Shown: positions 1-64,000 of the stretch, piece by piece
How positions within the stretch are numbered: the stretch's first letter is position 1
Layout: every line of letters starts with the position of its first letter
NCBI GenBank assembly: GCA_000745135.1
Contig: JQNH01000001.1
Coordinates: 930,001 to 994,000 of the forward strand
From: Rhizobiales bacterium YIM 77505
GTDB taxonomy: Bacteria; Pseudomonadota; Alphaproteobacteria; Rhizobiales; Beijerinckiaceae
Reading direction: 5' to 3'
Length of the DNA stretch: 64,000 nucleotides
The notes under the pieces: model-generated
What the model saw: only the letters and a program-made list of their open reading frames with translations
Told to the model about the DNA's origin: nothing
Database searches by the model: none
Made by a program: the position numbers and the translations under genes

Positions 1-681
1 TGCAACGGCCGCCCGCGTTTCGAGGAAGCGGGGGCGGAGCTTGTTTCCGATGTGGCGCCCTATGAGCTGATGAAGCTTAGGCTTCTCAACGGCAGTCACT
101 CGACCATCGCCTATCTGGGTTATCTTGCAGGCTACGAGACCGTCGCGGAGGCCATGGGCGATCCCTCTTTCGAGCGCCTCGTGCGCGGGCTCATGGACGA
201 GGAGGTGACGCCGACACTGCCGCTTCCGCCGGGGGCGGACCTCGCCCGCTACAAGGCTTCTCTCGTTGAGCGCTTCCGCAACCCAGCCCTCAAGCACCGC
301 ACTTGGCAGATCGCCATGGACGGCACGCAAAAGCTGCCGCAACGGCTCCTGGGGACGGTTCGCGACCGGCTCAAAGCCGGGGCGCCCATCGAACGCCTCG
401 CCCTCGCCGTGGCGGCTTGGATGCGCTACGTCACCGGCGTCGACGAGAAGGGGCGACCCATCGACGTGCGCGATCCCTTGAGCGAGCGCCTGCGCCGCCT
501 GGCCGACGAAGCGGGACCGGTTGCCGAGCGGCTCGCGCCGGCCCTCCTTCAGATACGGGAGGTGTTCGGCGATGACCTTGCCACTGATCCGCGCTTCACC
601 GGACCGGTGACCGCCTGGCTCGCATGCCTGTTCCGTGGGGGAGCAAAAGCCACCGTCGCGGCAATTGGACGAGCGCCCTAG
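1..681 (+). CDS. Mannitol dehydrogenase/fructuronate reductase family protein, C-terminal part (5' end outside window)
   Basis: The open frame enters the window at base 1 without a start codon and ends at TAG 679-681, leaving about 226 residues. The stretch DVAPYELMKLRLLNGSHS followed by AYLGYLAGYETVAEAM is the signature of the C-terminal domain of the long-chain polyol dehydrogenases (mannitol 2-dehydrogenase, fructuronate and tagaturonate reductases). That domain carries the catalytic Lys and the substrate-binding Asn/His residues; KLRLLNGSH fits. The family reduces a keto-sugar or sugar acid with NAD(P)H in the cytoplasm. The NAD-binding half is missing, so the substrate cannot be assigned. 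An IS5-family element lies immediately downstream, inserted at the TA of this gene's TAG stop. Because the target TA is duplicated, the reading frame still terminates at the same place and the protein is probably intact. Confidence 0.88.
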   Translation, partial: CNGRPRFEEAGAELVSDVAPYELMKLRLLNGSHSTIAYLGYLAGYETVAEAMGDPSFERLVRGLMDEEVTPTLPLPPGADLARYKASLVERFRNPALKHRTWQIAMDGTQKLPQRLLGTVRDRLKAGAPIERLALAVAAWMRYVTGVDEKGRPIDVRDPLSERLRRLADEAGPVAERLAPALLQIREVFGDDLATDPRFTGPVTAWLACLFRGGAKATVAAIGRAP

Positions 682-1526
682 AGTCTGTTATGGACTGAGG
701 GTGCGGCTATGGTGCGGGCATGATTGCTCGCAAGTCTTATCCCTCGGACGTTTCGGATGACGAATGGGCGCTGGTTGCGCCCTATCTTGCGCTCTTGCCT
801 GAGGCGGCGGGGCAGCGGGAGCATTCGTTGCGCGAGGTGTTCAACGGGCTGCGCTATGTTGTCCGCAACGGCATTGCCTGGCGGGCGATGCCGAATGATC
901 TGCCGCCTTGGGCGGCCGTGTATCAGCAGGCGCAGCGCTGGCTGCGGGCCGGTTCGTTCGAGGCGCTCGCCCACGACCTGCGCGTGCTGTTGCGGGTGGC
1001 GGCCGGGCGCCCGCCCGCACCCTCGGCCGCCATCCTCGACAGCCGGACGCTGCGCTCCACGCCCGAGAGCGGCCACCGCGCCGGCTATGACAGCGCCAAG
1101 CGCAAGAAGGGCTCCAAGCTGCACCTGGCGGTCGACACGCTCGGCCACCTCCTGGCCCTCCACGTCACCCCCGCCACGGCGGACGACCGCGCCGAGGTCG
1201 GGCGCCTGGCCGCCGCCGTGCAGCAGGCCACCGGCAACAGCGTCGAGATCGCCTTCGTTGACCAGGGCTATACCGGCGACAAGCCGGCCGCGGCCGCCAG
1301 CGAACACGGCATCGCCCTAGAGGTCGTGCGCCTGCCCGAGGCCAAGCGCGGCTTCGTCCTCCTGCCCCGGCGCTGGGTCGTCGAGCGATCCTTCGCTTGG
1401 GCCACCCGCTGCCGCCGCCTCGTCAAAGACTACGAGCGCCTGCACACAACCCTCGCAGGCCTCCACGTCGTCGCCTTCGCTTGCCTCATGCTCCGTCAAG
1501 CCGCAGAACTGGTCCATAACAGACTC
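681..1526 (+). mobile_element. IS5-family insertion sequence (846 bp) with 15-bp perfect terminal inverted repeats
   Basis: The left end GAGTCTGTTATGGAC (681-695) is the exact reverse complement of the right end at 1512-1526. The element is flanked by a TA dinucleotide on both sides (679-680 and 1527-1528), within the context C-TA-G, as expected for IS427/IS1031-type members of the IS5 family, which duplicate TA or TNA. One transposase gene fills the element. Perfect repeats and an intact transposase suggest a recent or still mobile copy. The IS name cannot be given without a database search. Confidence 0.9.
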
Positions 1527-1529
1527 TAG
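720..1529 (+). CDS. IS5-family transposase, DDE type
   Basis: This 269-residue protein is a single uninterrupted ORF, without the programmed frameshift seen in many IS427-group elements. The N-terminus (YPSDVSDDEWALVAPYL) is the DUF4096-type region typical of the group. The DDE residues can be read in order: Asp in AILDSRTL, Asp in FVDQGYTG, and Glu in VVERSFAWATRCRRL. It would catalyse cut-and-paste or copy-out transposition of the surrounding element. The last codons lie in the right inverted repeat, and the TAG stop (1527-1529) is made of the duplicated target TA plus the first flanking G. The stop codon is therefore supplied by the insertion site, not by the element itself. Confidence 0.93.
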   Translation: MIARKSYPSDVSDDEWALVAPYLALLPEAAGQREHSLREVFNGLRYVVRNGIAWRAMPNDLPPWAAVYQQAQRWLRAGSFEALAHDLRVLLRVAAGRPPAPSAAILDSRTLRSTPESGHRAGYDSAKRKKGSKLHLAVDTLGHLLALHVTPATADDRAEVGRLAAAVQQATGNSVEIAFVDQGYTGDKPAAAASEHGIALEVVRLPEAKRGFVLLPRRWVVERSFAWATRCRRLVKDYERLHTTLAGLHVVAFACLMLRQAAELVHNRL

Positions 1530-1591
1530 GCGCGCGGAGCCTTCGGACCCATCTGCGGCTTTGGGCGTTACCGTGACGTCCGGAGACATCC

Positions 1592-1903
1592 ATGTCGAAG
1601 CCTCTTGTCGTCCTCATCCCGCACAACCTCGGAAAGGCCGAGGCGATCCGGCGTCTGCAGGGCGGAATGGGCGCACTGCACACGAAGTTCGGTGACAAGC
1701 TCACCAAGATCGAGGACCGCTGGGAAGGCGACCGGATGGATTTTCAGGTCGTCGCCCTCGGCCAGTCCGTCAGCGGCAACCTCGAGGTGATGGAGGATTC
1801 CGTGCGCGTCGAGGTGCAACTCCCCTGGCTCCTCGCCATGATCGCCGATAAGGCCAAGGCGCTCATCCAGAAGCAGGGGCAGTTGATGCTGGAGAAGAAA
1901 TGA
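1592..1903 (+). CDS. Putative polyhydroxyalkanoic acid system protein (PHA_gran_rgn family)
   Basis: This small 103-residue protein starts MSKPLVVLIPHNLGKAEAIRR. The phrases IPHNLGKAEAIRRL and PWLLAMIADKAKALIQKQGQLMLEKK match the TIGR02610-type family often found near polyhydroxyalkanoate granule genes. Its biochemical function is not established. The gene lies just downstream of the IS element and overlaps the next small ORF by ATGA, so the two are probably cotranslated. No PHA synthase or phasin gene is in the window. Confidence 0.72.
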   Translation: MSKPLVVLIPHNLGKAEAIRRLQGGMGALHTKFGDKLTKIEDRWEGDRMDFQVVALGQSVSGNLEVMEDSVRVEVQLPWLLAMIADKAKALIQKQGQLMLEKK

Positions 1904-2127
1904 GCGCGTCGGATCGGAAGGATCGGCCAGGGCTCCCCGTCTCACCAGGCGACACGCCCCCGTCCGACGAACCCGAGCGCCTGCCGAACGAGATGCCGCC
2001 CCTCGCACCGGAGCGGGTCCCTGAGCCTTACCCGCTGCACGACCCGCACATCGCGGATCCCAAGCTGCCAAGTTCGCACCCGGATCTGCCAGCTGGGCCT
2101 ACGGAGCCCCTGCCGCGCAAGGCATGA
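1900..2127 (+). CDS. Small proline-rich hypothetical protein
   Basis: This 75-residue ORF overlaps the stop of the preceding PHA-system gene by ATGA, which supports translational coupling. The sequence is very rich in Pro and in charged residues (PGDTPPSDEPERLP, PLAPERVPEPYPLHDPH), with no membrane segment or recognisable domain. It is probably disordered. I do not recognise a family and the call rests on context and codon use only. Confidence 0.45.
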   Translation: MSASDRKDRPGLPVSPGDTPPSDEPERLPNEMPPLAPERVPEPYPLHDPHIADPKLPSSHPDLPAGPTEPLPRKA

Positions 2128-2149
2128 AGGCGCCGGCCGAAAACCGGTT

Positions 2150-3190
2150 CTACTCGGGCCGGGGGGAGGCTATGCGCGGAGCAGGCGTTATGGTCGGGCC
2201 AATGATGCGCACCTGGCGCCGGGTGGAACCGGTCGTCTCCACATCGAGGGGCAGCTGGTGAGCGGCAGCCGAAACGGTGCCGCTGGAGGTTTCCGCCTGC
2301 TTCAAGGCCTGAGCTGTCTCAGGCGCGATCAGGCGTGGCTCTTGCGGGGCGGCACCTGATCGGGCGAGCCGCTCAGCCTGCTGCTTGCGCTTGGCGGCCG
2401 TGCGCGTGAGCTTCGGCCGGGACAGCTCCTCCGCTTTTGCGGCCGTCACGATGATGTCGCTCGGGCTCCGCTCGATCATCCGCTCGGCCTTCTGCAGGGC
2501 CTGGGCCCAGCTCTCGTTCTCCCGCTTGCAGGAGCAACTTGGATCGTAGGTCGTCCGGAATCTGAGGGCGTTCGCGAGTTTCGCATAAGGCTTGCCCTTC
2601 AGAGAGACGGCCTCGTTGATGTCCGCGTCCTCCTTGTCGGGCAAGCGGTAGGCCGCCGCATCCGCCGCCGGGCAGAGCGCCCTGCACAGATCATCCGGCG
2701 TGGCCCGCCCGGCCGGTCTTGCCGAGAGGGGAAAATAATAGCCATCGCACGCGCGCACGCACACGATCCGGCCGCCCGGGCGGACCTGGCGCCGGTCGTC
2801 CTCGGACGCGGCGACCCGCGTCGGCTCCGCTTCTCGGCGACACGCTTCGGCGGCAAGGCGGCGCAGCCGTCCCCTGCGCGCCTCATGGGCGCCGGCAAGA
2901 CCCGCAAGCTCTCCGTAAGTCGCCTGCATGGACCGGATCTGGGCGGCAATGGCGCTGCATTCGGCCGAGCCGAACACCAGAAATCCGCCACAACCTGCCG
3001 ATTGGTAATAAGTGCTCAGCCGCGCGATCTCTTGGGCAAGCCGCTGGGCCGCCGCGGTCGAGCCAGTCGCGCCGCCCAAGGTGGCGAGTTCGGCCCGATA
3101 GCGCTCACAGGCCGACGGCGCGGCCGCTGCACTGCCTGCCGCCGCCAGGGTGGCCACCAGGATTCCGAGATGAATCAACGGACGGAGCAT
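2150..3190 (-). CDS. DUF2865 domain-containing exported protein
   Basis: With the ATG at 3190 the protein has 346 residues and begins MLRPLIHLGILVATLAAAGSAAAA, a clear signal peptide. A Cys-rich region (SAGCGGFLVFGSAECSAIAAQI) is followed by IVCVRACDGYYFPLS and later YDPSCSCKRENESWAQAL, which together mark the DUF2865 family of periplasmic proteins common in Hyphomicrobiales. Function is unknown. An upstream in-frame GTG (3214) would add eight residues but spoils the signal peptide start. A perfect GGAAC-N16-CGTT motif at 3223-3199 predicts a transcription start only a few bases before this ATG, so the message may be leaderless. The gene is divergent from creA. Confidence 0.72.
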   Translation of the reverse strand: MLRPLIHLGILVATLAAAGSAAAAPSACERYRAELATLGGATGSTAAAQRLAQEIARLSTYYQSAGCGGFLVFGSAECSAIAAQIRSMQATYGELAGLAGAHEARRGRLRRLAAEACRREAEPTRVAASEDDRRQVRPGGRIVCVRACDGYYFPLSARPAGRATPDDLCRALCPAADAAAYRLPDKEDADINEAVSLKGKPYAKLANALRFRTTYDPSCSCKRENESWAQALQKAERMIERSPSDIIVTAAKAEELSRPKLTRTAAKRKQQAERLARSGAAPQEPRLIAPETAQALKQAETSSGTVSAAAHQLPLDVETTGSTRRQVRIIGPTITPAPRIASPRPE

Positions 3191-3198
3191 GTTCTTGA

Positions 3199-3223
3199 AA
3201 CGAGCCCCGGCCACGCCAGTTCC
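3199..3223 (-). promoter_or_regulatory. Candidate EcfG (general stress) promoter before the DUF2865 gene
   Basis: On the minus strand GGAAC (3223-3219), 16 bases and CGTT (3202-3199) match the alphaproteobacterial EcfG/SigT consensus exactly. The expected start site falls at about 3191-3192, one or two bases before the ATG at 3190, which would give a nearly leaderless transcript. Confidence 0.55.
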
Positions 3224-3317
3224 GCGTCAATCGCCTCGGCCAGGGCGTCGGCGTTCCGCACGGTCGCAAATCCGGCGTGGCGCGCCCATATCTCCATCAT
3301 CACGAGGAGGCGTTGCG

Positions 3318-3827
3318 ATGATCCGGCTTGCGATCCTGTCCGTGGCGGCATGGGCCGGCCTTGCGGGGAGTGCTGTCGCTCAGGAGCCCGACCGGATTTT
3401 CGACAAGTCGACCGTGTGGCGGCCGCTTACGCCGGACGACAAGCTCGTCGTCTATGGGATCGACGATCCGGCTGTGGAAGGCGTTGCCTGCCATTACACA
3501 ACGCCCGAACGGGGCGGCATCAAGGGCACCATCGGCGTGGCGGAGGAGGTTTCCGACATTTCGCTCGCCTGCCGCCAGATCGGCCCGATCCGCTTCAAGG
3601 AGAAGTTCGCGCAAGGCGACATCGTCTTCAGCGAGCGCCGGTCCCTCATCTTCAAGCGCATGCGGATCGTGCGCGGCTGCGACGCCAAGCGCAACGTGCT
3701 CGTCTATATGGTCTATTCCGACCGCCCGATCGAGGGCTCGCCCAAGAACTCCACCTCCAGCGTGCCGATCATGCCCTGGGGCGCCGGAGGCGAGATCCCC
3801 CGTTGCGGGGATTGGCTCAAAGGGTAA
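3318..3827 (+). CDS. creA: CreA family protein, exported
   Basis: The start at 3318 (MIRLAILSVAAWAGLAGSAVAQEPD) gives a signal peptide and a 169-residue protein. Upstream in-frame codons lack conservation, and GAGGAGG sits at 3304-3310. The body (VEGVACHYTTPERGGIKGTIGVAEEVSDISLACRQIGPI and the repeated reference to RGCDAKRNVLVYMVYSD) is characteristic of CreA (DUF1529), a periplasmic protein of unknown function conserved in Proteobacteria. The Cys pair seen in the family is present. It is convergent with glgB, with only 16 bp between the stops. Confidence 0.85.
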   Translation: MIRLAILSVAAWAGLAGSAVAQEPDRIFDKSTVWRPLTPDDKLVVYGIDDPAVEGVACHYTTPERGGIKGTIGVAEEVSDISLACRQIGPIRFKEKFAQGDIVFSERRSLIFKRMRIVRGCDAKRNVLVYMVYSDRPIEGSPKNSTSSVPIMPWGAGGEIPRCGDWLKG

Positions 3828-3843
3828 TGAGCCGCCATCGCTT

Positions 3844-6280
<2,437 letters not shown>

Positions 6281-6291
<11 letters not shown>

Positions 6292-9200
6292 TGCGCGAGC
6301 CTCCCTGATCGAGGATCTCAAGAACGCCGCGCACCGGCGTCTCGATCCACTCGGGCCGGTTGTTCGCTTCGTAGTCCACCTCGTAAAGGGCCTTGCCAAG
6401 GAGGTGCAGCCGCAACAGGCGCTCCCTCACCGCGTCGTCTGTGATCCACACGGGGCTACCTTGAACGGCCTCGGCGTAGGCCTCGAGGAAGCGTTCCACC
6501 GCAAGCTCGCGCCAGCGGGCGGCGGCCCCGGCGATGCGGTTCGCCTCTGCCTCGGCGAAGCGCTGGGCAAGATCGCGCGCCGCCGTCTCGGCGGCGTAGG
6601 CGAAGGAGCGGAGCATGCCGGCGACGTCGCGCAGGGGCGAGCTCTTGGCTCGCCGCTCGGCGGCCCGGCGTGAGGGCTCGCCTTCGAAATCGACGATCAT
6701 CACGTCGTCCTGAGCGATCAGCACTTGCCCCAGGTGATAGTCGCCATGGACGCGCGTCTTCACCGCCCCTTTTACAGGCACCGCAAGACGCTTGATCAGA
6801 ACAAGGCATTCCTTGCGCCGCTCGACGAGGGCTGCGACGGCGGCAGAGACCCCGTCGCGATCGCGGCCATGGCGTTCGAGCGCGGCGAAAGCCCGCTCGG
6901 CCATGCTCTCGGCGTCGCTGGCCGCCCGGGCCACGTCCTCCTCCGCCAGAGGCTCGACCGTGAAGGCGGGATCATCGGTCGGCGTGGCGAAGGCGAGGTG
7001 CAACTCGCCCGTGCGCCGTCCGAGGATTTCCGCGTAGCGAAGATAGGTCGCGAAGATCTCCTCAAGCGCCGGCACCTCTTCCTCAGGGACGAGGGCAATG
7101 GTGTCGAGTTCGCGTTTCAAGGTCTCGAGCGTGAAGGACCAGGCATCCCCCTGATTGCGCACATAGCGCTGCAGCACCGCGAGCGCCGTGCCGGCCCCCG
7201 TCGAGGCGACGTGCTCGACATAGCCGAGGAGCGCCGGGGTGTTGGGGAACCCCGCCACCTCGGTCAGGAAGCGGCCGACCTCGATCTCGGGATGCACCCC
7301 CGGCTGGAGCCTGCGATAGATCTTGAGCATCATGCTCTGACCGAAGGCGATAGAGGTATTGCTTTGGTCCGTTGTGAGCCGCCGCACCTCGTCGGCGGGC
7401 ACGTCCGGCTCCTCCACGAGGGCACTGGTGCTGGCAAAACGGATGACGCCGCCGGCATCCGTCTTCAGTTCCGCGCCGGTGCGCATGGCATCGACAAAGG
7501 CCAGCCCGAAGTCGGGCGAGGAGGCCGCTCCGAACAGGAGCCCCATGCGGGCGCCGCGCCGGACCCGGGCGACGGCGTAGCTCAACAGGGCGTCCTCGTC
7601 GCGGCCCTCCTCAACGGCAAGCGGCGCAAAGTAGGCGTGGCGCTCGCCATTCGAGAGCTCGACGGCCACGCGCGGCAACAGAAAGACCTCCTGGCCCTTG
7701 CGGTTGGGAAGAGTGGCGAAGTCAAGCACGCGCACGCTCTTCAGCTCCGCGCCCTTGCCGGCGAACCACCGCCGCGACGCGATGAAACGCGGCACGATGG
7801 TGCGCTCAAACGCGGTGCGCTCGCGGCCCTTCAGGATGGTCTCGGGCTTGCCTGTGAGCACGAGGGTGAACAGCTCCGGCGCCGCCGGCGGTCCGAAGCG
7901 CGTCTCCTCGACCGGAGCCGACGAAAGCTCGAACCAGTAGAAGCCGTAAGCAGGAAGCGTGAGAAAGTACGGCAGATCGCCAATGGGCGGGAACGGGCTG
8001 CCGCCTGTCATCTCGATCGGCGTGACGCCCTTGAAGTCCGAGAGGTGCAACTCCACCGCCTGGGGAGCCCGGGAAAGATTGCAGACGCACAGGATGCGCT
8101 GGTCGTCGTACTCGCGAAGATAAGCGAGAACCTTGCGGTTGCGGGGATAAAGGAAGCGCAGGGAGCCCCGCCCAAAGGCGCGGTGGTTGCGCCTCAGCGC
8201 GAGCATGCGCCGCATCCAGTTGAGGAGGCTCGCGGGGCTTCGAAGCTGCGCCTCCACGTTGACCGCGTCAAAGCCGTAGATGGGATCCTGGATCGCAGGC
8301 AGGAACAGGCGGGAGGGGTCGGCGCGCGAAAAGCCGCCGTTGCGGTCGGGCGACCATTGCATAGGCGTGCGCACCCCGTCGCGATCGCCTAGGAAGATGT
8401 TGTCCCCCATGCCGATCTCGTCGCCATAATAGATGACGGGGGTGCCCGGCAGGGAGAGCAGGAGCGAGTTCAGGAGCTCGATCTTGCGGCGGTCGTTCTC
8501 GACGAGCGGGGCAAGGCGTCGGCGTATGCCGAGATTGATGCGCGCGCGCCGCTCGGCCGCATAGAAGGACCACAGATAATCCCGCTCCTTGTCGGTCACC
8601 ATCTCGAGCGTGAGCTCGTCATGGTTGCGCAGGAAGATCGCCCATTGGCAGCCATCGGGGATCTCCGGCGTCTGGCGCATGATGTCGGTGATCGGGTGCC
8701 GATCCTCTTGCGCCAGCGCCATGTAGAGGCGCGGCATGACGGGAAAATGGAACGCCATGTGGCATTCGTCGCCCTCCCCGAAATACTGCGCCGTCTCTTC
8801 GGGCCACTGGTTCGCCTCGGCGAGGAGCATGCGGTCCGGGTAGCCGGCGTCCACGGCCGCACGGATCTTCTTGATGATGGCGTGGGTCTCGGGAAGGTTC
8901 TCGCAGTTCGTGCCCTCGCGCTCCACGAGATAGGGGATGGCGTCGAGACGCAGGCCGTCGACCCCCATGTCGAGCCAGAACCGCATGATGTCGAGCACGG
9001 CCTCGAGCACGCGCGGGTTGTCGAAGTTGAGGTCGGGCTGATGGCTGTAGAAGCGGTGCCAGAAATACGCCTGCGCCACCGGATCCCAAGACCAGTTCGA
9101 GGGTTCGGTGTCGAGGAAGATGATGCGCGTGTCGCGATATTTCTGATCGGTGTCCGACCAGACGTAAAAGTCGCGCGCCGCTGATCCGGGCTTGGCGCGT

Positions 9201-9556
9201 CGCGCCTTCTGAAACCACGGGTGCTGGTCGGAAGTGTGGTTGATGACGAGCTCCGTGATAACCCGCAACCCGCGTTCATGCGCAGCCCGCACGAAGCGGC
9301 GGAAATCGCGCATGGTGCCGTAGGACGGATTGACGCCGCGATAGTCGGCGATGTCGTAGCCGTCGTCCCGGAGGGGCGAGGGATAGAAGGGCATCACCCA
9401 GAGGGCAGTGACGCCGAGGTCCTTCACGTAATCAAGTTTCTGGGTGAGCCCCTCGAAATCGCCAACACCGTCATCGTTGGAATCGAAGAACGACTTGACG
9501 TGGAGCTGGTAGATGATGGCGTCGCGATACCATTGCGTGTCGCTGCGGTCGATCAT
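6281..9556 (-). CDS. treS: Trehalose synthase-maltokinase fusion (TreS-Mak)
   Basis: This is a 1091-residue fusion. Residues 1 to about 550 are trehalose synthase (GH13), which interconverts trehalose and maltose: [22 protein letters not shown] at the start, Asp in [19 protein letters not shown], Glu in [12 protein letters not shown], and Asp in [12 protein letters not shown]. From about 565 to the end is maltokinase, an aminoglycoside-phosphotransferase fold that makes maltose-1-phosphate from maltose and ATP. It has a cap region ([18 protein letters not shown]), the catalytic loop [10 protein letters not shown] (about 935) and the metal-binding MIVDFEGEP. The product feeds GlgE, whose gene is 65 bp upstream. 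Such fusions are known in several phyla. The stop overlaps the glgB start. Confidence 0.96.
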
Positions 9557-9621
9557 GGGCGCTCGAGGGCTCGCTGGTGGCGAATGGTGAGGGCGAATGG
9601 CGGAAGCGTTCTATCTGCCGC

Positions 9622-12600
9622 TCACGACGCCCTCCTCGCCGGTGGTGGAGGAATCAGCCGCCAGATGACGACCGAACGCTCGGCGGGATCAAGGGCGATG
9701 CGGTGCGTCTTGCCGTGAAGCGTGAAACGCCCGCCGTTCAGAAGATCCTCCGCCTCGACCGAGGCATGGTCGGGCAGGCCGAACTCCCACAGCGGCACCT
9801 CGTAAGTGCATTCCTGGCGATGGCGGGGGTCGAGGTTGACGAGTACGAGGACGCAGTTGTCCCTTGCAGGCGTCATGCGCGCATAGGCGAGGATCTGGTC
9901 ATTCCAGGCATTGAGGAACAGGGTATTGCGGAAGTCCCAGAGGGCAGGGTTCTCCCGGCGGATCCGGTTGAGCTTGCGGATATGGTCCTTGATGTGGCCG
10001 GGCCGATCGAAGTCCCAGGCCTTGAGCTCATACTTCTCGGAGTCGAGATACTCCTCCTTGCCGGGCACGGGCGTGCCCTCGCAGATCTCAAAACCGTTGT
10101 AGAGGCCATAGGCGCTCGAGAGCGTCGCTGCGAGGGTCCCGCGCACGATGAAGCCCGCGCGGCCGCTGGTCTGGAGATAGTACGGATTGATGTCCGGCGT
10201 GTTGGCGAAGAAGTTCGGCCGGTAGTACTCGCCCATCTCGCCCATAAGCTCGGTCACATAGGCGATCAGCTCCTGTTTGGTGTTGCGCCACGTGAAGTAG
10301 GTGTAGGACTGCTGGAAGCCGATCTTCGCGAGCTTCTTCATCATCTTCGGCCGCGTGAAGGCCTCCGACAGGAAGATGACGTCCGGATGCCGGTCGTTCA
10401 CCTCGCGGATCATCCATTGCCAGAAGGGAATTGGCTTGGTGTGGGGGTTATCCACCCGGAAGATGCGCACCCCCTGCGCCACCCAGAACAGCACGATATC
10501 GCGGAGCTGGTGCCACAGGGAGGGGAGCGCCTTGCCGTAGAAGTGGACATTGACGATGTCCTCATATTTTTTCGGTGGGTTCTCCGCATGTTTCAGCGAG
10601 CCGTCGGGCCGCCAGTCGAACCATTCCGGATGCTCCTTGATCCACGGATGGTCGGGGGAACATTGCACCGCGAAGTCCAGGGCGATCTCGAGGCCCTGCG
10701 CGTGAGCGGCCGCGACGAGGCGGCGGAAGTCCTCGAGGGTGCCGAGTTCGGGATGCACGGCGTCGTGCCCGCCTTCTTCCGCACCGATGGCATAAACGCT
10801 GCCGACGTCGCCCGGCTGGGCGGTCAGCGAGTTGTTCTTGCCCTTTCTGTTGGTGCGGCCGATGGGGTGAATGGGCGTGAAGTAGAGGACATCGAAGCCG
10901 AGGTCCTTCACATAGGGCAGCCGGCGAATGACGTCGTCGAAGGTGCCGTGGCGCGCAGGATCTCCCGACTGAGAGCGCGGGAACATCTCGTACCAGGCCG
11001 AGAAGCGCGCGGCCAGCCGGTCGGCGATCACCTCCAGAACGCGCGGATAGCGCGACAGGTTCTCGCGAGGAGCGCTGCGCTCGATGAGCGCGATCGAACC
11101 AGGGTCGAAGAGCATCCGAAGCTGCTCGGGCGAGCCTTCGGGCACGCTCTTCAGACGCGATACGAGGTCTGAAAGCGCCTTTTCCTTCCGGCCGTGCTCC
11201 GTTGCCGCGGCTTCCTCCGCCAAGTGCACTCCCTCGATGGTTTCGAGCCGGACGTCTTGCCCCGCGGCGCGCTTCTTCTCCACTTCCGCGATCCAGGAGC
11301 CGAAGGGGTCGCGCCAAGCCTCAATGGTGAACTGGTAGCGGGCGTTGCGCTCGAGCGGGAAGGAGCCCCTCCAGCGGTCGTTGTCGAAGTAGCGCATGGG
11401 GCTGCGCCGCCACTCCGTCTCGCCGGCGCTCCGGTAGAGAAGTTCAGCGGCGATCTTGTCGTGTCCATCGGTGAAGATGTCGGCCCACACCTCGACCACG
11501 TCGCCAACGATGCGCTTCACGGGCGAGAGACCGCCATCGATCTCGGGCCATACGGCCTCGATCACCACGCGACCCTCACCCGTCGGATCCTTCGTGCGCG
11601 TGCGCGGCCGGGGCGCCGCGGCCCGGGCGGCGGCGAAAATGCGCACTGCGCCGGGTGCGAGCGTGATCGCTTGCCCGGGCGTGAGCGCCAACGGGTCTTC
11701 CTGAGGAGTCCGGTCGATGAAGGCCCCGAGATATCCGCCAGCGCCGGCGAGGAGCGGTCCGGGCTCCACGGCGACGGGTTCTTCCCCCAGATTGGCGAGC
11801 ACCAGCATGGCGTGGCGGGCGGCCGCCGGGTGGCCAGCGTCGAAGCGCATCAGGGCGAGATAAGGCGCGTCCGGCGCCGAGAGGCGTTCTTGCGCTCCTT
11901 CCACGTTGGCAGCGGGCAACTCGGCGCGCAGCGCGTTCACGGCAGCGATGAAGTCGGAGATGTCGACGCCCGTGTCGTGCTCGCGGTCTCGCGGGGTGGT
12001 CTCGACCACATGCAGGGCGCGCCGGTAGCCCCATTCATAGCCGATCGGCATCAGGACGCCCGCCGAGAAGAAGGCGGCGAGCGCATAGCGTGCCTTGAGA
12101 TGCCGCGCGATCCGCTCCGGGTCCCGCCCGAGCTTCGCCGCGAGCCGCGGCATGTCATGGTTTTCGGGAAAGGCGATGGAAGGCGCGATGAGCCGCAGGG
12201 CATCATAGGTTTCGAGTGCCCACGGCGCCTTCAGGTCCCACCAGGCGAAGCTGTTGAACAGATAGTCAAAGCCAGCCTCGGCCGTGGCCTTGGTCTCATC
12301 GAAGGTGCAGCCGAGAGTCTCGGCAGCGAAGAGGCAGCCAGGGTCACGCTCCTTCGCCGCTCTGATCAGCGTGCGCCATACCTCCGGCGGCACCTTGTAG
12401 GCGGCATCGCAGCGGAAGCCGCGGATGCCAAGCGATTGGAGCTGGCGCAGGTAGCCGTCCCAGTAGGGCAGGAGGAACTCACGGGCGTCCGGCCGGCCAT
12501 AATCGAGCTCGGCGAGGTCTCCCCAGACCGTCTTGATGGTCGGATCATCCGGGTCGACGGCGTGGGGATTGAGGATCCGTCCGCTCTCGTCGCGTCCATA

Positions 12601-12984
12601 GACCTCCGGACGCTCCTCCACGAGCCGGGCGTCGTTGGCGGTGTGATTGATGACGAGATCCGCCATCACCTTGAGCCCATACGCGGCGGCGTCCTCCACA
12701 AAAGCGCGGATCTGATCCTCGTCACTGCCTGCGTCGGGGTCGCGAAAGCGCGCATCCAGCCGGAAGGGGTCGCGGATCGCGTAGAGGCTTTTCGATCCGC
12801 CGGTCTCATGGAAGGGGTTGACATATACCCAATCGAAGCCGAGCGAGGCGATGCGCGGCAGCTCCGCACGCCAGGCCGAGATGGGGCCGACGAGAAGGGG
12901 GAAGAGGTTGTAGATGCGCGGGCCCTGGCCTGTTGGCGCGATCCGCTCGTCCGCTGCGATCTTTGCTGCTTTCGCCGCTTTCAT
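9622..12984 (-). CDS. glgE: GlgE maltosyltransferase with an extra N-terminal GH13 amylase-like domain
   Basis: GlgE transfers maltose from maltose-1-phosphate onto alpha-1,4-glucan. The 1120-residue protein is far longer than a typical GlgE of about 660. The C-terminal part (from about 475) is a complete GlgE: RVVIEAVWPEIDGG at its start, nucleophile Asp in RIFRVDNPHTKP (about 844), Glu in FLSEAFTRPKMM (about 872), and NTPDINPYYLQ. Residues 1-450 form a second GH13 barrel with its own candidate triad: Asp in GFRCDAAYKVP (about 192), Glu in FAAETLG (about 218) and FPENHDMPRL (about 275), ending in a beta domain. A Pro/Arg/Thr-rich linker joins them. Start and stop of the malQ-treY gene overlap by ATGA. 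The N-terminal domain's substrate is unknown; hydrolysis or transfer on malto-oligosaccharides is an inference. Confidence 0.93.
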   Translation of the reverse strand: MKAAKAAKIAADERIAPTGQGPRIYNLFPLLVGPISAWRAELPRIASLGFDWVYVNPFHETGGSKSLYAIRDPFRLDARFRDPDAGSDEDQIRAFVEDAAAYGLKVMADLVINHTANDARLVEERPEVYGRDESGRILNPHAVDPDDPTIKTVWGDLAELDYGRPDAREFLLPYWDGYLRQLQSLGIRGFRCDAAYKVPPEVWRTLIRAAKERDPGCLFAAETLGCTFDETKATAEAGFDYLFNSFAWWDLKAPWALETYDALRLIAPSIAFPENHDMPRLAAKLGRDPERIARHLKARYALAAFFSAGVLMPIGYEWGYRRALHVVETTPRDREHDTGVDISDFIAAVNALRAELPAANVEGAQERLSAPDAPYLALMRFDAGHPAAARHAMLVLANLGEEPVAVEPGPLLAGAGGYLGAFIDRTPQEDPLALTPGQAITLAPGAVRIFAAARAAAPRPRTRTKDPTGEGRVVIEAVWPEIDGGLSPVKRIVGDVVEVWADIFTDGHDKIAAELLYRSAGETEWRRSPMRYFDNDRWRGSFPLERNARYQFTIEAWRDPFGSWIAEVEKKRAAGQDVRLETIEGVHLAEEAAATEHGRKEKALSDLVSRLKSVPEGSPEQLRMLFDPGSIALIERSAPRENLSRYPRVLEVIADRLAARFSAWYEMFPRSQSGDPARHGTFDDVIRRLPYVKDLGFDVLYFTPIHPIGRTNRKGKNNSLTAQPGDVGSVYAIGAEEGGHDAVHPELGTLEDFRRLVAAAHAQGLEIALDFAVQCSPDHPWIKEHPEWFDWRPDGSLKHAENPPKKYEDIVNVHFYGKALPSLWHQLRDIVLFWVAQGVRIFRVDNPHTKPIPFWQWMIREVNDRHPDVIFLSEAFTRPKMMKKLAKIGFQQSYTYFTWRNTKQELIAYVTELMGEMGEYYRPNFFANTPDINPYYLQTSGRAGFIVRGTLAATLSSAYGLYNGFEICEGTPVPGKEEYLDSEKYELKAWDFDRPGHIKDHIRKLNRIRRENPALWDFRNTLFLNAWNDQILAYARMTPARDNCVLVLVNLDPRHRQECTYEVPLWEFGLPDHASVEAEDLLNGGRFTLHGKTHRIALDPAERSVVIWRLIPPPPARRAS

Positions 12985-15900
12985 GCGCTCGTCCTCAGCA
13001 CGGAAATAGGCAGCACTGTGAACAGTTCTGAGACAGGCAGGCCGCGCTCGCTGGCCTCGATTTCCACGCCGGTCAAAATGTCCCGCAAGGGGCCGAAGGC
13101 GCCGGTGAGCCGCGTGTCTTGCCAGAACGATGAGCCGAGCGGGGGTGCGTCCGGTTCTACAGCACGGGCGACGAGACGCGGTACAACCACGATCAGGGCG
13201 TCATCGCCGCAGCTCCGCCGGAAGGCCAGCACGTTCTCGGCCCTCGCGCCCTCGACGGGGACAGGCGTGTAATCGGCGTCGGCATAGAAGCCGGGCTCGG
13301 CTGCCCGATCGGCAAGCAGGCGCTCGATCAGGCGCTGCTTGATCCGTCCGTCGCGCCAGAGGCGGAGAAGCTCGCCCCAGCCGCCATCATCGCTCCGCAG
13401 GCCATCGATGCGGCGGGCGTAGTCCACGGGACGCCGGTTGTCGGGGTCGACGAGGGAGAGGTCCCACAGCTCTGTTCCCTGGTAGAAATCGGGGACGCCG
13501 GGCAGGGTGCATTTGAGGGTGACGCGGGCAAGCCCCGTGAGCATGCCCGCATAGGCGAGGCGGTTCGCGAAGGGCCGGAGCGTTTCGAGGAAGTCCGCGC
13601 CGGGTGAAAGGAGCGGATCAAGGAGATGGAGCGCTCCCTCTTCATAAGCCTCGTTCACATTGACCCAGCTCGTGTGGCGCTTCGCTTCGCGCAGCGCCTT
13701 GCGGAAGTATTCGCGCATGCGGGTGCGGAATTCCTCGACAGCGCCTTCGTCCGCCTTCTCGTCGAGAAGCGCCACGGGCCAGGCGCCGAGGATGGACTGC
13801 AGCAGCATATAGCGGTCGTTGGCGTCCGGCGCTTCGCCATCCTCCAGCACGACGAGATGGGGCGAGGCGAGGCGCTCGAAGGTTGTCAGCGCATCCGCGA
13901 AGGCGCTTCGCAGTTCCGACAAGGCGAGAAGGCGGGCGCGCGCGTCCTCTCCGCGCTTGGTGTCATGGGTGGCGGTCGCGATGAGGGCGTGAGGCCACTC
14001 GCGGACGCGCGCCGCCATCGCCTCGTGGAAACGCCTTGGGTTCAAGCCGAATTGCTTGGGATCCCCGCCCACCTCGTTCAGGGCCAGAAGCCGGACGTAG
14101 CGGTAGAACAGGGTGTCCTCGAGGCTCTTCGCCATTGCCGGCCCGGTCAGCTGCTGGAACCGGCGCTGGAAGCGCCGGGCCAACTCCGGATCCTGGCGGC
14201 GATGACCATGATTCCCGAGGCGGCCAAGGAGGGTGTCCGCGATGAAGTCGTGCACGGTGCGGTCGGGCAGGGCGCTCCCGTGCTTGGCCCTTTTGATGGT
14301 GCTCTCGATGAGGTGCAGATCCGCAGGGTCGATGTCGCCATCGCCGAGATAGGTGCGATAGACGGGGAAGCGGGCAAGGATCTCGACGAGCGCCCGTCTG
14401 ATGGCGTTCATGGCGAAGTCGCGCGTGCGCCGGTCGGCATCGGCGATGCGCTTCAAGTCCGAGGCGAGCACTTCGAGCTCGCTCGCGAAGCTCGTCTCGA
14501 TGATCTCGGTCTTGGCCCTGCGTAGGAGCGCGCCGTAGCTGCCTTCAACCCCGGTGGCGCGCCGGTAAAGGCTTTCGAACGCATCCTCCGCCGAGGTGTC
14601 GACGAAGATGCCGTCAAGCAAGTGGAGGGCGTCGTAGCCGGTCGTTCCGGCAATCGGCCAAGCCCGCAGCGGCTCGCCGGGTTCCAGGATCTTCTCGACG
14701 ACGACGTAGAAGCCCGGCCCAACGGCGCCCTGAAGGGCCCGGACGTATCCGGCCGGATCGGCAAGCCCATCGATATGATCGATGCGCAGGCCGTCGATGC
14801 GGCCCTCGTCGATGAGCCGGAACACCGTTTCATGCGTGCGGCGGAAGACCTCCGGCTCCTCAATCCGCAAGCCCGCAAGGGCGTTGATATCGAAGAAGCG
14901 CCGGTAGTTGATGTCGCTGGCCGCCACGCGCCAATGGGCGAGCCGATAGGATTGCGCCTCGAGGATGCGGTGCAGCGTGCCGAAGCTCTCCGGCAGGCCC
15001 GGCCGGCCGTTGATGAGCGTCACCGCGCGCTCGATCGCGAATGTGAGGCCCGGCGATTGGGCGACCGCGTCGGCAATGCGCCGCTTGAGGCCCTCCGCCT
15101 CCGCCGGGAACTCCGCCCGCCGTTCAGGATCCGTCTCGTCGTTCATCGCCCGTAGCCGCTCGCTGACTGCGAGGGCCGTCGCCGCGGCGTCGGTGCCAAT
15201 CTCCCCGATCACGACGAGGGCCCGGTCGAGCACGATGGGGTAGCTCAGCGGGCAGATCGGGAACCGGTGCTCGTAGTGCCAGACGCTGAAGCTTCCCTCG
15301 GCCGCATCGAAGCTCAGTTTCAGGTCGCCCTTCTCCAGGGCGTCGCCATAGCGGTCGGCGAGGAAGGGGACCACGAGCTTGCGGTTGGCCCCGAGGCGCT
15401 CCCAGTCGATGTCGAAGGCCGTGGCGGCCTTCGACAGCTCGCCCCATTCCAGGACGGAAAGCCACCACGGGTTGTCGGCGCCGCCCACCCCCATGTGATT
15501 GGGAACGATGTCAAGGATCAATCCGAGGCCATGGGCGCGCAGCGCGTCGGAGAGCCGATAGAAACCCTCCTCGCCGCCGAGCTCGGGGTTGATGGCCGAG
15601 TGGTCGACGATGTCATAGCCATGGGTCGAGCCGGGGCGCGCCTTGTGGATCGGCGAGGCGTAGACGTGGCTGATGCCGAGCCGCGCAAGATAGGGCACGA
15701 TCGCGGCTGCGTCGTCGAAGGTGAAGTCCTTGTGGAACTGCAGCCGGTAGGTGGCGCGCGGGGGCGGGGCGGCAAGCGGCGCGGGGTGGGGTCGAGAGCC
15801 GCGCCCCTCGGCGGCGAGCGCCGCCGCGATCTTGGCGAGGGGGCCGCCAGGAGCAGCGATGGCGGCAAGATCGGCTTCAAGCTTGCGCCGCCAGTTGGGA

Positions 15901-17876
15901 TGCCCATCGCTGATGCCTGGCATGTTGGCCTGGTTCAGCTCTCCCAGCACATCCTCGTACTGGATCGCAGTCAGGGCAGAGGGTGTCCGTGCGAGATAGC
16001 GCACCACGGCCTCGAAAGGCGCCGTCTCCGGTGGCTCGGGCGAGGGGAGGAGCTTCTCCTCGTACAGGGCTTCGGCGAGCTGCCGGCGCTCGACCATGCG
16101 CTCGGCCCGCTCCCGCTCCGCCCGCTCGGCGTCGTAGATGCCGAGGGTCTGCCGCAGATCCGTGTCGAAGCCGCGCCACCAGCCGACGAAGGTCGGAAGG
16201 TCATGGGTGGTGAGCACCGCGAGCGCGTCGCGCGGATAAGCCGCGGGACGCTTGAAGCCCGTGGCATCGCGCTCGAAGGCGAGCACGCGATAGCTCATGA
16301 TGCCGGAACGCATGATGGCATCGGAGAAGCCTTCAGGTCCCGTGCCGAGATCCTCGGCGATGACCACGCATTTCGACCGGTGGCTCTCCAGCCGGAGCAC
16401 CGCGAGCATCGCCTCGAAGGGATAGTCCACATAGGCCCCTTCCGAAGGCGGCGCCCCGGGCGGAATGAGGAAGAGGCGGCGGAGCTGGAAGGCGTGGTCG
16501 ATGCGGATCGCGCCGGCGTGGCGCATATTGGCCCGAACGAGCGCGCGGAAGGCGGCAAGCCCCTCGCGTTCGAGGGCGAGCGGGTCGAAGGGCGGCAGGC
16601 CCCAGTCCTGCCCCTTCGGACCCAGGAGGTCGGGCGGGGCCCCGATGGACAGACCGCGGCCGAAGCGTTCCGGCGTCGACCATACCTCTGAACCCCCGCG
16701 GTCGGCGCCGACCGCCAGATCGCGATAAAGGCCTATGCCCATGCCGGCGGCACGGGCCCGCTCACAGGCCTGCTGAAGCTGCGTATCGGCCAGCCATTGA
16801 AGCCAGGCATGGAAAGCGACGCGCTCCGCCTGCTCCCTGCGGAAGCGCCTCACCTCCGCCGAGGCCGCGCTGCGGAACGGCTCCGGCCAGTCGCCGACCC
16901 AGGCAGCGCCAAGCGCGCGGAAATGCTCCGACAGCGCCTCGAAGGCGGCATGCAGCTCGAGGGGCTCGGCAAGGCTCCGGCGGAAGCCCTCGAAGGCGGG
17001 GTCGCTCCGCGTGCGGAAGCCGGCCCACAGCGCCTCGAGGATCGGGCGCAGGACCGCCCACACCCCCGCATGATCGACGAAGGCCGCTTCGCGCAAAGCC
17101 GCGATTTGCCGTGCAGCCTTCTCGTAAAGTCGCGCGGCATCGCTGCCAGGGAAGCCCGGCACCGCGGTCGGGTCGATGTGCAGCGGCTCGAGGAACAGGC
17201 GCGAGGAGGGGGAGTAGGGCGAGATCTTGCTGCGGTCCGCGGCGAACAGCGCATGCACCGGGCTCAGGCCGAGGAAGGAGGCGCCGAGCGCGCCCGCATC
17301 CACCGCCGCTTGGCCTGCATCGGTGTAGGTCCCGATGCCGAGGTTGGCGGCCGAGCGCAGGCCATAGAGCTGAGCGGCGAGCCCCCAGTAACGGGCGTCC
17401 TGCAGGAGCTCGCGCGGCTGCCAGCAGCGCGGGGGCGCCGCGATGACGGTTGCATCGGCGCTGCGGCCGCTGCATTCGACGGAAAGCTTGTAATAGCCCG
17501 CGGCGAGAGGAGGAAGGGGGAGAGCGGCGCCGTCGCCCTGCGCGACCGCCTGGGCTCCGCCCTCGTTCGCACCACCGCTCTCGTCCTGGACGCGCCAGGC
17601 GACCGCTTCGCCGGGGGCAGCGCGCAGCGGCACCAACGCTTCCTGGTTGGCCAGCACCGGAACGAGGGGCGGAACGAGGCCGAGGCGCAGACGCTCGACC
17701 CGTGCAATGCTGTCGCGGCAATCGGCTTCCGTCTCGGTGGGAAGGCCGAAGCCCGCGAGGATCGCCTGCCGTGCCTCGACCGGCGAGATGACGGGCTGCC
17801 CAAAGGCGTCCGTGTAGCCAGGGGCAATGCCGACGAGCTCGGCAAGGCGGCCGATGAGAGCGTCGCGATGGCTCAT
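12981..17876 (-). CDS. 4-alpha-glucanotransferase/malto-oligosyltrehalose synthase fusion (MalQ-TreY)
   Basis: The ATG at 17876 overlaps the treZ stop as ATGA and starts MSHRDALIGRLAELVGIAPGYTD, giving 1631 residues; the upstream frame is a treZ shadow. Residues 1 to about 690 are MalQ (GH77), which disproportionates malto-oligosaccharides: NLGIGTYTD, KISPYSPSSRLFLEPLH, RIDHAFQLRRL (Asp, about 460), IAEDLGTGPEGF (Glu, about 508) and TTHDLPTF (about 555). From about 706 the second enzyme is TreY, which turns the reducing-end bond into trehalose: ATYRLQFHKDFTFDDA, GYDIVDHSAINPELGG, GLRIDHIDGLADP (about 1030) and TATHDTKRGEDARAR (about 1303). Both active sites look complete. The pair would lengthen or recycle short chains and cap them for TreZ. 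Confidence 0.94.
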   Translation of the reverse strand: MSHRDALIGRLAELVGIAPGYTDAFGQPVISPVEARQAILAGFGLPTETEADCRDSIARVERLRLGLVPPLVPVLANQEALVPLRAAPGEAVAWRVQDESGGANEGGAQAVAQGDGAALPLPPLAAGYYKLSVECSGRSADATVIAAPPRCWQPRELLQDARYWGLAAQLYGLRSAANLGIGTYTDAGQAAVDAGALGASFLGLSPVHALFAADRSKISPYSPSSRLFLEPLHIDPTAVPGFPGSDAARLYEKAARQIAALREAAFVDHAGVWAVLRPILEALWAGFRTRSDPAFEGFRRSLAEPLELHAAFEALSEHFRALGAAWVGDWPEPFRSAASAEVRRFRREQAERVAFHAWLQWLADTQLQQACERARAAGMGIGLYRDLAVGADRGGSEVWSTPERFGRGLSIGAPPDLLGPKGQDWGLPPFDPLALEREGLAAFRALVRANMRHAGAIRIDHAFQLRRLFLIPPGAPPSEGAYVDYPFEAMLAVLRLESHRSKCVVIAEDLGTGPEGFSDAIMRSGIMSYRVLAFERDATGFKRPAAYPRDALAVLTTHDLPTFVGWWRGFDTDLRQTLGIYDAERAERERAERMVERRQLAEALYEEKLLPSPEPPETAPFEAVVRYLARTPSALTAIQYEDVLGELNQANMPGISDGHPNWRRKLEADLAAIAAPGGPLAKIAAALAAEGRGSRPHPAPLAAPPPRATYRLQFHKDFTFDDAAAIVPYLARLGISHVYASPIHKARPGSTHGYDIVDHSAINPELGGEEGFYRLSDALRAHGLGLILDIVPNHMGVGGADNPWWLSVLEWGELSKAATAFDIDWERLGANRKLVVPFLADRYGDALEKGDLKLSFDAAEGSFSVWHYEHRFPICPLSYPIVLDRALVVIGEIGTDAAATALAVSERLRAMNDETDPERRAEFPAEAEGLKRRIADAVAQSPGLTFAIERAVTLINGRPGLPESFGTLHRILEAQSYRLAHWRVAASDINYRRFFDINALAGLRIEEPEVFRRTHETVFRLIDEGRIDGLRIDHIDGLADPAGYVRALQGAVGPGFYVVVEKILEPGEPLRAWPIAGTTGYDALHLLDGIFVDTSAEDAFESLYRRATGVEGSYGALLRRAKTEIIETSFASELEVLASDLKRIADADRRTRDFAMNAIRRALVEILARFPVYRTYLGDGDIDPADLHLIESTIKRAKHGSALPDRTVHDFIADTLLGRLGNHGHRRQDPELARRFQRRFQQLTGPAMAKSLEDTLFYRYVRLLALNEVGGDPKQFGLNPRRFHEAMAARVREWPHALIATATHDTKRGEDARARLLALSELRSAFADALTTFERLASPHLVVLEDGEAPDANDRYMLLQSILGAWPVALLDEKADEGAVEEFRTRMREYFRKALREAKRHTSWVNVNEAYEEGALHLLDPLLSPGADFLETLRPFANRLAYAGMLTGLARVTLKCTLPGVPDFYQGTELWDLSLVDPDNRRPVDYARRIDGLRSDDGGWGELLRLWRDGRIKQRLIERLLADRAAEPGFYADADYTPVPVEGARAENVLAFRRSCGDDALIVVVPRLVARAVEPDAPPLGSSFWQDTRLTGAFGPLRDILTGVEIEASERGLPVSELFTVLPISVLRTSA

Positions 17877-19687
17877 GGATGCAAGGCCGTGAGGAACACA
17901 CCGGACCAGGGTCGCAGGCGGACGAGGTCGGTTCCGATCTCGGCCGCAGCGCTGGCCCACAGCACTGCCGTCCCCGCGACGGGGCTGCGAACCTCGTCCT
18001 TGCCGAAATTGGCCGCGAAGCGGAGGAGGCCGCCGGCAAAGCGCCATTCTACCTCAAGGGCTCCCGGCGCAGGTTCGCTCCAGGAGGCACCCTCGAAAGC
18101 CGTCCGCGTCAGCGGCACGATCTGCTCCTGACGCAGGCGCAGGAGTCTTTGCACCTCCTCGCGAATGGTGGCGCCTGGTGGACGCGTCGCTTCCGTCCAG
18201 TCGAGGATCGAGCGCCGGAAGGTATCCTCGGCGGTCGGGTCTGGAATTTCGATCTGAGGATCCTCCCCGGCAAAGGCCCTGAAGCGCGCGAACTCCGCCC
18301 GCCGTCCTTCCCGCACCGCATCCGACAAGGCGGGCTCATCGGAGAAATCGACGAAGTAGAGGAAGGGGCTCGAGGCGGCCCACTCCTCGCCCATGAAGAA
18401 CAGGGGTATCTGCGGCGACAGGAGGAGCCCGGCTCGGGCGAGCGCCAGTCGATCGGGAGGGGCAAGGTGGGAGAGGCGCTCGCCGAGGGCCCGGTTGCCG
18501 ATCTGGTCGTGGTTCTGCAGGAACGCCACGAAGGCGGAAGGGGGAAGATGGGCGGACGGCTCACCCCTCGGCTCACCGCCCCGGTGTTGCGACGCCTCGC
18601 CCTGGTACGCGAAGCCTTCCGCAAGGCAGCGTCCGAGACGGGCGACGGGCAGGTCCGCATAATCCTCGTAATAGCCATCGTCCTCGCCCGTCAGGAGCGC
18701 GTGCCAGCAATGATGGACATCGTCGTTCCATTGCGCCGTGTAGAGGCGGGGCTGGCCGTCCTGGCGGGCGAGCCAGCGCGCTTCGTTGGCCTCGTTCTCG
18801 AGGACGAGATGCACCTGACGTTCGGGCAGGGCGCTCCGCACCCGCTCGGCGATCTCGGCGAGGATGTGGCGCTCGCCGTCGTCGAGGATGGCATGCACGG
18901 CGTCGAAACGAAGCCCGTCGAAATGAAATTCCTCGAGCCAATAGAGGGCGTTGTGAACGAAGAATTCGCGCACGGGACCGCCTTCGGCCCCGTCGAAGTT
19001 CATGCCATCTCCCCACGGCGTCTTGTGACGATCGGTGAAGAAGGACTTGGCATAGGCGTGGAGCAGGTTCCCCGACGGGCCGAAATGGTTGTAGACCACG
19101 TCTAGGAAGACCATGAGCCCGAGGCCGTGAGCCGTGTCGATGAGGCGTTTGAGCTCGTCAGGGGTGCCGTAGCTTGAGTCCGGAGCGAAGGGAAGGACGC
19201 CGTCATAGCCCCAGTTCCGCCGGCCGGGGAAATCGGCGAGCGGCATCAGCTCGATCGCCGTGACGCCGAGCTCGCGCAGGGTTTCGAGCTTTCGGGCGAG
19301 GGCCGCATAGGTTCCTTCGGTCGTCGCCGTGCCCACATGGACTTCGTAGAGGACGGCCTCTTCCCAGGGACGCCCCGACCAGCCCGCGTCCTGCCATTCA
19401 TAAGCTGCCGGGTCGACGACGACACTCGGCCCGGTGACGTCCTCAGGCTGGAAGCGCGAGGCGGGGTCCGGTACGAGAAGATCCCCGTCGATCTCATAGC
19501 GGTAGCGGGCGCCCGGCCTCACGCGAGGAAGGGTCAGCCGGCGCCAACCAGCGCCATGCTCCGGCATGGGATAGCTCTCGCCCTCCACGACCAGCCGCAC
19601 CTCGCGCGCCGTGGGGCTCCAAAGAGAGAAGCGCACACCCTCCTCGGTGAGCTCGGCGCCGAACGGCATCGCATGCGCACGCCGCAT
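17873..19687 (-). CDS. treZ: Malto-oligosyltrehalose trehalohydrolase TreZ
   Basis: TreZ releases free trehalose from the maltooligosyl trehalose made by TreY. I start at ATG 19687 (MRRAHAMPFGAELTEEGVRF, 604 residues) because GGAGG lies nine bases upstream and the ATG overlaps the glgX stop as TGATG; a 48-residue upstream extension is glgX shadow. An N-terminal CBM48-like region (VRFSLWSPTAREVRLVVEG) precedes a GH13 barrel with Asp in GLRFDAVHAILDDGERHIL (about 262), Glu in LVLENEANEARWL (about 297) and FLQNHDQIGNRALGERL (about 394). Its ATGA overlap with malQ-treY suggests tightly balanced expression of TreY and TreZ. Confidence 0.95.
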   Translation of the reverse strand: MRRAHAMPFGAELTEEGVRFSLWSPTAREVRLVVEGESYPMPEHGAGWRRLTLPRVRPGARYRYEIDGDLLVPDPASRFQPEDVTGPSVVVDPAAYEWQDAGWSGRPWEEAVLYEVHVGTATTEGTYAALARKLETLRELGVTAIELMPLADFPGRRNWGYDGVLPFAPDSSYGTPDELKRLIDTAHGLGLMVFLDVVYNHFGPSGNLLHAYAKSFFTDRHKTPWGDGMNFDGAEGGPVREFFVHNALYWLEEFHFDGLRFDAVHAILDDGERHILAEIAERVRSALPERQVHLVLENEANEARWLARQDGQPRLYTAQWNDDVHHCWHALLTGEDDGYYEDYADLPVARLGRCLAEGFAYQGEASQHRGGEPRGEPSAHLPPSAFVAFLQNHDQIGNRALGERLSHLAPPDRLALARAGLLLSPQIPLFFMGEEWAASSPFLYFVDFSDEPALSDAVREGRRAEFARFRAFAGEDPQIEIPDPTAEDTFRRSILDWTEATRPPGATIREEVQRLLRLRQEQIVPLTRTAFEGASWSEPAPGALEVEWRFAGGLLRFAANFGKDEVRSPVAGTAVLWASAAAEIGTDLVRLRPWSGVFLTALHP

Positions 19688-21795
19688 CAGTGGTGCCTCC
19701 CCCCAACGCCCGCGAATTGGAACAGCGCAAGCGAACGGCCCTCCAGCCGAAATGTTCCGCCGGCGCTGAGGATGTGAGGGGCCCCACGCACGAGGCCCTC
19801 GGGCAGGCGGGAGTCGAAGATCTGCGCCCATCGTCCCGGCGGATGCCGGGCGAGGTGGAAGTCGACGGGCTCGGGGGCGCCATTGAGGAGAATCAAGAAA
19901 CGTTCGCCGTCCTTGGCGTCGTTGCCGAGCTGCATGCCGAGCGTCCGCCGCATGCCGTCGCCCCAGTCCTCGGTCGTCATCTCGCGCCCCTCGGGGGCGA
20001 GCCAGTACACGTCCTTCAGTCCGTTCTCAGGGACGATGCGGCCGGTCAGGAAATCCCGGCGCCGGAAGGCATCGAAGCGCTTGCGCAGGCTGATCAGCGC
20101 ACGCACGGCGGAAAGGAGCTCCGGGTCGCGCTCTGCCGACCAGTCAAGCCAGCTCGTCTCGTTGTCCTGGCAATAGGCGTTGTTGTTGCCGCCCTGCGTG
20201 CGGGACATCTCGTCGCCCATGAGCAGCATGGGCACCCCTTGCGACAAGAGGACGGTAGCGAGGATGTTGCGCTTCTGACGCGCCCTGAGCGCCAGGATTT
20301 CCGGATCGTCCGTCGGCCCCTCGACGCCGCAGTTCCAGGACAGGTTGTGGCTGTGGCCGTCCTGGTTGTTCTCGCCGTTCGCCTCGTTGTGGCGTTCGTT
20401 GTAGCTGACGAGGTCTTCGAGCGTGAAGCCGTCATGGGCGCAGGCGAAGTTGACGGAAGCCCAGGGCTGGCGCCCGGACGGCTCGAAGATCTCGCGCGAG
20501 CCCGTCATCACCTGGGCGAGCTTCGGAAGTTGCCCGGGATCTCCCCGCCAGAAGGCGCGGATGGTGTCGCGGAACTGGTCGTTCCACTCGCTCCAGCCCA
20601 CCGGGAAGCCGCCGACCCGGTAACCGCCATGGCCCACGTCCCAGGGTTCGGCGATGAGCTTGACGCGGCTCAACACCGGGTCCTGCAGGCAGGCTTGGAG
20701 GAAGGCAGCGCGGTGGTTGAAGTCGAAAGGGTCGCGCGCCAGCGTCGAGGCAAGGTCGAAGCGGAAGCCGTCCACATGGTAGGCCTCGACCCAGTGGCGA
20801 AGCGAGTCGAGCACCATCTGCAACACGCGCGGATGGCTGAGGTTGAGGGTGTTGCCGGTGCCGGTCGAGTCCCAGGAGTGGCGCGGGTTCTCAGGCGAAA
20901 GCTTGTAGTAGACCGCGTTGTCGATTCCGCGGAAGGAGAGCGTCGGCCCGAGCTCGCTGCCCTCGCAGGTGTGGTTGTAGACGACGTCGAGAATGACCTC
21001 GATGCCGGCGTCATGGAGGGCGCGGATCGCACTCTTGAGCCCGGCAACGCCCGCCTCGCCGAGGTAGCGCGGCTCGGGCGCGAAATAGGCGAGCGTCGAG
21101 TAGCCCCAATAGTTGCGCAGGCCCTTCTCGACGAGGAACCGGTCGTCGACGAAGGCGTGAATCGGCAGGAGCTCCACGGCCGTGATGCCGAGCTTGACGA
21201 GATGGTCGATCACCGCAGGGTGTCCGAGCGCCTCATAGGTGCCGCGCAGCGGCTGCGGGATGTCGGGGTGGAGCTCGGTCAAGCCCTTCACATGCGCCTC
21301 ATAGATGACCGTGTCGCCCCAGCTCTTGCGCGGCGCACGGTCGTCTCCCCAGTTGTGACTTGAATCCTCGACCACGCATTTCGGCATCATCGGGGCACTG
21401 TCGCGCCGGTCGGGCGTGAGGTCGCCGCGGTGGGCGCCCATGCGGTAGCCGAAGAGGGCATCGTGCCACCGGAGCCTGCCGAAGAGTTGACGGGCGTAAG
21501 GGTCGATGAGGAGCTTGTGCGGATTGAAGCGGTGACCGTGCCTGGGGTCGTAAGGGCCATGGACACGGTAAGCATAGAGCTGTCCCGGCGCCAAACCCTC
21601 CACATACACATGCCAGACCTGGTCGGTGCGGCGAGGCAGGGCAATGCGGCTCGTCTCGCGCCGTCCCTGCGGATCAAACAAGCACAGCTCCACCCGTGTG
21701 GCGTTGGCGGAAAAGAGGGCGAAGTTCACGCCCTTGCCGTCGAAGGTTGCGCCGAGCGGCACGGGGCTGCCGTCGTCGATTCGGAAGATCTTCAT
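19687..21795 (-). CDS. glgX: Glycogen debranching enzyme GlgX
   Basis: GlgX (isoamylase type, GH13) hydrolyses alpha-1,6 branches of glycogen and limit dextrins. The ATG at 21795 (MKIFRIDDGSPVPLGATFDG) gives 702 residues, the usual length; the frame further upstream is unconserved. It has an N-terminal CBM48 (GVNFALFSANATRVELCLFD), then the barrel with Asp in VDGFRFDLASTLARD (about 347), Glu in LIAEPWDVGHGGY (about 382) and Asp in CAHDGFTLEDLVSYN (about 453). The motif HNEANGENNQDGHSHNLSWNCG is typical. It is the first gene of the alpha-glucan operon, 272 bp downstream of the LigD-polymerase gene. A degenerate EcfG-type motif lies in that gap. Confidence 0.95.
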   Translation of the reverse strand: MKIFRIDDGSPVPLGATFDGKGVNFALFSANATRVELCLFDPQGRRETSRIALPRRTDQVWHVYVEGLAPGQLYAYRVHGPYDPRHGHRFNPHKLLIDPYARQLFGRLRWHDALFGYRMGAHRGDLTPDRRDSAPMMPKCVVEDSSHNWGDDRAPRKSWGDTVIYEAHVKGLTELHPDIPQPLRGTYEALGHPAVIDHLVKLGITAVELLPIHAFVDDRFLVEKGLRNYWGYSTLAYFAPEPRYLGEAGVAGLKSAIRALHDAGIEVILDVVYNHTCEGSELGPTLSFRGIDNAVYYKLSPENPRHSWDSTGTGNTLNLSHPRVLQMVLDSLRHWVEAYHVDGFRFDLASTLARDPFDFNHRAAFLQACLQDPVLSRVKLIAEPWDVGHGGYRVGGFPVGWSEWNDQFRDTIRAFWRGDPGQLPKLAQVMTGSREIFEPSGRQPWASVNFACAHDGFTLEDLVSYNERHNEANGENNQDGHSHNLSWNCGVEGPTDDPEILALRARQKRNILATVLLSQGVPMLLMGDEMSRTQGGNNNAYCQDNETSWLDWSAERDPELLSAVRALISLRKRFDAFRRRDFLTGRIVPENGLKDVYWLAPEGREMTTEDWGDGMRRTLGMQLGNDAKDGERFLILLNGAPEPVDFHLARHPPGRWAQIFDSRLPEGLVRGAPHILSAGGTFRLEGRSLALFQFAGVGGRHH

Positions 21796-21837
21796 GCGCG
21801 AGGTGAGGTTGGGGGCCGAGGGAACGACGTGGAATGT

Positions 21838-21864
21838 AACGCACGGTCCCGCTTGTTCGTTTCC
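21838..21864 (-). promoter_or_regulatory. Weak candidate EcfG-type promoter before glgX
   Basis: Minus strand GGAAAC (21864-21859), 17 bases, CGTT (21841-21838). The -35 element differs from GGAAC by one extra A. The site lies about 43 bp upstream of the glgX start, the right place for the promoter of the whole alpha-glucan operon. Confidence 0.3.
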
Positions 21865-22067
21865 ACCCAAAACGCAACCGACGGATGCAGCCTTGCGGCG
21901 CCGCCATCCCAAACAGCTCCGCGGGGGGGGCCGCCTCCGGCGGGAGTGGCGCGGAGCGACCGATCCGGAGATGGAGGCGGATTGGAAGGACCGACGGGGC
22001 GCTGTTCCCTCCATCCTTCATCCCGGCCTGCCGTCGCAGGCATCCAGGACAGGGCGGCGCGATGGAT

Positions 22068-23036
22068 TTATCCAGCTTGGATCCGTGCTCTTGCGTCCGC
22101 GCGCCTCGCGCGCCGTCGGCGCCCACGCGGACCCGTCGGCTCGCCCATCGCCGCAGGATCGAGGCGTTGCTGACAGGCGGCCATCTTGGCCCAGGGATCC
22201 GCTCGCAGCTCGTTGAGCCGCATGGGCACCGTCGCCATGGTGAAGCGCGACGGATCGAGCGACGGCGTCAGCTCCTCCCACGCGACCGGCGTCGCCACCG
22301 GAGCGCCGGGACGCGAGCGGGTGGAGTAGGGGGCGATCGCCGTCGAGGTCGGATCGTTGCGCAGATAATCGATGAAGATGCGCCCGCGCCGTTCGGCCTT
22401 GGCGATGCGGGTGAGGTAGCGTTCGGGCGTTGCCGCCGCCATCCGTTCCGCAAAGGCCTTGGCGAAGCTCTTCACCTCTGGCCAGGCATGACGGCGGGCG
22501 ATTGGCACGATCACGTGCACGCCCTTGCCGCCTGTCGTCTTGACGAAGCTCGCCAGCCCGAGCCGCTCCAGTTCGGCGCGCAGCTCATGCGCCGCGCTGG
22601 CGACATCGGCGAAACCGAGGCCCTCGCCTGGATCAAGATCGAAGATCACCCTGTCTGGACGGTCGGGGCGGTCGATGCGCGCGCCCCAAGGGTGGATCTC
22701 GAGCACACCCATCTGCACCAGGGCAAGGAGCCCCGCTTGGTCCTTGAGGAAGAGGTAGGCGCCGGAATCCTCGAATCCTGGGATGTCCACCTGCCCGAGC
22801 TCCGGAGGGATGCCGGAGCCTGCATGGCGCTGATAGAAGCACTTGCGTTGCCGCCCCGTGGGGCAGCGGACCAGCGTGATCGGTCGCCCTGCCACATGGG
22901 GAAGGATCCAATCGGAGACGGCCAGATAGTAATCGGCCAGCTGCCGCTTGGTGATGCCTTGCTCCGGATAGAGCACCTTGCCGGGGCTCGTCAGCCGCAC
23001 CCCAGCGATCTCGATCTCTGTGCTGGCGGGCGGCAT
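22068..23036 (-). CDS. LigD-type primase/polymerase, stand-alone
   Basis: The ATG at 23036 (MPPASTEIEIAGVRLTSPGKVLYPEQGITKR) lies one base after the ligase stop, so the two genes form an operon; 322 residues. This is the archaeo-eukaryotic primase-type polymerase domain of bacterial end-joining LigD: TSPGKVLYPEQGITKRQLADYY, the paired Asp in IFDLDPGEGLGFADV (about 132), TTGGKGVHVIVP, and IFIDYLRNDP (about 225), followed by TAIAPYSTRSRPGAPVATP. It would fill or extend DNA or RNA ends at double-strand breaks. In most bacteria this domain is fused to a ligase; here it is a separate protein. The C-terminus is a basic Arg/Ala tail. No Ku gene is in the window. Confidence 0.9.
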   Translation of the reverse strand: MPPASTEIEIAGVRLTSPGKVLYPEQGITKRQLADYYLAVSDWILPHVAGRPITLVRCPTGRQRKCFYQRHAGSGIPPELGQVDIPGFEDSGAYLFLKDQAGLLALVQMGVLEIHPWGARIDRPDRPDRVIFDLDPGEGLGFADVASAAHELRAELERLGLASFVKTTGGKGVHVIVPIARRHAWPEVKSFAKAFAERMAAATPERYLTRIAKAERRGRIFIDYLRNDPTSTAIAPYSTRSRPGAPVATPVAWEELTPSLDPSRFTMATVPMRLNELRADPWAKMAACQQRLDPAAMGEPTGPRGRRRRARRADARARIQAG

Positions 23037-23037
23037 G

Positions 23038-24138
23038 TCAGCGCTCCATGACAGCCCTGAGGAGCTTCGAGGGACGCGCCTCCTCCTGCAATTGCGCGAA
23101 GGTGCATTGGCGCGGCGCCTTGTCGGGTCGCCAGCGCAGGAGCGTCGTTCCGTGGCGGAAACGGTCGCCCGAGACGTGGTCATAGCGCACTTCGACCACG
23201 AGCTTGGGCTTGAGGGGTTGCCATTCGCTGCTGCGTTCCGTGGTCCAGCGGCTTGGGCCTCCAGGCGCCCTCCCGGTAAAGCCGGGCGGAGCCACGAGAG
23301 CCTCGAGGCGTTTCGTCAGGGCCGCGCGCTCGGCTCGCGGGATCGTCGAGGTGAAGCCCACATGGTCGAGCTCGCCTCTCTCATTATAGAGGCCAAGAAG
23401 CAGTGAGCCGACCTGGCGTCCGCCATTCTCATAGCGGAACCCGCCGACGACGCAGTCGGCCGTGCGCAGCCGCTTCACCTTCAGCATGGCACGCTCGCCC
23501 GACTCATATCGGCCGTCGACGCGCTTGGCGATAACGCCATCAAGCGCGCCGCCCGCTTTCACGAGCCATCGCTGCGCCTCTGCTCTCTGGCGCGTGAAGG
23601 GCGACAGGCGCAACGCGGTCTCGCCCTTGATGCCGGCGAAGAAGCCTTCGAGAGATTCGCGCCGTTCCTTCAGGGAGCGCTCGAGCAGCGACTCGCCGTC
23701 AGGCGTCGCAAGCATATCAAAGAGGATGAAGATGGCCGGTGTCTCCCCGGCAAGCTTCCGGATGCGGCTTTCTGCCGGGTGGAGCCGCATCTGCAGGGCA
23801 TCGAAGGACAGCGTATTGCCCTGAGGGATCGCAAGCTCCCCGTCGAGGACGAACTGCTCCTGCGGCAGGGCACGAAGCTCTTGCACGATTTCGGGGAAGT
23901 ACCGCCCGAGAGGCTTGCCCGACTTGGCACGGAGTTCCACATCCTCGCCGGACCTGAAGGCAAGGCAGCGGAATCCGTCCCATTTCGGCTCGAACTGCCA
24001 GCCCGACCCGCCGGGCAGTTCGTCGACGAGGCGCGCTTCCATCGGCGACACCCCCACCGGGACGGGGAGGCCGCGCAGCGCTCGCCTCGCTTCACCGGAC
24101 GAGCGGCTGGCGTGATGCCTTGTGCTGGGGAGAGGCAT
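23038..24138 (-). CDS. ATP-dependent DNA ligase (LigC/LigD-ligase type)
   Basis: The 366-residue protein starts at ATG 24138. The adenylation motif FEPKWDGFRCLAF puts the nucleophilic Lys at residue 52. Further ligase motifs are DGELAIP, FILFDMLA, DGVIAKRVDGRYESGERAMLKVK and a C-terminal OB fold (VVEVRYDHVSGDRFRHGTTLLRWRPDK). It seals nicks using ATP and probably acts with the LigD-type polymerase encoded one base downstream. The family includes LigC proteins and free-standing LigD ligase domains. A perfect EcfG-type promoter motif 70 bp upstream implies induction in stress or stationary phase. An in-frame extension to 24390 has no conserved sequence and would overlap that promoter. Confidence 0.9.
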   Translation of the reverse strand: MPLPSTRHHASRSSGEARRALRGLPVPVGVSPMEARLVDELPGGSGWQFEPKWDGFRCLAFRSGEDVELRAKSGKPLGRYFPEIVQELRALPQEQFVLDGELAIPQGNTLSFDALQMRLHPAESRIRKLAGETPAIFILFDMLATPDGESLLERSLKERRESLEGFFAGIKGETALRLSPFTRQRAEAQRWLVKAGGALDGVIAKRVDGRYESGERAMLKVKRLRTADCVVGGFRYENGGRQVGSLLLGLYNERGELDHVGFTSTIPRAERAALTKRLEALVAPPGFTGRAPGGPSRWTTERSSEWQPLKPKLVVEVRYDHVSGDRFRHGTTLLRWRPDKAPRQCTFAQLQEEARPSKLLRAVMER

Positions 24139-24207
24139 ACGCTTCACACACGCAACATGGGACCACTGCGCAAGGCCGACCCTCCGCCCGCGGTCCACGA
24201 CGGACTC

Positions 24208-24232
24208 AACGCAAGCGATCCGGACCTGTTCC
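24208..24232 (-). promoter_or_regulatory. Candidate EcfG (general stress) promoter of the ligase/polymerase operon
   Basis: Minus strand GGAAC (24232-24228), 16 bases, CGTT (24211-24208): an exact match to the EcfG consensus. It lies 70 bp upstream of the ligase ATG and in the correct orientation. Confidence 0.65.
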
Positions 24233-24389
24233 TCGCGCAGGAAACCTCGAGCGCTGGCGAAGCATTCGTCCTTTCTTTCGACGGCTGCATTGGGCCGCCG
24301 TTTCCGGTATCCTGGCCGTTGCGGTCCTGAGCGTTCCATTCTGTTTTGCCCCGCAGGATCGCGGGGCGGAGCCATGTGAGGATTGACCA

Positions 24390-25184
24390 TTGCCGATTTT
24401 CTCCCGACCGCTCCTGCGCAGGCGGAGCTGGGTCCTTCAGGGCCTTGGCGCAGGGGTTCTTGCCCTCATCCTGCAGGCGCCGGCGACCGCCGCCGGGCCA
24501 GGGGCGGAGCTGGAAGCGGTCTTGTCGCGTCTGCCGCTGCCGCCCGCCGTGGAGCCGCCCACCGAAACCGCGCTCAAGGCCCAGATGCGCGCCAACTTCC
24601 CGCGCGGCCGCTCTCTTTACCTTGCGCGCGTCAGGCAGGAGGCCGAACGGCAGGGGCTTCCGCCGGAGGTGGCGGACGCCGTCGCTCACGTGGAGAGCGC
24701 CTACGATCCGAATGCGGTGGGGGCGGATGGGGAGGTCGGGCTCATGCAGGTGCTGCCCTCGACCGCCCTCATGCTGGGATTCAGCGGGCCGCTAAGCCGG
24801 TTGCACGACCCGGAGACGAACATTCGCTTTGGTGTCACGTATCTTGCGCAGGCTTGGCGCCTCACGGGTGGCCGGCTCTGCGAGACCCTCGTCAAGTATC
24901 GCGCCGGACATGGAGAGACGAGGATCACGCCCCGGTCCGTCACTTATTGCCTGCGGGCGAAAGACCATCTGGCGACAATCGGCTCGCCCCTCGCGAATGC
25001 GCCGATGCCGGTTGCGGTGGCCTCCGCCGAGGCGGCGATGCCGTTGCCGCGCCTGGCGGCACGCCGCGGACGGGTCGTGCGGGCACGTCCCATCGTGAGC
25101 CGCGCCCGCTGGGCCGAGCACGAGCGCCGCATCAAGGCGATCGAGGCGAAGGTGACGTCTGCCAGCCTCACCATCATGCGCTGA
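24390..25184 (+). CDS. Lytic transglycosylase (SLT domain)
   Basis: The 264-residue protein cleaves peptidoglycan between MurNAc and GlcNAc without water. The start is probably TTG 24390 (MPIFSRPLLRRRSWVLQGLG), followed by a hydrophobic signal sequence ending in ATAAG. The SLT domain has the catalytic Glu at about residue 102 in AHVESAYDPNAVG, then GLMQVLPSTA, DPETNIRFGVTYL and VKYRAGHG. A basic C-terminal tail rich in Arg and Ala follows. It sits divergent from the ligase gene and convergent with the GGDEF/EAL gene. No ATG alternative lies close to the signal peptide; TGAGGA is a possible ribosome-binding site. Confidence 0.88.
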   Translation: MPIFSRPLLRRRSWVLQGLGAGVLALILQAPATAAGPGAELEAVLSRLPLPPAVEPPTETALKAQMRANFPRGRSLYLARVRQEAERQGLPPEVADAVAHVESAYDPNAVGADGEVGLMQVLPSTALMLGFSGPLSRLHDPETNIRFGVTYLAQAWRLTGGRLCETLVKYRAGHGETRITPRSVTYCLRAKDHLATIGSPLANAPMPVAVASAEAAMPLPRLAARRGRVVRARPIVSRARWAEHERRIKAIEAKVTSASLTIMR

Positions 25185-25200
25185 GAGCCCCGGCGGCTCT
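25184..25200. terminator. Small inverted repeat between convergent genes
   Basis: AGAGCC, a five-base loop and GGCTCT lie exactly between the stops of the transglycosylase and the GGDEF/EAL gene. There is no long T run on either side, so termination activity is only possible. Confidence 0.3.
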
Positions 25201-27412
25201 AAGCGACACGCTGCATCCGACGGGGATGCTGCAACAGGTCGGCAAGCTCGCTTGCCGGGCGGGGCTGGCTGAACAGGTAGCCCTGAACTTCCGTGCAGCC
25301 TTGTTCGCGCACCTGGCGGAGCTGATCCACGGTCTCGACTCCTTCGGCCGTGGTCACCATGCCGAGACTCGCGCCGAGGCTTGCCACGGCCCGGACGATG
25401 GCCATGCAGTCGCTCTTCTCCGCAAGCTCGCTGACGAAGGAGCGATCGATCTTGATCTTGTCGAAGGGGAAGCTGCGCAGATAGCTCAGGCTCGAATAGC
25501 CGGTGCCGAAATCGTCCATGGCGATGCGCACGCCAAGCCCGCGAAGCTGGTGGAGCGTGGCGAGGGTCGCCTCGTTGTCCTGCAGAAGCACCGACTCCGT
25601 GATCTCGAGCTCGAGCCGCTGCGGGGCGAGACCCGTGGTGTCGAGGGCCGAGACCACGGTGTGCACCAAGGTGCGGCTCCTGAACTGGGCCGGCGACAGG
25701 TTGACGGCCACCTTGACGGGTCTTGGCCAGCGCGCCGCCTCCGCACAAGCCTGGCGCACGACCCACTCGCCGAGCGGCACGATCAGACCGATCTCCTCAG
25801 CAAGCGGCACGAAGTCGGAGGGTGGAATCATGCCCCGCGTGGGATGGCGCCAGCGCAGGAGAGCTTCGAAGCCGTTCACTTCCTCCGTCTGGACGTCGAC
25901 GAGGGCTTGGTAGAAGAGCTCGAACTCGTCCTGGGTGAGCGCCTTGCGCAGGTCGAGCTCGAGGGCGCGCCGGCGCTGCAGGCGCGCGTCCATCTCCGGC
26001 TCGAAGTAGCGGAAGGTGCCGCGGCCATCCGTCTTGGCGCGATAGAGCGCCATGTCGGCGTTCTTGAGGAGCGTGTCGGCGTTGACGCCATCCGTCGGCG
26101 CGAAGGCAATGCCGATGCTAGCCCCGATCACGACCTGGTGCCCGTCGAGGTCATAGGGCTTGCTTAAGGTGTCGATGAGACGGTGCGCCAGGCGGCCTGC
26201 CTGCTCCGGGCGATCAAGCCCCGGCTGCAGGATGGCGAACTCGTCGCCGCCGAGACGTGCCACGGTATCGGTCTCGCGAACGCAGCCGATGAGGCGCTCG
26301 GTGACGGCGCACAGTAGCGCGTCCCCGACCGGGTGGCCAAGGGTGTCGTTGACGGCCTTGAAGTGGTCGAGGTCGAGGCAGAGCGTCGCCATGCTTTCGC
26401 CTCGCCTGACCCGCGCCAGGGCATCCTCCATCTTTTCGCGCAAATGCGTCCGGTTCGGCAAACCGGTCAGGGCGTCATGGCGCGCCATATGGGCGATCCG
26501 GGCCTCGGCCGCGATCGACTCGGTGACGTCCTCATGGGTCGCGACCCACCCGCCGCTCGGCAATGGCTGATGACTGATCTGGATCGTGCGGCCGTCGACC
26601 AGCGGTAGCCGGTAGCTTGCGGCCTTGCCCGCCCTAGCGCCTGCCACACTGGCTTCGTACGGACCATTTGGTTCGCGGGGGCTGTGCCCGGACCGTGCCC
26701 GGTGTTCGATGATGGCGGAAAGCGGGGTTCCCTCCTGCGTCAGCTCCTCCGGGAGCCCGTACATGGCAGCATAAGGCGCGTTGCAGACGATCAGCCGCGC
26801 CTCCTGGTCGAACATGCACAAGCCCTGACGCATGTTGTTGAGGGCCGCCGTGAAAAGCATGTTCTGATGGTCAAGCTCTTCCTCCCGCTGCCGGAGAAGC
26901 TTCAAGTGCCGCTGCAACTCTGCGTTCACCATTCGGAACGCCTTGTTGAGGGCGTTGAGCTCGGCGCGCGTGCGGCGCTGGGCCGCTTCCGCATGCCATT
27001 TCGCGGCGAGCGCCGTGCCAAGCCCCTCGACCTCCGCTCGATCGAAGGGCCTTCGCAGGAGGAAAGCGCGGTCGTAGCGCCGATCCGGCGGCGCCTCTGC
27101 ATCCGTGATGACGGCGAGGATGAGATGAGGGTCGAGGGCAGCCAGCGCCTTTACCGCCGGGGTCGGGTCGTTTCGTGGCAGAAGTCGCGCCGAGATCAAA
27201 GCGGCCTGGAAGGGCGCCGCGGCATCCCGGGCGTCGCTGAGCACTCCCAAAGCCTCCTCGACGGACCGGCAGGACACGATGTCAAGCACGGGGGCGGGCT
27301 CGTCATCATATGTCGGGCTCATCCGGATGGCGCGGGCAAGAAGGCGCCGATATGCCTTCAGATACGAGGCGTCCTCGTCTGCGACGAGCACGCGGTAGGC
27401 CTGCCTCGCCAT
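25199..27412 (-). CDS. REC-like/PAS/GGDEF/EAL cyclic-di-GMP enzyme
   Basis: The ATG at 27412 (MARQAYRVLVADEDASYLKAYRRLL, 737 residues) is chosen because GGGGGG lies ten bases upstream; ATG 27421 is too close to it. Residues 1-135 look like a degenerate receiver domain, followed by a coiled coil (about 150-190), a PAS domain (NNMRQGLCMFDQEARLIVCN), GGDEF and EAL. The GGDEF motif is intact (ARLGGDEFAIL, about 388), as is EAL (GFEALLRWRHP, about 513), with ITESVLLQD, MDDFGTGYSSLSYL and AEGVETVDQL. It could make or degrade cyclic-di-GMP depending on input. In many such tandem proteins one activity dominates. There is no membrane segment, so it is probably cytoplasmic. A CtrA-like site lies about 80 bp upstream. 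Confidence 0.92.
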   Translation of the reverse strand: MARQAYRVLVADEDASYLKAYRRLLARAIRMSPTYDDEPAPVLDIVSCRSVEEALGVLSDARDAAAPFQAALISARLLPRNDPTPAVKALAALDPHLILAVITDAEAPPDRRYDRAFLLRRPFDRAEVEGLGTALAAKWHAEAAQRRTRAELNALNKAFRMVNAELQRHLKLLRQREEELDHQNMLFTAALNNMRQGLCMFDQEARLIVCNAPYAAMYGLPEELTQEGTPLSAIIEHRARSGHSPREPNGPYEASVAGARAGKAASYRLPLVDGRTIQISHQPLPSGGWVATHEDVTESIAAEARIAHMARHDALTGLPNRTHLREKMEDALARVRRGESMATLCLDLDHFKAVNDTLGHPVGDALLCAVTERLIGCVRETDTVARLGGDEFAILQPGLDRPEQAGRLAHRLIDTLSKPYDLDGHQVVIGASIGIAFAPTDGVNADTLLKNADMALYRAKTDGRGTFRYFEPEMDARLQRRRALELDLRKALTQDEFELFYQALVDVQTEEVNGFEALLRWRHPTRGMIPPSDFVPLAEEIGLIVPLGEWVVRQACAEAARWPRPVKVAVNLSPAQFRSRTLVHTVVSALDTTGLAPQRLELEITESVLLQDNEATLATLHQLRGLGVRIAMDDFGTGYSSLSYLRSFPFDKIKIDRSFVSELAEKSDCMAIVRAVASLGASLGMVTTAEGVETVDQLRQVREQGCTEVQGYLFSQPRPASELADLLQHPRRMQRVA

Positions 27413-27490
27413 CGTCTGCATTCCCCCCAAGCGAAATGCGTCCGCGCTGCAACTTTGAAGCGCGGTTCGCCCCAGTCTGTCGCCCGCCGG

Positions 27491-27505
27491 CTAACGCTGC
27501 GTTAA
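27491..27505. promoter_or_regulatory. CtrA-like binding site between the GGDEF/EAL gene and glpK
   Basis: CTAA, seven bases, TTAA, followed by CC. The CtrA consensus is TTAA-N7-TTAA, often with CC after the second half, so this has one mismatch. It lies 79 bp upstream of the GGDEF/EAL start and about 210 bp upstream of glpK. Confidence 0.3.
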
Positions 27506-27715
27506 CCCGGGGCGCGCGCCACCCGCGGATCGCGCCCCGCAGATTCGTCCCCCCTTTGCGATGGTTGGCACGGAAGCCACACGTCAGCGCCAGGACGCGC
27601 CGCGCAGCGCGAGCATCACGAACGTTGCAGCGCCGCTGAGCCGCGATAGGCTGTGCCGGGCCTGACGCCTCTTTGGCTCACGGCGCCTCATGATCGCGCG
27701 TCCTTGGAGCATTGC

Positions 27716-29209
27716 ATGGGCCCCTATGTGCTTGCCATCGACCAGGGCACCACCTCGACCCGCGCCATCCTGTTTGATGCCGATGGCGCGAGCGCGGCGA
27801 TCGCCCAGCGGGAGTTCGCCCAGCACTACCCCGCCTCCGGCTGGGTCGAGCATGAGCCGGATGATCTGTGGAATACGACCCTGGCCACCTGCCGCGAGGC
27901 GATGGCGCGGGCGGGCGCCCGGGCCGGGGACATCGCTGCCATCGGCATCACCAATCAGCGCGAGACGGCCGTAATCTGGGACCGGGCCACCGGCGCGCCC
28001 GTGCATCGGGCGATCGTCTGGCAGGACCGCCGCACCGCGGATCTGTGCGCCCGCCTCAAAGAGGAGGGTTGTGAGGAGACGGTGACGGCCAAGACCGGGC
28101 TCCTTCTCGATCCCTACTTCTCGGGGACGAAGATCGCCTGGATCCTCGACAATGTGCCGGGCGCGCGCAGGCGGGCGGAGCGCGGCGAGCTCGCCTTCGG
28201 CACCATCGATTCCTACCTGCTCTGGCGCTTGACGGGCGGCGCTGTCCACGCGACCGATGCGACCAATGCCTCGCGCACCTTGCTCTTCGACATCCACAGG
28301 GGCTCATGGGATGAGGACCTGCTGAAGCTCTTCGACATTCCCTACGCCCTGCTCCCCGAGGTGCGCGACTGTTCTGGCCGCTTCGGCTCGTCGCTCCCGG
28401 AGCTGTTGGGAGGAGCGGTCGGCATTTGCGGGATGGCCGGGGACCAGCAGGCGGCGACGGTGGGCCAAGCCTGCTTTCAGCCCGGCATGGTCAAGTCAAC
28501 CTACGGCACCGGCTGCTTCGCCCTTCTCAATACCGGCGACCGCCCGGTCCGATCACGCAACAAGCTTCTCACCACCATCGCCTACCAGTTCGCCGGGCGA
28601 CGCGCCTACGCACTCGAGGGCTCGATCTTCGTCGCCGGGGCCGCGGTGCAATGGCTGCGAGACGGGCTCAAGCTCGTGGCGAGTGCCGCCGAGACCGGAT
28701 CCCTCGCCAACGACGCCGATCCGACGCAGGACGTCTATCTGGTGCCGGCCTTCGTGGGTTTGGGTGCGCCGTACTGGGAGCCGGACGTGCGCGGAGCCCT
28801 GTTCGGTCTCACGCGCAACACGGGGCCGAAGGAGCTCGCGCGGGCGGCGCTCGAGAGCGTATGCTTCCAGACGGCCGATCTGCTTGCGGCCATGCGCGAG
28901 GACTGGCCGCAGGCGGAGGGGGCGGAAACGGTGCTCAGGGTCGATGGCGGCATGGCGGCCTCCGACTGGACCATGCAGCGCCTCGCGGACATCCTCGCAG
29001 CGCCCGTGGACCGACCCGAGATCATGGAGACGACCGCCCTTGGCGCTGCCTATCTCGCTGGCTTTGCGGCAGGGGTCTATCCCGCGCCCGAGCGCTTCGC
29101 CGATCATTGGCGCCTCGAGCGCCGCTTCGCGCCGATGATGGCTGCGGACGAGCGCTCACGTCGGCTCGAAGGTTGGCGCCGGTCGGTCCGCGCTCTTCTG
29201 AACCGTTGA
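27716..29209 (+). CDS. glpK: Glycerol kinase
   Basis: GlpK phosphorylates glycerol with ATP to glycerol-3-phosphate. The ATG at 27716 ([21 protein letters not shown]) has GGAG seven bases upstream and gives 497 residues, the usual length. FGGY-family marks are plain: [63 protein letters not shown], and [19 protein letters not shown]. No glycerol-3-phosphate dehydrogenase, facilitator or regulator is nearby. The enoyl-CoA hydratase gene starts seven bases after the stop, so the two share a transcript even though their pathways differ. Confidence 0.95.
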
Positions 29210-29216
29210 GAGTGAG

Positions 29217-30008
29217 ATGGCCATGAGCTCCGAGCTGTTGCAGTGTTCCGTTCAAAGCGGCGTCGCCGTCCTGACCCTCAACAATCCGCCCCTCAATCTC
29301 GTCACCTTGGAGCTCACGCGGCAGCTCAACGAATGCGTGGCGCGGCTCGCGGACGAGGATGGCGTGCGCGTCCTTGTCCTTACTGGGTCCGGGTCGAAGG
29401 CCTTTTGCGTGGGATCGGACATCAAGGAATTCCCGGCAATGATGGCGGCGGGCGCTGTCGTCCCGAAGAAGCTGGCTCTCGAGAACGAAGCCTTCAGCCG
29501 TGTCGACGACTTCCCGAAGCCCACGATCGCCGCCCTCAATGGGCTTGCCTATGGCGGCGGGCTGGAGCTTGCGGTGGCATGCGACCTCATCGTGGCGGAG
29601 GAGGGAGATACGGTAGCCTTGCCGGAAACCAAGCTCGGTGTGTTTCCCGGCAGCGGCGGCACCGTCCGTGTGACCCGCCGGATCGGGGAGGGGCGCGCGA
29701 AGGAAATGATGTTCTTCGGCGATCCGGTGCCAGTGGAAACGGCCCACGCCTGGGGCCTCGTCAACCGGGTGGTGCCGAAAGGAATGGCGCTCGCCACCGC
29801 CCGCGACATGGCGCATCGCCTCGCCGCGCAGCCGAGCCTTGCCCTCAAGCATTGCAAGCGGCTCATCGACATGTCGTTCGACGTTCCGGAGGAGACGGCA
29901 ATCGAGGCGTCGCTGGCCATGAGCGACGAGGTTTTCTCAAGCCTTGACTGCGCCGAGGGCGTGCGCGCGTTCTTCGCCAAGGAGCCGCCGCGCTTCGACC
30001 GAAGCTGA
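29217..30008 (+). CDS. Enoyl-CoA hydratase/isomerase family protein
   Basis: This 263-residue crotonase-fold protein would hydrate or isomerise an acyl-CoA. The oxyanion-hole regions are seen in SGSKAFCVGSDIKEF and LNGLAYGGGLELAVACDLIVA, and the conserved Glu lies in LPETKLGVFPGSGGT. The two Glu residues of classical hydratases are partly conserved (ELAVACD and PETKLG), so hydratase activity is plausible. The start may be ATG 29217 or 29223. The gene follows glpK by seven bases and precedes a class III CoA-transferase by 123 bp, suggesting an acyl-CoA degradation pair of unknown substrate. Confidence 0.85.
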   Translation: MAMSSELLQCSVQSGVAVLTLNNPPLNLVTLELTRQLNECVARLADEDGVRVLVLTGSGSKAFCVGSDIKEFPAMMAAGAVVPKKLALENEAFSRVDDFPKPTIAALNGLAYGGGLELAVACDLIVAEEGDTVALPETKLGVFPGSGGTVRVTRRIGEGRAKEMMFFGDPVPVETAHAWGLVNRVVPKGMALATARDMAHRLAAQPSLALKHCKRLIDMSFDVPEETAIEASLAMSDEVFSSLDCAEGVRAFFAKEPPRFDRS

Positions 30009-30131
30009 AGCGCCGCCTGGATCGCGCTGAGACTCTCAGCGGTGGCGCTCGCTTGTGGGCCGGAAGCGGCCGATGCTAGCCTCATCGCAGCCGGAGCGGT
30101 CCTGAAGCGCTCCACGGTGCCAGGGGCCCGC

Positions 30132-31358
30132 ATGCTCGATCTGTTGCAAGGCATTCGCGTCGTCAGCTTCAACCACTTCCTGCTCGGTCCCATGGGAATC
30201 CAGGCGCTCGGCGATCTTGGCGCCGACGTCATTGCCGTCGAGACGCCAGAGGGCGGGTGGCAGCGCCATTGGAGCAGCGGCGACCTGTGGTGCGATGGCC
30301 AGAGCATGCTTCAGCTCTGCGCCAACCGGAACAAGCGCAACGTCGCCATCGATCTCAAGTCGCCAAAAGGACGGGAGGTCGCCCTCAAGCTCGTCGACAC
30401 CGCCGACGTGGTCGCTGAGAACTTCCGCCCTGGCGTGATGGAAAAACTCGGCCTCGGCTATGAGGAGCTGAAGCGGCGCCGGCCAGGCCTGATCTACGCC
30501 TCGGCCTCCGGTTACGGCCCGAGCGGGCCTTACGTGGAGCGCCCGGGCCAGGACCTGCTCGCCCAGGCCCTTTTCGGGATGATGGCGATCACGGGGCAGG
30601 CGCAGACCGGGCCGCGGCCGGCGGGCGTCTCGGTCATCGATCATCACGGGGCGGCGCTGTTTGCGCTGGGAATCCTCGCCGCGCTTGTCCGCCGTGGACG
30701 CACGGGGCAGGGCTGCCGGGTCGACGCAAGCCTCATGCAGGCCGCGCTCGATCTTCAAGCGGAGTCCCTCGTCGCCTGGCTGAACGCGCCGGAGCGGCCG
30801 CAGCGCATCCATGCGCACAAGCATGTCGCCGGCTGGTACTACGGCGCGCCATATGGCGTGTATGCGACGCAGGACGGCCATATCGCCATCTCGCTCTGCC
30901 CCCTGAAGACCCTGGCGCAGGCCATCGAGGAGCCGCGGCTTGCCGCTTTCGACGAGGCGGATTCCTTCAAGCGGCAGGACGAGATCGGCGACGTCATCGC
31001 GGCACGACTTGCGATGCGCGGCACGGCCGAATGGATCGAGCGCCTGGAGGAAGCGAGGATCTGGCACGCCAAGGTCCAGGACTATACCGCCATTGAAGCC
31101 GACCCGCAGGTGAGGCACATGGGGTCGCTCGTCACGGTGCCGGGTGCAGGTGAGACAGGCGCGCCGGTCACCCTCGTCAACCATCCATTGCGCTACGACG
31201 GGCAGGCGGCGGAGATACGCCTGCCGCCCCAGCCCCTTGGCGCCCAGACGGGGGAGGTGCTGCGCGAACTGGGGTTCAGCGATGCCGAAATCATCGCGCT
31301 CGCGGAGGAAGACGTGATCCGGGTAGGTCCGCCTCCGGCCCGAGCAAGGCAGGGGTGA
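30132..31358 (+). CDS. CaiB/BaiF family (class III) CoA-transferase
   Basis: The ATG at 30132 (MLDLLQGIRVVSFNHFLLGPMGIQALGDLGADVIAVE) has AGGGG five bases upstream and gives 408 residues. Family features include the N-terminal Rossmann-like start, NRNKRNVAIDLKSPKG, NFRPGVMEKLGLGYEEL, YASASGYGPSGPY, and the catalytic Asp in the stretch ERPGQDLLAQAL. It would move CoA between carboxylic acids through an aspartyl-CoA intermediate. The substrate cannot be read from the sequence. Together with the preceding crotonase gene it suggests catabolism of an unusual acid. Confidence 0.9.
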   Translation: MLDLLQGIRVVSFNHFLLGPMGIQALGDLGADVIAVETPEGGWQRHWSSGDLWCDGQSMLQLCANRNKRNVAIDLKSPKGREVALKLVDTADVVAENFRPGVMEKLGLGYEELKRRRPGLIYASASGYGPSGPYVERPGQDLLAQALFGMMAITGQAQTGPRPAGVSVIDHHGAALFALGILAALVRRGRTGQGCRVDASLMQAALDLQAESLVAWLNAPERPQRIHAHKHVAGWYYGAPYGVYATQDGHIAISLCPLKTLAQAIEEPRLAAFDEADSFKRQDEIGDVIAARLAMRGTAEWIERLEEARIWHAKVQDYTAIEADPQVRHMGSLVTVPGAGETGAPVTLVNHPLRYDGQAAEIRLPPQPLGAQTGEVLRELGFSDAEIIALAEEDVIRVGPPPARARQG

Positions 31359-31548
31359 AGCATCCTTGAACGATCGCGACCGACAAAGGGCTATTCCCTG
31401 AGCCCCGGCCCATGGCCGTCCGCGGGGCCTCACTCCGGAGCGCGCCATGCGGATAATGGCTTCAACTATCCCGCCGCCCGCTCCCTTGAATGGGCAAGGT
31501 TCGAGCCTCAGATCGACAGCGAAGCAGGTTCAACGCTTGGCCGGCAAG

Positions 31549-31755
31549 ATGGACGTGTCGCGGTTCCTGATCGGATTGGGGCTGGTGATCCTTATGGCGG
31601 GATTGCTCTGGCCGTTCCTGGAGAGACTCGGGTTGGGGCGTCTTCCCGGCGACATCATGGTTCGTCGCGAGGGCTTCACCTTCTACTTCCCGATCGTCAC
31701 GTCGCTTCTCATAAGCCTCATCCTCAGCCTCCTGTTTTGGTTCTTGAGGCGTTGA
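31549..31755 (+). CDS. DUF2905 family small membrane protein
   Basis: With ATG 31549 (MDVSRFLIGLGLVILMAGLLWPFLERLGLG) the protein has 68 residues, the normal family size. Two membrane segments flank the conserved RLPGDIMVRREGFTFYFPIVTS. An in-frame extension to 31447 is not conserved. Function unknown; an inner-membrane protein. Confidence 0.85.
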   Translation: MDVSRFLIGLGLVILMAGLLWPFLERLGLGRLPGDIMVRREGFTFYFPIVTSLLISLILSLLFWFLRR

Positions 31756-31849
31756 ACGGCCCTGCCTGCCGCTCGTCGGGCCCCGCCCTCGGTCGGATCG
31801 CGCTTGCGATCGACGCCGGAAGGCGGAGCCGCCGGCGTCGTCTTGCTCG

Positions 31850-32215
31850 TCAGGCCGCCACCTGGGGCGACTGCCGGATCATCCACAGCTCGACTGCGGC
31901 TAAGACCGCGACGACCAGGCCCACGGCGAGATGCGTCCACATGGCGTAGGTGACGCCGGCAAAGCCGAGGAACCACGGCGAGGCGGCCACCCACAGGCCG
32001 AGGATGAGGTTGATCCATTCCTCCCACTCGCGCAGCTCGACCACCGCGGCGATGGCAAGGCCAGCGATCAAGAGGCTGCTGATCCAGGCGTTCCAGGACG
32101 CCGTCTTCTCGCCAGAGAAGCCGAGCAGCCACGGTGCGAAGAACAGGAACGCTGCGGCCACCGCATTGATGATGTTGATGGCCGTGAGTTCACTGCGCTG
32201 CTTCAGTCCATTCAT
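31850..32215 (-). CDS. SPW-repeat membrane protein
   Basis: This 121-residue protein has four hydrophobic segments in two SPW repeats: APWLLGFSGEKTASWNAW and SPWFLGFAGVTYAMWTH. A strong GGAGG lies seven bases before the ATG, and the ATG overlaps the stop of the NDUFS4-like gene (ATGA). Function is unknown. By position it is the last gene of the hsp20 cluster, so it may be heat-induced. Confidence 0.85.
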   Translation of the reverse strand: MNGLKQRSELTAINIINAVAAAFLFFAPWLLGFSGEKTASWNAWISSLLIAGLAIAAVVELREWEEWINLILGLWVAASPWFLGFAGVTYAMWTHLAVGLVVAVLAAVELWMIRQSPQVAA

Positions 32216-33105
32216 GGTCGACCTCCTTTCTCAAGCAAGGTTGCTCCATTCGCCCCTTGATGGGGCGTTTCCCAGCCGGACCGCCCCGTCTGCGGCGACA
32301 GTCTGGCCGGGAACTCGGTCGCGGCCGATGCAGCCGCGCAAAACCCATGTGTACTGCCGGTACGGCGTGGCGGGGCGGGACGGGCCGCTGCCTGCCGCGG
32401 CGCCATGACGAGCAAGGTCGTGCGCTGCGCCTCGTCGAGGGCCGCGAGCGCCGCCTTGACCTCGTCGAGCCGCGACGGCTCGCCCTGCGCCATGGCCTCA
32501 TCGGCAGCAACCTCGAGCAGCCAGGCATCCCACGCCCACCGCCGCAAGACCTCACGCTTCTCGTCGAGCGAGAGGCTCGGATCGTGGACCACCTCCGCCG
32601 GCGAGGCGAAGACCGCGGCCGGGTTGACGAGGGCCCGATCGAGATCCGGGCGGCGCCCGATGGCAGCAAGCCCGTAGCGCGCATCCATCCAGCCGAGCGC
32701 CATCGCCGTCGCATAGAGCTGTCCAGCCGCGGCGCGCTCCTGCGCCGCCTGCTCCGCCTTCCGACGGGCCTCCGCCCGCTCCGCCGGCTCTTTCACGATG
32801 CGGTACGCCAATCCCTGCCGCTCGGCGTAGGCGACCGCCGCATCGAGGGTGTCGAAAGCGAGCTCCACTTGTGTGGCGAGCGTGTCGTCGCCACCGGTCC
32901 AGCCCATGAGAGGCTCGATGGCAGGCGGCGTGCGCCGTTCAAAGCGCAGCAGCCACTGGCCGGTTCGCGCCGTCCCCGATGTCGTCACCGGGCGCTCCCG
33001 GCGGATGATGCGCGCCTCAACGCCCTCCGGCCATACCGAACGTCCGAATGCGAGGACAGGGCTGGCCCGGTGCGCCACTGCGGGAATACCTATGGCCTGT
33101 GTCAT
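32212..33105 (-). CDS. NDUFS4-like protein fused to a conserved C-terminal helical domain
   Basis: The ATG at 33105 (MTQAIGIPAVAHRASPVLAFGRSVWPEG) overlaps the upstream stop as ATGA and gives 297 residues. Residues 30-110 match the ETC complex I subunit conserved region (NDUFS4/AQDQ family): ARIIRRERPVTTSGTARTG, QWLLRFERRTPP, PLMGWTGGDDTLATQVELAFDTLDAAVAYAERQGLAY. A charged helix follows, then NPAAVFASPAEVVHDPSLSLDEKREVLRRWAWDAWLLEVAADE, which closely resembles the central part of the protein encoded just upstream. The tail is Pro/Arg/Gly-rich. True NDUFS4 homologues are about 100 residues and associate with complex I; a role away from complex I is possible here, given the heat-shock context. 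The stop overlaps the SPW gene start. Confidence 0.75.
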   Translation of the reverse strand: MTQAIGIPAVAHRASPVLAFGRSVWPEGVEARIIRRERPVTTSGTARTGQWLLRFERRTPPAIEPLMGWTGGDDTLATQVELAFDTLDAAVAYAERQGLAYRIVKEPAERAEARRKAEQAAQERAAAGQLYATAMALGWMDARYGLAAIGRRPDLDRALVNPAAVFASPAEVVHDPSLSLDEKREVLRRWAWDAWLLEVAADEAMAQGEPSRLDEVKAALAALDEAQRTTLLVMAPRQAAARPAPPRRTGSTHGFCAAASAATEFPARLSPQTGRSGWETPHQGANGATLLEKGGRP

Positions 33106-33509
33106 TGCCGTCCTCCGCGCAAGGGTGCGAACGTCGCCCATGGGCGTCGCCTGCCCGGGCCGCGCCCGCCGCGGATGCTGGAGATAGCCGACAGGTATTC
33201 GCCTGCCGCCTCGGGATCGAACTCGGACAAGGCATCGAGCACTGCGTCCATCCGCGTCTTCGGCGCGAGCTCCGGCGCGGCCTTGGATGCGATCTGCTCG
33301 GCGACGAGTTCGTCGCGGGCCCAGGACAGGAGAATGGTCCGCTTCTCCTGGTCGGTGAACCAGGGGTGGTGGACGACCTCCTGCGGATCCTGGAAGACAT
33401 TGGCGGGAGCCACAAGCGCCTCGACGAACGAACGTTCGGAGACGCCGGGGCTGTCGATGGCCGCCATGGGCCGAACCTGCGCCGCAGAGTCGGTATGGAT
33501 CCGTTCCAT
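33102..33509 (-). CDS. Conserved hypothetical protein sharing a domain with its downstream neighbour
   Basis: This 135-residue protein has the segment APANVFQDPQEVVHHPWFTDQEKRTILLSWARDELVAEQIA, closely similar to residues of the NDUFS4-like fusion encoded next (VF-x2-P-x-EVV-x2-P-x6-EKR-x2-L-x2-WA-x-D). The pair therefore shares a common helical module of unknown function. A Ser/Ala-rich linker and a basic Gly/Arg tail complete it. The ribosome-binding site GGAG is seven bases upstream of ATG 33509. It ends by ATGA on the next gene. Confidence 0.6.
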   Translation of the reverse strand: MERIHTDSAAQVRPMAAIDSPGVSERSFVEALVAPANVFQDPQEVVHHPWFTDQEKRTILLSWARDELVAEQIASKAAPELAPKTRMDAVLDALSEFDPEAAGEYLSAISSIRGGRGPGRRRPWATFAPLRGGRQ

Positions 33510-33542
33510 CGCCCATCTCCGCTCCTTCCACCGCCGAAGGTG

Positions 33543-33575
33543 CTCCGGGCGGCACGGATCATCGTACCGCCGGAG
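33543..33575 (-). other. Inverted repeat between hsp20 and downstream genes
   Basis: CTCCGG-g-CGG pairs with CCGCCGGAG around a 14-base loop, with one bulge. It lies in the 92-bp gap between the second hsp20 and the next gene on the minus strand. No T run follows, so it may be an RNA processing or stabilising hairpin rather than a full terminator. Confidence 0.35.
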
Positions 33576-33601
33576 TCTTCGTGCCGCTCAGCCCTCGTGC
33601 C

Positions 33602-34102
33602 TCAGGCCTCCTTCCCGTTGATCGGGATGCGCTTGGCCTTTTCCTGCGCCTTCGGGGATCTCGGCAGGGTGACGGTGAGCACGCCGTTCTTGAACGACGC
33701 CTCGGCCCTGTCCTCATCCACCTCGAAGGGCAGAGGAATGACGCGTTCGAAGCGGCCATAGTAGCGCTCGCTGAAGCGGCGCTCCCGGTCCTCGGTCTCG
33801 GCCTTCTTCTCACCGCGGATGGTCAAGACGTCCTGGTCGAGGAGCACCTCGACGTCCTTCTCCTCCATTCCCGGCAGTTCGGCCGTGACCGTCACCTCCT
33901 TGTCGGACGGGACGATCTCGATGCTCGGCCACGTTCCGCGCCCGAACACGCTCGGGGCGCCGAAGCGGCTGAACACGTCATCGAACAGCCGGTTCATCTC
34001 GCGATGAAGGGTCAGGAACGGATCGCCCTCATCGCTGCGGAAGACGCTCGGGACCGAGGATCTGGCGTCCCGGCTCCACGGAATGAGATCTCGAAGTGCC
34101 AT
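33602..34102 (-). CDS. Hsp20/alpha-crystallin family small heat-shock protein
   Basis: This 166-residue class A/C-type small heat-shock protein has an N-terminal segment (MALRDLIPWSRDARSSVPSVF), then DPFLTLHREMNRLFDDVF and the alpha-crystallin domain: PSIEIVPSDKEVTVTAELPGMEEKDVEVLL, LTIRGEKK, RRFSERYYGRFERVIPLP, and FKNGVLTVTLP. The C-terminal tail contains AKRIPING, an I-x-I/V-like anchor. It would hold unfolding proteins under heat stress. GGAGG lies nine bases upstream of the ATG. It follows another hsp20 gene by 91 bp and may be cotranscribed with it. Confidence 0.92.
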   Translation of the reverse strand: MALRDLIPWSRDARSSVPSVFRSDEGDPFLTLHREMNRLFDDVFSRFGAPSVFGRGTWPSIEIVPSDKEVTVTAELPGMEEKDVEVLLDQDVLTIRGEKKAETEDRERRFSERYYGRFERVIPLPFEVDEDRAEASFKNGVLTVTLPRSPKAQEKAKRIPINGKEA

Positions 34103-34148
34103 CGTTCTTCCCTCCTTTCTTTCCCTTGAGTCAGGCGCGCGTTCCTGC

Positions 34149-34171
34149 CCCGCGGGCTCGAGGCCCGCGGG
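34149..34171 (-). other. Very stable hairpin between the two hsp20 genes
   Basis: CCCGCGGGC (34149-34157) and GCCCGCGGG (34163-34171) form a perfect 9-bp stem with a five-base loop. It could be a processing site, an attenuator or a terminator without a T run, setting different levels for the two chaperones. Confidence 0.5.
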
Positions 34172-34193
34172 CCGGACATGCCGTCCGAGCGGG

Positions 34194-34676
34194 TCACGCG
34201 GCCTTGGCCTGCTCGACCTGCTTGGGCTGCCCGATCTGCGCGATCGGCGTCGTGCCCGAGCCGGCGGCGATCTCGATCCTGCGCGGCTTCATCTCTTCGG
34301 GAATTTCCCGCACGAGCTCGATCGTGAGCAGGCCGTTTTCGAGGCTCGCGCCTTTCACGTTCACGTACTCGGCGAGATTGAAGGTGAGCCGGAACGCCCT
34401 GGACGCGATGCCGCGATGCAGGACCTGGACGCCTTCAGGCTCGGGATGTTTGCGGCCCGAGACCACGAGCACGTCCTCCTGCTGGACGAGCTCGATCTCC
34501 TCCGGGGAGAAGCCGGCGACCGCCATCACGATGCGGTACTGGTCCTCGCCCATCTTCTCGATGTTGTAGGGCGGCCAGTTGGTCATCGGCTCGACCCGGG
34601 CGGCTTGATCGAGCATGTCGAACAGCCGGTCGAACCCGACCATGGAGCGATAGAGAGGAGAGAGATCATGCCTCAT
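34194..34676 (-). CDS. Hsp20/alpha-crystallin family small heat-shock protein (IbpA-like), thermometer-controlled
   Basis: The ATG at 34676 (MRHDLSPLYRSMVGFDRLFDMLDQA) gives 160 residues; AGGAGG sits eight bases upstream. SPLYRSMVGFDRLFD and PPYNIEKMGEDQYRIVMAVAGFSPEEIEL, VSGRKH, LHRGIASRAFRLTFNLAEYVNVKGASLENGLLTIELVREIPEEMKPRRIEI are typical of IbpA-type proteins. It would bind aggregates with the second Hsp20 encoded downstream. An RpoH-like promoter and a ROSE-like hairpin that covers the ribosome-binding site lie upstream, so expression is expected to need heat both for transcription and for translation. Confidence 0.93.
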   Translation of the reverse strand: MRHDLSPLYRSMVGFDRLFDMLDQAARVEPMTNWPPYNIEKMGEDQYRIVMAVAGFSPEEIELVQQEDVLVVSGRKHPEPEGVQVLHRGIASRAFRLTFNLAEYVNVKGASLENGLLTIELVREIPEEMKPRRIEIAAGSGTTPIAQIGQPKQVEQAKAA

Positions 34677-34763
34677 AGCCACATCCTCCTTTGAGCAACG
34701 TGGATACGAGGGCGCCGGACACCTCTTGGCGCCCGTCGGGCCAAGCTCAAAGAGCCTTGGCTG
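34677..34763 (-). promoter_or_regulatory. ROSE-type RNA thermometer in the hsp20 leader
   Basis: The predicted leader has three stems on the minus strand. First CCAAG-g-CTC/GAGCTTGG; then GGGCGCC with GGCGCCC; last, at 34703-34679, a hairpin in which UUGCUC faces the Shine-Dalgarno GGAGGAU and CCAC pairs with GUGG. In the last one CUC pairs with GAG, G faces G, U pairs with A and U faces U. This is the hallmark of ROSE elements: UUGCU anti-SD plus a G-G mismatch that melts on heating. Known ROSE elements control hsp20 genes in rhizobia. Confidence 0.78.
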
Positions 34764-34770
34764 TAGAAGG

Positions 34771-34798
34771 ACTTAGGATTCGTCGCGGCGCTTTCAAG
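34771..34798 (-). promoter_or_regulatory. RpoH (sigma-32)-like promoter of the hsp20 cluster
   Basis: Minus strand CTTGAAA (34798-34792), 14 bases and CCTAAGT (34777-34771). The -35 matches the heat-shock consensus exactly and the -10 is partial. The predicted start is near 34764, giving a leader of about 87 bases with the thermometer. Confidence 0.6.
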
Positions 34799-34919
34799 GG
34801 GGGCGCACGGGCTTGAGTGGCCGTGCTCCCTTGCCACGCGAAGGCAGGCTCTCCAAGATGCCGCCGGCAAGCCGCAGCGGGATCCCCCTCGCCACTGCGG
34901 GGAGCCGGGGGAGCGCGGG

Positions 34920-35366
34920 ATGGATGCCTTCTATGTGAAGATCGGCGACCGGGTGACCTTCGCCAAGACCGTCGGCGAGTCCGACGTCTACCTCTTCGCC
35001 GGCATCACGGGAGACTTCGCCGTCAACCACGTCAACGAGCAGTATATGACGCGCTCCCGGTACGGGCGGCGCATCGCCCATGGGGCGCTCCTCGTCGGCT
35101 TCATGTCGACTTGCTCGACGATGATGGTCGAGCGCAGCGGAGGGCTGTCGGGCGAGGAGACGCCGGTGTCGCTCGGCTACGACCGCATCCGCTTCCTGGG
35201 GCCAGTGTTCATCGGCGATACCGTGACACTCACCTACACCATCGCGTCGGTCGATCCGGGAAAGCGTGAGTCGGTTGCCGATATTCAGGTCGTCAACCAG
35301 AGCGGCGAGCTCGTCGCGGTAGCGCAGCACAAGATGCGCTGGGTGAGGAACCGCGCCGAGCCGTGA
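34920..35366 (+). CDS. MaoC-like (R)-specific enoyl-CoA hydratase
   Basis: This 148-residue hot-dog protein has the hydratase 2 motif FAGITGDFAVNHVNEQYM (Asp, Asn and His of the active site), then RIAHGALLVGFMSTCSTMM and DRIRFLGPVFIGDTVTLTY. It would hydrate trans-2-enoyl-CoA to an (R)-3-hydroxyacyl-CoA, which can feed polyhydroxyalkanoate synthesis. It stands divergent from the hsp20 cluster. The ATG is preceded by GGGGGAG. The true substrate is unknown. Confidence 0.85.
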   Translation: MDAFYVKIGDRVTFAKTVGESDVYLFAGITGDFAVNHVNEQYMTRSRYGRRIAHGALLVGFMSTCSTMMVERSGGLSGEETPVSLGYDRIRFLGPVFIGDTVTLTYTIASVDPGKRESVADIQVVNQSGELVAVAQHKMRWVRNRAEP

Positions 35367-35449
35367 ACTGGGACCGCCGACGCATTGTTCTTGATCTGTT
35401 CATGTGAGGACAGCAAACTGGCCGTCCTGGCGATTTAAGAGAGGATGCG

Positions 35450-35986
35450 ATGGCAATAGGGAGCGGCCGTCCGGTCGATCGGCATGTTTCGGTGAAGCTG
35501 TTCGTCCGCTATGGCGATGAGGAGCGCGCGATGTCCTTCTACCGCGCCGCGCTCGACGCCGTGGTCGTCAGGCGCCACGCCCTGGCCGACGGTGCCCTGT
35601 GTGGCGCGGATCTGCGCATCGGCGATTCCGTGATCTCCGTTGCCGGCGCCAATCCACATCGCGACGCCGATCCGCTGCAAGGCGGGCCCTGCTCGCCCCA
35701 TGTGCTCGGCACGACCGCAACTCTTCTCCACCTTTATGTCGACGATGTCGAGGCGACGATAGCACGTGCCGTGAGAGCCGGCGCTACCCTGCGCAACCCG
35801 ATCGAGACGACGGCCGCAGGGGAACGGACAGGTGTCTTCGTCGACCCCTTCGGCCATATCTGGGCCGTCACCACGCCTTCCGAGGACTCCGACCAGCTCG
35901 ACGCCGCACGCTCCACCTCGGTCCCGGAAGCCTGGAGCGATGCCTCGTCGGGGTGGGAGGCTGGGCCGGGCGCAGTGCAGCAGTGA
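35450..35986 (+). CDS. VOC (glyoxalase/bleomycin-resistance) family protein
   Basis: This 178-residue protein of the PhnB-like VOC type has HVSVKLFVRYGDEERAMSFYRAAL, DLRIGDSVISVAGANPH, LHLYVDDVEATIARAVRAGATL and VFVDPFGHIWAVTTP. The fold usually binds a metal and a small substrate; the residues here do not identify it. The tail after about residue 150 is Ser/Ala-rich and unconserved. GAGG lies upstream of the ATG. It is convergent with glgP. Confidence 0.78.
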   Translation: MAIGSGRPVDRHVSVKLFVRYGDEERAMSFYRAALDAVVVRRHALADGALCGADLRIGDSVISVAGANPHRDADPLQGGPCSPHVLGTTATLLHLYVDDVEATIARAVRAGATLRNPIETTAAGERTGVFVDPFGHIWAVTTPSEDSDQLDAARSTSVPEAWSDASSGWEAGPGAVQQ

Positions 35987-36166
35987 GGGACCGCAGCGGC
36001 GCTTTTCTCCGGCCGGGAAGCGAGATGCTGCTGCGCAGCGGCGCCCCGAATGTGAGTTCTGGATTGCGCTCCGCCCACCGGGCTCTACGCCTCCAGGAGA
36101 GGGAGCAACGACCGTCGAGCCGCCCGGCTCACGGCGATGCTGGTCGCCGACTGGGGTCCCTTGGCC

Positions 36167-38692
36167 TCAGCCCACACCGACCGGCACCTGCCAGATCTCC
36201 TCAGCATATTCGCGGATGGTACGGTCGGAGGAGAACCAGCCGACCCTCGCGGTGTTGAGGACGCTCGAGCGCCACCAGGTCCGAGGCTCCTCCCATCGCT
36301 CGTCGACGCGGCGCTGCGCCTCCCAATAGGCATCGAAGTCGGCCGTCACCATGAAGCGGTCGCGGTGGCTCAGTTCGTCGATCAGCGGCCGGAAACGGTC
36401 TGGCTCCTCGGGCGAGAAGAGGCCCGAGCCGATGGCTTCGAGAGCGTCGGCAAGGCGCGGCGAGGAGGCGATGGTGACGGGTGCGTGCGCCCCGCGCCGC
36501 AGGCGCTCCTCCACCTCCTCGGCGCGCAGGCCGAAGATGAAGATGTGATCATCGCCGACCTGCTCGGCGATTTCGATGTTGGCGCCGTCCAGGGTGCCGA
36601 TTGTCAGCGCGCCGTTGAGCGCGAGCTTCATGTTGCCGGTGCCTGAGGCTTCCATGCCGGCGGTCGAGATCTGCTCCGACAGGTCGGCCGCCGGAATGAT
36701 CGCCTCGGCAAGGCTGACATTGTAGTTCGGCAGGAACACGACCTTCAGGCGGTCGCGGATCTCGGAATCGTTGTTGACGACGCGCGCCACGTCGTTGGCC
36801 AGCTTGATGATGAGCTTCGCCTGTCGGTAGCTCGCGGCCGCCTTGCCGGCGAAGATCTTGACGCGCGGCGTCCAGTCAAGATCGGGATCGGCCTTCATCG
36901 CCCGGTACAGCGCCACGGTCTCCAGGATGTTGAGGAGCTGCCGCTTGTACTCGTGGATCCGCTTGATGTGGACGTCGAACAGCGCGGAAGGGTCGATGCT
37001 GACCTCGACGCGCTCGGCGACGAGCCGAGCGAGTGCCGTCTTGTTCGCCTGGCGTTGCTTCGCGAACTCCTCCTGGAATGCGGGATCGGACGCGAACCGT
37101 TCGAGCTGGCGCAGCGCCTCAGGGTCGTCGAGCATGCCCTCGCCGAGGGTGTCGATCAGAAGTCGGGTGAGCGTCGGGTTCGCCTGGTGCAGCCAACGGC
37201 GGAAGGTGATGCCGTTCGTCTTGTTGACGATCTTCTCGGGGTAGAGGGCGTGTAGGTCCCGGAACACGGTTTGGCGCATGAGGTCCGTGTGCAGGGCGGA
37301 AACGCCGTTCACGCGCCGCGCGCCGAGGAAGGCAAGATGCCCCATGCGGACCCGTCGGCCCTGCGTCTCGTCGATGAGCGAGATGGCCGCGATGGTGCGC
37401 TCATCGAGCGGTCCCGTCCGCTCTGAAAGCGCTTCGAGGTGGAGCCAGTTGATCAGGTAGATGATCTGCATGTGGCGCGGCAGCAGCCGCTCCATCATCG
37501 CCACCGGCCAGGTCTCGAGAGCCTCCGGCAGCAAGGTATGATTGGTGTAGTTGAGCGTGTTGGTGGTGATCGACCACGCCTCGTCCCAGCCAAGGCCGTG
37601 CTCGTCGACCAGGAGCCGCATGAGCTCGGCGACGGCGATGGCCGGGTGCGTGTCGTTGAGCTGGATCGAGGCATGCTCGGCGAGCGTGCGCAGGTTCCCG
37701 TGCTGCCTGAGATGCCGGCGCACCAGGTCCTGGAGCGATGCGGAGGTGAAGAAGTATTCCTGCCGCAGGCGCAGCTCCTGGCCGGCCGGGGTCGCGTCGC
37801 TCGGGTAGAGGATGCGCGAGATCGCCTCCGCCCGGGCTCGGTGGGCGAGGGCGCCCACATAATCGCCCTGGTTGAAGGCATCGAGGTGGAGCGGGTCCGC
37901 GGCTCGCGCCGCCCACAGGCGCAGCGTGTTCACATGGCGGCCGCGCCAGCCCACGATCGGCGTGTCATAGGCCAGCGCCAGAACCGTCTCGCCCGGGTGC
38001 CACATATGGCGGATCAGACCGCCTTCTCCGGGGGCGAGCTCGACCGAACCGCCGAAATGGATGGGATAGACGATTTCCGGGCGCTCGAACTCCCACGGGT
38101 TGCCGGAAGCGAGCCAGTCTTCGGGCAACTCGTTCTGCCAGCCCTCGGTGATGACCTGCCGGAAAAGCCCGTAATCGTAGCGGATCCCGTAGCCGAAGGC
38201 AGGGATGCCGAGACTGGCGAGGCTCTCCATGAAGCAGGCGGCAAGGCGCCCAAGACCGCCATTGCCGAGCGCCGCATCGGGTTCCGTGCAGCGAAGCTCG
38301 TCCAGGTCTAGCCCCAGGTCCTTCAGAGCTTGCCGCGCCTCCTCGATCAGTCCCAGATTGCCGAGCGCCTCAAAAAGCAGCCGCCCGACGAGGAACTCCA
38401 GCGAGAGATAATAGACCTGCTTGCGGCCAAGCTCCTGCGTGGCACGGCTCGACTCCATCCAGCGGTCGATGATTCGGTCGCGCACGGCGAGCACCGTTGC
38501 CGCGAGCCAATCGTGGCCGCGGGCGGTGGTCGTGTCCCGCCCCACCGTGTAGGTCAGCTTGGCAAGGATCGCTTGCCGCAGCTCTTCTCCTGCTGGCAGG
38601 GCCGCGTCCGTAGGCTCGTGCCTCGAGGAGCCCCGCTGAGCAGGGGGGCGGAGGGAACGACGGCGTGGCTCAAGCACGTTGCGCTCCTGCAC
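36167..38692 (-). CDS. glgP: Glycogen/alpha-glucan phosphorylase
   Basis: GlgP releases glucose-1-phosphate from the non-reducing ends of glycogen. The 841-residue protein is full length. Family marks are RKQVYYLSLEFLVGRLL, DAALGNGGLGRLAACFMESLA, GYGIRYDYGLFRQ, TNGITFRRWL and the PLP site MEASGTGNMKLALNGALTIGTLDGANIEI (Lys about 687). The likely start is GTG 38692, with GAGAG nine bases upstream. It is divergent from glgA. The spacing of 271 bp leaves room for separate promoters; only the glgA side shows a clear motif. Confidence 0.95.
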   Translation of the reverse strand: MQERNVLEPRRRSLRPPAQRGSSRHEPTDAALPAGEELRQAILAKLTYTVGRDTTTARGHDWLAATVLAVRDRIIDRWMESSRATQELGRKQVYYLSLEFLVGRLLFEALGNLGLIEEARQALKDLGLDLDELRCTEPDAALGNGGLGRLAACFMESLASLGIPAFGYGIRYDYGLFRQVITEGWQNELPEDWLASGNPWEFERPEIVYPIHFGGSVELAPGEGGLIRHMWHPGETVLALAYDTPIVGWRGRHVNTLRLWAARAADPLHLDAFNQGDYVGALAHRARAEAISRILYPSDATPAGQELRLRQEYFFTSASLQDLVRRHLRQHGNLRTLAEHASIQLNDTHPAIAVAELMRLLVDEHGLGWDEAWSITTNTLNYTNHTLLPEALETWPVAMMERLLPRHMQIIYLINWLHLEALSERTGPLDERTIAAISLIDETQGRRVRMGHLAFLGARRVNGVSALHTDLMRQTVFRDLHALYPEKIVNKTNGITFRRWLHQANPTLTRLLIDTLGEGMLDDPEALRQLERFASDPAFQEEFAKQRQANKTALARLVAERVEVSIDPSALFDVHIKRIHEYKRQLLNILETVALYRAMKADPDLDWTPRVKIFAGKAAASYRQAKLIIKLANDVARVVNNDSEIRDRLKVVFLPNYNVSLAEAIIPAADLSEQISTAGMEASGTGNMKLALNGALTIGTLDGANIEIAEQVGDDHIFIFGLRAEEVEERLRRGAHAPVTIASSPRLADALEAIGSGLFSPEEPDRFRPLIDELSHRDRFMVTADFDAYWEAQRRVDERWEEPRTWWRSSVLNTARVGWFSSDRTIREYAEEIWQVPVGVG

Positions 38693-38875
38693 GGCTCAAT
38701 GCTCTCTTTGGACGCAAATAGGGCCCGCGCTATGGCCCCCCGCAGCTTGCGGCGCAAGGTTGACCTTGCCGCAGGGCGTGGGCAAGTCGCCGCGGCGGCG
38801 ATGCGGCTTGCTTATCCACCACCGTAGAACGCGAAGCCTGGCACGTTTTGAGTCTAGCCGCAGGTCTCCTCGTTT

Positions 38876-38900
38876 GGAACTTTGCCGCCGCAAGGACGTT
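38876..38900 (+). promoter_or_regulatory. Candidate EcfG (general stress) promoter of glgA
   Basis: GGAAC (38876-38880), 16 bases, CGTT (38897-38900), an exact EcfG consensus in the glgA direction. The predicted start near 38908 leaves a leader of about 56 bases, which holds a short hairpin (38927-38942). Confidence 0.7.
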
Positions 38901-38926
38901 CTGCGCCAGACCTTCTTCATACCACG

Positions 38927-38942
38927 GCGAAGCTTGCTTCGC
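38927..38942 (+). other. Hairpin in the glgA leader
   Basis: GCGAAG, loop CTTG, CTTCGC. It lies between the predicted EcfG start and the ribosome-binding region of glgA, and may stabilise or control the message. Confidence 0.35.
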
Positions 38943-38963
38943 GGCGGGGGCCTAGCGCGGGGC

Positions 38964-40502
38964 ATGCACCAGTCGGCTGAACTCGAAATGCGTCGGGGTG
39001 GGGGCCTTCGGCGAATTCCCTTGCGGCCGCGGGGGACTGCCTCGCCGTCTCGTCTCGATACCGAAGCCGCCCCGGAGCGCATCCTCTACGTCACGCCGGA
39101 GATCGCGGATTATGTGAAGGCCGGCGGGCTCGGCGAGGTCTCGGCGGCGCTGCCCCGGACGCTCCGTCAGCAATACGATGTGCGAATCCTCATTCCCGGC
39201 TATCCCGCGGTGCTGCGGGCGCATCGCTCGATCCCGGTGGTGGGACGGCTGAAGCCCGCCTTTGGGCTTCCGGGGGCCGAGCTCGGCAGGATCGACGCGC
39301 CGGACGGTCTCATCTTCTACGTGCTTCTCTGCCCCGACCTTTACGAGCGGGAGGGCAGCCCTTACGGGGGCCCGGACGGGATCGATTGGCCGGACAACGA
39401 CATCCGCTTCGCGCGTCTCGCGCTGGCGGCAGCCGACATCGCCGCCGGTGCCGGTGAGATCGGCTGGCGCCCTCATCTGCTCCATCTCAACGATTGGCCC
39501 TCGGCCCTGGCTCCAGCTTATCTCGCCTGGCGCGGCGCGCCTGTGCCGAGCGTACTCACCATCCATAATCTTGCCTATCAGGGCCTGTTCGGGCGCGAGC
39601 GCCTGCCCCGGCTCGGCATTCCTGAGAGCGCCTTTCACATCGACGGCGTGGAGTTCTACGGCAAGCTGTCCTTCCTCAAGGCCGGGATCGTCTATGCCTC
39701 CCACGTGACGACGGTGAGCGCCACCTACGCCAAGGAGATCACCACTCCCGAGCACGGATGCGGCCTCGACGGCCTTCTGCGCCTCAAGGCAGAGGCAGGT
39801 CGACTCACCGGGATCGTCAACGGGATCGATGAGAGCTGGGATCCGCGCATCGACCCGCATCTGGCAAGTCCCTTCGAGGCGCGCAATCTCAAGGGCAAGG
39901 CTGTCAATGCCGAGCAGGTGCGGCGGGAGTTCGGGCTCGCGGTGTCCCGCGGCCCGCTCTTCGCCGTGGTGTCCCGCCTCGTGCATCAAAAAGGGGTCGA
40001 CCTCGCCATCGAGGCGGCCCAGACCATCGTGCGCGAAGGCGGACAGATCGTCGTCACCGGGCGCGGCGAGGAGCGCTTCGAGAGCGAGCTTGAACGCTTA
40101 TCAGCGCGCTATCCCGGTGCCGTAGGCGTCAAGATCGGCTTCGAAGAAGGGGTCGCTCGGCGCATGTTCGCCGGCAGCGATTTCCTGCTCATGCCCTCGC
40201 GCTTCGAGCCCTGCGGTTTGAGCCAGATGTACGCGCAGCGCTTCGGCTCCTTGCCGATCGCCCATTGCACCGGCGGCCTCGCTGACACCATTCAGGACGG
40301 GGTGACGGGCTTTCTCTTCCGCGAGCATTCCTTGAGCGGCCTGCTCGAGGCTGTCTATCGGGCCGTCGACACCTTCCGTTCCCGGCGCACGCTCAACGCC
40401 ATGCGGCGGGCCGCGATGGCGCGGGGCTTCGGCTGGCAGCGGGCCGCGCTCGGCTACAAGGCCGTCTATGGGCGCGCGCTCGCCGCGTTTCCGCGCGGCT
40501 GA
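38964..40502 (+). CDS. glgA: Glycogen synthase (ADP-glucose type) GlgA
   Basis: GlgA (GT5) extends alpha-1,4-glucan from ADP-glucose. The ATG at 38964 (MHQSAELEMRRGGGLRRIPLRPRG) gives 512 residues; the frame is open further upstream, but it would pass through the EcfG promoter. Conserved: ILYVTPEIADYVKAGGLGEVSAALP (ADP-glucose binding, KAGGLG about 53), LHLNDWPSALAPAYL, TIHNLAYQGLF, VSATYAKEITTPEHG, NGIDESWDP, SRLVHQKGVD, and MPSRFEPCGLSQMYAQRFGSLPIAHCTGGLADTI. The first 35 residues are a basic extension. glgC is not in the window, so ADP-glucose must come from elsewhere. Confidence 0.93.
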   Translation: MHQSAELEMRRGGGLRRIPLRPRGTASPSRLDTEAAPERILYVTPEIADYVKAGGLGEVSAALPRTLRQQYDVRILIPGYPAVLRAHRSIPVVGRLKPAFGLPGAELGRIDAPDGLIFYVLLCPDLYEREGSPYGGPDGIDWPDNDIRFARLALAAADIAAGAGEIGWRPHLLHLNDWPSALAPAYLAWRGAPVPSVLTIHNLAYQGLFGRERLPRLGIPESAFHIDGVEFYGKLSFLKAGIVYASHVTTVSATYAKEITTPEHGCGLDGLLRLKAEAGRLTGIVNGIDESWDPRIDPHLASPFEARNLKGKAVNAEQVRREFGLAVSRGPLFAVVSRLVHQKGVDLAIEAAQTIVREGGQIVVTGRGEERFESELERLSARYPGAVGVKIGFEEGVARRMFAGSDFLLMPSRFEPCGLSQMYAQRFGSLPIAHCTGGLADTIQDGVTGFLFREHSLSGLLEAVYRAVDTFRSRRTLNAMRRAAMARGFGWQRAALGYKAVYGRALAAFPRG

Positions 40503-40609
40503 CGCCGCCCCTTTCTCCCCTTCTCGGACGATCTGGCGATTTCGGCCGGGTGTTGCGCCAAAGCCGCGCAGACATCGTGGCTTGGCCATTATCGTCGGTA
40601 TCAATAACA

Positions 40610-41089
40610 ATGATTCAAGTGGGGGAAACATTGCTCACGCGGAGCGAGCTGCCGGAAAATCCAGTCGTTCTAGAGGTGAGGGGTGAGGACGGGCGGCATC
40701 ACACGGTCGTGACCGAGCGCTTGCGCGGCGGGAAAGTCCGCATGACATGCACCTGCGCCGACAGCGCCGCGGGAGGGTGGTGCCGCCACCGCATCGAGCT
40801 CCTGTGCCTTCGCTACGATGCCCTGCTCGAGCGCACGGAAGAGCTCGAATTCCACTTCGAGGACCTCGTCATGGGGACGCCGCTCGCCGATCTCGCCGAC
40901 GAGGTGGACATGGCGCTCAGCGATTACGGCCAGGCGCTGGAAGCCCTCGAGCGTAAACGGCCCGCCGCCATCGAGAACGGGACGCTGAGGGCGATCGCGG
41001 CCCTGGCGGACGATCTTGCCGATGCGGCCCGTCAGCTCGATCGAGCCCTCGACCGCTTTCGTCAGCGCCTCGCTGGCGCGCCGATGTGA
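40610..41089 (+). CDS. SWIM zinc-finger domain protein
   Basis: From ATG 40610 the protein has 159 residues. The segment MTCTCADSAAGGWCRHRIELL gives the SWIM pattern C-x-C-x8-C-x-H (Cys 47, Cys 49, Cys 58, His 60), a zinc site that binds DNA or protein. The following half (residues 70-155) is helical and charged, with a coiled-coil-like end (ALADDLADAARQLDRALDRFRQR). A GTG at 40550 could add 20 residues. No function is assigned. It lies 107 bp downstream of glgA, same strand. Confidence 0.65.
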   Translation: MIQVGETLLTRSELPENPVVLEVRGEDGRHHTVVTERLRGGKVRMTCTCADSAAGGWCRHRIELLCLRYDALLERTEELEFHFEDLVMGTPLADLADEVDMALSDYGQALEALERKRPAAIENGTLRAIAALADDLADAARQLDRALDRFRQRLAGAPM

Positions 41090-41154
41090 ATGAGATCCGC
41101 CCGCTGACCGCGTTTGCTACCCCCGCGCCTTGAAGGGCGCGGCTTGGCGCCGGT

Positions 41155-41487
41155 TCAGTTGGCGCAGACGATGGCCACGGCGCGCTCGATGGAGCTTTGC
41201 GTTCCCGCAGACCGGACCGAGGCGGTCATATCCTCGGGCTGGGCTAGGCCATAGGACTCCGCCCGGGCGAAACCGTGCGCCTCGCACCAGGCCGTGGCGA
41301 TGATGCGTCCGCATTCGGCGTCCGCGCTTGCGAGGCAGTCGCCGACCCCATAGCCATCATGGGCCGGGACCAGGAACGTCGCCCCCGGGGCCGCGGCGCG
41401 CGAGGTTCCGTTCGGGAGGACGGAAAAGACGGGAACCGCGGCGGCAGCCGCTGCCGCAAGGCCGACAAGGGCGATGGCGCGACGCAT
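41155..41487 (-). CDS. Small exported protein of unknown function
   Basis: The 110-residue protein has a signal peptide (MRRAIALVGLAAAAAAAVPVFSVLP). The mature part has VPAHDGYGVGDCLASADAECGRIIATAWCEAHGFARAESYG with three Cys residues, then a fourth Cys near the end (AIVCAN). I have no firm family. Disulfide formation in the periplasm is likely. Confidence 0.6.
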   Translation of the reverse strand: MRRAIALVGLAAAAAAAVPVFSVLPNGTSRAAAPGATFLVPAHDGYGVGDCLASADAECGRIIATAWCEAHGFARAESYGLAQPEDMTASVRSAGTQSSIERAVAIVCAN

Positions 41488-41779
41488 GGTGAGGGCCTCG
41501 TGGACGGAATAGCGCGACTTCGACTTTTCAGGACGCTGCTAAATAAAGGCTTAAGTGTCGGCGGCGCCGGACGTTCGTCCTTGGCCGCATGAAGCCTGGA
41601 AAGGTCTGCGCCGCCTTGACGGCACCGAGCGGGCAGGGCAGATATCGCCTATGACGACGGCCATGCGCCCTGGCGAGATCATCATTATTTGCAGCTAGCG
41701 TTCCCCGCTGGCTGGAGCCGTCTCGTTCTTTCGTGACAGATCGAACCGTTCTCCGGCCGGCGGCCCAGGAGAGGATTCG
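41488..41779. other. Divergent intergenic region before cysS
   Basis: About 290 bp between the exported-protein gene and cysS. It is richer in A+T near 41535-41560 and 41680-41700 than its surroundings, and GGAG lies nine bases before the cysS ATG. I see no tRNA, riboswitch or T-box, and no recognised promoter motif. Confidence 0.3.
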
Positions 41780-43144
41780 ATGGCGCCGACCCTGCGGCTC
41801 TACAATACGCTGACGCGGACGAAGGAGGAGTTCCGTCCGATCGATCCCGGCCGTGTGCGCATGTATGTCTGCGGGCCGACCGTCTACGACTACGCCCATA
41901 TCGGCAATGCTCGGCCGGTCATCGTGTTCGACGTGCTGTTCCGGCTGTTGCGCCACCTCTACGGGCCTGAGCACGTGGTCTACGTCCGCAACATCACTGA
42001 CGTGGACGACAAGATCAACGCCCGCGCCACCGAGCGCGGCGTCTCCATCCGCCAAGTGACGGAGGAGACCTTAAGGCAATTCCACGAGGACATCGCGGCG
42101 CTTGGCGTCCTGCCTCCGACCGTGGAGCCGCGCGCCACCGAGCACATCGAAGAGATGAAGGCGCTGATCGAACGGCTCGTCGCCAGCGGCCACGCCTATG
42201 TGGCGGACGAGCATGTGCTCTTCCATGTGCCCTCAATGCCCGACTATGGCTCGCTCTCCAGGCGTCCTCTCGACGAGATGGAAGCGGGCGCGCGGGTCGA
42301 CGTCGCTCCCTACAAGCGCTCGCCGCTCGACTTCGTGCTCTGGAAGCCCTCGAAGCCGGGCGATCCGTCCTGGCCGTCGCCCTGCGGCGTCGCCGCGCCG
42401 GGCCGTCCCGGTTGGCATATCGAGTGCTCGGCCATGGCCTGGCGGCACCTCGGCGAGGTGTTCGACATTCACGCCGGCGGCATCGACCTGGTGTTTCCCC
42501 ACCATGAGAACGAGGTGGCGCAATCCCGCTGCTGTTTCGGCACGCCGGTGATGGCCAAATACTGGCTGCACAACGGCTTCCTCCAGGTCGAGGGCGAGAA
42601 GATGTCCAAGAGCCTGGGGAACTTCGTGACCATCCGCGAGCTCCTGGCGACGGACCGCTTCGGAGGACGTTCCTGGCCCGGGGAGGTGTTGCGGCTCGCC
42701 ATGCTCAAGACCCACTATCGGCAGCCGATCGACTGGACGGTGCGGGCGCTCGAAGAGGCGGAAGCCACACTCAAGGCCTGGACCGCATACCCAGAGTTCG
42801 AAGGCGCCGATGCAGCGTTTGCCGCCCCGGTCCTCGAGGCCTTGGCCGACGACCTCAATACGCCGAAGGTCATCGCCGAGCTCCATGCACTCGATCGGGA
42901 GGGCGAGAGGAGAGCATTGGCCTCGAGCCTCAGGGCATTGGGCTTCGCGCGTGCCCTGCGGGAGGAGGTCAGCTTGCCGCCGGAACTCGTGGACAAGATC
43001 GAGCGCTTGCTGGCGGTCCGTCGCAGCGCCCGCGCCGCGAGGAACTGGGCCGAGTCCGACCGCATCCGCGACGAGCTTTCCGCCTTGGGCGTCGTGGTCA
43101 AGGACAACAAGGACGGCACCACCACCTGGGAGGTGGCGCGATGA
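41780..43144 (+). CDS. cysS: Cysteinyl-tRNA synthetase
   Basis: CysS charges tRNA-Cys. The 454-residue protein has all class I marks: zinc ligand in [18 protein letters not shown] with the HIGH-type [37 protein letters not shown] (zinc Cys), [17 protein letters not shown] (zinc His) and [11 protein letters not shown] (KMSKS). The C-terminal helical domain ends [30 protein letters not shown] lies before the ATG. Its stop overlaps the start of the MNT nucleotidyltransferase gene, the first of a chain of overlapping genes to cimA. Confidence 0.97.
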
Positions 43145-43512
43145 TGACCGTCGAAGAGATTCTTCGTCCCCCCACGGACGAGGACGTGAGCGAGGCCCTG
43201 CGCCGCTTCGCAGCTCAGGTTCGCGAGCACTACGGCGATCGGCTCCGAGGGGTGTACCTCTTTGGCAGCCGGGCGCGGGGCGACAACCACCCCGACAGCG
43301 ACGCCGACATTGCCGTCGTGCTGGCGGATGAGGATTGGCGCTTCTGGGACGAGAAGATGAAGCTCGTGGAGCTCGCGTTTCGTATCGGCGTGGACCATAG
43401 GCTCTACCTACAACCTTGGCCCTTTTCCGAATGCGAGTGGCGCGAGCCCCGGCGGTCGGGCCGCGCGGAGCTTGTCCAATCAGCCCAGCGCGACGCAAAG
43501 GCGCTCTCATGA
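43141..43512 (+). CDS. MNT-type nucleotidyltransferase domain antitoxin (MntA-like)
   Basis: This 123-residue protein has the minimal nucleotidyltransferase motif [20 protein letters not shown]: Gly-Ser at 42-43 and the metal-binding Asp pair at 54 and 56. In MNT/HEPN pairs the antitoxin AMPylates or otherwise modifies the HEPN toxin. The next gene encodes a HEPN protein and overlaps by ATGA; the start overlaps the cysS stop. The pair is wedged between housekeeping genes, suggesting insertion into the operon. Confidence 0.82.
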
Positions 43513-43925
43513 GCGGGTACCTGGTGCGAGCCCGACAGGCACTGCGGACGGCTGAATCGAACCTCGACTCCGGAGACACAATCGGCGCGAGTAGCCGCGT
43601 ATACTATGCGGTTTTTGACGCCGTTCGGGCCGTGCTGTCGGCATTCCAAGTCGCTGATCTCGACCGCATCCGGACGCATCGTGGCATCTCTCACCTCTTC
43701 CATGTCGCGGTGGTTCAGACGGGGATCGTGGACGAAAAGATCGCGCGGGTCCTGCCGAGGGCGCTCGAACTTCGATTGAGCGCCGACTATGGCTCCGATC
43801 CAAGCCTCGATAGCGACGTGGTCCGTGATGTCCTCATTGAAGCCCGACACTTCGTGGCAGCGTGCGGAAGGCTGATCGAAACCATAGGTGATGCCAAACC
43901 CGACTCACAGGGAGAGGGCTCATGA
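43509..43925 (+). CDS. HEPN domain toxin (UPF0332-like)
   Basis: The ATG at 43509 overlaps the MNT stop (ATGA) and gives 138 residues. The HEPN core is seen in SRVYYAVFDAVRAVLSAF and RTHRGISHLFHVAVVQTG. Within this, Arg 55 and His 62 form R-x6-H, the expected RNase motif R-x4-6-H. HEPN toxins cut RNA, or are held inactive by their MNT partner. Base composition is somewhat more A+T-rich at the start than the flanking genes. The stop overlaps the GNAT start. Confidence 0.82.
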   Translation: MSGYLVRARQALRTAESNLDSGDTIGASSRVYYAVFDAVRAVLSAFQVADLDRIRTHRGISHLFHVAVVQTGIVDEKIARVLPRALELRLSADYGSDPSLDSDVVRDVLIEARHFVAACGRLIETIGDAKPDSQGEGS

Positions 43926-44425
43926 AAACACAGGCCTCGACCCCGCCCGCCCTCCGCCCCCTCCTGCCAGCCGACACGCCGGTGCTCGCCGCCATCTTCC
44001 AGGAGTCGATCGAGGCGTTCACGGGCGACGACTATTCGGAGGCGCAGCAGGCGGCCTGGGCTGCGATGGCCGAAGACGAGGCGGCGTTCGGCGCCCAGCT
44101 TCGCGCGCGGCTGACGCTTGTCGCGACGATCGAGGGGGCGCCTGTCGGCTTTGCCGCTCTCGACGAGCCGGATCGGATCGACATGCTCTACGTCCATCCG
44201 AGCGCCGCCGGACAGGGGGTTGCGAGCGCCCTCTGCGACGCTCTCGAGAAACTCGCCGGGGCTCGGGGCGCGGCGCGGCTCAAGGTCAATGCCAGCGACA
44301 GCGCCCGCGGCTTCTTCGAGAAGCGCGGCTATGTCGCCCAGGACCGCAACACGGTCTTGTACGGGGATGAATGGCTCGGGCATACGCAGATGGAGAAGCG
44401 CCTGGACCCGAGGGGCGCGCCATGA
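43922..44425 (+). CDS. GNAT family N-acetyltransferase
   Basis: This 167-residue protein has the GNAT core: RPLLPADTPVLAAIFQESIE at the start, AALDEPDRIDMLYVHPSAAGQGVASALCDALEKLA (acetyl-CoA loop AGQGVASAL) and LKVNASDSARGFFEKRGYVAQDR. It would acetylate a small molecule or protein from acetyl-CoA; target unknown. It overlaps both the HEPN gene and cimA by ATGA, so it is cotranslated with them. Confidence 0.88.
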   Translation: MKTQASTPPALRPLLPADTPVLAAIFQESIEAFTGDDYSEAQQAAWAAMAEDEAAFGAQLRARLTLVATIEGAPVGFAALDEPDRIDMLYVHPSAAGQGVASALCDALEKLAGARGAARLKVNASDSARGFFEKRGYVAQDRNTVLYGDEWLGHTQMEKRLDPRGAP

Positions 44426-46017
44426 CCCGCGAGCGGCTCTATCTGTTCGACACCACCCTGCGCGACGGCGCGCAGACCACCGGCGTCGATTTCTCCTTCG
44501 AGGACAAGCGTGCCGTGGCGGCGCTGCTCGACCGGCTTGGGGTCGACTATGTCGAGGGGGGCTACCCTGGCGCCAACCCCCTCGACACAAGCTTCTTTTC
44601 CGAGAGGCGGACCAGACGGGCCCGGTTCACGGCCTTCGGGATGACGAAGCGCGCCGGCCGCTCGGCGGCGAACGATCCCGGGGTCGCGGCGCTGCTGGAG
44701 GCCTCGGCCGATGCCATCTGCTTCGTGGCGAAGGCATGGGACTATCACGTCCACACCGCGCTGGAGACGAGCCTCGAAGAGAACCTCGACGGCATCCGCG
44801 AGAGCGTCGCCGCGGCGAAGGCGCGAGGCCGCGAGGTGATCGTCGACTGCGAGCACTTCTTCGACGGCTACAAGGCCAATCCCGCCTATGCATTGGCGTG
44901 CGCCCGGTGCGCCTATGAGGCGGGCGCACGCTGGGTGGTGCTGTGCGACACCAATGGCGGCACGCTTCCCGACGAGGTCGAGCGCATCGTGGCGGAGGTG
45001 GCAAGAACGGTCCCAGGCGAAAACCTTGGCATCCACGCCCATGACGATTGCGGCTGCGCGGTCGCCAATTCCCTGGCCGCCGTATCCGCTGGGGTGCGGC
45101 ATATCCAGGGAACGCTCAACGGTCTCGGCGAGCGCTGCGGCAACGCCAATCTGGTTACCCTGATCGGCACGTTGAAGCTGAAGGAGCCATTCGCGTCCCA
45201 GTTCGAGATCGGCGTGTCCGACGAAGCCCTGGCCGAGCTCACGCCCATCTCGCGCGCCCTCGACGAGATCCTCAATCGCTCCCCGAACCGGCATGCTCCT
45301 TATGTCGGAGCCTCGGCCTTCGCCACCAAGGCCGGCATCCACGCCTCGGCGGTGCTGAAGGACCCGCGCACCTACGAGCATGTGCCTCCCGAGGCGGTCG
45401 GCAATGCGCGCAAGGTCCTCGTCTCGGACCAGGCCGGACGTTCCAACATCGTGGCCGAGATGGAGCGCGTCGGGATCAGGCTGCCGAAGGACGACAGCCG
45501 CATCGGGAGGGTGCTCGAGGAGGTCAAGCGCAAGGAGGCGGAAGGCTATGCCTTCGAGGGCGCCGACGCCTCCTTCTACCTCCTCGTCAAGCGGGTGCTC
45601 GGGGAGGTGCCGCGTTTTTTCGAGGTCGAGCGCTTCAAGGTCAATGTGGAGCGGCGCTACAACGCTCTTGGCGAACTCACGACCGTCGCGGAAGCGATCG
45701 TCAAGGTGAAGGTGGGCGACGAGATCCTGATTTCGGCCGCGGAGGGCAACGGGCCGGTCAACGCCCTCGACCTCGCCTTGCGCAAGGACCTCGGCAAGTA
45801 CCAGGACCTGATCCAGGATCTGGAGCTCGTCGACTACAAGGTCCGCATCTTCCAGGGCGGCACGGACGCGGTCACCCGCGTCCTGATCGAGTCCGGCGAC
45901 TCCGCCGGCGAGCGCTGGTTCACCGTCGGCGTCTCGCCCAACATCATCGACGCCTCCTTCCAGGCGCTCTCGGACTCGATCACCTATCGCCTCCTGCAGC
46001 GCGGCGCGAGACCTTAG
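44422..46017 (+). CDS. cimA: Citramalate synthase
   Basis: CimA condenses acetyl-CoA and pyruvate to (R)-citramalate, the first step of the threonine-independent isoleucine route. The ATG at 44422 (MTRERLYLFDTTLRDGAQTTGVDFS) overlaps the GNAT stop and gives 531 residues. The HMGL-like barrel has DTTLRDGAQ, CDTNGGTLPDEV, GIHAHDDCGCAVANSLAAVSAG, HIQGTLNGLGERCGNANL; a linker (RHAPYVGASAFATKAGIHASAV) and a C-terminal LeuA-like dimer regulatory domain follow. Length and motifs fit the TIGR00977 type rather than isopropylmalate synthase. Confidence 0.92.
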   Translation: MTRERLYLFDTTLRDGAQTTGVDFSFEDKRAVAALLDRLGVDYVEGGYPGANPLDTSFFSERRTRRARFTAFGMTKRAGRSAANDPGVAALLEASADAICFVAKAWDYHVHTALETSLEENLDGIRESVAAAKARGREVIVDCEHFFDGYKANPAYALACARCAYEAGARWVVLCDTNGGTLPDEVERIVAEVARTVPGENLGIHAHDDCGCAVANSLAAVSAGVRHIQGTLNGLGERCGNANLVTLIGTLKLKEPFASQFEIGVSDEALAELTPISRALDEILNRSPNRHAPYVGASAFATKAGIHASAVLKDPRTYEHVPPEAVGNARKVLVSDQAGRSNIVAEMERVGIRLPKDDSRIGRVLEEVKRKEAEGYAFEGADASFYLLVKRVLGEVPRFFEVERFKVNVERRYNALGELTTVAEAIVKVKVGDEILISAAEGNGPVNALDLALRKDLGKYQDLIQDLELVDYKVRIFQGGTDAVTRVLIESGDSAGERWFTVGVSPNIIDASFQALSDSITYRLLQRGARP

Positions 46018-46072
46018 GCCTCTCTGGATTCGGCCACGCGCCACGCGCGCTCCAGATGGCAGGGGCGTGCGG

Positions 46073-46462
46073 TCACTCGTCGGTGAAGCGGATCGTCTTT
46101 TCCTTGCACACGTCGAATTCACCGACCTCGGCCTGACCCTCCCCTTCGAAGGTCGCGGCGACGGAGACGGTGCACCCGGTCAACCTTGGCAGCTTGACGG
46201 TGGCGCGGGCCTTCGGCGCGAGCGGCCGCGTGATCTGAGCGGTCTTGCCCTCGGCGCTCAGCACCACCTGGGTCGCCGTCGAGCTGCTGGCATTCACCAC
46301 GGCCACCGTCTGCGCCGGGCGGGGCGTGCGAGCCTTGGCTTTGGCGGCGGGGGGCGCGGCGCCTGGATCGGCGGGTGCGGGCGCGGGGGCCGCTGTCTGG
46401 GCCGCCGCGGTCCCGGCGCTCACGAGCGCTGCGCAGGTCAAAGCGAGAATGAGGCGTGGCAT
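46073..46462 (-). CDS. Small exported protein, Pro/Ala-rich
   Basis: The likely start is ATG 46462 (MPRLILALTCAALVSAGTAAAQ), giving 129 residues with a signal peptide. A Pro/Ala-rich linker (TAAPAPAPADPGAAPPAAKAKARTP) precedes a beta-rich part with two Cys residues (LTGCTVSVAATFEGEGQAEVGEFDVCKEKTIRF). The two Cys probably form a disulfide. No family is recognised. It is convergent with cimA and lies 41 bp after the LOG gene on the same strand. Confidence 0.6.
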   Translation of the reverse strand: MPRLILALTCAALVSAGTAAAQTAAPAPAPADPGAAPPAAKAKARTPRPAQTVAVVNASSSTATQVVLSAEGKTAQITRPLAPKARATVKLPRLTGCTVSVAATFEGEGQAEVGEFDVCKEKTIRFTDE

Positions 46463-46503
46463 ATCCGATTCCTCCCCGAAAAGCTGTTGGGGAACACCCA
46501 AGC

Positions 46504-47121
46504 CTAGAAGCGCTGCTCGATCAAGGCCGCCTGTTCCGGGGAGGTCTCGGGCAAGCGTCGCCCGGCCGCCAAGAGCATCGGCACGACCTCTTCGGGCTTC
46601 TCGGCGACGAGGTAGTTGAGCTCGAGCCCCGGCCGAATGAAGCCAAGCTGCCGCATATGAGCAAAGAGCTCGAGGAGGGGCCGCCAGAACCCCTTCACGC
46701 TGAGAATGAGGATCGGCTTCTTATGCTGGCCGAGCTGGGCCCAGGTCATCTGCTCGACAAGCTCCTCCAGGGTGCCGATTCCCCCCGGCAGGGCGACGAA
46801 GGCATCAGCCCTTTCGAACATCAGGCGCTTGCGCGTATGCATGTCCGGCACGACAATGGTCTCCTGCACGTCGTCGAGCAGGCGCTCCCGGGATTTCAGG
46901 AACTCAGGGATGACCCCCGTGACATGGCCCCCATGGGTGAGAACCGAGCGGGCCAGCGTTCCCATGAGCCCGACATTGCCTCCCCCGTAGACGAGGCCGA
47001 GCCCAGCCCTCGCCAGCTCGCGGCCGAGCACCTCAGCAGCCTCGCTGAAGACGGGGTCCGTCCCTCGTCCTGAGCCGCAGTAAACGCATACCGAGCGAAT
47101 ATCCGTCATGAATCGTTCCAT
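46504..47121 (-). CDS. LOG family protein (TIGR00730, nucleotide 5'-monophosphate phosphoribohydrolase)
   Basis: This 205-residue Rossmann-like protein has SVCVYCGSGRGTDPVF, GLVYGGGNVGLMGTLA, and the active-site motif ALPGGIGTLEELVEQMTWAQLG. LOG proteins remove ribose-5-phosphate from nucleotides, including cytokinin precursors, and bacterial members also act on AMP. The start may be ATG 47121 or 47109. It is divergent from the LysM gene. Confidence 0.9.
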   Translation of the reverse strand: MERFMTDIRSVCVYCGSGRGTDPVFSEAAEVLGRELARAGLGLVYGGGNVGLMGTLARSVLTHGGHVTGVIPEFLKSRERLLDDVQETIVVPDMHTRKRLMFERADAFVALPGGIGTLEELVEQMTWAQLGQHKKPILILSVKGFWRPLLELFAHMRQLGFIRPGLELNYLVAEKPEEVVPMLLAAGRRLPETSPEQAALIEQRF

Positions 47122-47236
47122 CGAGGTCTGGCGCTAAGTCGCACCTCCGACACCGTTTTTGCCGCAATTGCGATAGCCTCTTAGAGCATAAACCGCTTAG
47201 ATAGGCGAACGTGCCGCGTTGTTAGGATGTGAGATC

Positions 47237-48877
47237 ATGGCGAAAGGACGGTGGCCGCAGGTCGTCCTCGCCGTGCTCGGCGTAACCGGGCTCGGAGCAG
47301 TCGTGACCTGGTTCGGGGTCTTGGCGCCGCGCGCGCCGACAACGGGCGTGGCGACAGCGCCGACGGGCCAGCCGCCGCACCAGACAGCGCATGCCGGTCA
47401 TGGGGCTTCGCCGCGGCCAAGTGAGGCTGAAGTCTCTTCGCCTGCTGGACGGCAGCCGGGCGCACCCGAGGGGTCAGCGCCGTCCGTCACGACCGAGCAG
47501 GGCAAGGCGACTGCGACCTCTCCCAAGGGGCAAGGTTCGCGAGAGATGGACGATGCGCAGGAGGGGCCTCCACCTTCCTTCGATATCGTGCGGGTCGAGC
47601 CCACGGGCGAGAGCGTCATCGCCGGCCGGGCGGCGCCCGGATCGACCGTGGAACTCATCAGCAACGGCCGCATGCATGCGCGGGTCGCAAGCGACACCTC
47701 GGGCCTTTTCGCGTTCGTGCCGCCCCCGTTCTCCCCCGGCTCCCACGAGATCAGCCTGAAATCGATCGCGCCGGACGGGACCAAGCGGCGCTCCCGCGAG
47801 AGCGTCACGATCGTGGTGGCGGAACGGCGGGACACGCGGCCGCTCATCGCCCTCACCGCGCCGGACAGGCCGACCGTCGTGCTCTCGTCTCCAGAACCGA
47901 CGAAGCCCCCGGGTGAGCCCGAGCCCTCGAAACAGCAGGCGGCGGGGCGAGCACCCGACCGTCACGCTGCCGCTGCCGCATCGGCTGAGGCATCCTTGCC
48001 CCGTGCCGGCTCGTCCGCCGCTCCCGCGGACAAACCCCAAGCGCCGTCCCAGTCGCCTGAGGGACGCGCCGCCGCGAGCGGGGAGGCGGCTCCGGCAGAC
48101 CTGTCCCAACCGAGCCAAGCCCATGTTTCGCCGTCCCGGCCCTCGGTGCGCATTGCCAGCGTCGAGGCAGAGGAGGGGGGACGGCTCTTCGTCTCCGGCA
48201 GCGCCGCACCGGGTGCGACGGTCCGGCTCTATCTGAACGAAACCCTCGTTGCCCCGGGAGGCGCGGGCGCTGACGGGCGGATCGCCTTCGCCATCGGCCG
48301 CGGGGTCCGGCCCGGCGCCTACCGCGTGCGGCTCGACGACGTGGATTCGGTATCGGGCGAGGTGAAGTCGCGGGCGGAAGTGGAGTTCCGGGTTCCCGCC
48401 CCCCTCGCCATCGAATTGCCGCCCGCAGCTCCGCCCCTCGTGACCCAAGGTCCGGCGGCGCCGGCACAAACGTCGGCCCCTCTCCCGGCCCCCTCGGGAA
48501 CTCCCCGTCCCGCCTCGGCATCGGAGATGCCGGCTACGGCGAATGCTGTGTCTTCGGCCGGTCAGACGGGGTCGGCTGCATCGCGCCCGTCCGATCCAGG
48601 GCCTGCATCGGGCCTTGCGGGCGCTTCTTCTGCCTCCCGCGTCGCCGCCGCGTCGGCCCGCGATCTCGACCCGAGCACGGTGCTGGTGCCCGAGGTCAAC
48701 ACGGCGATCGTGTCGCGAGGGGACAATCTCTGGCGCATCAGCCGGCGGGTCTATGGCCGGGGGGTGCGCTACACGGTGATCTATCAGGCGAATCAGGAGC
48801 AGATCCGCAACCCGCGCCTCATCTATCCTGGGCAGGTCTTCGTCCTGCCCTCGGAGCAGACGAAGGCAGGACGATGA
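47237..48877 (+). CDS. LysM domain membrane-anchored protein with two Ig-like repeats
   Basis: The ATG at 47237 (MAKGRWPQVVLAVLGVTGLGAVVTWF) gives 546 residues with an N-terminal membrane anchor. Two related beta domains appear: VEPTGESVIAGRAAPGSTVELISNG at about 120 and VEAEEGGRLFVSGSAAPGATVRLYLNE at about 310. They are joined by long Pro/Ala/Ser-rich linkers. The C-terminus has a LysM domain (NTAIVSRGDNLWRISRRVYGRGVRYTVIYQAN, RNPRLIYPGQVFVLP). It would bind peptidoglycan and span the periplasm. Similar proteins are common in Hyphomicrobiales, but their role is not settled. Confidence 0.82.
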   Translation: MAKGRWPQVVLAVLGVTGLGAVVTWFGVLAPRAPTTGVATAPTGQPPHQTAHAGHGASPRPSEAEVSSPAGRQPGAPEGSAPSVTTEQGKATATSPKGQGSREMDDAQEGPPPSFDIVRVEPTGESVIAGRAAPGSTVELISNGRMHARVASDTSGLFAFVPPPFSPGSHEISLKSIAPDGTKRRSRESVTIVVAERRDTRPLIALTAPDRPTVVLSSPEPTKPPGEPEPSKQQAAGRAPDRHAAAAASAEASLPRAGSSAAPADKPQAPSQSPEGRAAASGEAAPADLSQPSQAHVSPSRPSVRIASVEAEEGGRLFVSGSAAPGATVRLYLNETLVAPGGAGADGRIAFAIGRGVRPGAYRVRLDDVDSVSGEVKSRAEVEFRVPAPLAIELPPAAPPLVTQGPAAPAQTSAPLPAPSGTPRPASASEMPATANAVSSAGQTGSAASRPSDPGPASGLAGASSASRVAAASARDLDPSTVLVPEVNTAIVSRGDNLWRISRRVYGRGVRYTVIYQANQEQIRNPRLIYPGQVFVLPSEQTKAGR

Positions 48878-48949
48878 CCGGGGCGGGGCTGCGCGGCCGC
48901 GCGACACGACCTATATCGGGCCCAGCACACCGCTAGGATCCCGCACTCC

Positions 48950-50863
48950 ATGGATGCCGTATCCCCCGCGTTTCCGGCCAAGGTGGAGCCGGAGCGCCCC
49001 GGCCTTCTTGCCGTTTTCAGGAAGCTCTGGCCCTATCTTTGGCCGCATGGCCGCCACGATCTGCAGCGGCGGGTCTTTTACGCCTTCGCGCTGCTCGTGC
49101 TTGCCAAGCTCGTCACTGTGACGATGCCCTTCACCTTCAAATGGGCCACCGACGCCCTCGTGGCCGCCGCCGGGCAGGGGGGAGGCGTGGCTCCAGCTGC
49201 CGCCTCTCGGCATTGGCTCTGGGGTGCGCCGATCCTGCTCACCATCCTCTATGGCCTGGCGCGCATTGCCATGGCGCTTCTGACCCAGCTTCGGGACGGC
49301 CTCTTCGCCAAGGTCGCCATGCATGCGGTCCGGCAGCTTGCCCTCAAGACCTTCGCCCACATGCACCGCCTGTCGCTGAGCTTCCATCTCGAACGGAAGA
49401 CCGGCGGGCTGACGCGCATCCTGGAGCGCGGGCGCAACGGCATCGAGGAGCTCTCGCGCCTGTTCGTCCTGCAGCTCCTGCCGACCGTGCTCGAGTTCGG
49501 CCTGGTCCTTGGGATCCTCGCCTACGAGTTCGACTGGCTCTATGCGGCCGTGGTGCTGGTCATGGTGGCGATCTATCTCGCTTACACCTATCAGGCGACC
49601 GAGTGGCGTATCGCCATCCGCAGGCGGATGAACGAGTCGGATACCGACGCCAATACCAAGGCCGTCGACTCTCTCCTCAACTACGAGACGGTGAAGTATT
49701 TCGGCGCCGAAGAGCGGGAGACGCAGCGTTACGATCGCTCGATGGAGCGCTACGAGCGGGCCTCGACGCAGACCTACACCTCGCTCGCGGTTCTCAACGG
49801 CGGGCAGGCGGTCATCTTCACCGTTGGCATGACCATCGTCATGGCGCTCGCCGCGCGCGACATCATGGCTGGTCGGGCGACGATCGGCAGCTTTGTGCTG
49901 GTCAACGCCATGCTGATCCAGCTCTACATCCCGCTCAACTTCATGGGGATGCTCTACCGGGAGATCAAGCAGGCGCTCATCGACATCGACGACATGTTCA
50001 AGATCCTCGAGCGCAACCCCGAGATCGAGGATCGGCCGGGAGCCAAGCCGCTCGTCGTGTCCGAGGGCCGGGTGCGGTTCGAGGATGTTCACTTCGCCTA
50101 CACGCCCGAGCGGCCGATCCTGCGCGGCGTGAGCTTCGAAGTCCCGCCAGGCAAGACCGTCGCCATCGTCGGCCCGTCCGGCGCGGGCAAATCGACCATC
50201 TCGCGGCTCCTGTTCCGCTTCTACGAGCCGTCGCGCGGGCGCATCCTCATCGACGGGCAAGACATTGCGCAGGTGACGCAGGCGAGCTTGAGGGCCGCCA
50301 TCGGCATGGTCCCGCAGGATACCGTGCTCTTCAACGACACCATCGGCTACAATGTGCGCTACGGGCGGTGGGACGCCGAGCCGGAGGAGATGAGGGAGGC
50401 AGCGCGCCTCGCCCAGATCGACCGTTTCGTGTCGTCGCTGCCCGAAGGTTACGACACCCCCGTCGGCGAGCGGGGGCTGAAGCTCTCAGGGGGCGAGAAG
50501 CAGCGCGTGGCCATCGCCCGCACCATCCTCAAGGGGCCGCCGATCCTGGTGCTCGACGAGGCGACCTCCGCCCTCGATTCCTTCACCGAAAAGGAGATCC
50601 AGGACGCCCTCGACCGGGTGAGCCGGGGGCGCACGACGCTCGTCATCGCCCACCGTCTCTCTACGGTGGTGGGGGCCGACGAGATCATCGTCCTCGACAA
50701 GGGCGTCATCGTCGAGCGCGGCTCGCACGCCGCGCTCCTGGCGCAGGGAGGCGTCTACGCCGCCATGTGGAACCGCCAACGCCAGGCGGAGGAGGCGCGC
50801 GAGGTGCTCAAGCGTGCGGAAGAGGCTGATGGGCCGTCCCATCGCGTCAGCGTCGCCGGTTGA
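48950..50863 (+). CDS. Atm1-type ABC exporter (half-transporter)
   Basis: This 637-residue fused membrane/ATPase protein resembles the ABCB7/Atm1 family, which exports glutathione-based sulfur compounds in cytosolic iron-sulfur cluster supply and metal tolerance. The six-helix region contains VDSLLNYETVKYFGAEERETQRYDRSMERYE, a hallmark of Atm1 relatives. The ATPase has Walker A GPSGAGKST, Q-loop VPQDTVLFNDTIGYNVRYG, signature LSGGEKQRVAIAR and Walker B ILVLDEATSALD. It would work as a homodimer. It is followed by psd with a 79-bp gap. Confidence 0.9.
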   Translation: MDAVSPAFPAKVEPERPGLLAVFRKLWPYLWPHGRHDLQRRVFYAFALLVLAKLVTVTMPFTFKWATDALVAAAGQGGGVAPAAASRHWLWGAPILLTILYGLARIAMALLTQLRDGLFAKVAMHAVRQLALKTFAHMHRLSLSFHLERKTGGLTRILERGRNGIEELSRLFVLQLLPTVLEFGLVLGILAYEFDWLYAAVVLVMVAIYLAYTYQATEWRIAIRRRMNESDTDANTKAVDSLLNYETVKYFGAEERETQRYDRSMERYERASTQTYTSLAVLNGGQAVIFTVGMTIVMALAARDIMAGRATIGSFVLVNAMLIQLYIPLNFMGMLYREIKQALIDIDDMFKILERNPEIEDRPGAKPLVVSEGRVRFEDVHFAYTPERPILRGVSFEVPPGKTVAIVGPSGAGKSTISRLLFRFYEPSRGRILIDGQDIAQVTQASLRAAIGMVPQDTVLFNDTIGYNVRYGRWDAEPEEMREAARLAQIDRFVSSLPEGYDTPVGERGLKLSGGEKQRVAIARTILKGPPILVLDEATSALDSFTEKEIQDALDRVSRGRTTLVIAHRLSTVVGADEIIVLDKGVIVERGSHAALLAQGGVYAAMWNRQRQAEEAREVLKRAEEADGPSHRVSVAG

Positions 50864-50942
50864 CGCCTCAAGGCGCCACTGCCATTCCGGGCGCGGCCCT
50901 GCGGGCCGACCGAAATGACAGGGTTGCAAAGCGACAGGCACG

Positions 50943-51650
50943 ATGACCGACATCTTCGAATCCATGCGGCGCGTTCTCGTCCCGATCCACCGGGAGGGCT
51001 ATCCGTTCATCGCCATCGCGCTCGTGGCTTCCCTCGCTCTCGGCCACTGGGTGTGGGAGCCGCTCGGCTGGCTCGGCGCCGTCGTGACCTTGTGGATGTG
51101 CTATTTCTTCCGCGACCCGACGCGGGTGACGCCCATGCGCGACGGCCTGGTGGTGTCCCCCGCCGATGGCCGGGTGAGCATGATCACCACCACTGTGCCC
51201 CCTGCCGAGACCGGGCTGCCGGCCGAGCCCATGACCCGCATCTCGGTCTTCATGAACGTCTTCGACTGCCACGTGAACCGCTCGCCGGTGAGCGGCCGCG
51301 TGGTCGAGCAGGTCTATACGCCGGGGCTTTTCATTAACGCCGAGCTCGACAAGGCGAGCGAGGACAACGAGCGCAACGCCCTTCTCCTGGAGACCGCGAG
51401 CGGGGTCCGGATCGGGGTTGTCCAGATCGCCGGCCTCGTGGCGCGGCGCATCGTCAGCTTCGTGCGCGAGGGGGATACGCTGGCGGCCGGCCAGCGCTTC
51501 GGCCTCATCCGCTTCGGTTCGCGCCTCGACGTCTACCTGCCGCTCTCCGCCCAGGTCCTGGTTGGCCTCGACCAAGTGGCGGTGGCCGGCGAAACCGTGC
51601 TTGCCGATCTGAAAGCAAGCGAGCCGCCCCGCCAGTTCAAGGCGGAGTGA
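50943..51650 (+). CDS. psd: Phosphatidylserine decarboxylase, short type
   Basis: Psd makes phosphatidylethanolamine from phosphatidylserine. The 235-residue protein has a membrane-associated N-terminus ([25 protein letters not shown]), then [33 protein letters not shown] and the self-cleavage site in [14 protein letters not shown], where Gly-Ser yields the pyruvoyl group. In many alphaproteobacteria pssA follows psd; here the next gene is rarA, so phosphatidylserine synthase must be elsewhere. Confidence 0.93.
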
Positions 51651-51852
51651 CAGCCGCCATCCCGCTCCGCCAGGGCGGGGTTGGCGTATGCACGACGCCG
51701 CAAGAGCAGGTCTAGCCATATAGGAAATCAGCCCGATCTGATTGGGTTGCAAGACGCCGCCGCTTCGCTCCGGCCACCGCGCCCGCGCGCAAAAGGATCG
51801 GGGAGCTATCGCCTTGGCCTGCGAACGCGCTAAATGGGCAGCGACGCCGATC

Positions 51853-53163
51853 ATGACCGATCTCTTCACCGTTTCAGGGCTCGACCAGGCCGCCCCGCGC
51901 CCGCTCGCCGATCGCCTGCGGCCAACCACCTTGGCCGAGGTGGTCGGGCAGGACCATCTCGTTGGCCCCGACGGGGCATTGACGCGGCTCCTGCGCTCAG
52001 GCTCGCTTGGCTCCCTCATTTTCTGGGGACCGCCGGGGACGGGGAAGACCACCGTCGCGCGGCTCCTCGCCAACGACACCGACCTTCACTTCGAGCAGAT
52101 CTCGGCCATCTTCTCGGGCGTGAACGACCTGAAGAAGGTGTTCGAGGCGGCGCGTCAGCGCCGCGCCGTCGGCAAGGGCACGCTCCTCTTCGTCGACGAG
52201 ATCCACCGCTTCAACCGTGCTCAGCTCGACGCCTTCCTGCCGGTGATGGAAGACGGCACCATCACCCTCGTCGGCGCCACCACCGAGAACCCGTCCTTCG
52301 AGCTGAACGCCGCGCTCCTCTCGCGGGCCCGCGTCCTCGTCTTCAAGGCCCTCGACGAGGAGGCGCTCGAGAAGCTCCTCGCCCGCGCCGAGGCGATCAC
52401 CGGCCAGAGACTGCCGCTCGACGGGGAGGCGAGGGCGTCGCTCATCCGCATGGCGGACGGGGACGGGCGGGCGGCGCTGACGCTCGCCGAGGAGGTGTGG
52501 CGCTCCGCGAAGCCCGGGGAGATCTTCAACGCCGCCGCCTTGCAGGAGATCGTGCAGCGCCGCGCGCCCATCTACGACAAGGGGCAGGAGGGCCACTACA
52601 ACCTGATCAGCGCCCTGCATAAGACGATCCGCGGCTCCGATCCCGACGCGGCGCTCTACTATCTTGCTCGCATGCTCGATGCGGGGGAGGACCCGCTCTA
52701 TATCGGCCGGCGCCTCGTGCGTGCGGCGGTGGAGGACATCGGCCTTGCCGACCCGCAGGCCCTTATCATCGCCAACGCCGCCAAGGACGCCTTCGATTTC
52801 CTTGGCAGCCCGGAAGGGGAGCTCGCGCTTGCGCAGGCGGTGGTCTATCTCGCAACGGCCCCGAAATCGAACGCCCTCTACACCGCCTACAAGGCGGCAC
52901 GGGGAACGGCAAAGGAGCACGGCTCCCTCATGCCGCCGAAAACCATCCTCAACGCTCCGACAGGACTCATGAGGAAGCTCGGCTACGGCGAGGGCTACGC
53001 TTATGACCATGACGAGCCGGACGCCTTCTCGGGTCAGGATTATTGGCCCGAGAAGCTCGGGCGGCAGCGGTTCTATAGGCCGAGCGGGCGCGGCTTCGAG
53101 CAGGAGGTGCGCAAGCGCCTGGAAAAGTGGGAAGAGCTCCGCAAGGAGCGCCGCGGCGCATGA
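51853..53163 (+). CDS. rarA: Replication-associated recombination protein A (RarA/MgsA AAA+ ATPase)
   Basis: The ATG at 51853 (MTDLFTVSGLDQAAPRPLADRLRPTTLAEVVGQDHLVG) gives 436 residues. RarA acts on stalled replication forks. The AAA+ module has Walker A WGPPGTGKTT, FSGVNDLKKVFEAA, Walker B LLFVDEIHRFNRAQ, sensor 1 GATTENPSFELNAALLSR, and the tetramerisation C-terminus (GHYNLISALHKTIRGSDPDAALYYLARML, NALYTAYKAARGTAKE). The stop overlaps the crcB start (ATGA). Confidence 0.95.
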   Translation: MTDLFTVSGLDQAAPRPLADRLRPTTLAEVVGQDHLVGPDGALTRLLRSGSLGSLIFWGPPGTGKTTVARLLANDTDLHFEQISAIFSGVNDLKKVFEAARQRRAVGKGTLLFVDEIHRFNRAQLDAFLPVMEDGTITLVGATTENPSFELNAALLSRARVLVFKALDEEALEKLLARAEAITGQRLPLDGEARASLIRMADGDGRAALTLAEEVWRSAKPGEIFNAAALQEIVQRRAPIYDKGQEGHYNLISALHKTIRGSDPDAALYYLARMLDAGEDPLYIGRRLVRAAVEDIGLADPQALIIANAAKDAFDFLGSPEGELALAQAVVYLATAPKSNALYTAYKAARGTAKEHGSLMPPKTILNAPTGLMRKLGYGEGYAYDHDEPDAFSGQDYWPEKLGRQRFYRPSGRGFEQEVRKRLEKWEELRKERRGA

Positions 53164-53546
53164 AGGCCTATGTCTTGGTCTTTCTGGGCGCAGGCCTCGG
53201 GGGAATGTTGCGCCACGCAGCGAACCTCATGTCTGAGCGCGCCTTCGGCGCCGCCTTTCCCTGGGGAACCCTGGCCGTCAACGTCGTCGGCTCCCTGGCC
53301 ATGGGGCTTCTGGCTGGTTGGCTCGCCCTCAAGGCGGGCGAGAGCTCGACGCCAAGCCTGCGGCTCTTTCTTGGAACCGGCGTGCTGGGCGGCTTCACCA
53401 CCTTTTCCGCCTTCTCGCTGGATGTCGCGATCCTGTGGGAGCGGGGGCAGGCGGGCGTTGCGGCAACCTACGCCCTCGGCTCGCTCGTCTTATCGATAGC
53501 GGGCCTCGTTCTTGGCCTTGCGATCATCCGGAGTGTCACGTCATGA
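53160..53546 (+). CDS. crcB: Fluoride channel CrcB/FluC
   Basis: This 128-residue protein has four membrane segments and forms dual-topology dimers that let fluoride leave the cell. Conserved motifs are GGMLRHAANL, WGTLAVNVVGSLAMGLLAGWL (Asn of the fluoride path) and LGTGVLGGFTTFSAFSLD (Na-site region and Phe box). The start overlaps the rarA stop and the stop overlaps the next gene, both as ATGA, leaving no room for a fluoride riboswitch directly upstream. Confidence 0.93.
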   Translation: MKAYVLVFLGAGLGGMLRHAANLMSERAFGAAFPWGTLAVNVVGSLAMGLLAGWLALKAGESSTPSLRLFLGTGVLGGFTTFSAFSLDVAILWERGQAGVAATYALGSLVLSIAGLVLGLAIIRSVTS

Positions 53547-54751
53547 CCGGCCGAAGGGGCGGCGACAAGAATCCCTCCCGTCAGAGGCAAGGGGCGGGCC
53601 CGCGAAGGGGTTCCGGCGAGGGCAAGCCGCTCCGGGGCGCCTCAGCGAAAGCTCCTGGTTCCACCATTTCGCGTCGTCGGAACAAAGGAGCGGACACGCC
53701 GGCGCACACCGTAACGCGCCGAGACTCCAAGGCGGCGGTGCAGGAGACGCTTGCCACCGGGGTGCAAACCCTCGTTGTCGCCGCGGATGAGGCGGGGATG
53801 CGGGTGGACCGCTTCCTCACGGCCCGTTTCCCGAAGCTGCCCTTCGCCCATGTCCAGCGCATCGTCCGGAAGGGCGAGCTTCGCGTCGACGGCAGGCGCG
53901 TCGAGCCGAGCCAGCGGCTCGACCCAGGCCAGAAGGTGCGAGTGCCGCCCCTGAAGCTCGAAGCGGAGAAGCCGGCGGCCCGCAGCGCCGCAAGAGAGCA
54001 GGACGACCGGGCCTTCCTCGCCTCCATCACCCTCTACGAGGACAAGGACCTTCTGATCCTCAACAAGCCTTTCGGTCTCGCCGTCCAGGGCGGCTCCGGC
54101 ACGACGCGCCATGTGGATGGGCTCTTGGAGGCTTTGCGGAACGGGCAGGGGGAGAAGCCACGCCTCGTGCACCGCCTCGACAAGGACACGGCCGGCTGCC
54201 TCGTCATTGCCAAGACGCGCTTCGCGGCTTCGGCCCTCGCCAAGTCTTTCCGTTCGCGCGCGACCCGCAAGATCTATTGGGCGCTCGTCGCCGGCGTGCC
54301 GCGGGTGCGGCAGGGGCGAATCTCCACCTACCTCGCCAAGGAGGAGGCAGGCGACGCCGATGCACGCATGCGCGTCGCCCGCCACGGCGACGAGGGCGCC
54401 AGCCACGCGCTCACCTATTACGCGGTCATCGACACTGCGGCCCAGAAGCTCGCCTGGCTATCGCTGAAACCTGTGACCGGGCGCACCCATCAGCTCCGCG
54501 CCCACGCGGCGCATATCGGCCATCCCATCATCGGCGACCCGAAATACTTCAACGTCGAGAACTGGGAACTGCCCGGCGGCCTTCAGAACCGGCTCCACCT
54601 CCTGGCCCGGCGGATCGTCATCCCTCACCCCCGGACAGGACGTCCGGTGGACGTGACGGCGCCCCTGCCGCCCCACATGCAGCAGAGCTTCAACCTCCTC
54701 GGCTTCGATACGAGCGCCTACGACCCGATCATCGAGGCGCCCGAGGAATAG
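53543..54751 (+). CDS. RluC/RluD family RNA pseudouridine synthase
   Basis: The ATG at 53543 overlaps the crcB stop and gives 402 residues. The first 80 residues are basic and disordered (RRGGDKNPSRQRQGAGPRRGSG). An S4 RNA-binding domain follows (MRVDRFLTARFPKLPFAHVQRIVRKGELRVDGRRV), then the catalytic domain with LILNKPFGLAVQGG, the nucleophile Asp in RLVHRLDKDTAGCLVIAK and KPVTGRTHQLRAHAAHIGHPIIGDPKY. RluC-type sites in 23S rRNA are likely, but RluD-like specificity cannot be excluded. Confidence 0.92.
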   Translation: MTGRRGGDKNPSRQRQGAGPRRGSGEGKPLRGASAKAPGSTISRRRNKGADTPAHTVTRRDSKAAVQETLATGVQTLVVAADEAGMRVDRFLTARFPKLPFAHVQRIVRKGELRVDGRRVEPSQRLDPGQKVRVPPLKLEAEKPAARSAAREQDDRAFLASITLYEDKDLLILNKPFGLAVQGGSGTTRHVDGLLEALRNGQGEKPRLVHRLDKDTAGCLVIAKTRFAASALAKSFRSRATRKIYWALVAGVPRVRQGRISTYLAKEEAGDADARMRVARHGDEGASHALTYYAVIDTAAQKLAWLSLKPVTGRTHQLRAHAAHIGHPIIGDPKYFNVENWELPGGLQNRLHLLARRIVIPHPRTGRPVDVTAPLPPHMQQSFNLLGFDTSAYDPIIEAPEE

Positions 54752-54887
54752 CGCGCCATCCCATTCCCGCGGCGAGGGAAGATCGCCGTTGCCTTCAAGG
54801 GGCGGCGGCGGGCGTTCTGTTGCCTCGATGCAACGCCCGCCGGGAGGGCATCATGGTAAACGCACCTTGAAGGTAACGGGGGCACCC

Positions 54888-55055
54888 ATGGACGAATACG
54901 AAGACCGTGTTCCAACGGCCGACACCACCGACGACGGCGAGTTCCGCTCCGAGCGGGAAGGCGAGCGTTCCGATGAGCGGGATCAGCCGCCGAGCGTCGA
55001 ACCTTATGATCCTTATTTTGGCCGCCAGCGCCGTGAACGCTATTCTTGGCAATGA
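54888..55055 (+). CDS. Small acidic hypothetical protein
   Basis: From ATG 54888 this ORF encodes 55 residues (MDEYEDRVPTADTTDDGEFRSEREGERSDERDQPPS, ending RRERYSWQ). It is highly charged and probably disordered. GGGGG lies six bases upstream. Its stop overlaps the ATG of the HAD phosphatase gene (ATGA). No family is recognised; coding status rests on the coupling and the ribosome-binding site. Confidence 0.45.
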   Translation: MDEYEDRVPTADTTDDGEFRSEREGERSDERDQPPSVEPYDPYFGRQRRERYSWQ

Positions 55056-55756
55056 GGGACGGGGAGGGTGGATCGCCCGCTAACGTGAAGCTTCTGATCT
55101 TCGACGTCGACGGGACGCTCGTCGACAGCCAGGACCTCATCGTCGCCGCCCAGCGGGAGACCTTTCTGGCGCATGGCCTCGAGCCGCCGAGCCGCGAGCG
55201 CTCCCTGTCGATCGTGGGCCTCTCGCTCATCCAGGCTTTCCGCGTCCTCCTGGGCGAAGACGGCCCGGTGGAGAGCTTGGCCGAGGGCTACAAGCAAGCC
55301 TTCCAGCGCCTGCGCGCCGATCCGGCCTATCACGAGCCGCTTTTTCCGGGAGCTGCGGAGCTCCTCACTGAGCTGTCGCGGCGCCGCGACGTGGTGCTCG
55401 GCATCGCCACCGGCAAATCGCGCCGGGGAGTGTCGCATCTCGTCGAACGCTACGGCTGGGAGCGCCTCTTCGCCACCATCCAGACGGCGGACGACGCGCC
55501 CTCAAAGCCGCATCCGGCCATGCTGGAGCTGGCCATGGCGGAGGTGGGGGTGGGCCCAGAGGACAGCATCATGATCGGCGATTCCACCTTCGACATGGCG
55601 ATGGCGCGCGCCGCGGGAGTTGGCGCCATTGGCGTGTCCTGGGGCTACCATCGTCCCGAGGCGCTCATGGCCACCGGGGCCGAGCATGTGGTCGGCTCCT
55701 ATGACGAGCTCAAGACGCATCTGGCCGGGACGGTGCTTCGTCGGCCGCTCGCGTAA
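55052..55756 (+). CDS. HAD superfamily hydrolase (phosphoglycolate phosphatase-like)
   Basis: This 234-residue protein has the four HAD motifs: nucleophile in LLIFDVDGTLVDSQ, Thr in LGIATGKSRRG, Lys in DDAPSKPHPAML and the acidic pair in IMIGDSTFDMAMARAAG. The cap domain lies at about 30-90. It would remove phosphate from a small phosphometabolite; Gph-type activity is the best guess. Adjacent to ATP12 and rluC-like genes, an arrangement I know from other alphaproteobacteria. Confidence 0.9.
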   Translation: MRDGEGGSPANVKLLIFDVDGTLVDSQDLIVAAQRETFLAHGLEPPSRERSLSIVGLSLIQAFRVLLGEDGPVESLAEGYKQAFQRLRADPAYHEPLFPGAAELLTELSRRRDVVLGIATGKSRRGVSHLVERYGWERLFATIQTADDAPSKPHPAMLELAMAEVGVGPEDSIMIGDSTFDMAMARAAGVGAIGVSWGYHRPEALMATGAEHVVGSYDELKTHLAGTVLRRPLA

Positions 55757-55777
55757 TCAGCCCCGGCGTCCTATTTG

Positions 55778-56581
55778 ATGCTGATGCGCGATAAACTCAC
55801 CCACGACTGGTTCCCGGCCCCCGACGAGCCCGTCCGCAACCCGATGAAGGCGGCGCAGGAGGCGATGCGCCCGCCACTTCCCAAACGCTTCTACCGCGAG
55901 GTCACGATCGGAGAGCGAGAGGGGATGTTCCAGCTCCTGCTCGACGGCCGCGCCGCCAAGACGCCGGCGAAGAATGCCCTGGCTGTGCCGACAGCGGCGC
56001 TGGGTGAACTCCTGGCGGAGGAATGGCGGGCGCAGGGGGAGACGATCAACCCTGCAAGCATGCCGGCGACGCGGATCGTCAATTCGGCCATTGACGGCGT
56101 TGCCCCCCATCGAGAGGCTGTGGTGTCGGACCTTGTCCGCTACGCCGGGTCTGACCTCGTCTGCTATCGGGCGGGCGAGCCTGTCCGGCTCGTCGAAGCG
56201 CAGGCGGCGGCGTGGGATCCGGTGGTCCACTGGGCCCGGAGCGCCCTGGGCGCCCATTTCGTTTTGAGCGAAGGGGTGATGCACGTGGCTCAGCCCCAGC
56301 CGGCCCTCGCCGCGGTGCAGGCGGCGGTCGAGCAGCAGGAGTCGGCTTTCCGCCTCGCGGCGCTCCACGTCATGACGACGCTCACCGGCTCCGTCTTGAT
56401 CGCCCTCGCTCACGCTGAGGGTGCTCTGACCGTGGACGAGGCATGGGCCGCCGCTCATGTGGACGAGCGCCATCAGGAGAGCCTGTGGGGCGAAGACGAG
56501 GAGGCCCTTGCCCGCAGAGCTGCTCGCGCGGCGGAGTTCTGGGCCGCCTCGCGCATCTATACCCTTGCCGTAGAAGGCTAA
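55778..56581 (+). CDS. ATP12 family F1-ATPase assembly chaperone
   Basis: This 267-residue protein resembles mitochondrial Atp12, which binds free F1 alpha subunits during ATP synthase assembly. Diagnostic stretches are KRFYREVTIGEREGMFQLLLDGRAAKTPAKNALAVP, AEEWRAQGETINPASMPATRIVNSAIDGV, RYAGSDLVCYRAGEPVRLVEAQAAAWDPV and HVDERHQESLWGEDEEA. Homologues are largely limited to alphaproteobacteria and mitochondria. The start may be ATG 55778 or 55787. The stop (TAA) overlaps the stop of pilZ on the other strand. Confidence 0.92.
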   Translation: MLMRDKLTHDWFPAPDEPVRNPMKAAQEAMRPPLPKRFYREVTIGEREGMFQLLLDGRAAKTPAKNALAVPTAALGELLAEEWRAQGETINPASMPATRIVNSAIDGVAPHREAVVSDLVRYAGSDLVCYRAGEPVRLVEAQAAAWDPVVHWARSALGAHFVLSEGVMHVAQPQPALAAVQAAVEQQESAFRLAALHVMTTLTGSVLIALAHAEGALTVDEAWAAAHVDERHQESLWGEDEEALARRAARAAEFWAASRIYTLAVEG

Positions 56582-56874
56582 ATCGCGTCGGCCAGAACCT
56601 TCGCTACGCGCGTCGCGAGGCGGCGAACGCTCCGGAAGCTGACGCCGATCTGCCGTCCTCGGCGCCAGCGCACTTCGACCCGACAGATCATGTGCCGGGC
56701 GGGCAGGTGCAATTCGAATTCGTTGGGAATGGCGAGGACGTCCGACAGGGCGAGCCTCGCCCCGTTTGCCGATAGATCCCGGACCGAGCATTCCGTCTCG
56801 AATCGGTTGGCGCCGTAGATGATCTTGCCGGCAAGGAAAGTCTTCTGCCGTTGAGTGGTCCGTCTGTCGTCCAT
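56578..56874 (-). CDS. PilZ domain protein
   Basis: This 98-residue single-domain protein has the two cyclic-di-GMP-binding motifs, RxxxR (RTTQR at 5-9) and DxSxxG (DLSANG at 33-38). It is likely to bind cyclic-di-GMP and act on a partner protein. The ATG at 56874 is the plausible start; a longer frame upstream is unconserved. Its partner is not evident nearby. The GGDEF/EAL protein of this window is 30 kb away. Confidence 0.88.
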   Translation of the reverse strand: MDDRRTTQRQKTFLAGKIIYGANRFETECSVRDLSANGARLALSDVLAIPNEFELHLPARHMICRVEVRWRRGRQIGVSFRSVRRLATRVAKVLADAI

Positions 56875-57115
56875 AAGCTGCGCCTCCCGGCTGAGTGGCA
56901 ACAGCATTCTTAGGCCGACACTTCGTAAGCCTGCGTTCACGACGCTGATCGGATTGAGCTTAGTTTGAACGACAATTGTCAGCGGTCCGCCAAGGCTTGC
57001 GGCGCACCCTCTCTCCCACGCCGCGTTGCGCCTGCCCTGGTCGCGACGACGCGTTTCCTCCATCTTGCGGCCCATGCTAAGGCGTGATCGACGAACTGCC
57101 GGGATGTGAGGCGCG

Positions 57116-58648
57116 ATGAAGGATATCTTGGAGCGGTTGGAGGAACGGCGGGCCAAGGCTCGGCTCGGAGGCGGCGTCCAGCGCATCGAGGCGCAGCACA
57201 AGCGGGGGAAACTCACCGCCCGCGAGCGCATCGATCTTCTCCTGGACCAAGGCTCCTTCGAGGAGTTCGACATGTTCGTGCAGCACCGTAGCACGGACTT
57301 CGGCATGGCCGAGACCAAGATCCCCGGCGACGGTGTCGTGACCGGCTGGGGCACCATCAATGGCCGCAAGGTCTTCGTCTTTTCCAAGGACTTCACTGTC
57401 TTCGGGGGCTCCCTGTCGGAGGCCCATGCCCAGAAGATCACCAAGATCCAGGATATGGCGCTCAAGGCCCGCGCGCCGATCATCGGCCTGTTCGACGCCG
57501 GCGGAGCGCGCATCCAGGAGGGTGTGGCCGCGCTCGGCGGCTATGGCGAGGTGTTCAAGCGCAATGTGATCGCCTCGGGGGTCATCCCCCAGATTTCGGT
57601 GATCATGGGTCCATGCGCCGGCGGCGACGTCTACTCGCCGGCGATGACCGACTTCATCTTCATGGTCCGGGACACGAGCTACATGTTCGTCACCGGTCCG
57701 GACGTCGTGAAGACCGTCACGAACGAGATCGTCACGGCTGAGGAACTCGGGGGCGCCAAGGTCCACACCACCAAATCCTCGATTGCCGACGGAGCCTACG
57801 ACAACGACGTCGAGGCGCTGCTCCAGATCCGTCGTCTCATGGACTTCCTGCCGTCGAACAATACGGAAGGCGTGCCCGAATGGCCCTCCTTCGACGATCC
57901 GTCCCGGGTCGACATGAGCCTCGACACGCTCATCCCCGACAGCCCCAACAAGCCCTATGACATGAAGGAGCTGATCCTGAAGGTCGTCGACGAGGGTGAC
58001 TTCTTCGAGATCCAGGAGGCCTTCGCCAGGAACATCATCACGGGGTTCGGGCGCATCGAGGGCCGCACGGTCGGCATCGTGGCGAACCAGCCCATGGTGC
58101 TCGCCGGCGTGCTCGATGCCGACGCCTCGCGCAAGGGCGCGCGCTTCGTGCGCTTCTGCGATGCCTTCGGCATCCCCATCGTCACCTTCGAGGACGTGCC
58201 GGGCTTCCTGCCGGGCACGGCCCAGGAATATGGCGGGCTCATCAAGCATGGGGCGAAGCTCCTCTTCGCCTATTCCGAGGCGACAGTGCCGCTCGTCACC
58301 GTGATCACGCGCAAGGCGTTCGGCGGCGCCTATGACGTCATGGCCTCGAAGCATGTGGGCGGCGACGTGAACTACGCCTGGCCCACGGCGCAGATCGCAG
58401 TGATGGGCGCCAAGGGGGCGGTCGAGATCATCTTCCGCCAGGACTTGAACGATCCGGACAAGATCGCGGCCCGCACCAAGGAGTATGAGGACCGCTTCAT
58501 GTCGCCCTTCGTCGCTGCCGAGCGGGGCTACATTGACGAGGTCATCATGCCCCACTCCACGCGCCGGCGGATCGCCCGGGCGCTCGCCATGCTGCGAACG
58601 AAGAAGGTCGAGCAGCCCTGGAAGAAGCACGACAACATTCCCCTGTGA
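57116..58648 (+). CDS. pccB: Propionyl-CoA carboxylase beta subunit (carboxyltransferase)
   Basis: The 510-residue carboxyltransferase moves CO2 from biotin to propionyl-CoA, giving methylmalonyl-CoA. Marks: [149 protein letters not shown] and [10 protein letters not shown]. The alpha subunit gene lies 1.2 kb downstream, after two small genes. The best match is the propionyl-CoA type, though acetyl-CoA use is possible. Confidence 0.95.
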
Positions 58649-58965
58649 GACGCGCTCTCCTGCTCGCGTCCCTCGTGCCGGTCGCCGGCGCGCTGTCGCT
58701 CGCGGGCCTTGCGACGGGCGCCGCCGGGCAGGAGGCGCCCACCACCGGGGGCCTCCCTCCGATCACCGTCCGTCCGTCCGGCGTCGACGAGGAGGACGAG
58801 GCGCGCCGGCGCGAGGAGTGGCTCGAGCGGCGGCTGCGGCAGACCGAGTTCCTGTTCCGCTCCATCTGCACCCATTGCAGCCCCGACGGGCGGCAGCCGC
58901 CGGCGGCGACGGCAAACCCCTACGGGGCCTTGCGGACAAGGCCGCCGGAGCCTGTTGGCCAATAA
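58645..58965 (+). CDS. Small exported protein overlapping pccB
   Basis: The GTG start overlaps the pccB TGA (GTGA). The 106-residue product has a signal sequence ([28 protein letters not shown]), a charged helix ([25 protein letters not shown]) and two Cys in [12 protein letters not shown]-x2-C pair may bind metal. No family is recognised. Its coupling to pccB is structural, not an indication of shared function. Confidence 0.6.
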
Positions 58966-59321
58966 GCATATCGGAGCAGACGCGCCTTCAGGCGCGCCTT
59001 GCGCGCGAGCCGGCGAGCACGGTCCAGGCTCTCCGACAAACTTCGTGCCGCTGCGGGACGCGGCGGGTTCAAGGCCGCGTCGCGGTGTCGGCGCAGTTCA
59101 CCTTCGCCGGCGACTGCGACGGGATGGAAAACTATGTCCCGTCTGGCCAAGGTCGCGCCCATCCTCGATCAATCTTCACGCAACCACGCCGGCTAAACCC
59201 CGCTTAACCTGAATGCGGATTCAGATTTTCGCGTTAACTTGTGACAAGGCCTCCTTGCGCGAAGGTTGATCAGGGACAGGAAAAACCGGCTCAAAAGCAA
59301 AGGCCGGGGAGGCGTCAACAG
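58966..59321. other. Intergenic region of 356 bp between two small genes in the pcc cluster
   Basis: No gene is seen. It holds a perfect hairpin at 59057-59081 (GACGCGGC, nine-base loop, GCCGCGTC), a GANTC methylation site (59218) with TTAA boxes at 59204 and 59234, and a strong GGGGAGG ribosome-binding site (59306-59312) for the next gene. The last 120 bp are more A+T-rich and could hold a promoter for that gene and pccA. Confidence 0.5.
59057..59081 (+). other. Perfect 8-bp stem hairpin downstream of the pccB tail gene
   Basis: GACGCGGC (57-64) and GCCGCGTC (74-81) with a nine-base loop. No T run follows, so intrinsic termination is uncertain. Confidence 0.4.
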
Positions 59322-59765
59322 ATGAGCAAGAATTCGCTGAAGGCTTTCGTGAACCGCGTTCTGGAGGAGAGCCGTCTGACGGGAAACGACGTTCGGGAAC
59401 TTTCGCGAGAGGTCTTTCCCTTCGGTATCACCTGCCGGGAAGAGGCCGATATCCTGATCGCCCTCGACCGTGCGGTCGCCACGGCCGATCCGGCCTGGAG
59501 CTGTTACCTCGTCGCGGCGCTCGTCGAGTTTGCGGTGTGGACCTCGCGGCCGACGGGGCGGATCGACCAGGAGACGGCGCGCTGGCTCACCAGCTCGCTC
59601 TCGGCGGGCACAGGCCCGACGGAGACCGCCCTTCGGGCCGCCTTCGAGATCGTCAAGGAGGCGCACGAGGCGGACGAGGCGCTGCTCGCCTTCCTCATGC
59701 GCCATGGGCATCGCCGTTGCGAGGCTGAGCCGGCCGCCGAGCGGCTGCCGAACTTGGCCGCCTGA
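59322..59765 (+). CDS. Conserved hypothetical protein in the pcc cluster
   Basis: The ATG at 59322 has GGGGAGG nine bases upstream and gives 147 residues (MSKNSLKAFVNRVLEESRLTGNDVRELSREVFPFGI). The body is helical: CREEADILIALDRAVATADPAWSCYLVAALVEFAVWTSRPTGRIDQETARWL. I recall similar sequences from other Hyphomicrobiales but no named domain. It lies between pccB and pccA, 128 bp before the latter. Confidence 0.6.
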   Translation: MSKNSLKAFVNRVLEESRLTGNDVRELSREVFPFGITCREEADILIALDRAVATADPAWSCYLVAALVEFAVWTSRPTGRIDQETARWLTSSLSAGTGPTETALRAAFEIVKEAHEADEALLAFLMRHGHRRCEAEPAAERLPNLAA

Positions 59766-59893
59766 AACGGCCCTTTTCGCCGAAAGGCCATGACGGCCCC
59801 GCTTCCCGAACGCTGCACCATGCAGTAACGGGAGGGCGGGGCCCAGCTGTCTGAGGGGCCCCGAACGCCGCAAGGCGCAGCGTTTGAGGGCTC

Positions 59894-61897
59894 ATGTTCG
59901 ACAAGATTCTCATCGCCAATCGCGGCGAGATCGCCTGCCGCATCATCAAGACCGCCCGCCGCCTAGGCATCAAGACGGTGGCGGTGTTCTCGGACGCCGA
60001 CCGGGACGCGCTCCATGTGGAAATGGCCGATGAGGCAGTCCATCTGGGACCGGCGCCCGCCGCCCAGTCCTACCTCGTCATCGACAAGATCGTCGCCGCC
60101 TGCCGGCAGACGGGTGCTCAAGCCGTTCATCCGGGATACGGCTTCCTCTCGGAGCGGGAGGCCTTTCCGCAGGCGCTCGAGGCGGCCGGGATCGTCTTCA
60201 TCGGGCCGAACCCCCGCGCCATCGCCGCCATGGGCGACAAGATCGAATCCAAAAAGGCGGCTGCCGCCGCGAAGGTATCGACCGTGCCGGGCTTTCTTGG
60301 CATTATCGAGAGTCCCGACCATGCGGTCAGGATCGCCGAGGAGATCGGCTACCCGGTGATGATCAAGGCCTCGGCGGGCGGCGGCGGCAAAGGCATGCGC
60401 ATCGCCCATTCCGCGGCCGAGGTGGCGGAAGGCTTCGCCAGGGCGCGCTCGGAGGCGGCGTCCTCCTTCGGCGACGACCGGGTCTTCGTCGAGAAGTTCA
60501 TCACCGACCCCCGCCACATCGAGATCCAAGTGCTCGGCGACAAGCACGGCAACGTCATCTATCTCGGGGAGCGGGAGTGCTCCATCCAGCGTCGCAACCA
60601 GAAGGTGGTCGAGGAGGCGCCCTCGCCCCTTCTCGACGAGGCGACCCGCCGCAAGATGGGGGAGCAGGCCGTCGCCCTGGCCAAGGCCGTCCACTACGAC
60701 TCGGCCGGCACCGTGGAGTTCGTCGCCGGCCAGGACCGCTCCTTCTATTTCCTTGAGATGAACACCCGGCTCCAGGTCGAGCATCCGGTGACCGAGATGG
60801 TGACCGGCATCGACCTTGTGGAGGAGATGATCCGGATCGCGGCCGGCGAGAAGCTGCGTTTCACGCAGGACGATGTGCGCCTCAACGGCTGGGCCATCGA
60901 GAGCCGCATCTATGCAGAGGATCCGACCCGGAATTTCCTGCCCTCGACGGGGCGCCTCATCACCTATCGCCCGCCGCCGGAGGGCGGCACGGACGGGGCA
61001 ACCGTCCGCAACGACACGGGTGTGACGGAAGGGGGCGAGATCTCGATCTACTACGATCCGATGATCGCCAAGCTCGTGACTCACGCGGCAACGCGCGAGC
61101 AGGCGATCGAGGCGCAGGCGAAGGCCCTCGACGCCTTCGCCATCGACGGCATCCGCCACAACATCCCCTTCCTTTCGGCGCTCATGCAGCATCCGCGCTG
61201 GCGCGCAGGGCGCCTGTCGACCGGCTTCATCGCCGAGGAGTTCCCCGACGGCTTCAAGCCGCCGCGGCCGGAAGGCGAGGTCGCGCGGCGCCTGGTGGCG
61301 GTGGCCGCCGCCATCGACCACCAACTGAACGAGCGCAAGCGGCGGATCTCAGGCCAGATGCGCGACCCCGGCTTCGTGCGCTTCGATCGCGCCCGCATTG
61401 TGCTGCTCGGCCAGGAGCGCCACGAGGTGGTGGTCGAGACCATCGACGGGGGAGCGGCCATCGCCTTCAAGGACGGCACACACTGGCCCGTCGAATCCTC
61501 CTGGCGGCCGGGCGAGCCCGTGTGGACCGGACAGGTCGGGGGCATGAGCATCGCCGTCCAGGTCCGCCCGATCCTGAATGGGATGCATCTCGCCCATGCC
61601 GGCGCATCCGCCGAGGCGCGGGTCTATACGCACCGGGAGGCGGAGCTTGCCGCCCTGATGCCCGAGAAGAGCTCGGCCGGGGCAGGCAAGCAGCTCCTCT
61701 GTCCCATGCCGGGCCTCGTGAAGGCGATCCATGTGCGGCCCGGGCAGGAGGTGAAAGCCGGCGAAGCCCTCGCCATCGTCGAAGCCATGAAGATGGAGAA
61801 CGTCCTGCGGGCGGAGCGCGACGCCACCATCGCCAAGGTCGTCGCCAAGGAAGGGGACAGCCTTGCGGTCGATGCCGTGATCCTCGAGTTCGCGTAG
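59894..61897 (+). CDS. pccA: Propionyl-CoA carboxylase alpha subunit (biotin carboxylase + biotin carrier)
   Basis: This 667-residue protein carboxylates its biotin with ATP and bicarbonate. The biotin carboxylase half starts FDKILIANRGEIACRIIKTARRLGI and has KASAGGGGKGMRIA (ATP), ECSIQRRNQKVVEEAPSP and MNTRLQVEHPVTEMVTGIDLVEEMI. A PCC-type BT domain connects to the biotin carrier, where the biotinyl Lys lies in AIVEAMKMENVLRAERD (about 634). It works with PccB in propionate and odd-chain or branched-chain catabolism. No methylmalonyl-CoA epimerase or mutase is present here. Confidence 0.95.
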   Translation: MFDKILIANRGEIACRIIKTARRLGIKTVAVFSDADRDALHVEMADEAVHLGPAPAAQSYLVIDKIVAACRQTGAQAVHPGYGFLSEREAFPQALEAAGIVFIGPNPRAIAAMGDKIESKKAAAAAKVSTVPGFLGIIESPDHAVRIAEEIGYPVMIKASAGGGGKGMRIAHSAAEVAEGFARARSEAASSFGDDRVFVEKFITDPRHIEIQVLGDKHGNVIYLGERECSIQRRNQKVVEEAPSPLLDEATRRKMGEQAVALAKAVHYDSAGTVEFVAGQDRSFYFLEMNTRLQVEHPVTEMVTGIDLVEEMIRIAAGEKLRFTQDDVRLNGWAIESRIYAEDPTRNFLPSTGRLITYRPPPEGGTDGATVRNDTGVTEGGEISIYYDPMIAKLVTHAATREQAIEAQAKALDAFAIDGIRHNIPFLSALMQHPRWRAGRLSTGFIAEEFPDGFKPPRPEGEVARRLVAVAAAIDHQLNERKRRISGQMRDPGFVRFDRARIVLLGQERHEVVVETIDGGAAIAFKDGTHWPVESSWRPGEPVWTGQVGGMSIAVQVRPILNGMHLAHAGASAEARVYTHREAELAALMPEKSSAGAGKQLLCPMPGLVKAIHVRPGQEVKAGEALAIVEAMKMENVLRAERDATIAKVVAKEGDSLAVDAVILEFA

Positions 61898-61955
61898 TGT
61901 GCGGGTGAGGGGAGAGAGCTCCGAAGGCGGCGCGGGAGACGTGAGACGCTGAGCC

Positions 61956-62426
61956 ATGCCTCTCTACTTCGCCTACGGCTCCAACATGGATCGGGCTGCC
62001 ATGGCCGAGCGCTGTCCCCAGTCGCGGCCGCTTGGGGTGGCGCGGCTCGCCCGTCATCGCATCGTCATTGCGCGCGAAGGCTACGCGTCTGTGGTGCGCG
62101 ACCCGCGCCGGTCGGTGTGGGGTTTTCTGTGGGATCTTGCGCTGGCCGACATGCCGGCCCTGGATCGCTATGAGAGCGTGGCGAGCCGCCTTTACGTCAA
62201 GATGAACCAGCCGGTGATTACCGATCATGGGCCGAGACGCGCTCTTGTCTATGTCGCGCGAACGGCGGGGCTCGGATGGCCCCGGCCCGGCTACCTCGAA
62301 AGCGTTGTGGCCGCCGCTGCCGCTGCCGGGCTGCCCGACCCCTATCTTGCCGAGCTTCGCGCGCTTGCGCCGAGCCCGGGCGGCGTGCGCGCCGCCCCGG
62401 CGACGTTCCGGACGTCGGGCGCATAA
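61956..62426 (+). CDS. Gamma-glutamylcyclotransferase-like protein
   Basis: This 156-residue protein starts MPLYFAYGSNMDRAAMAERCP; YGSN is the signature of the GGCT fold, and MPALDRYESVASRLYVK holds the expected acidic residue region. Some members degrade gamma-glutamyl dipeptides or glutathione; others are not characterised. It lies 58 bp after pccA. Confidence 0.82.
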   Translation: MPLYFAYGSNMDRAAMAERCPQSRPLGVARLARHRIVIAREGYASVVRDPRRSVWGFLWDLALADMPALDRYESVASRLYVKMNQPVITDHGPRRALVYVARTAGLGWPRPGYLESVVAAAAAAGLPDPYLAELRALAPSPGGVRAAPATFRTSGA

Positions 62427-62579
62427 AGCCGCGCGGAGCGGCGCCTCAATCCTCAAAAGACGAGGCAGGTCAGGATGTTGCCGCCGCCGTGCGCAAGCTT
62501 TGCAACTATCGCCTCAAGGTCACGTTGAATCCGGGCGGCGCTCGGCTGCGCCTGAACAACGTCAGTGAGGTGCGTACCC

Positions 62580-63029
62580 ATGAAGTCTTCCGCTGTCAGC
62601 GACAAACACGAAGCCCTCCTCAGGCCCGATGCCGAAGCCGTCCAGGAGCCCGGGAAGCGATCTTCGGCCTGGCGCAACTATGGCTATGCCTGGGTGACCG
62701 CCGCCTTTTTCCTGCTCTCGCTTGTGGGACATTGGCTCTTCGGCTGGTTCGCCTTCGCGAGCGAGCAACAGGCGCACGGCCAGCCGATCGAGGTGTCGCA
62801 GTACCTCATCCAGATGACCCGCGACACGCTGGAGAATTGGCAATCGGAGTTTCTGCAGCTCCTGTGGCAGGTGGGAGGTCTCGCCCTCCTCCTGTATGTC
62901 GGCTCTCCCCAGTCCAAGGAAGGGGATGATCGCAAGGAGGCGAAGCTTGACGCCATCCTGCGCCGGCTCGATCCGGAGGGCGGTCAGCGCCTCATCGCAG
63001 AGCTTGATCACCGCTATCCGAGACGATGA
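62580..63029 (+). CDS. DUF6766 family membrane protein
   Basis: From ATG 62580 the protein has 149 residues with two membrane segments: YGYAWVTAAFFLLSLVGHWLFGWFAFA and QSEFLQLLWQVGGLALLLYVG. The conserved GSPQSKEG motif follows the second. A charged helix (RKEAKLDAILRRLDPEGGQRLIAELDH) completes it. Function unknown. GAGG lies nine bases upstream. Confidence 0.75.
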   Translation: MKSSAVSDKHEALLRPDAEAVQEPGKRSSAWRNYGYAWVTAAFFLLSLVGHWLFGWFAFASEQQAHGQPIEVSQYLIQMTRDTLENWQSEFLQLLWQVGGLALLLYVGSPQSKEGDDRKEAKLDAILRRLDPEGGQRLIAELDHRYPRR

Positions 63030-63059
63030 CATCGCGCGTGCCGACGCCGGATCCGAATC

Positions 63060-63362
63060 ATGACCGATCGCCGCTTCGTCCATGTCACCTTCCGCGGGCG
63101 TGTGCAGGGGGTGGGCTTCCGCGCCTTTGTGGAACGGCTGGCGCAGGAACGCGGGCTCGACGGCTGGGTGCGCAACCGCGAGGACGGATCGGTTGAGGCG
63201 GTCTTCGCCGGCGCCTCCCATGCGGTGGACGCGACGCTCGAACTCTGCCGGCAGGGCCCGCCTGGCGCCCGCGTGGAGGAACTCGATCTTCGCGAGGAGG
63301 ATGCGGCCGGGCTCATCCCGTCCTCCCGCCCCGCCGGTTTCTACGTGCTGCCCACGGTCTAA
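63060..63362 (+). CDS. Acylphosphatase
   Basis: This 100-residue protein has [22 protein letters not shown] with the catalytic Arg in GVGFR and the Asn in [15 protein letters not shown]. It hydrolyses carboxyl phosphates such as acetyl phosphate. Normal length. Confidence 0.93.
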
Positions 63363-63470
63363 GAGAACGGGTCGCGCCCGACGGGAAGATCGCGTCGGCG
63401 GGAAGGGGCTTCATTCTATGGTGTTCGTCTCGGCTTGGCGCGTCGCGGCTGGCGGGCGAGGGATCACCCC

Positions 63471-63857
63471 ATGACCATCATGATCGTTCGGCTCGGCACG
63501 CCGCGGCAGCCAGGCGAAGGGCTGCGGATCGGGACCGTGCGGCGTCCGCCCCGCGGCGTCCGCAAGGAGCGCTACGCAGCCGAGGACTGGTTCGACCTCT
63601 GGTACCCGGATCTGGCGCCGAGCCCCGCGCTTATGGCGAAGGGCCGGGCGGCGACGAAGGCTGAAGAGTGGGGGGCGTTCCTGCGCGCGTTTCGCGCCGA
63701 GATGAACGAGCCGACGGCGCGGCGCGCGCTCGATCTCTTGGCCGCGCTCTCCCATCACGCCAACTTCTCGGTGGGCTGCTACTGCGAGGACGAAAGGCGC
63801 TGCCATCGTTCGGTGCTGCGGGCGCTCCTCGCCGAACGCGGTGCTGCGGTCGCCTGA
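63471..63857 (+). CDS. DUF488 family protein
   Basis: From ATG 63471 (MTIMIVRLGTPRQPGEGLRIGTVRRPPRGV) the protein has 128 residues. The C-terminal ALSHHANFSVGCYCEDERRCHRSVLRALL is the DUF488 signature with conserved Cys residues. GAGGGA lies seven bases before the ATG. Function is not established. Confidence 0.85.
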   Translation: MTIMIVRLGTPRQPGEGLRIGTVRRPPRGVRKERYAAEDWFDLWYPDLAPSPALMAKGRAATKAEEWGAFLRAFRAEMNEPTARRALDLLAALSHHANFSVGCYCEDERRCHRSVLRALLAERGAAVA

Positions 63858-63920
63858 AGACGGTTGGCCTGCAGTTGCCGGTCGACCGTGGGCTCCGACA
63901 TGCCATCCCGGGAAGAGGAC

Positions 63921-64000
63921 TTAGCCTTCCGGCTTCGGGTCGGGCTTTTCGACCGGCCCGCCGGCGTCGCGCCAAGCGCTGAAGCCGCCCTCGATGTGGC
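63921..64000 (-). CDS. Rhodanese-like domain protein, C-terminal end (5' part outside window)
   Basis: The minus-strand frame entering at the window edge reads HIEGGFSAWRDAGGPVEKPD and ends at TAA (63923-63921). HIEGGFSAWRDAGGPVEK is the well-conserved C-terminus of rhodanese sulfurtransferase domains. Only about 26 residues are present, so the active-site Cys is out of view. It is convergent with the DUF488 gene. Confidence 0.8.
   Translation of the reverse strand, partial: HIEGGFSAWRDAGGPVEKPDPKPEG

What the first reader, a model, noticed from the sequence alone, without database searches (positions are those of the whole stretch)
34677..34798. RpoH-like promoter plus ROSE RNA thermometer before hsp20
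The leader ends in a hairpin where UUGCUC opposes GGAGGAU with a G-G and a U-U mismatch, exactly the signature of ROSE. Two further stems precede it, and CTTGAAA with a partial -10 lies about 90 bases upstream of the start codon. Two layers of heat control are predicted.
Basis: partly seen in the sequence, partly recalled or inferred. Interest (0 to 1): 0.62.

Follow-up and report, generated by a model that had tools for sequence, protein, structure and literature searches.

The report
Known heat-sensing RNA switch before hsp20

Summary
Confirmed, and ordinary. On the minus strand, window 34761-34670 matches the Rfam ROSE family (RF00435) over its full length at 65.1 bits (gathering score 45). 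It precedes an IbpA-type Hsp20 gene (34676-34194). The last hairpin carries the invariant UUGCUC/GGAGGAU core with the single bulged G. Forty-nine distinct leaders keep this core unchanged, while other stem positions show compensating changes. Immediately upstream is CTTGAA-N15-CCTAAGT (34798-34771). A loosened Sinorhizobium RpoH1 consensus has only three matches in the 4.19-Mb genome: this site, the same place upstream of a second ROSE-hsp20 copy, and upstream of groES. The spacing from promoter to hairpin is conserved in relatives. Two layers of heat control (RpoH transcription plus thermometer translation) are therefore the best reading, and are already reported for rhizobial small heat-shock genes (PMC3989490) and Pseudomonas ibpA (PMC3669281). 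Corrections: the strand is minus; CTTGAAA starts 122 nt (the -10 element 94-95 nt) upstream of the ATG; the G-G and U-U pairs are inferred from the solved ROSE structure, since folding software shows a bulged G. Temperature response was not measured. New member of a known kind, low interest.

The parts
34792..34798 (-). -35 element CTTGAAA of RpoH-like promoter
   Evidence: pattern found at only 3 places in the genome, all before heat-shock genes; position conserved in relatives
34771..34777 (-). -10 element CCTAAGT (S. meliloti RpoH1 consensus CCTATAT; 5 of 7 match), 15-nt spacer after CTTGAA
   Evidence: consensus in PMC4843759
34759..34766 (-). expected transcription start region (5-12 nt after the -10), giving a leader of about 83-90 nt that begins at stem I
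   Evidence: inference; 5-12 nt rule from PMC3616915
34740..34761 (-). ROSE stem I (GCCAAG...CUUGGC)
   Evidence: 5 of 6 pairs with changes on both sides across relatives, 98% paired
34713..34738 (-). ROSE stem II; alternative 7-bp pairing GGGCGCC/GGCGCCC (34734-34728 with 34716-34710) possible
34671..34711 (-). ROSE thermosensing hairpin (stem III) holding anti-SD, SD and start codon
34693..34698 (-). anti-SD UUGCUC with the conserved unpaired G at 34696
   Evidence: invariant in 49 distinct leaders
34685..34689 (-). Shine-Dalgarno sequence GGAGG
   Evidence: sequence; invariant
34194..34676 (-). hsp20, IbpA-type (class A) small heat-shock protein, 160 aa, ATG at 34676 (in-frame GTG at 34682 possible)
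   Evidence: PF00011 61 bits; NCBIfam IbpA model 144 bits, below its cut-off of 212
33602..34102 (-). second hsp20 in the likely operon, 34% identical to the first, 91 nt downstream
   Evidence: PF00011 81 bits

Best explanation
This is a genuine ROSE RNA thermometer in the leader of an IbpA-type hsp20 (probably with a second hsp20 in the same transcript), transcribed from an RpoH (sigma-32-type) promoter. Inferred mechanism: after a temperature rise RpoH-containing polymerase makes more of the mRNA. At normal temperature the last hairpin hides the Shine-Dalgarno sequence and the AUG; at heat-shock temperature the imperfect UUGCUC/GGAGGAU helix loosens around the conserved G and lets the ribosome bind. 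Shown here: sequence, family match, conservation, covariation, promoter consensus and its genome-wide specificity, gene context. Inferred: that the promoter is used, that the hairpin opens with heat, and the G-G and U-U contacts.
For: RF00435 full-length match 65.1 bits over a gathering score of 45; none of the 14 control genomes matches in the same search. Stable three-hairpin fold, z -4.45. Second copy in the same genome (C1:716345-716437, 58.2 bits) with the same promoter, before an Hsp20 77% identical. In 49 distinct leaders UUGCUC, GGAGGAU and the ATG are invariant, 94.6% of 1029 cells pair, 9 pairs change on both sides, 0 of 500 shuffles reach the covariation score, and slid controls pair at 38-51%. 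Promoter score of 8-9 out of 9 in 63 of 81 motif-bearing leaders against 4.3% in Markov sequences, most starting 95-110 nt before the anti-SD. Genome-wide consensus hits are 3, at two ROSE-hsp20 leaders and groES. RpoH gene present, 377.5 bits over a cut-off of 323.1.
Against: No expression or probing data. The nearest-neighbour model gives only gradual weakening: cost to free the SD 7.2 kcal/mol at 25 C and 5.5 at 42 C, so temperature switching is not demonstrated by calculation; that model has no good terms for non-canonical pairs. Most pairs beside the SD never vary, so they add no covariation support. The -10 differs from the S. meliloti consensus at two positions. Many sequences in the comparison are closely related.
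Confidence: 0.95

Rival explanations
1. The thermometer is real but transcription comes mainly from a housekeeping promoter, so heat control is translational only.
For: Promoter use was not measured; the -10 CCTAAGT is imperfect (against the consensus).
Against: No sigma-70-type consensus site in 33400-35000; CTTGAA/-10 element conserved at near-fixed spacing in relatives; the only other genome match lies before groES.
Confidence: 0.06
2. The leader hairpins are only a stable 5' structure (mRNA protection or processing) and do not sense temperature.
For: The whole leader is very GC-rich and stable (-48 kcal/mol); computed SD opening remains small at 42 C.
Against: Exact invariance of the ROSE core and covariation in the stems; tested members with this core respond to heat (PMC3669281; PMC9450479).
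Confidence: 0.03
3. Chance: a GC-rich palindromic leader that happens to resemble ROSE.
For: GC-rich genomes form many hairpins.
Against: E 1.7e-7 across 64 kb for all 4227 families; second genomic copy and dozens of orthologous leaders.
Confidence: 0.005

Closest known systems
ROSE element, Rfam RF00435 (founding member: Bradyrhizobium japonicum hspA ROSE1)
   Same: Full-length model match, UUGCUC anti-SD, bulged conserved G, SD and AUG in the 3' hairpin, upstream stems, small heat-shock gene downstream
   Different: Three hairpins here, where four are described for ROSE1 (PMC9450479, PMC3669281); stem II is less regular than in relatives
Mesorhizobium loti mll2387-mll2386 (ROSE plus heat promoter before a two-sHSP operon, PMC3989490)
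   Same: Class A sHSP with ROSE followed by a second sHSP; promoter directly upstream; homologous S. meliloti genes reported RpoH-dependent
   Different: Different organism; the second sHSP here resembles other Hsp20 models more than IbpA
Short ROSE-like thermometers of Pseudomonas ibpA (PMC3669281)
   Same: Sigma-32 transcription plus thermometer control of an IbpA-type sHSP; U(U/C)GCU core
   Different: Two hairpins and about 61-62 nt; here three hairpins and about 83-90 nt
S. meliloti RpoH1 promoters (CTTGAA-N15-16-CCTATAT, quoted in PMC4843759)
   Same: Exact CTTGAA, 15-nt spacer, CCTA and final T
   Different: AG instead of TA at -10 positions 5-6

Membership tests
ROSE (RF00435) | Scores above Rfam's gathering threshold over the full model | tested here: met
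   65.1 bits against 45, positions 1-94
ROSE (RF00435) | U(U/C)GCU motif imperfectly paired with the SD in the 3' proximal hairpin | tested here: met
   UUGCUC 34698-34693 against GGAGG 34689-34685
ROSE (RF00435) | Strictly conserved unpaired or non-canonical G opposite the SD | tested here: met
   G34696, invariant in 49 leaders; its G-G geometry was not tested
ROSE (RF00435) | One or more upstream hairpins in the leader | tested here: met
   two stems; stem I supported by covariation
ROSE (RF00435) | Located in the 5' leader of a small heat-shock gene | tested here: met
   PF00011, ATG 34676 inside the hairpin
ROSE (RF00435) | Temperature-dependent opening and translation | not testable with these tools
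   computed weakening is gradual only
RpoH (sigma-32) promoter of alphaproteobacteria | CTTGAA-N15-16-CCTATAT-like sequence at the right spacing | tested here: met
   CTTGAA-N15-CCTAAGT; 3 genome matches, all before heat-shock genes
RpoH (sigma-32) promoter of alphaproteobacteria | RpoH present in the genome | tested here: met
   377.5 bits over a cut-off of 323.1
RpoH (sigma-32) promoter of alphaproteobacteria | RpoH-dependent transcription start | not testable with these tools
   no RNA data

The most novel reading that the evidence does not exclude
Stem II can pair in two ways, one of which takes bases (CC, 34711-34710) from the foot of the thermosensing hairpin, so in this copy stem II might act as a competing partner that tunes the melting point, as a mild switch rather than a plain zipper.
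Probability: 0.08. Interest if true: 0.35.

Novelty: new member of a known kind. Interest (0 to 1): 0.12.

Why it matters
It adds one well-supported example, with a second copy in the same genome, of RpoH plus ROSE double heat control. It would help annotate the heat-shock regulon of this bacterium. It changes no understanding of the class.

Tried and rejected
A housekeeping promoter: no sigma-70-type site in 33400-35000. A second thermometer before the downstream hsp20: the 91-nt gap has a GC hairpin but no more structure than shuffles (z -0.08) and no Rfam match. Computed melting as proof of thermosensing: only gradual weakening, not decisive. The primary B. japonicum papers (Nocker 2001; Chowdhury 2006) and Barnett 2012 are not held; their results are cited through later open papers. 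Stem II was not included in the pair count because its columns align poorly.

Full report
Observation. The feature lies on the minus strand. Reading down from 34798: CTTGAAAGCGCCGCGACGAATCCTAAGT (34798-34771), then a leader of about 83-90 nt, then ATG at 34676. A search of the whole window with all 4227 Rfam families gives one match above threshold: ROSE, RF00435, 34761-34670(-), full length, 65.1 bits, gathering score 45; the same match appears in a permissive local search. The leader folds into three hairpins at -48 kcal/mol, z -4.45 against dinucleotide shuffles.

Anatomy. Stem I 34761-34740; stem II 34738-34713; thermosensing hairpin 34711-34671. In the last one UUGCUC (34698-34693) faces GGAGGAU, with G34696 unpaired in the computed fold, and the AUG pairs in the lower stem. 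The gene is a 160-aa Hsp20 (PF00011), closest to IbpA models though under their cut-off. A second hsp20, 34% identical, starts 91 nt downstream and is probably co-transcribed (inference: no terminator-like or sigma-70-like site between them).

Comparative evidence. Eighty loci encoding relatives were fetched; 49 have the motif directly before the gene. The genome holds a second ROSE before an Hsp20 77% identical. In the sampled family, 35 of 199 genomes and 17 of 43 genera have a match at E 0.001 or better under strict filters, so the element is patchy; these counts are lower bounds. In a separate set of 49 distinct leaders, the window's included (sequence alignment, not fitted to structure), the anti-SD, SD and ATG are invariant. 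Stem I pairs in 98% of cells with 5 of 6 pairs changing on both sides. The thermosensing stem pairs in 93.7%, for example a C-G to U-A exchange in 10 sequences at columns 106/130. Slid controls pair at 38-51%. The six pairs in and next to the SD helix that never vary give no covariation evidence; their invariance is explained by the SD and the conserved ROSE motif.

Promoter. The consensus published for S. meliloti RpoH1 is CTTGAA-N15-16-CCTATAT (quoted in PMC4843759). The window has CTTGAA-N15-CCTAAGT. Loosening the -10 to CYTANNT gives three matches in 4.19 Mb (two for the reversed control pattern, so the count alone is not above chance; it is the location of the hits that matters): this site, the second ROSE leader, and a site about 90 nt upstream of the ATG of a GroES-like open reading frame (GroES identified by reading the translation [28 protein letters not shown]..., not by a model search). 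The pattern was loosened after the window site was known, but the groES hit is independent of it. Across 81 motif-bearing leaders, 63 have a site matching 8 or 9 of 9 positions against 4.3% of Markov sequences, most starting 95-110 nt upstream of the anti-SD; relatedness among these leaders inflates the count. The genome has an RpoH-family sigma factor over its curated cut-off. The expected start, 5-12 nt after the -10 (PMC3616915), falls at 34766-34759, right at the foot of stem I, so the transcript would hold essentially the entire element.

Mechanism. RpoH raises transcription on heat shock; the ROSE hairpin blocks the SD and AUG when cool and opens when hot. The second step rests on experiments with other members (PMC3669281; PMC9450479). 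The G-G contact comes from the NMR structure of the B. japonicum element (as cited in PMC9450479). The computed cost of freeing the SD falls from 7.2 kcal/mol at 25 C to 5.5 at 42 C, in the right direction but not decisive.

Comparison with known systems. M. loti has ROSE plus a promoter before a two-sHSP operon, and the S. meliloti homologues are RpoH-dependent (PMC3989490). Pseudomonas ibpA combines sigma-32 and a short ROSE (PMC3669281). The present case is a further member, not a new kind.

Verdict. The finding is correct in substance, with small corrections to strand and distance and a caution on the non-canonical pairs. Interest is low because the arrangement is already well described.

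Noticed in passing
L124 (genome C1:1229291-1229319, minus): The only other genome-wide match to the RpoH-type consensus lies about 90 nt before a GroES-like gene.
   Followed up: partly
genome C1:716345-716474 (L002, L098): A second complete RpoH-promoter plus ROSE plus IbpA-type hsp20 unit, with a more regular stem II.
   Followed up: yes
34684-34673 (-): GGAGGAUGUGGCUAUGAGG contains an AUG directly abutting the SD that opens a three-codon frame (AUG UGG CUA UGA) whose stop overlaps the hsp20 AUG; an in-frame GTG lies 6 nt upstream of the ATG. Several relatives instead have an in-frame upstream ATG (GGAUAUGGCUAUG).
   Followed up: no
34174-34145 (-): Strong GC hairpin (CCCGCGGGC/GCCCGCGGG) between the two hsp20 genes, without a T run; as a region no more structured than shuffles.
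   Followed up: partly
family of the window genome: ROSE is patchy: found in 35 of 199 genomes, with up to four copies in one genome.
   Followed up: no
36167-40502: Glycogen phosphorylase and starch/glycogen synthase genes, divergently oriented, close to the heat-shock genes.
   Followed up: no
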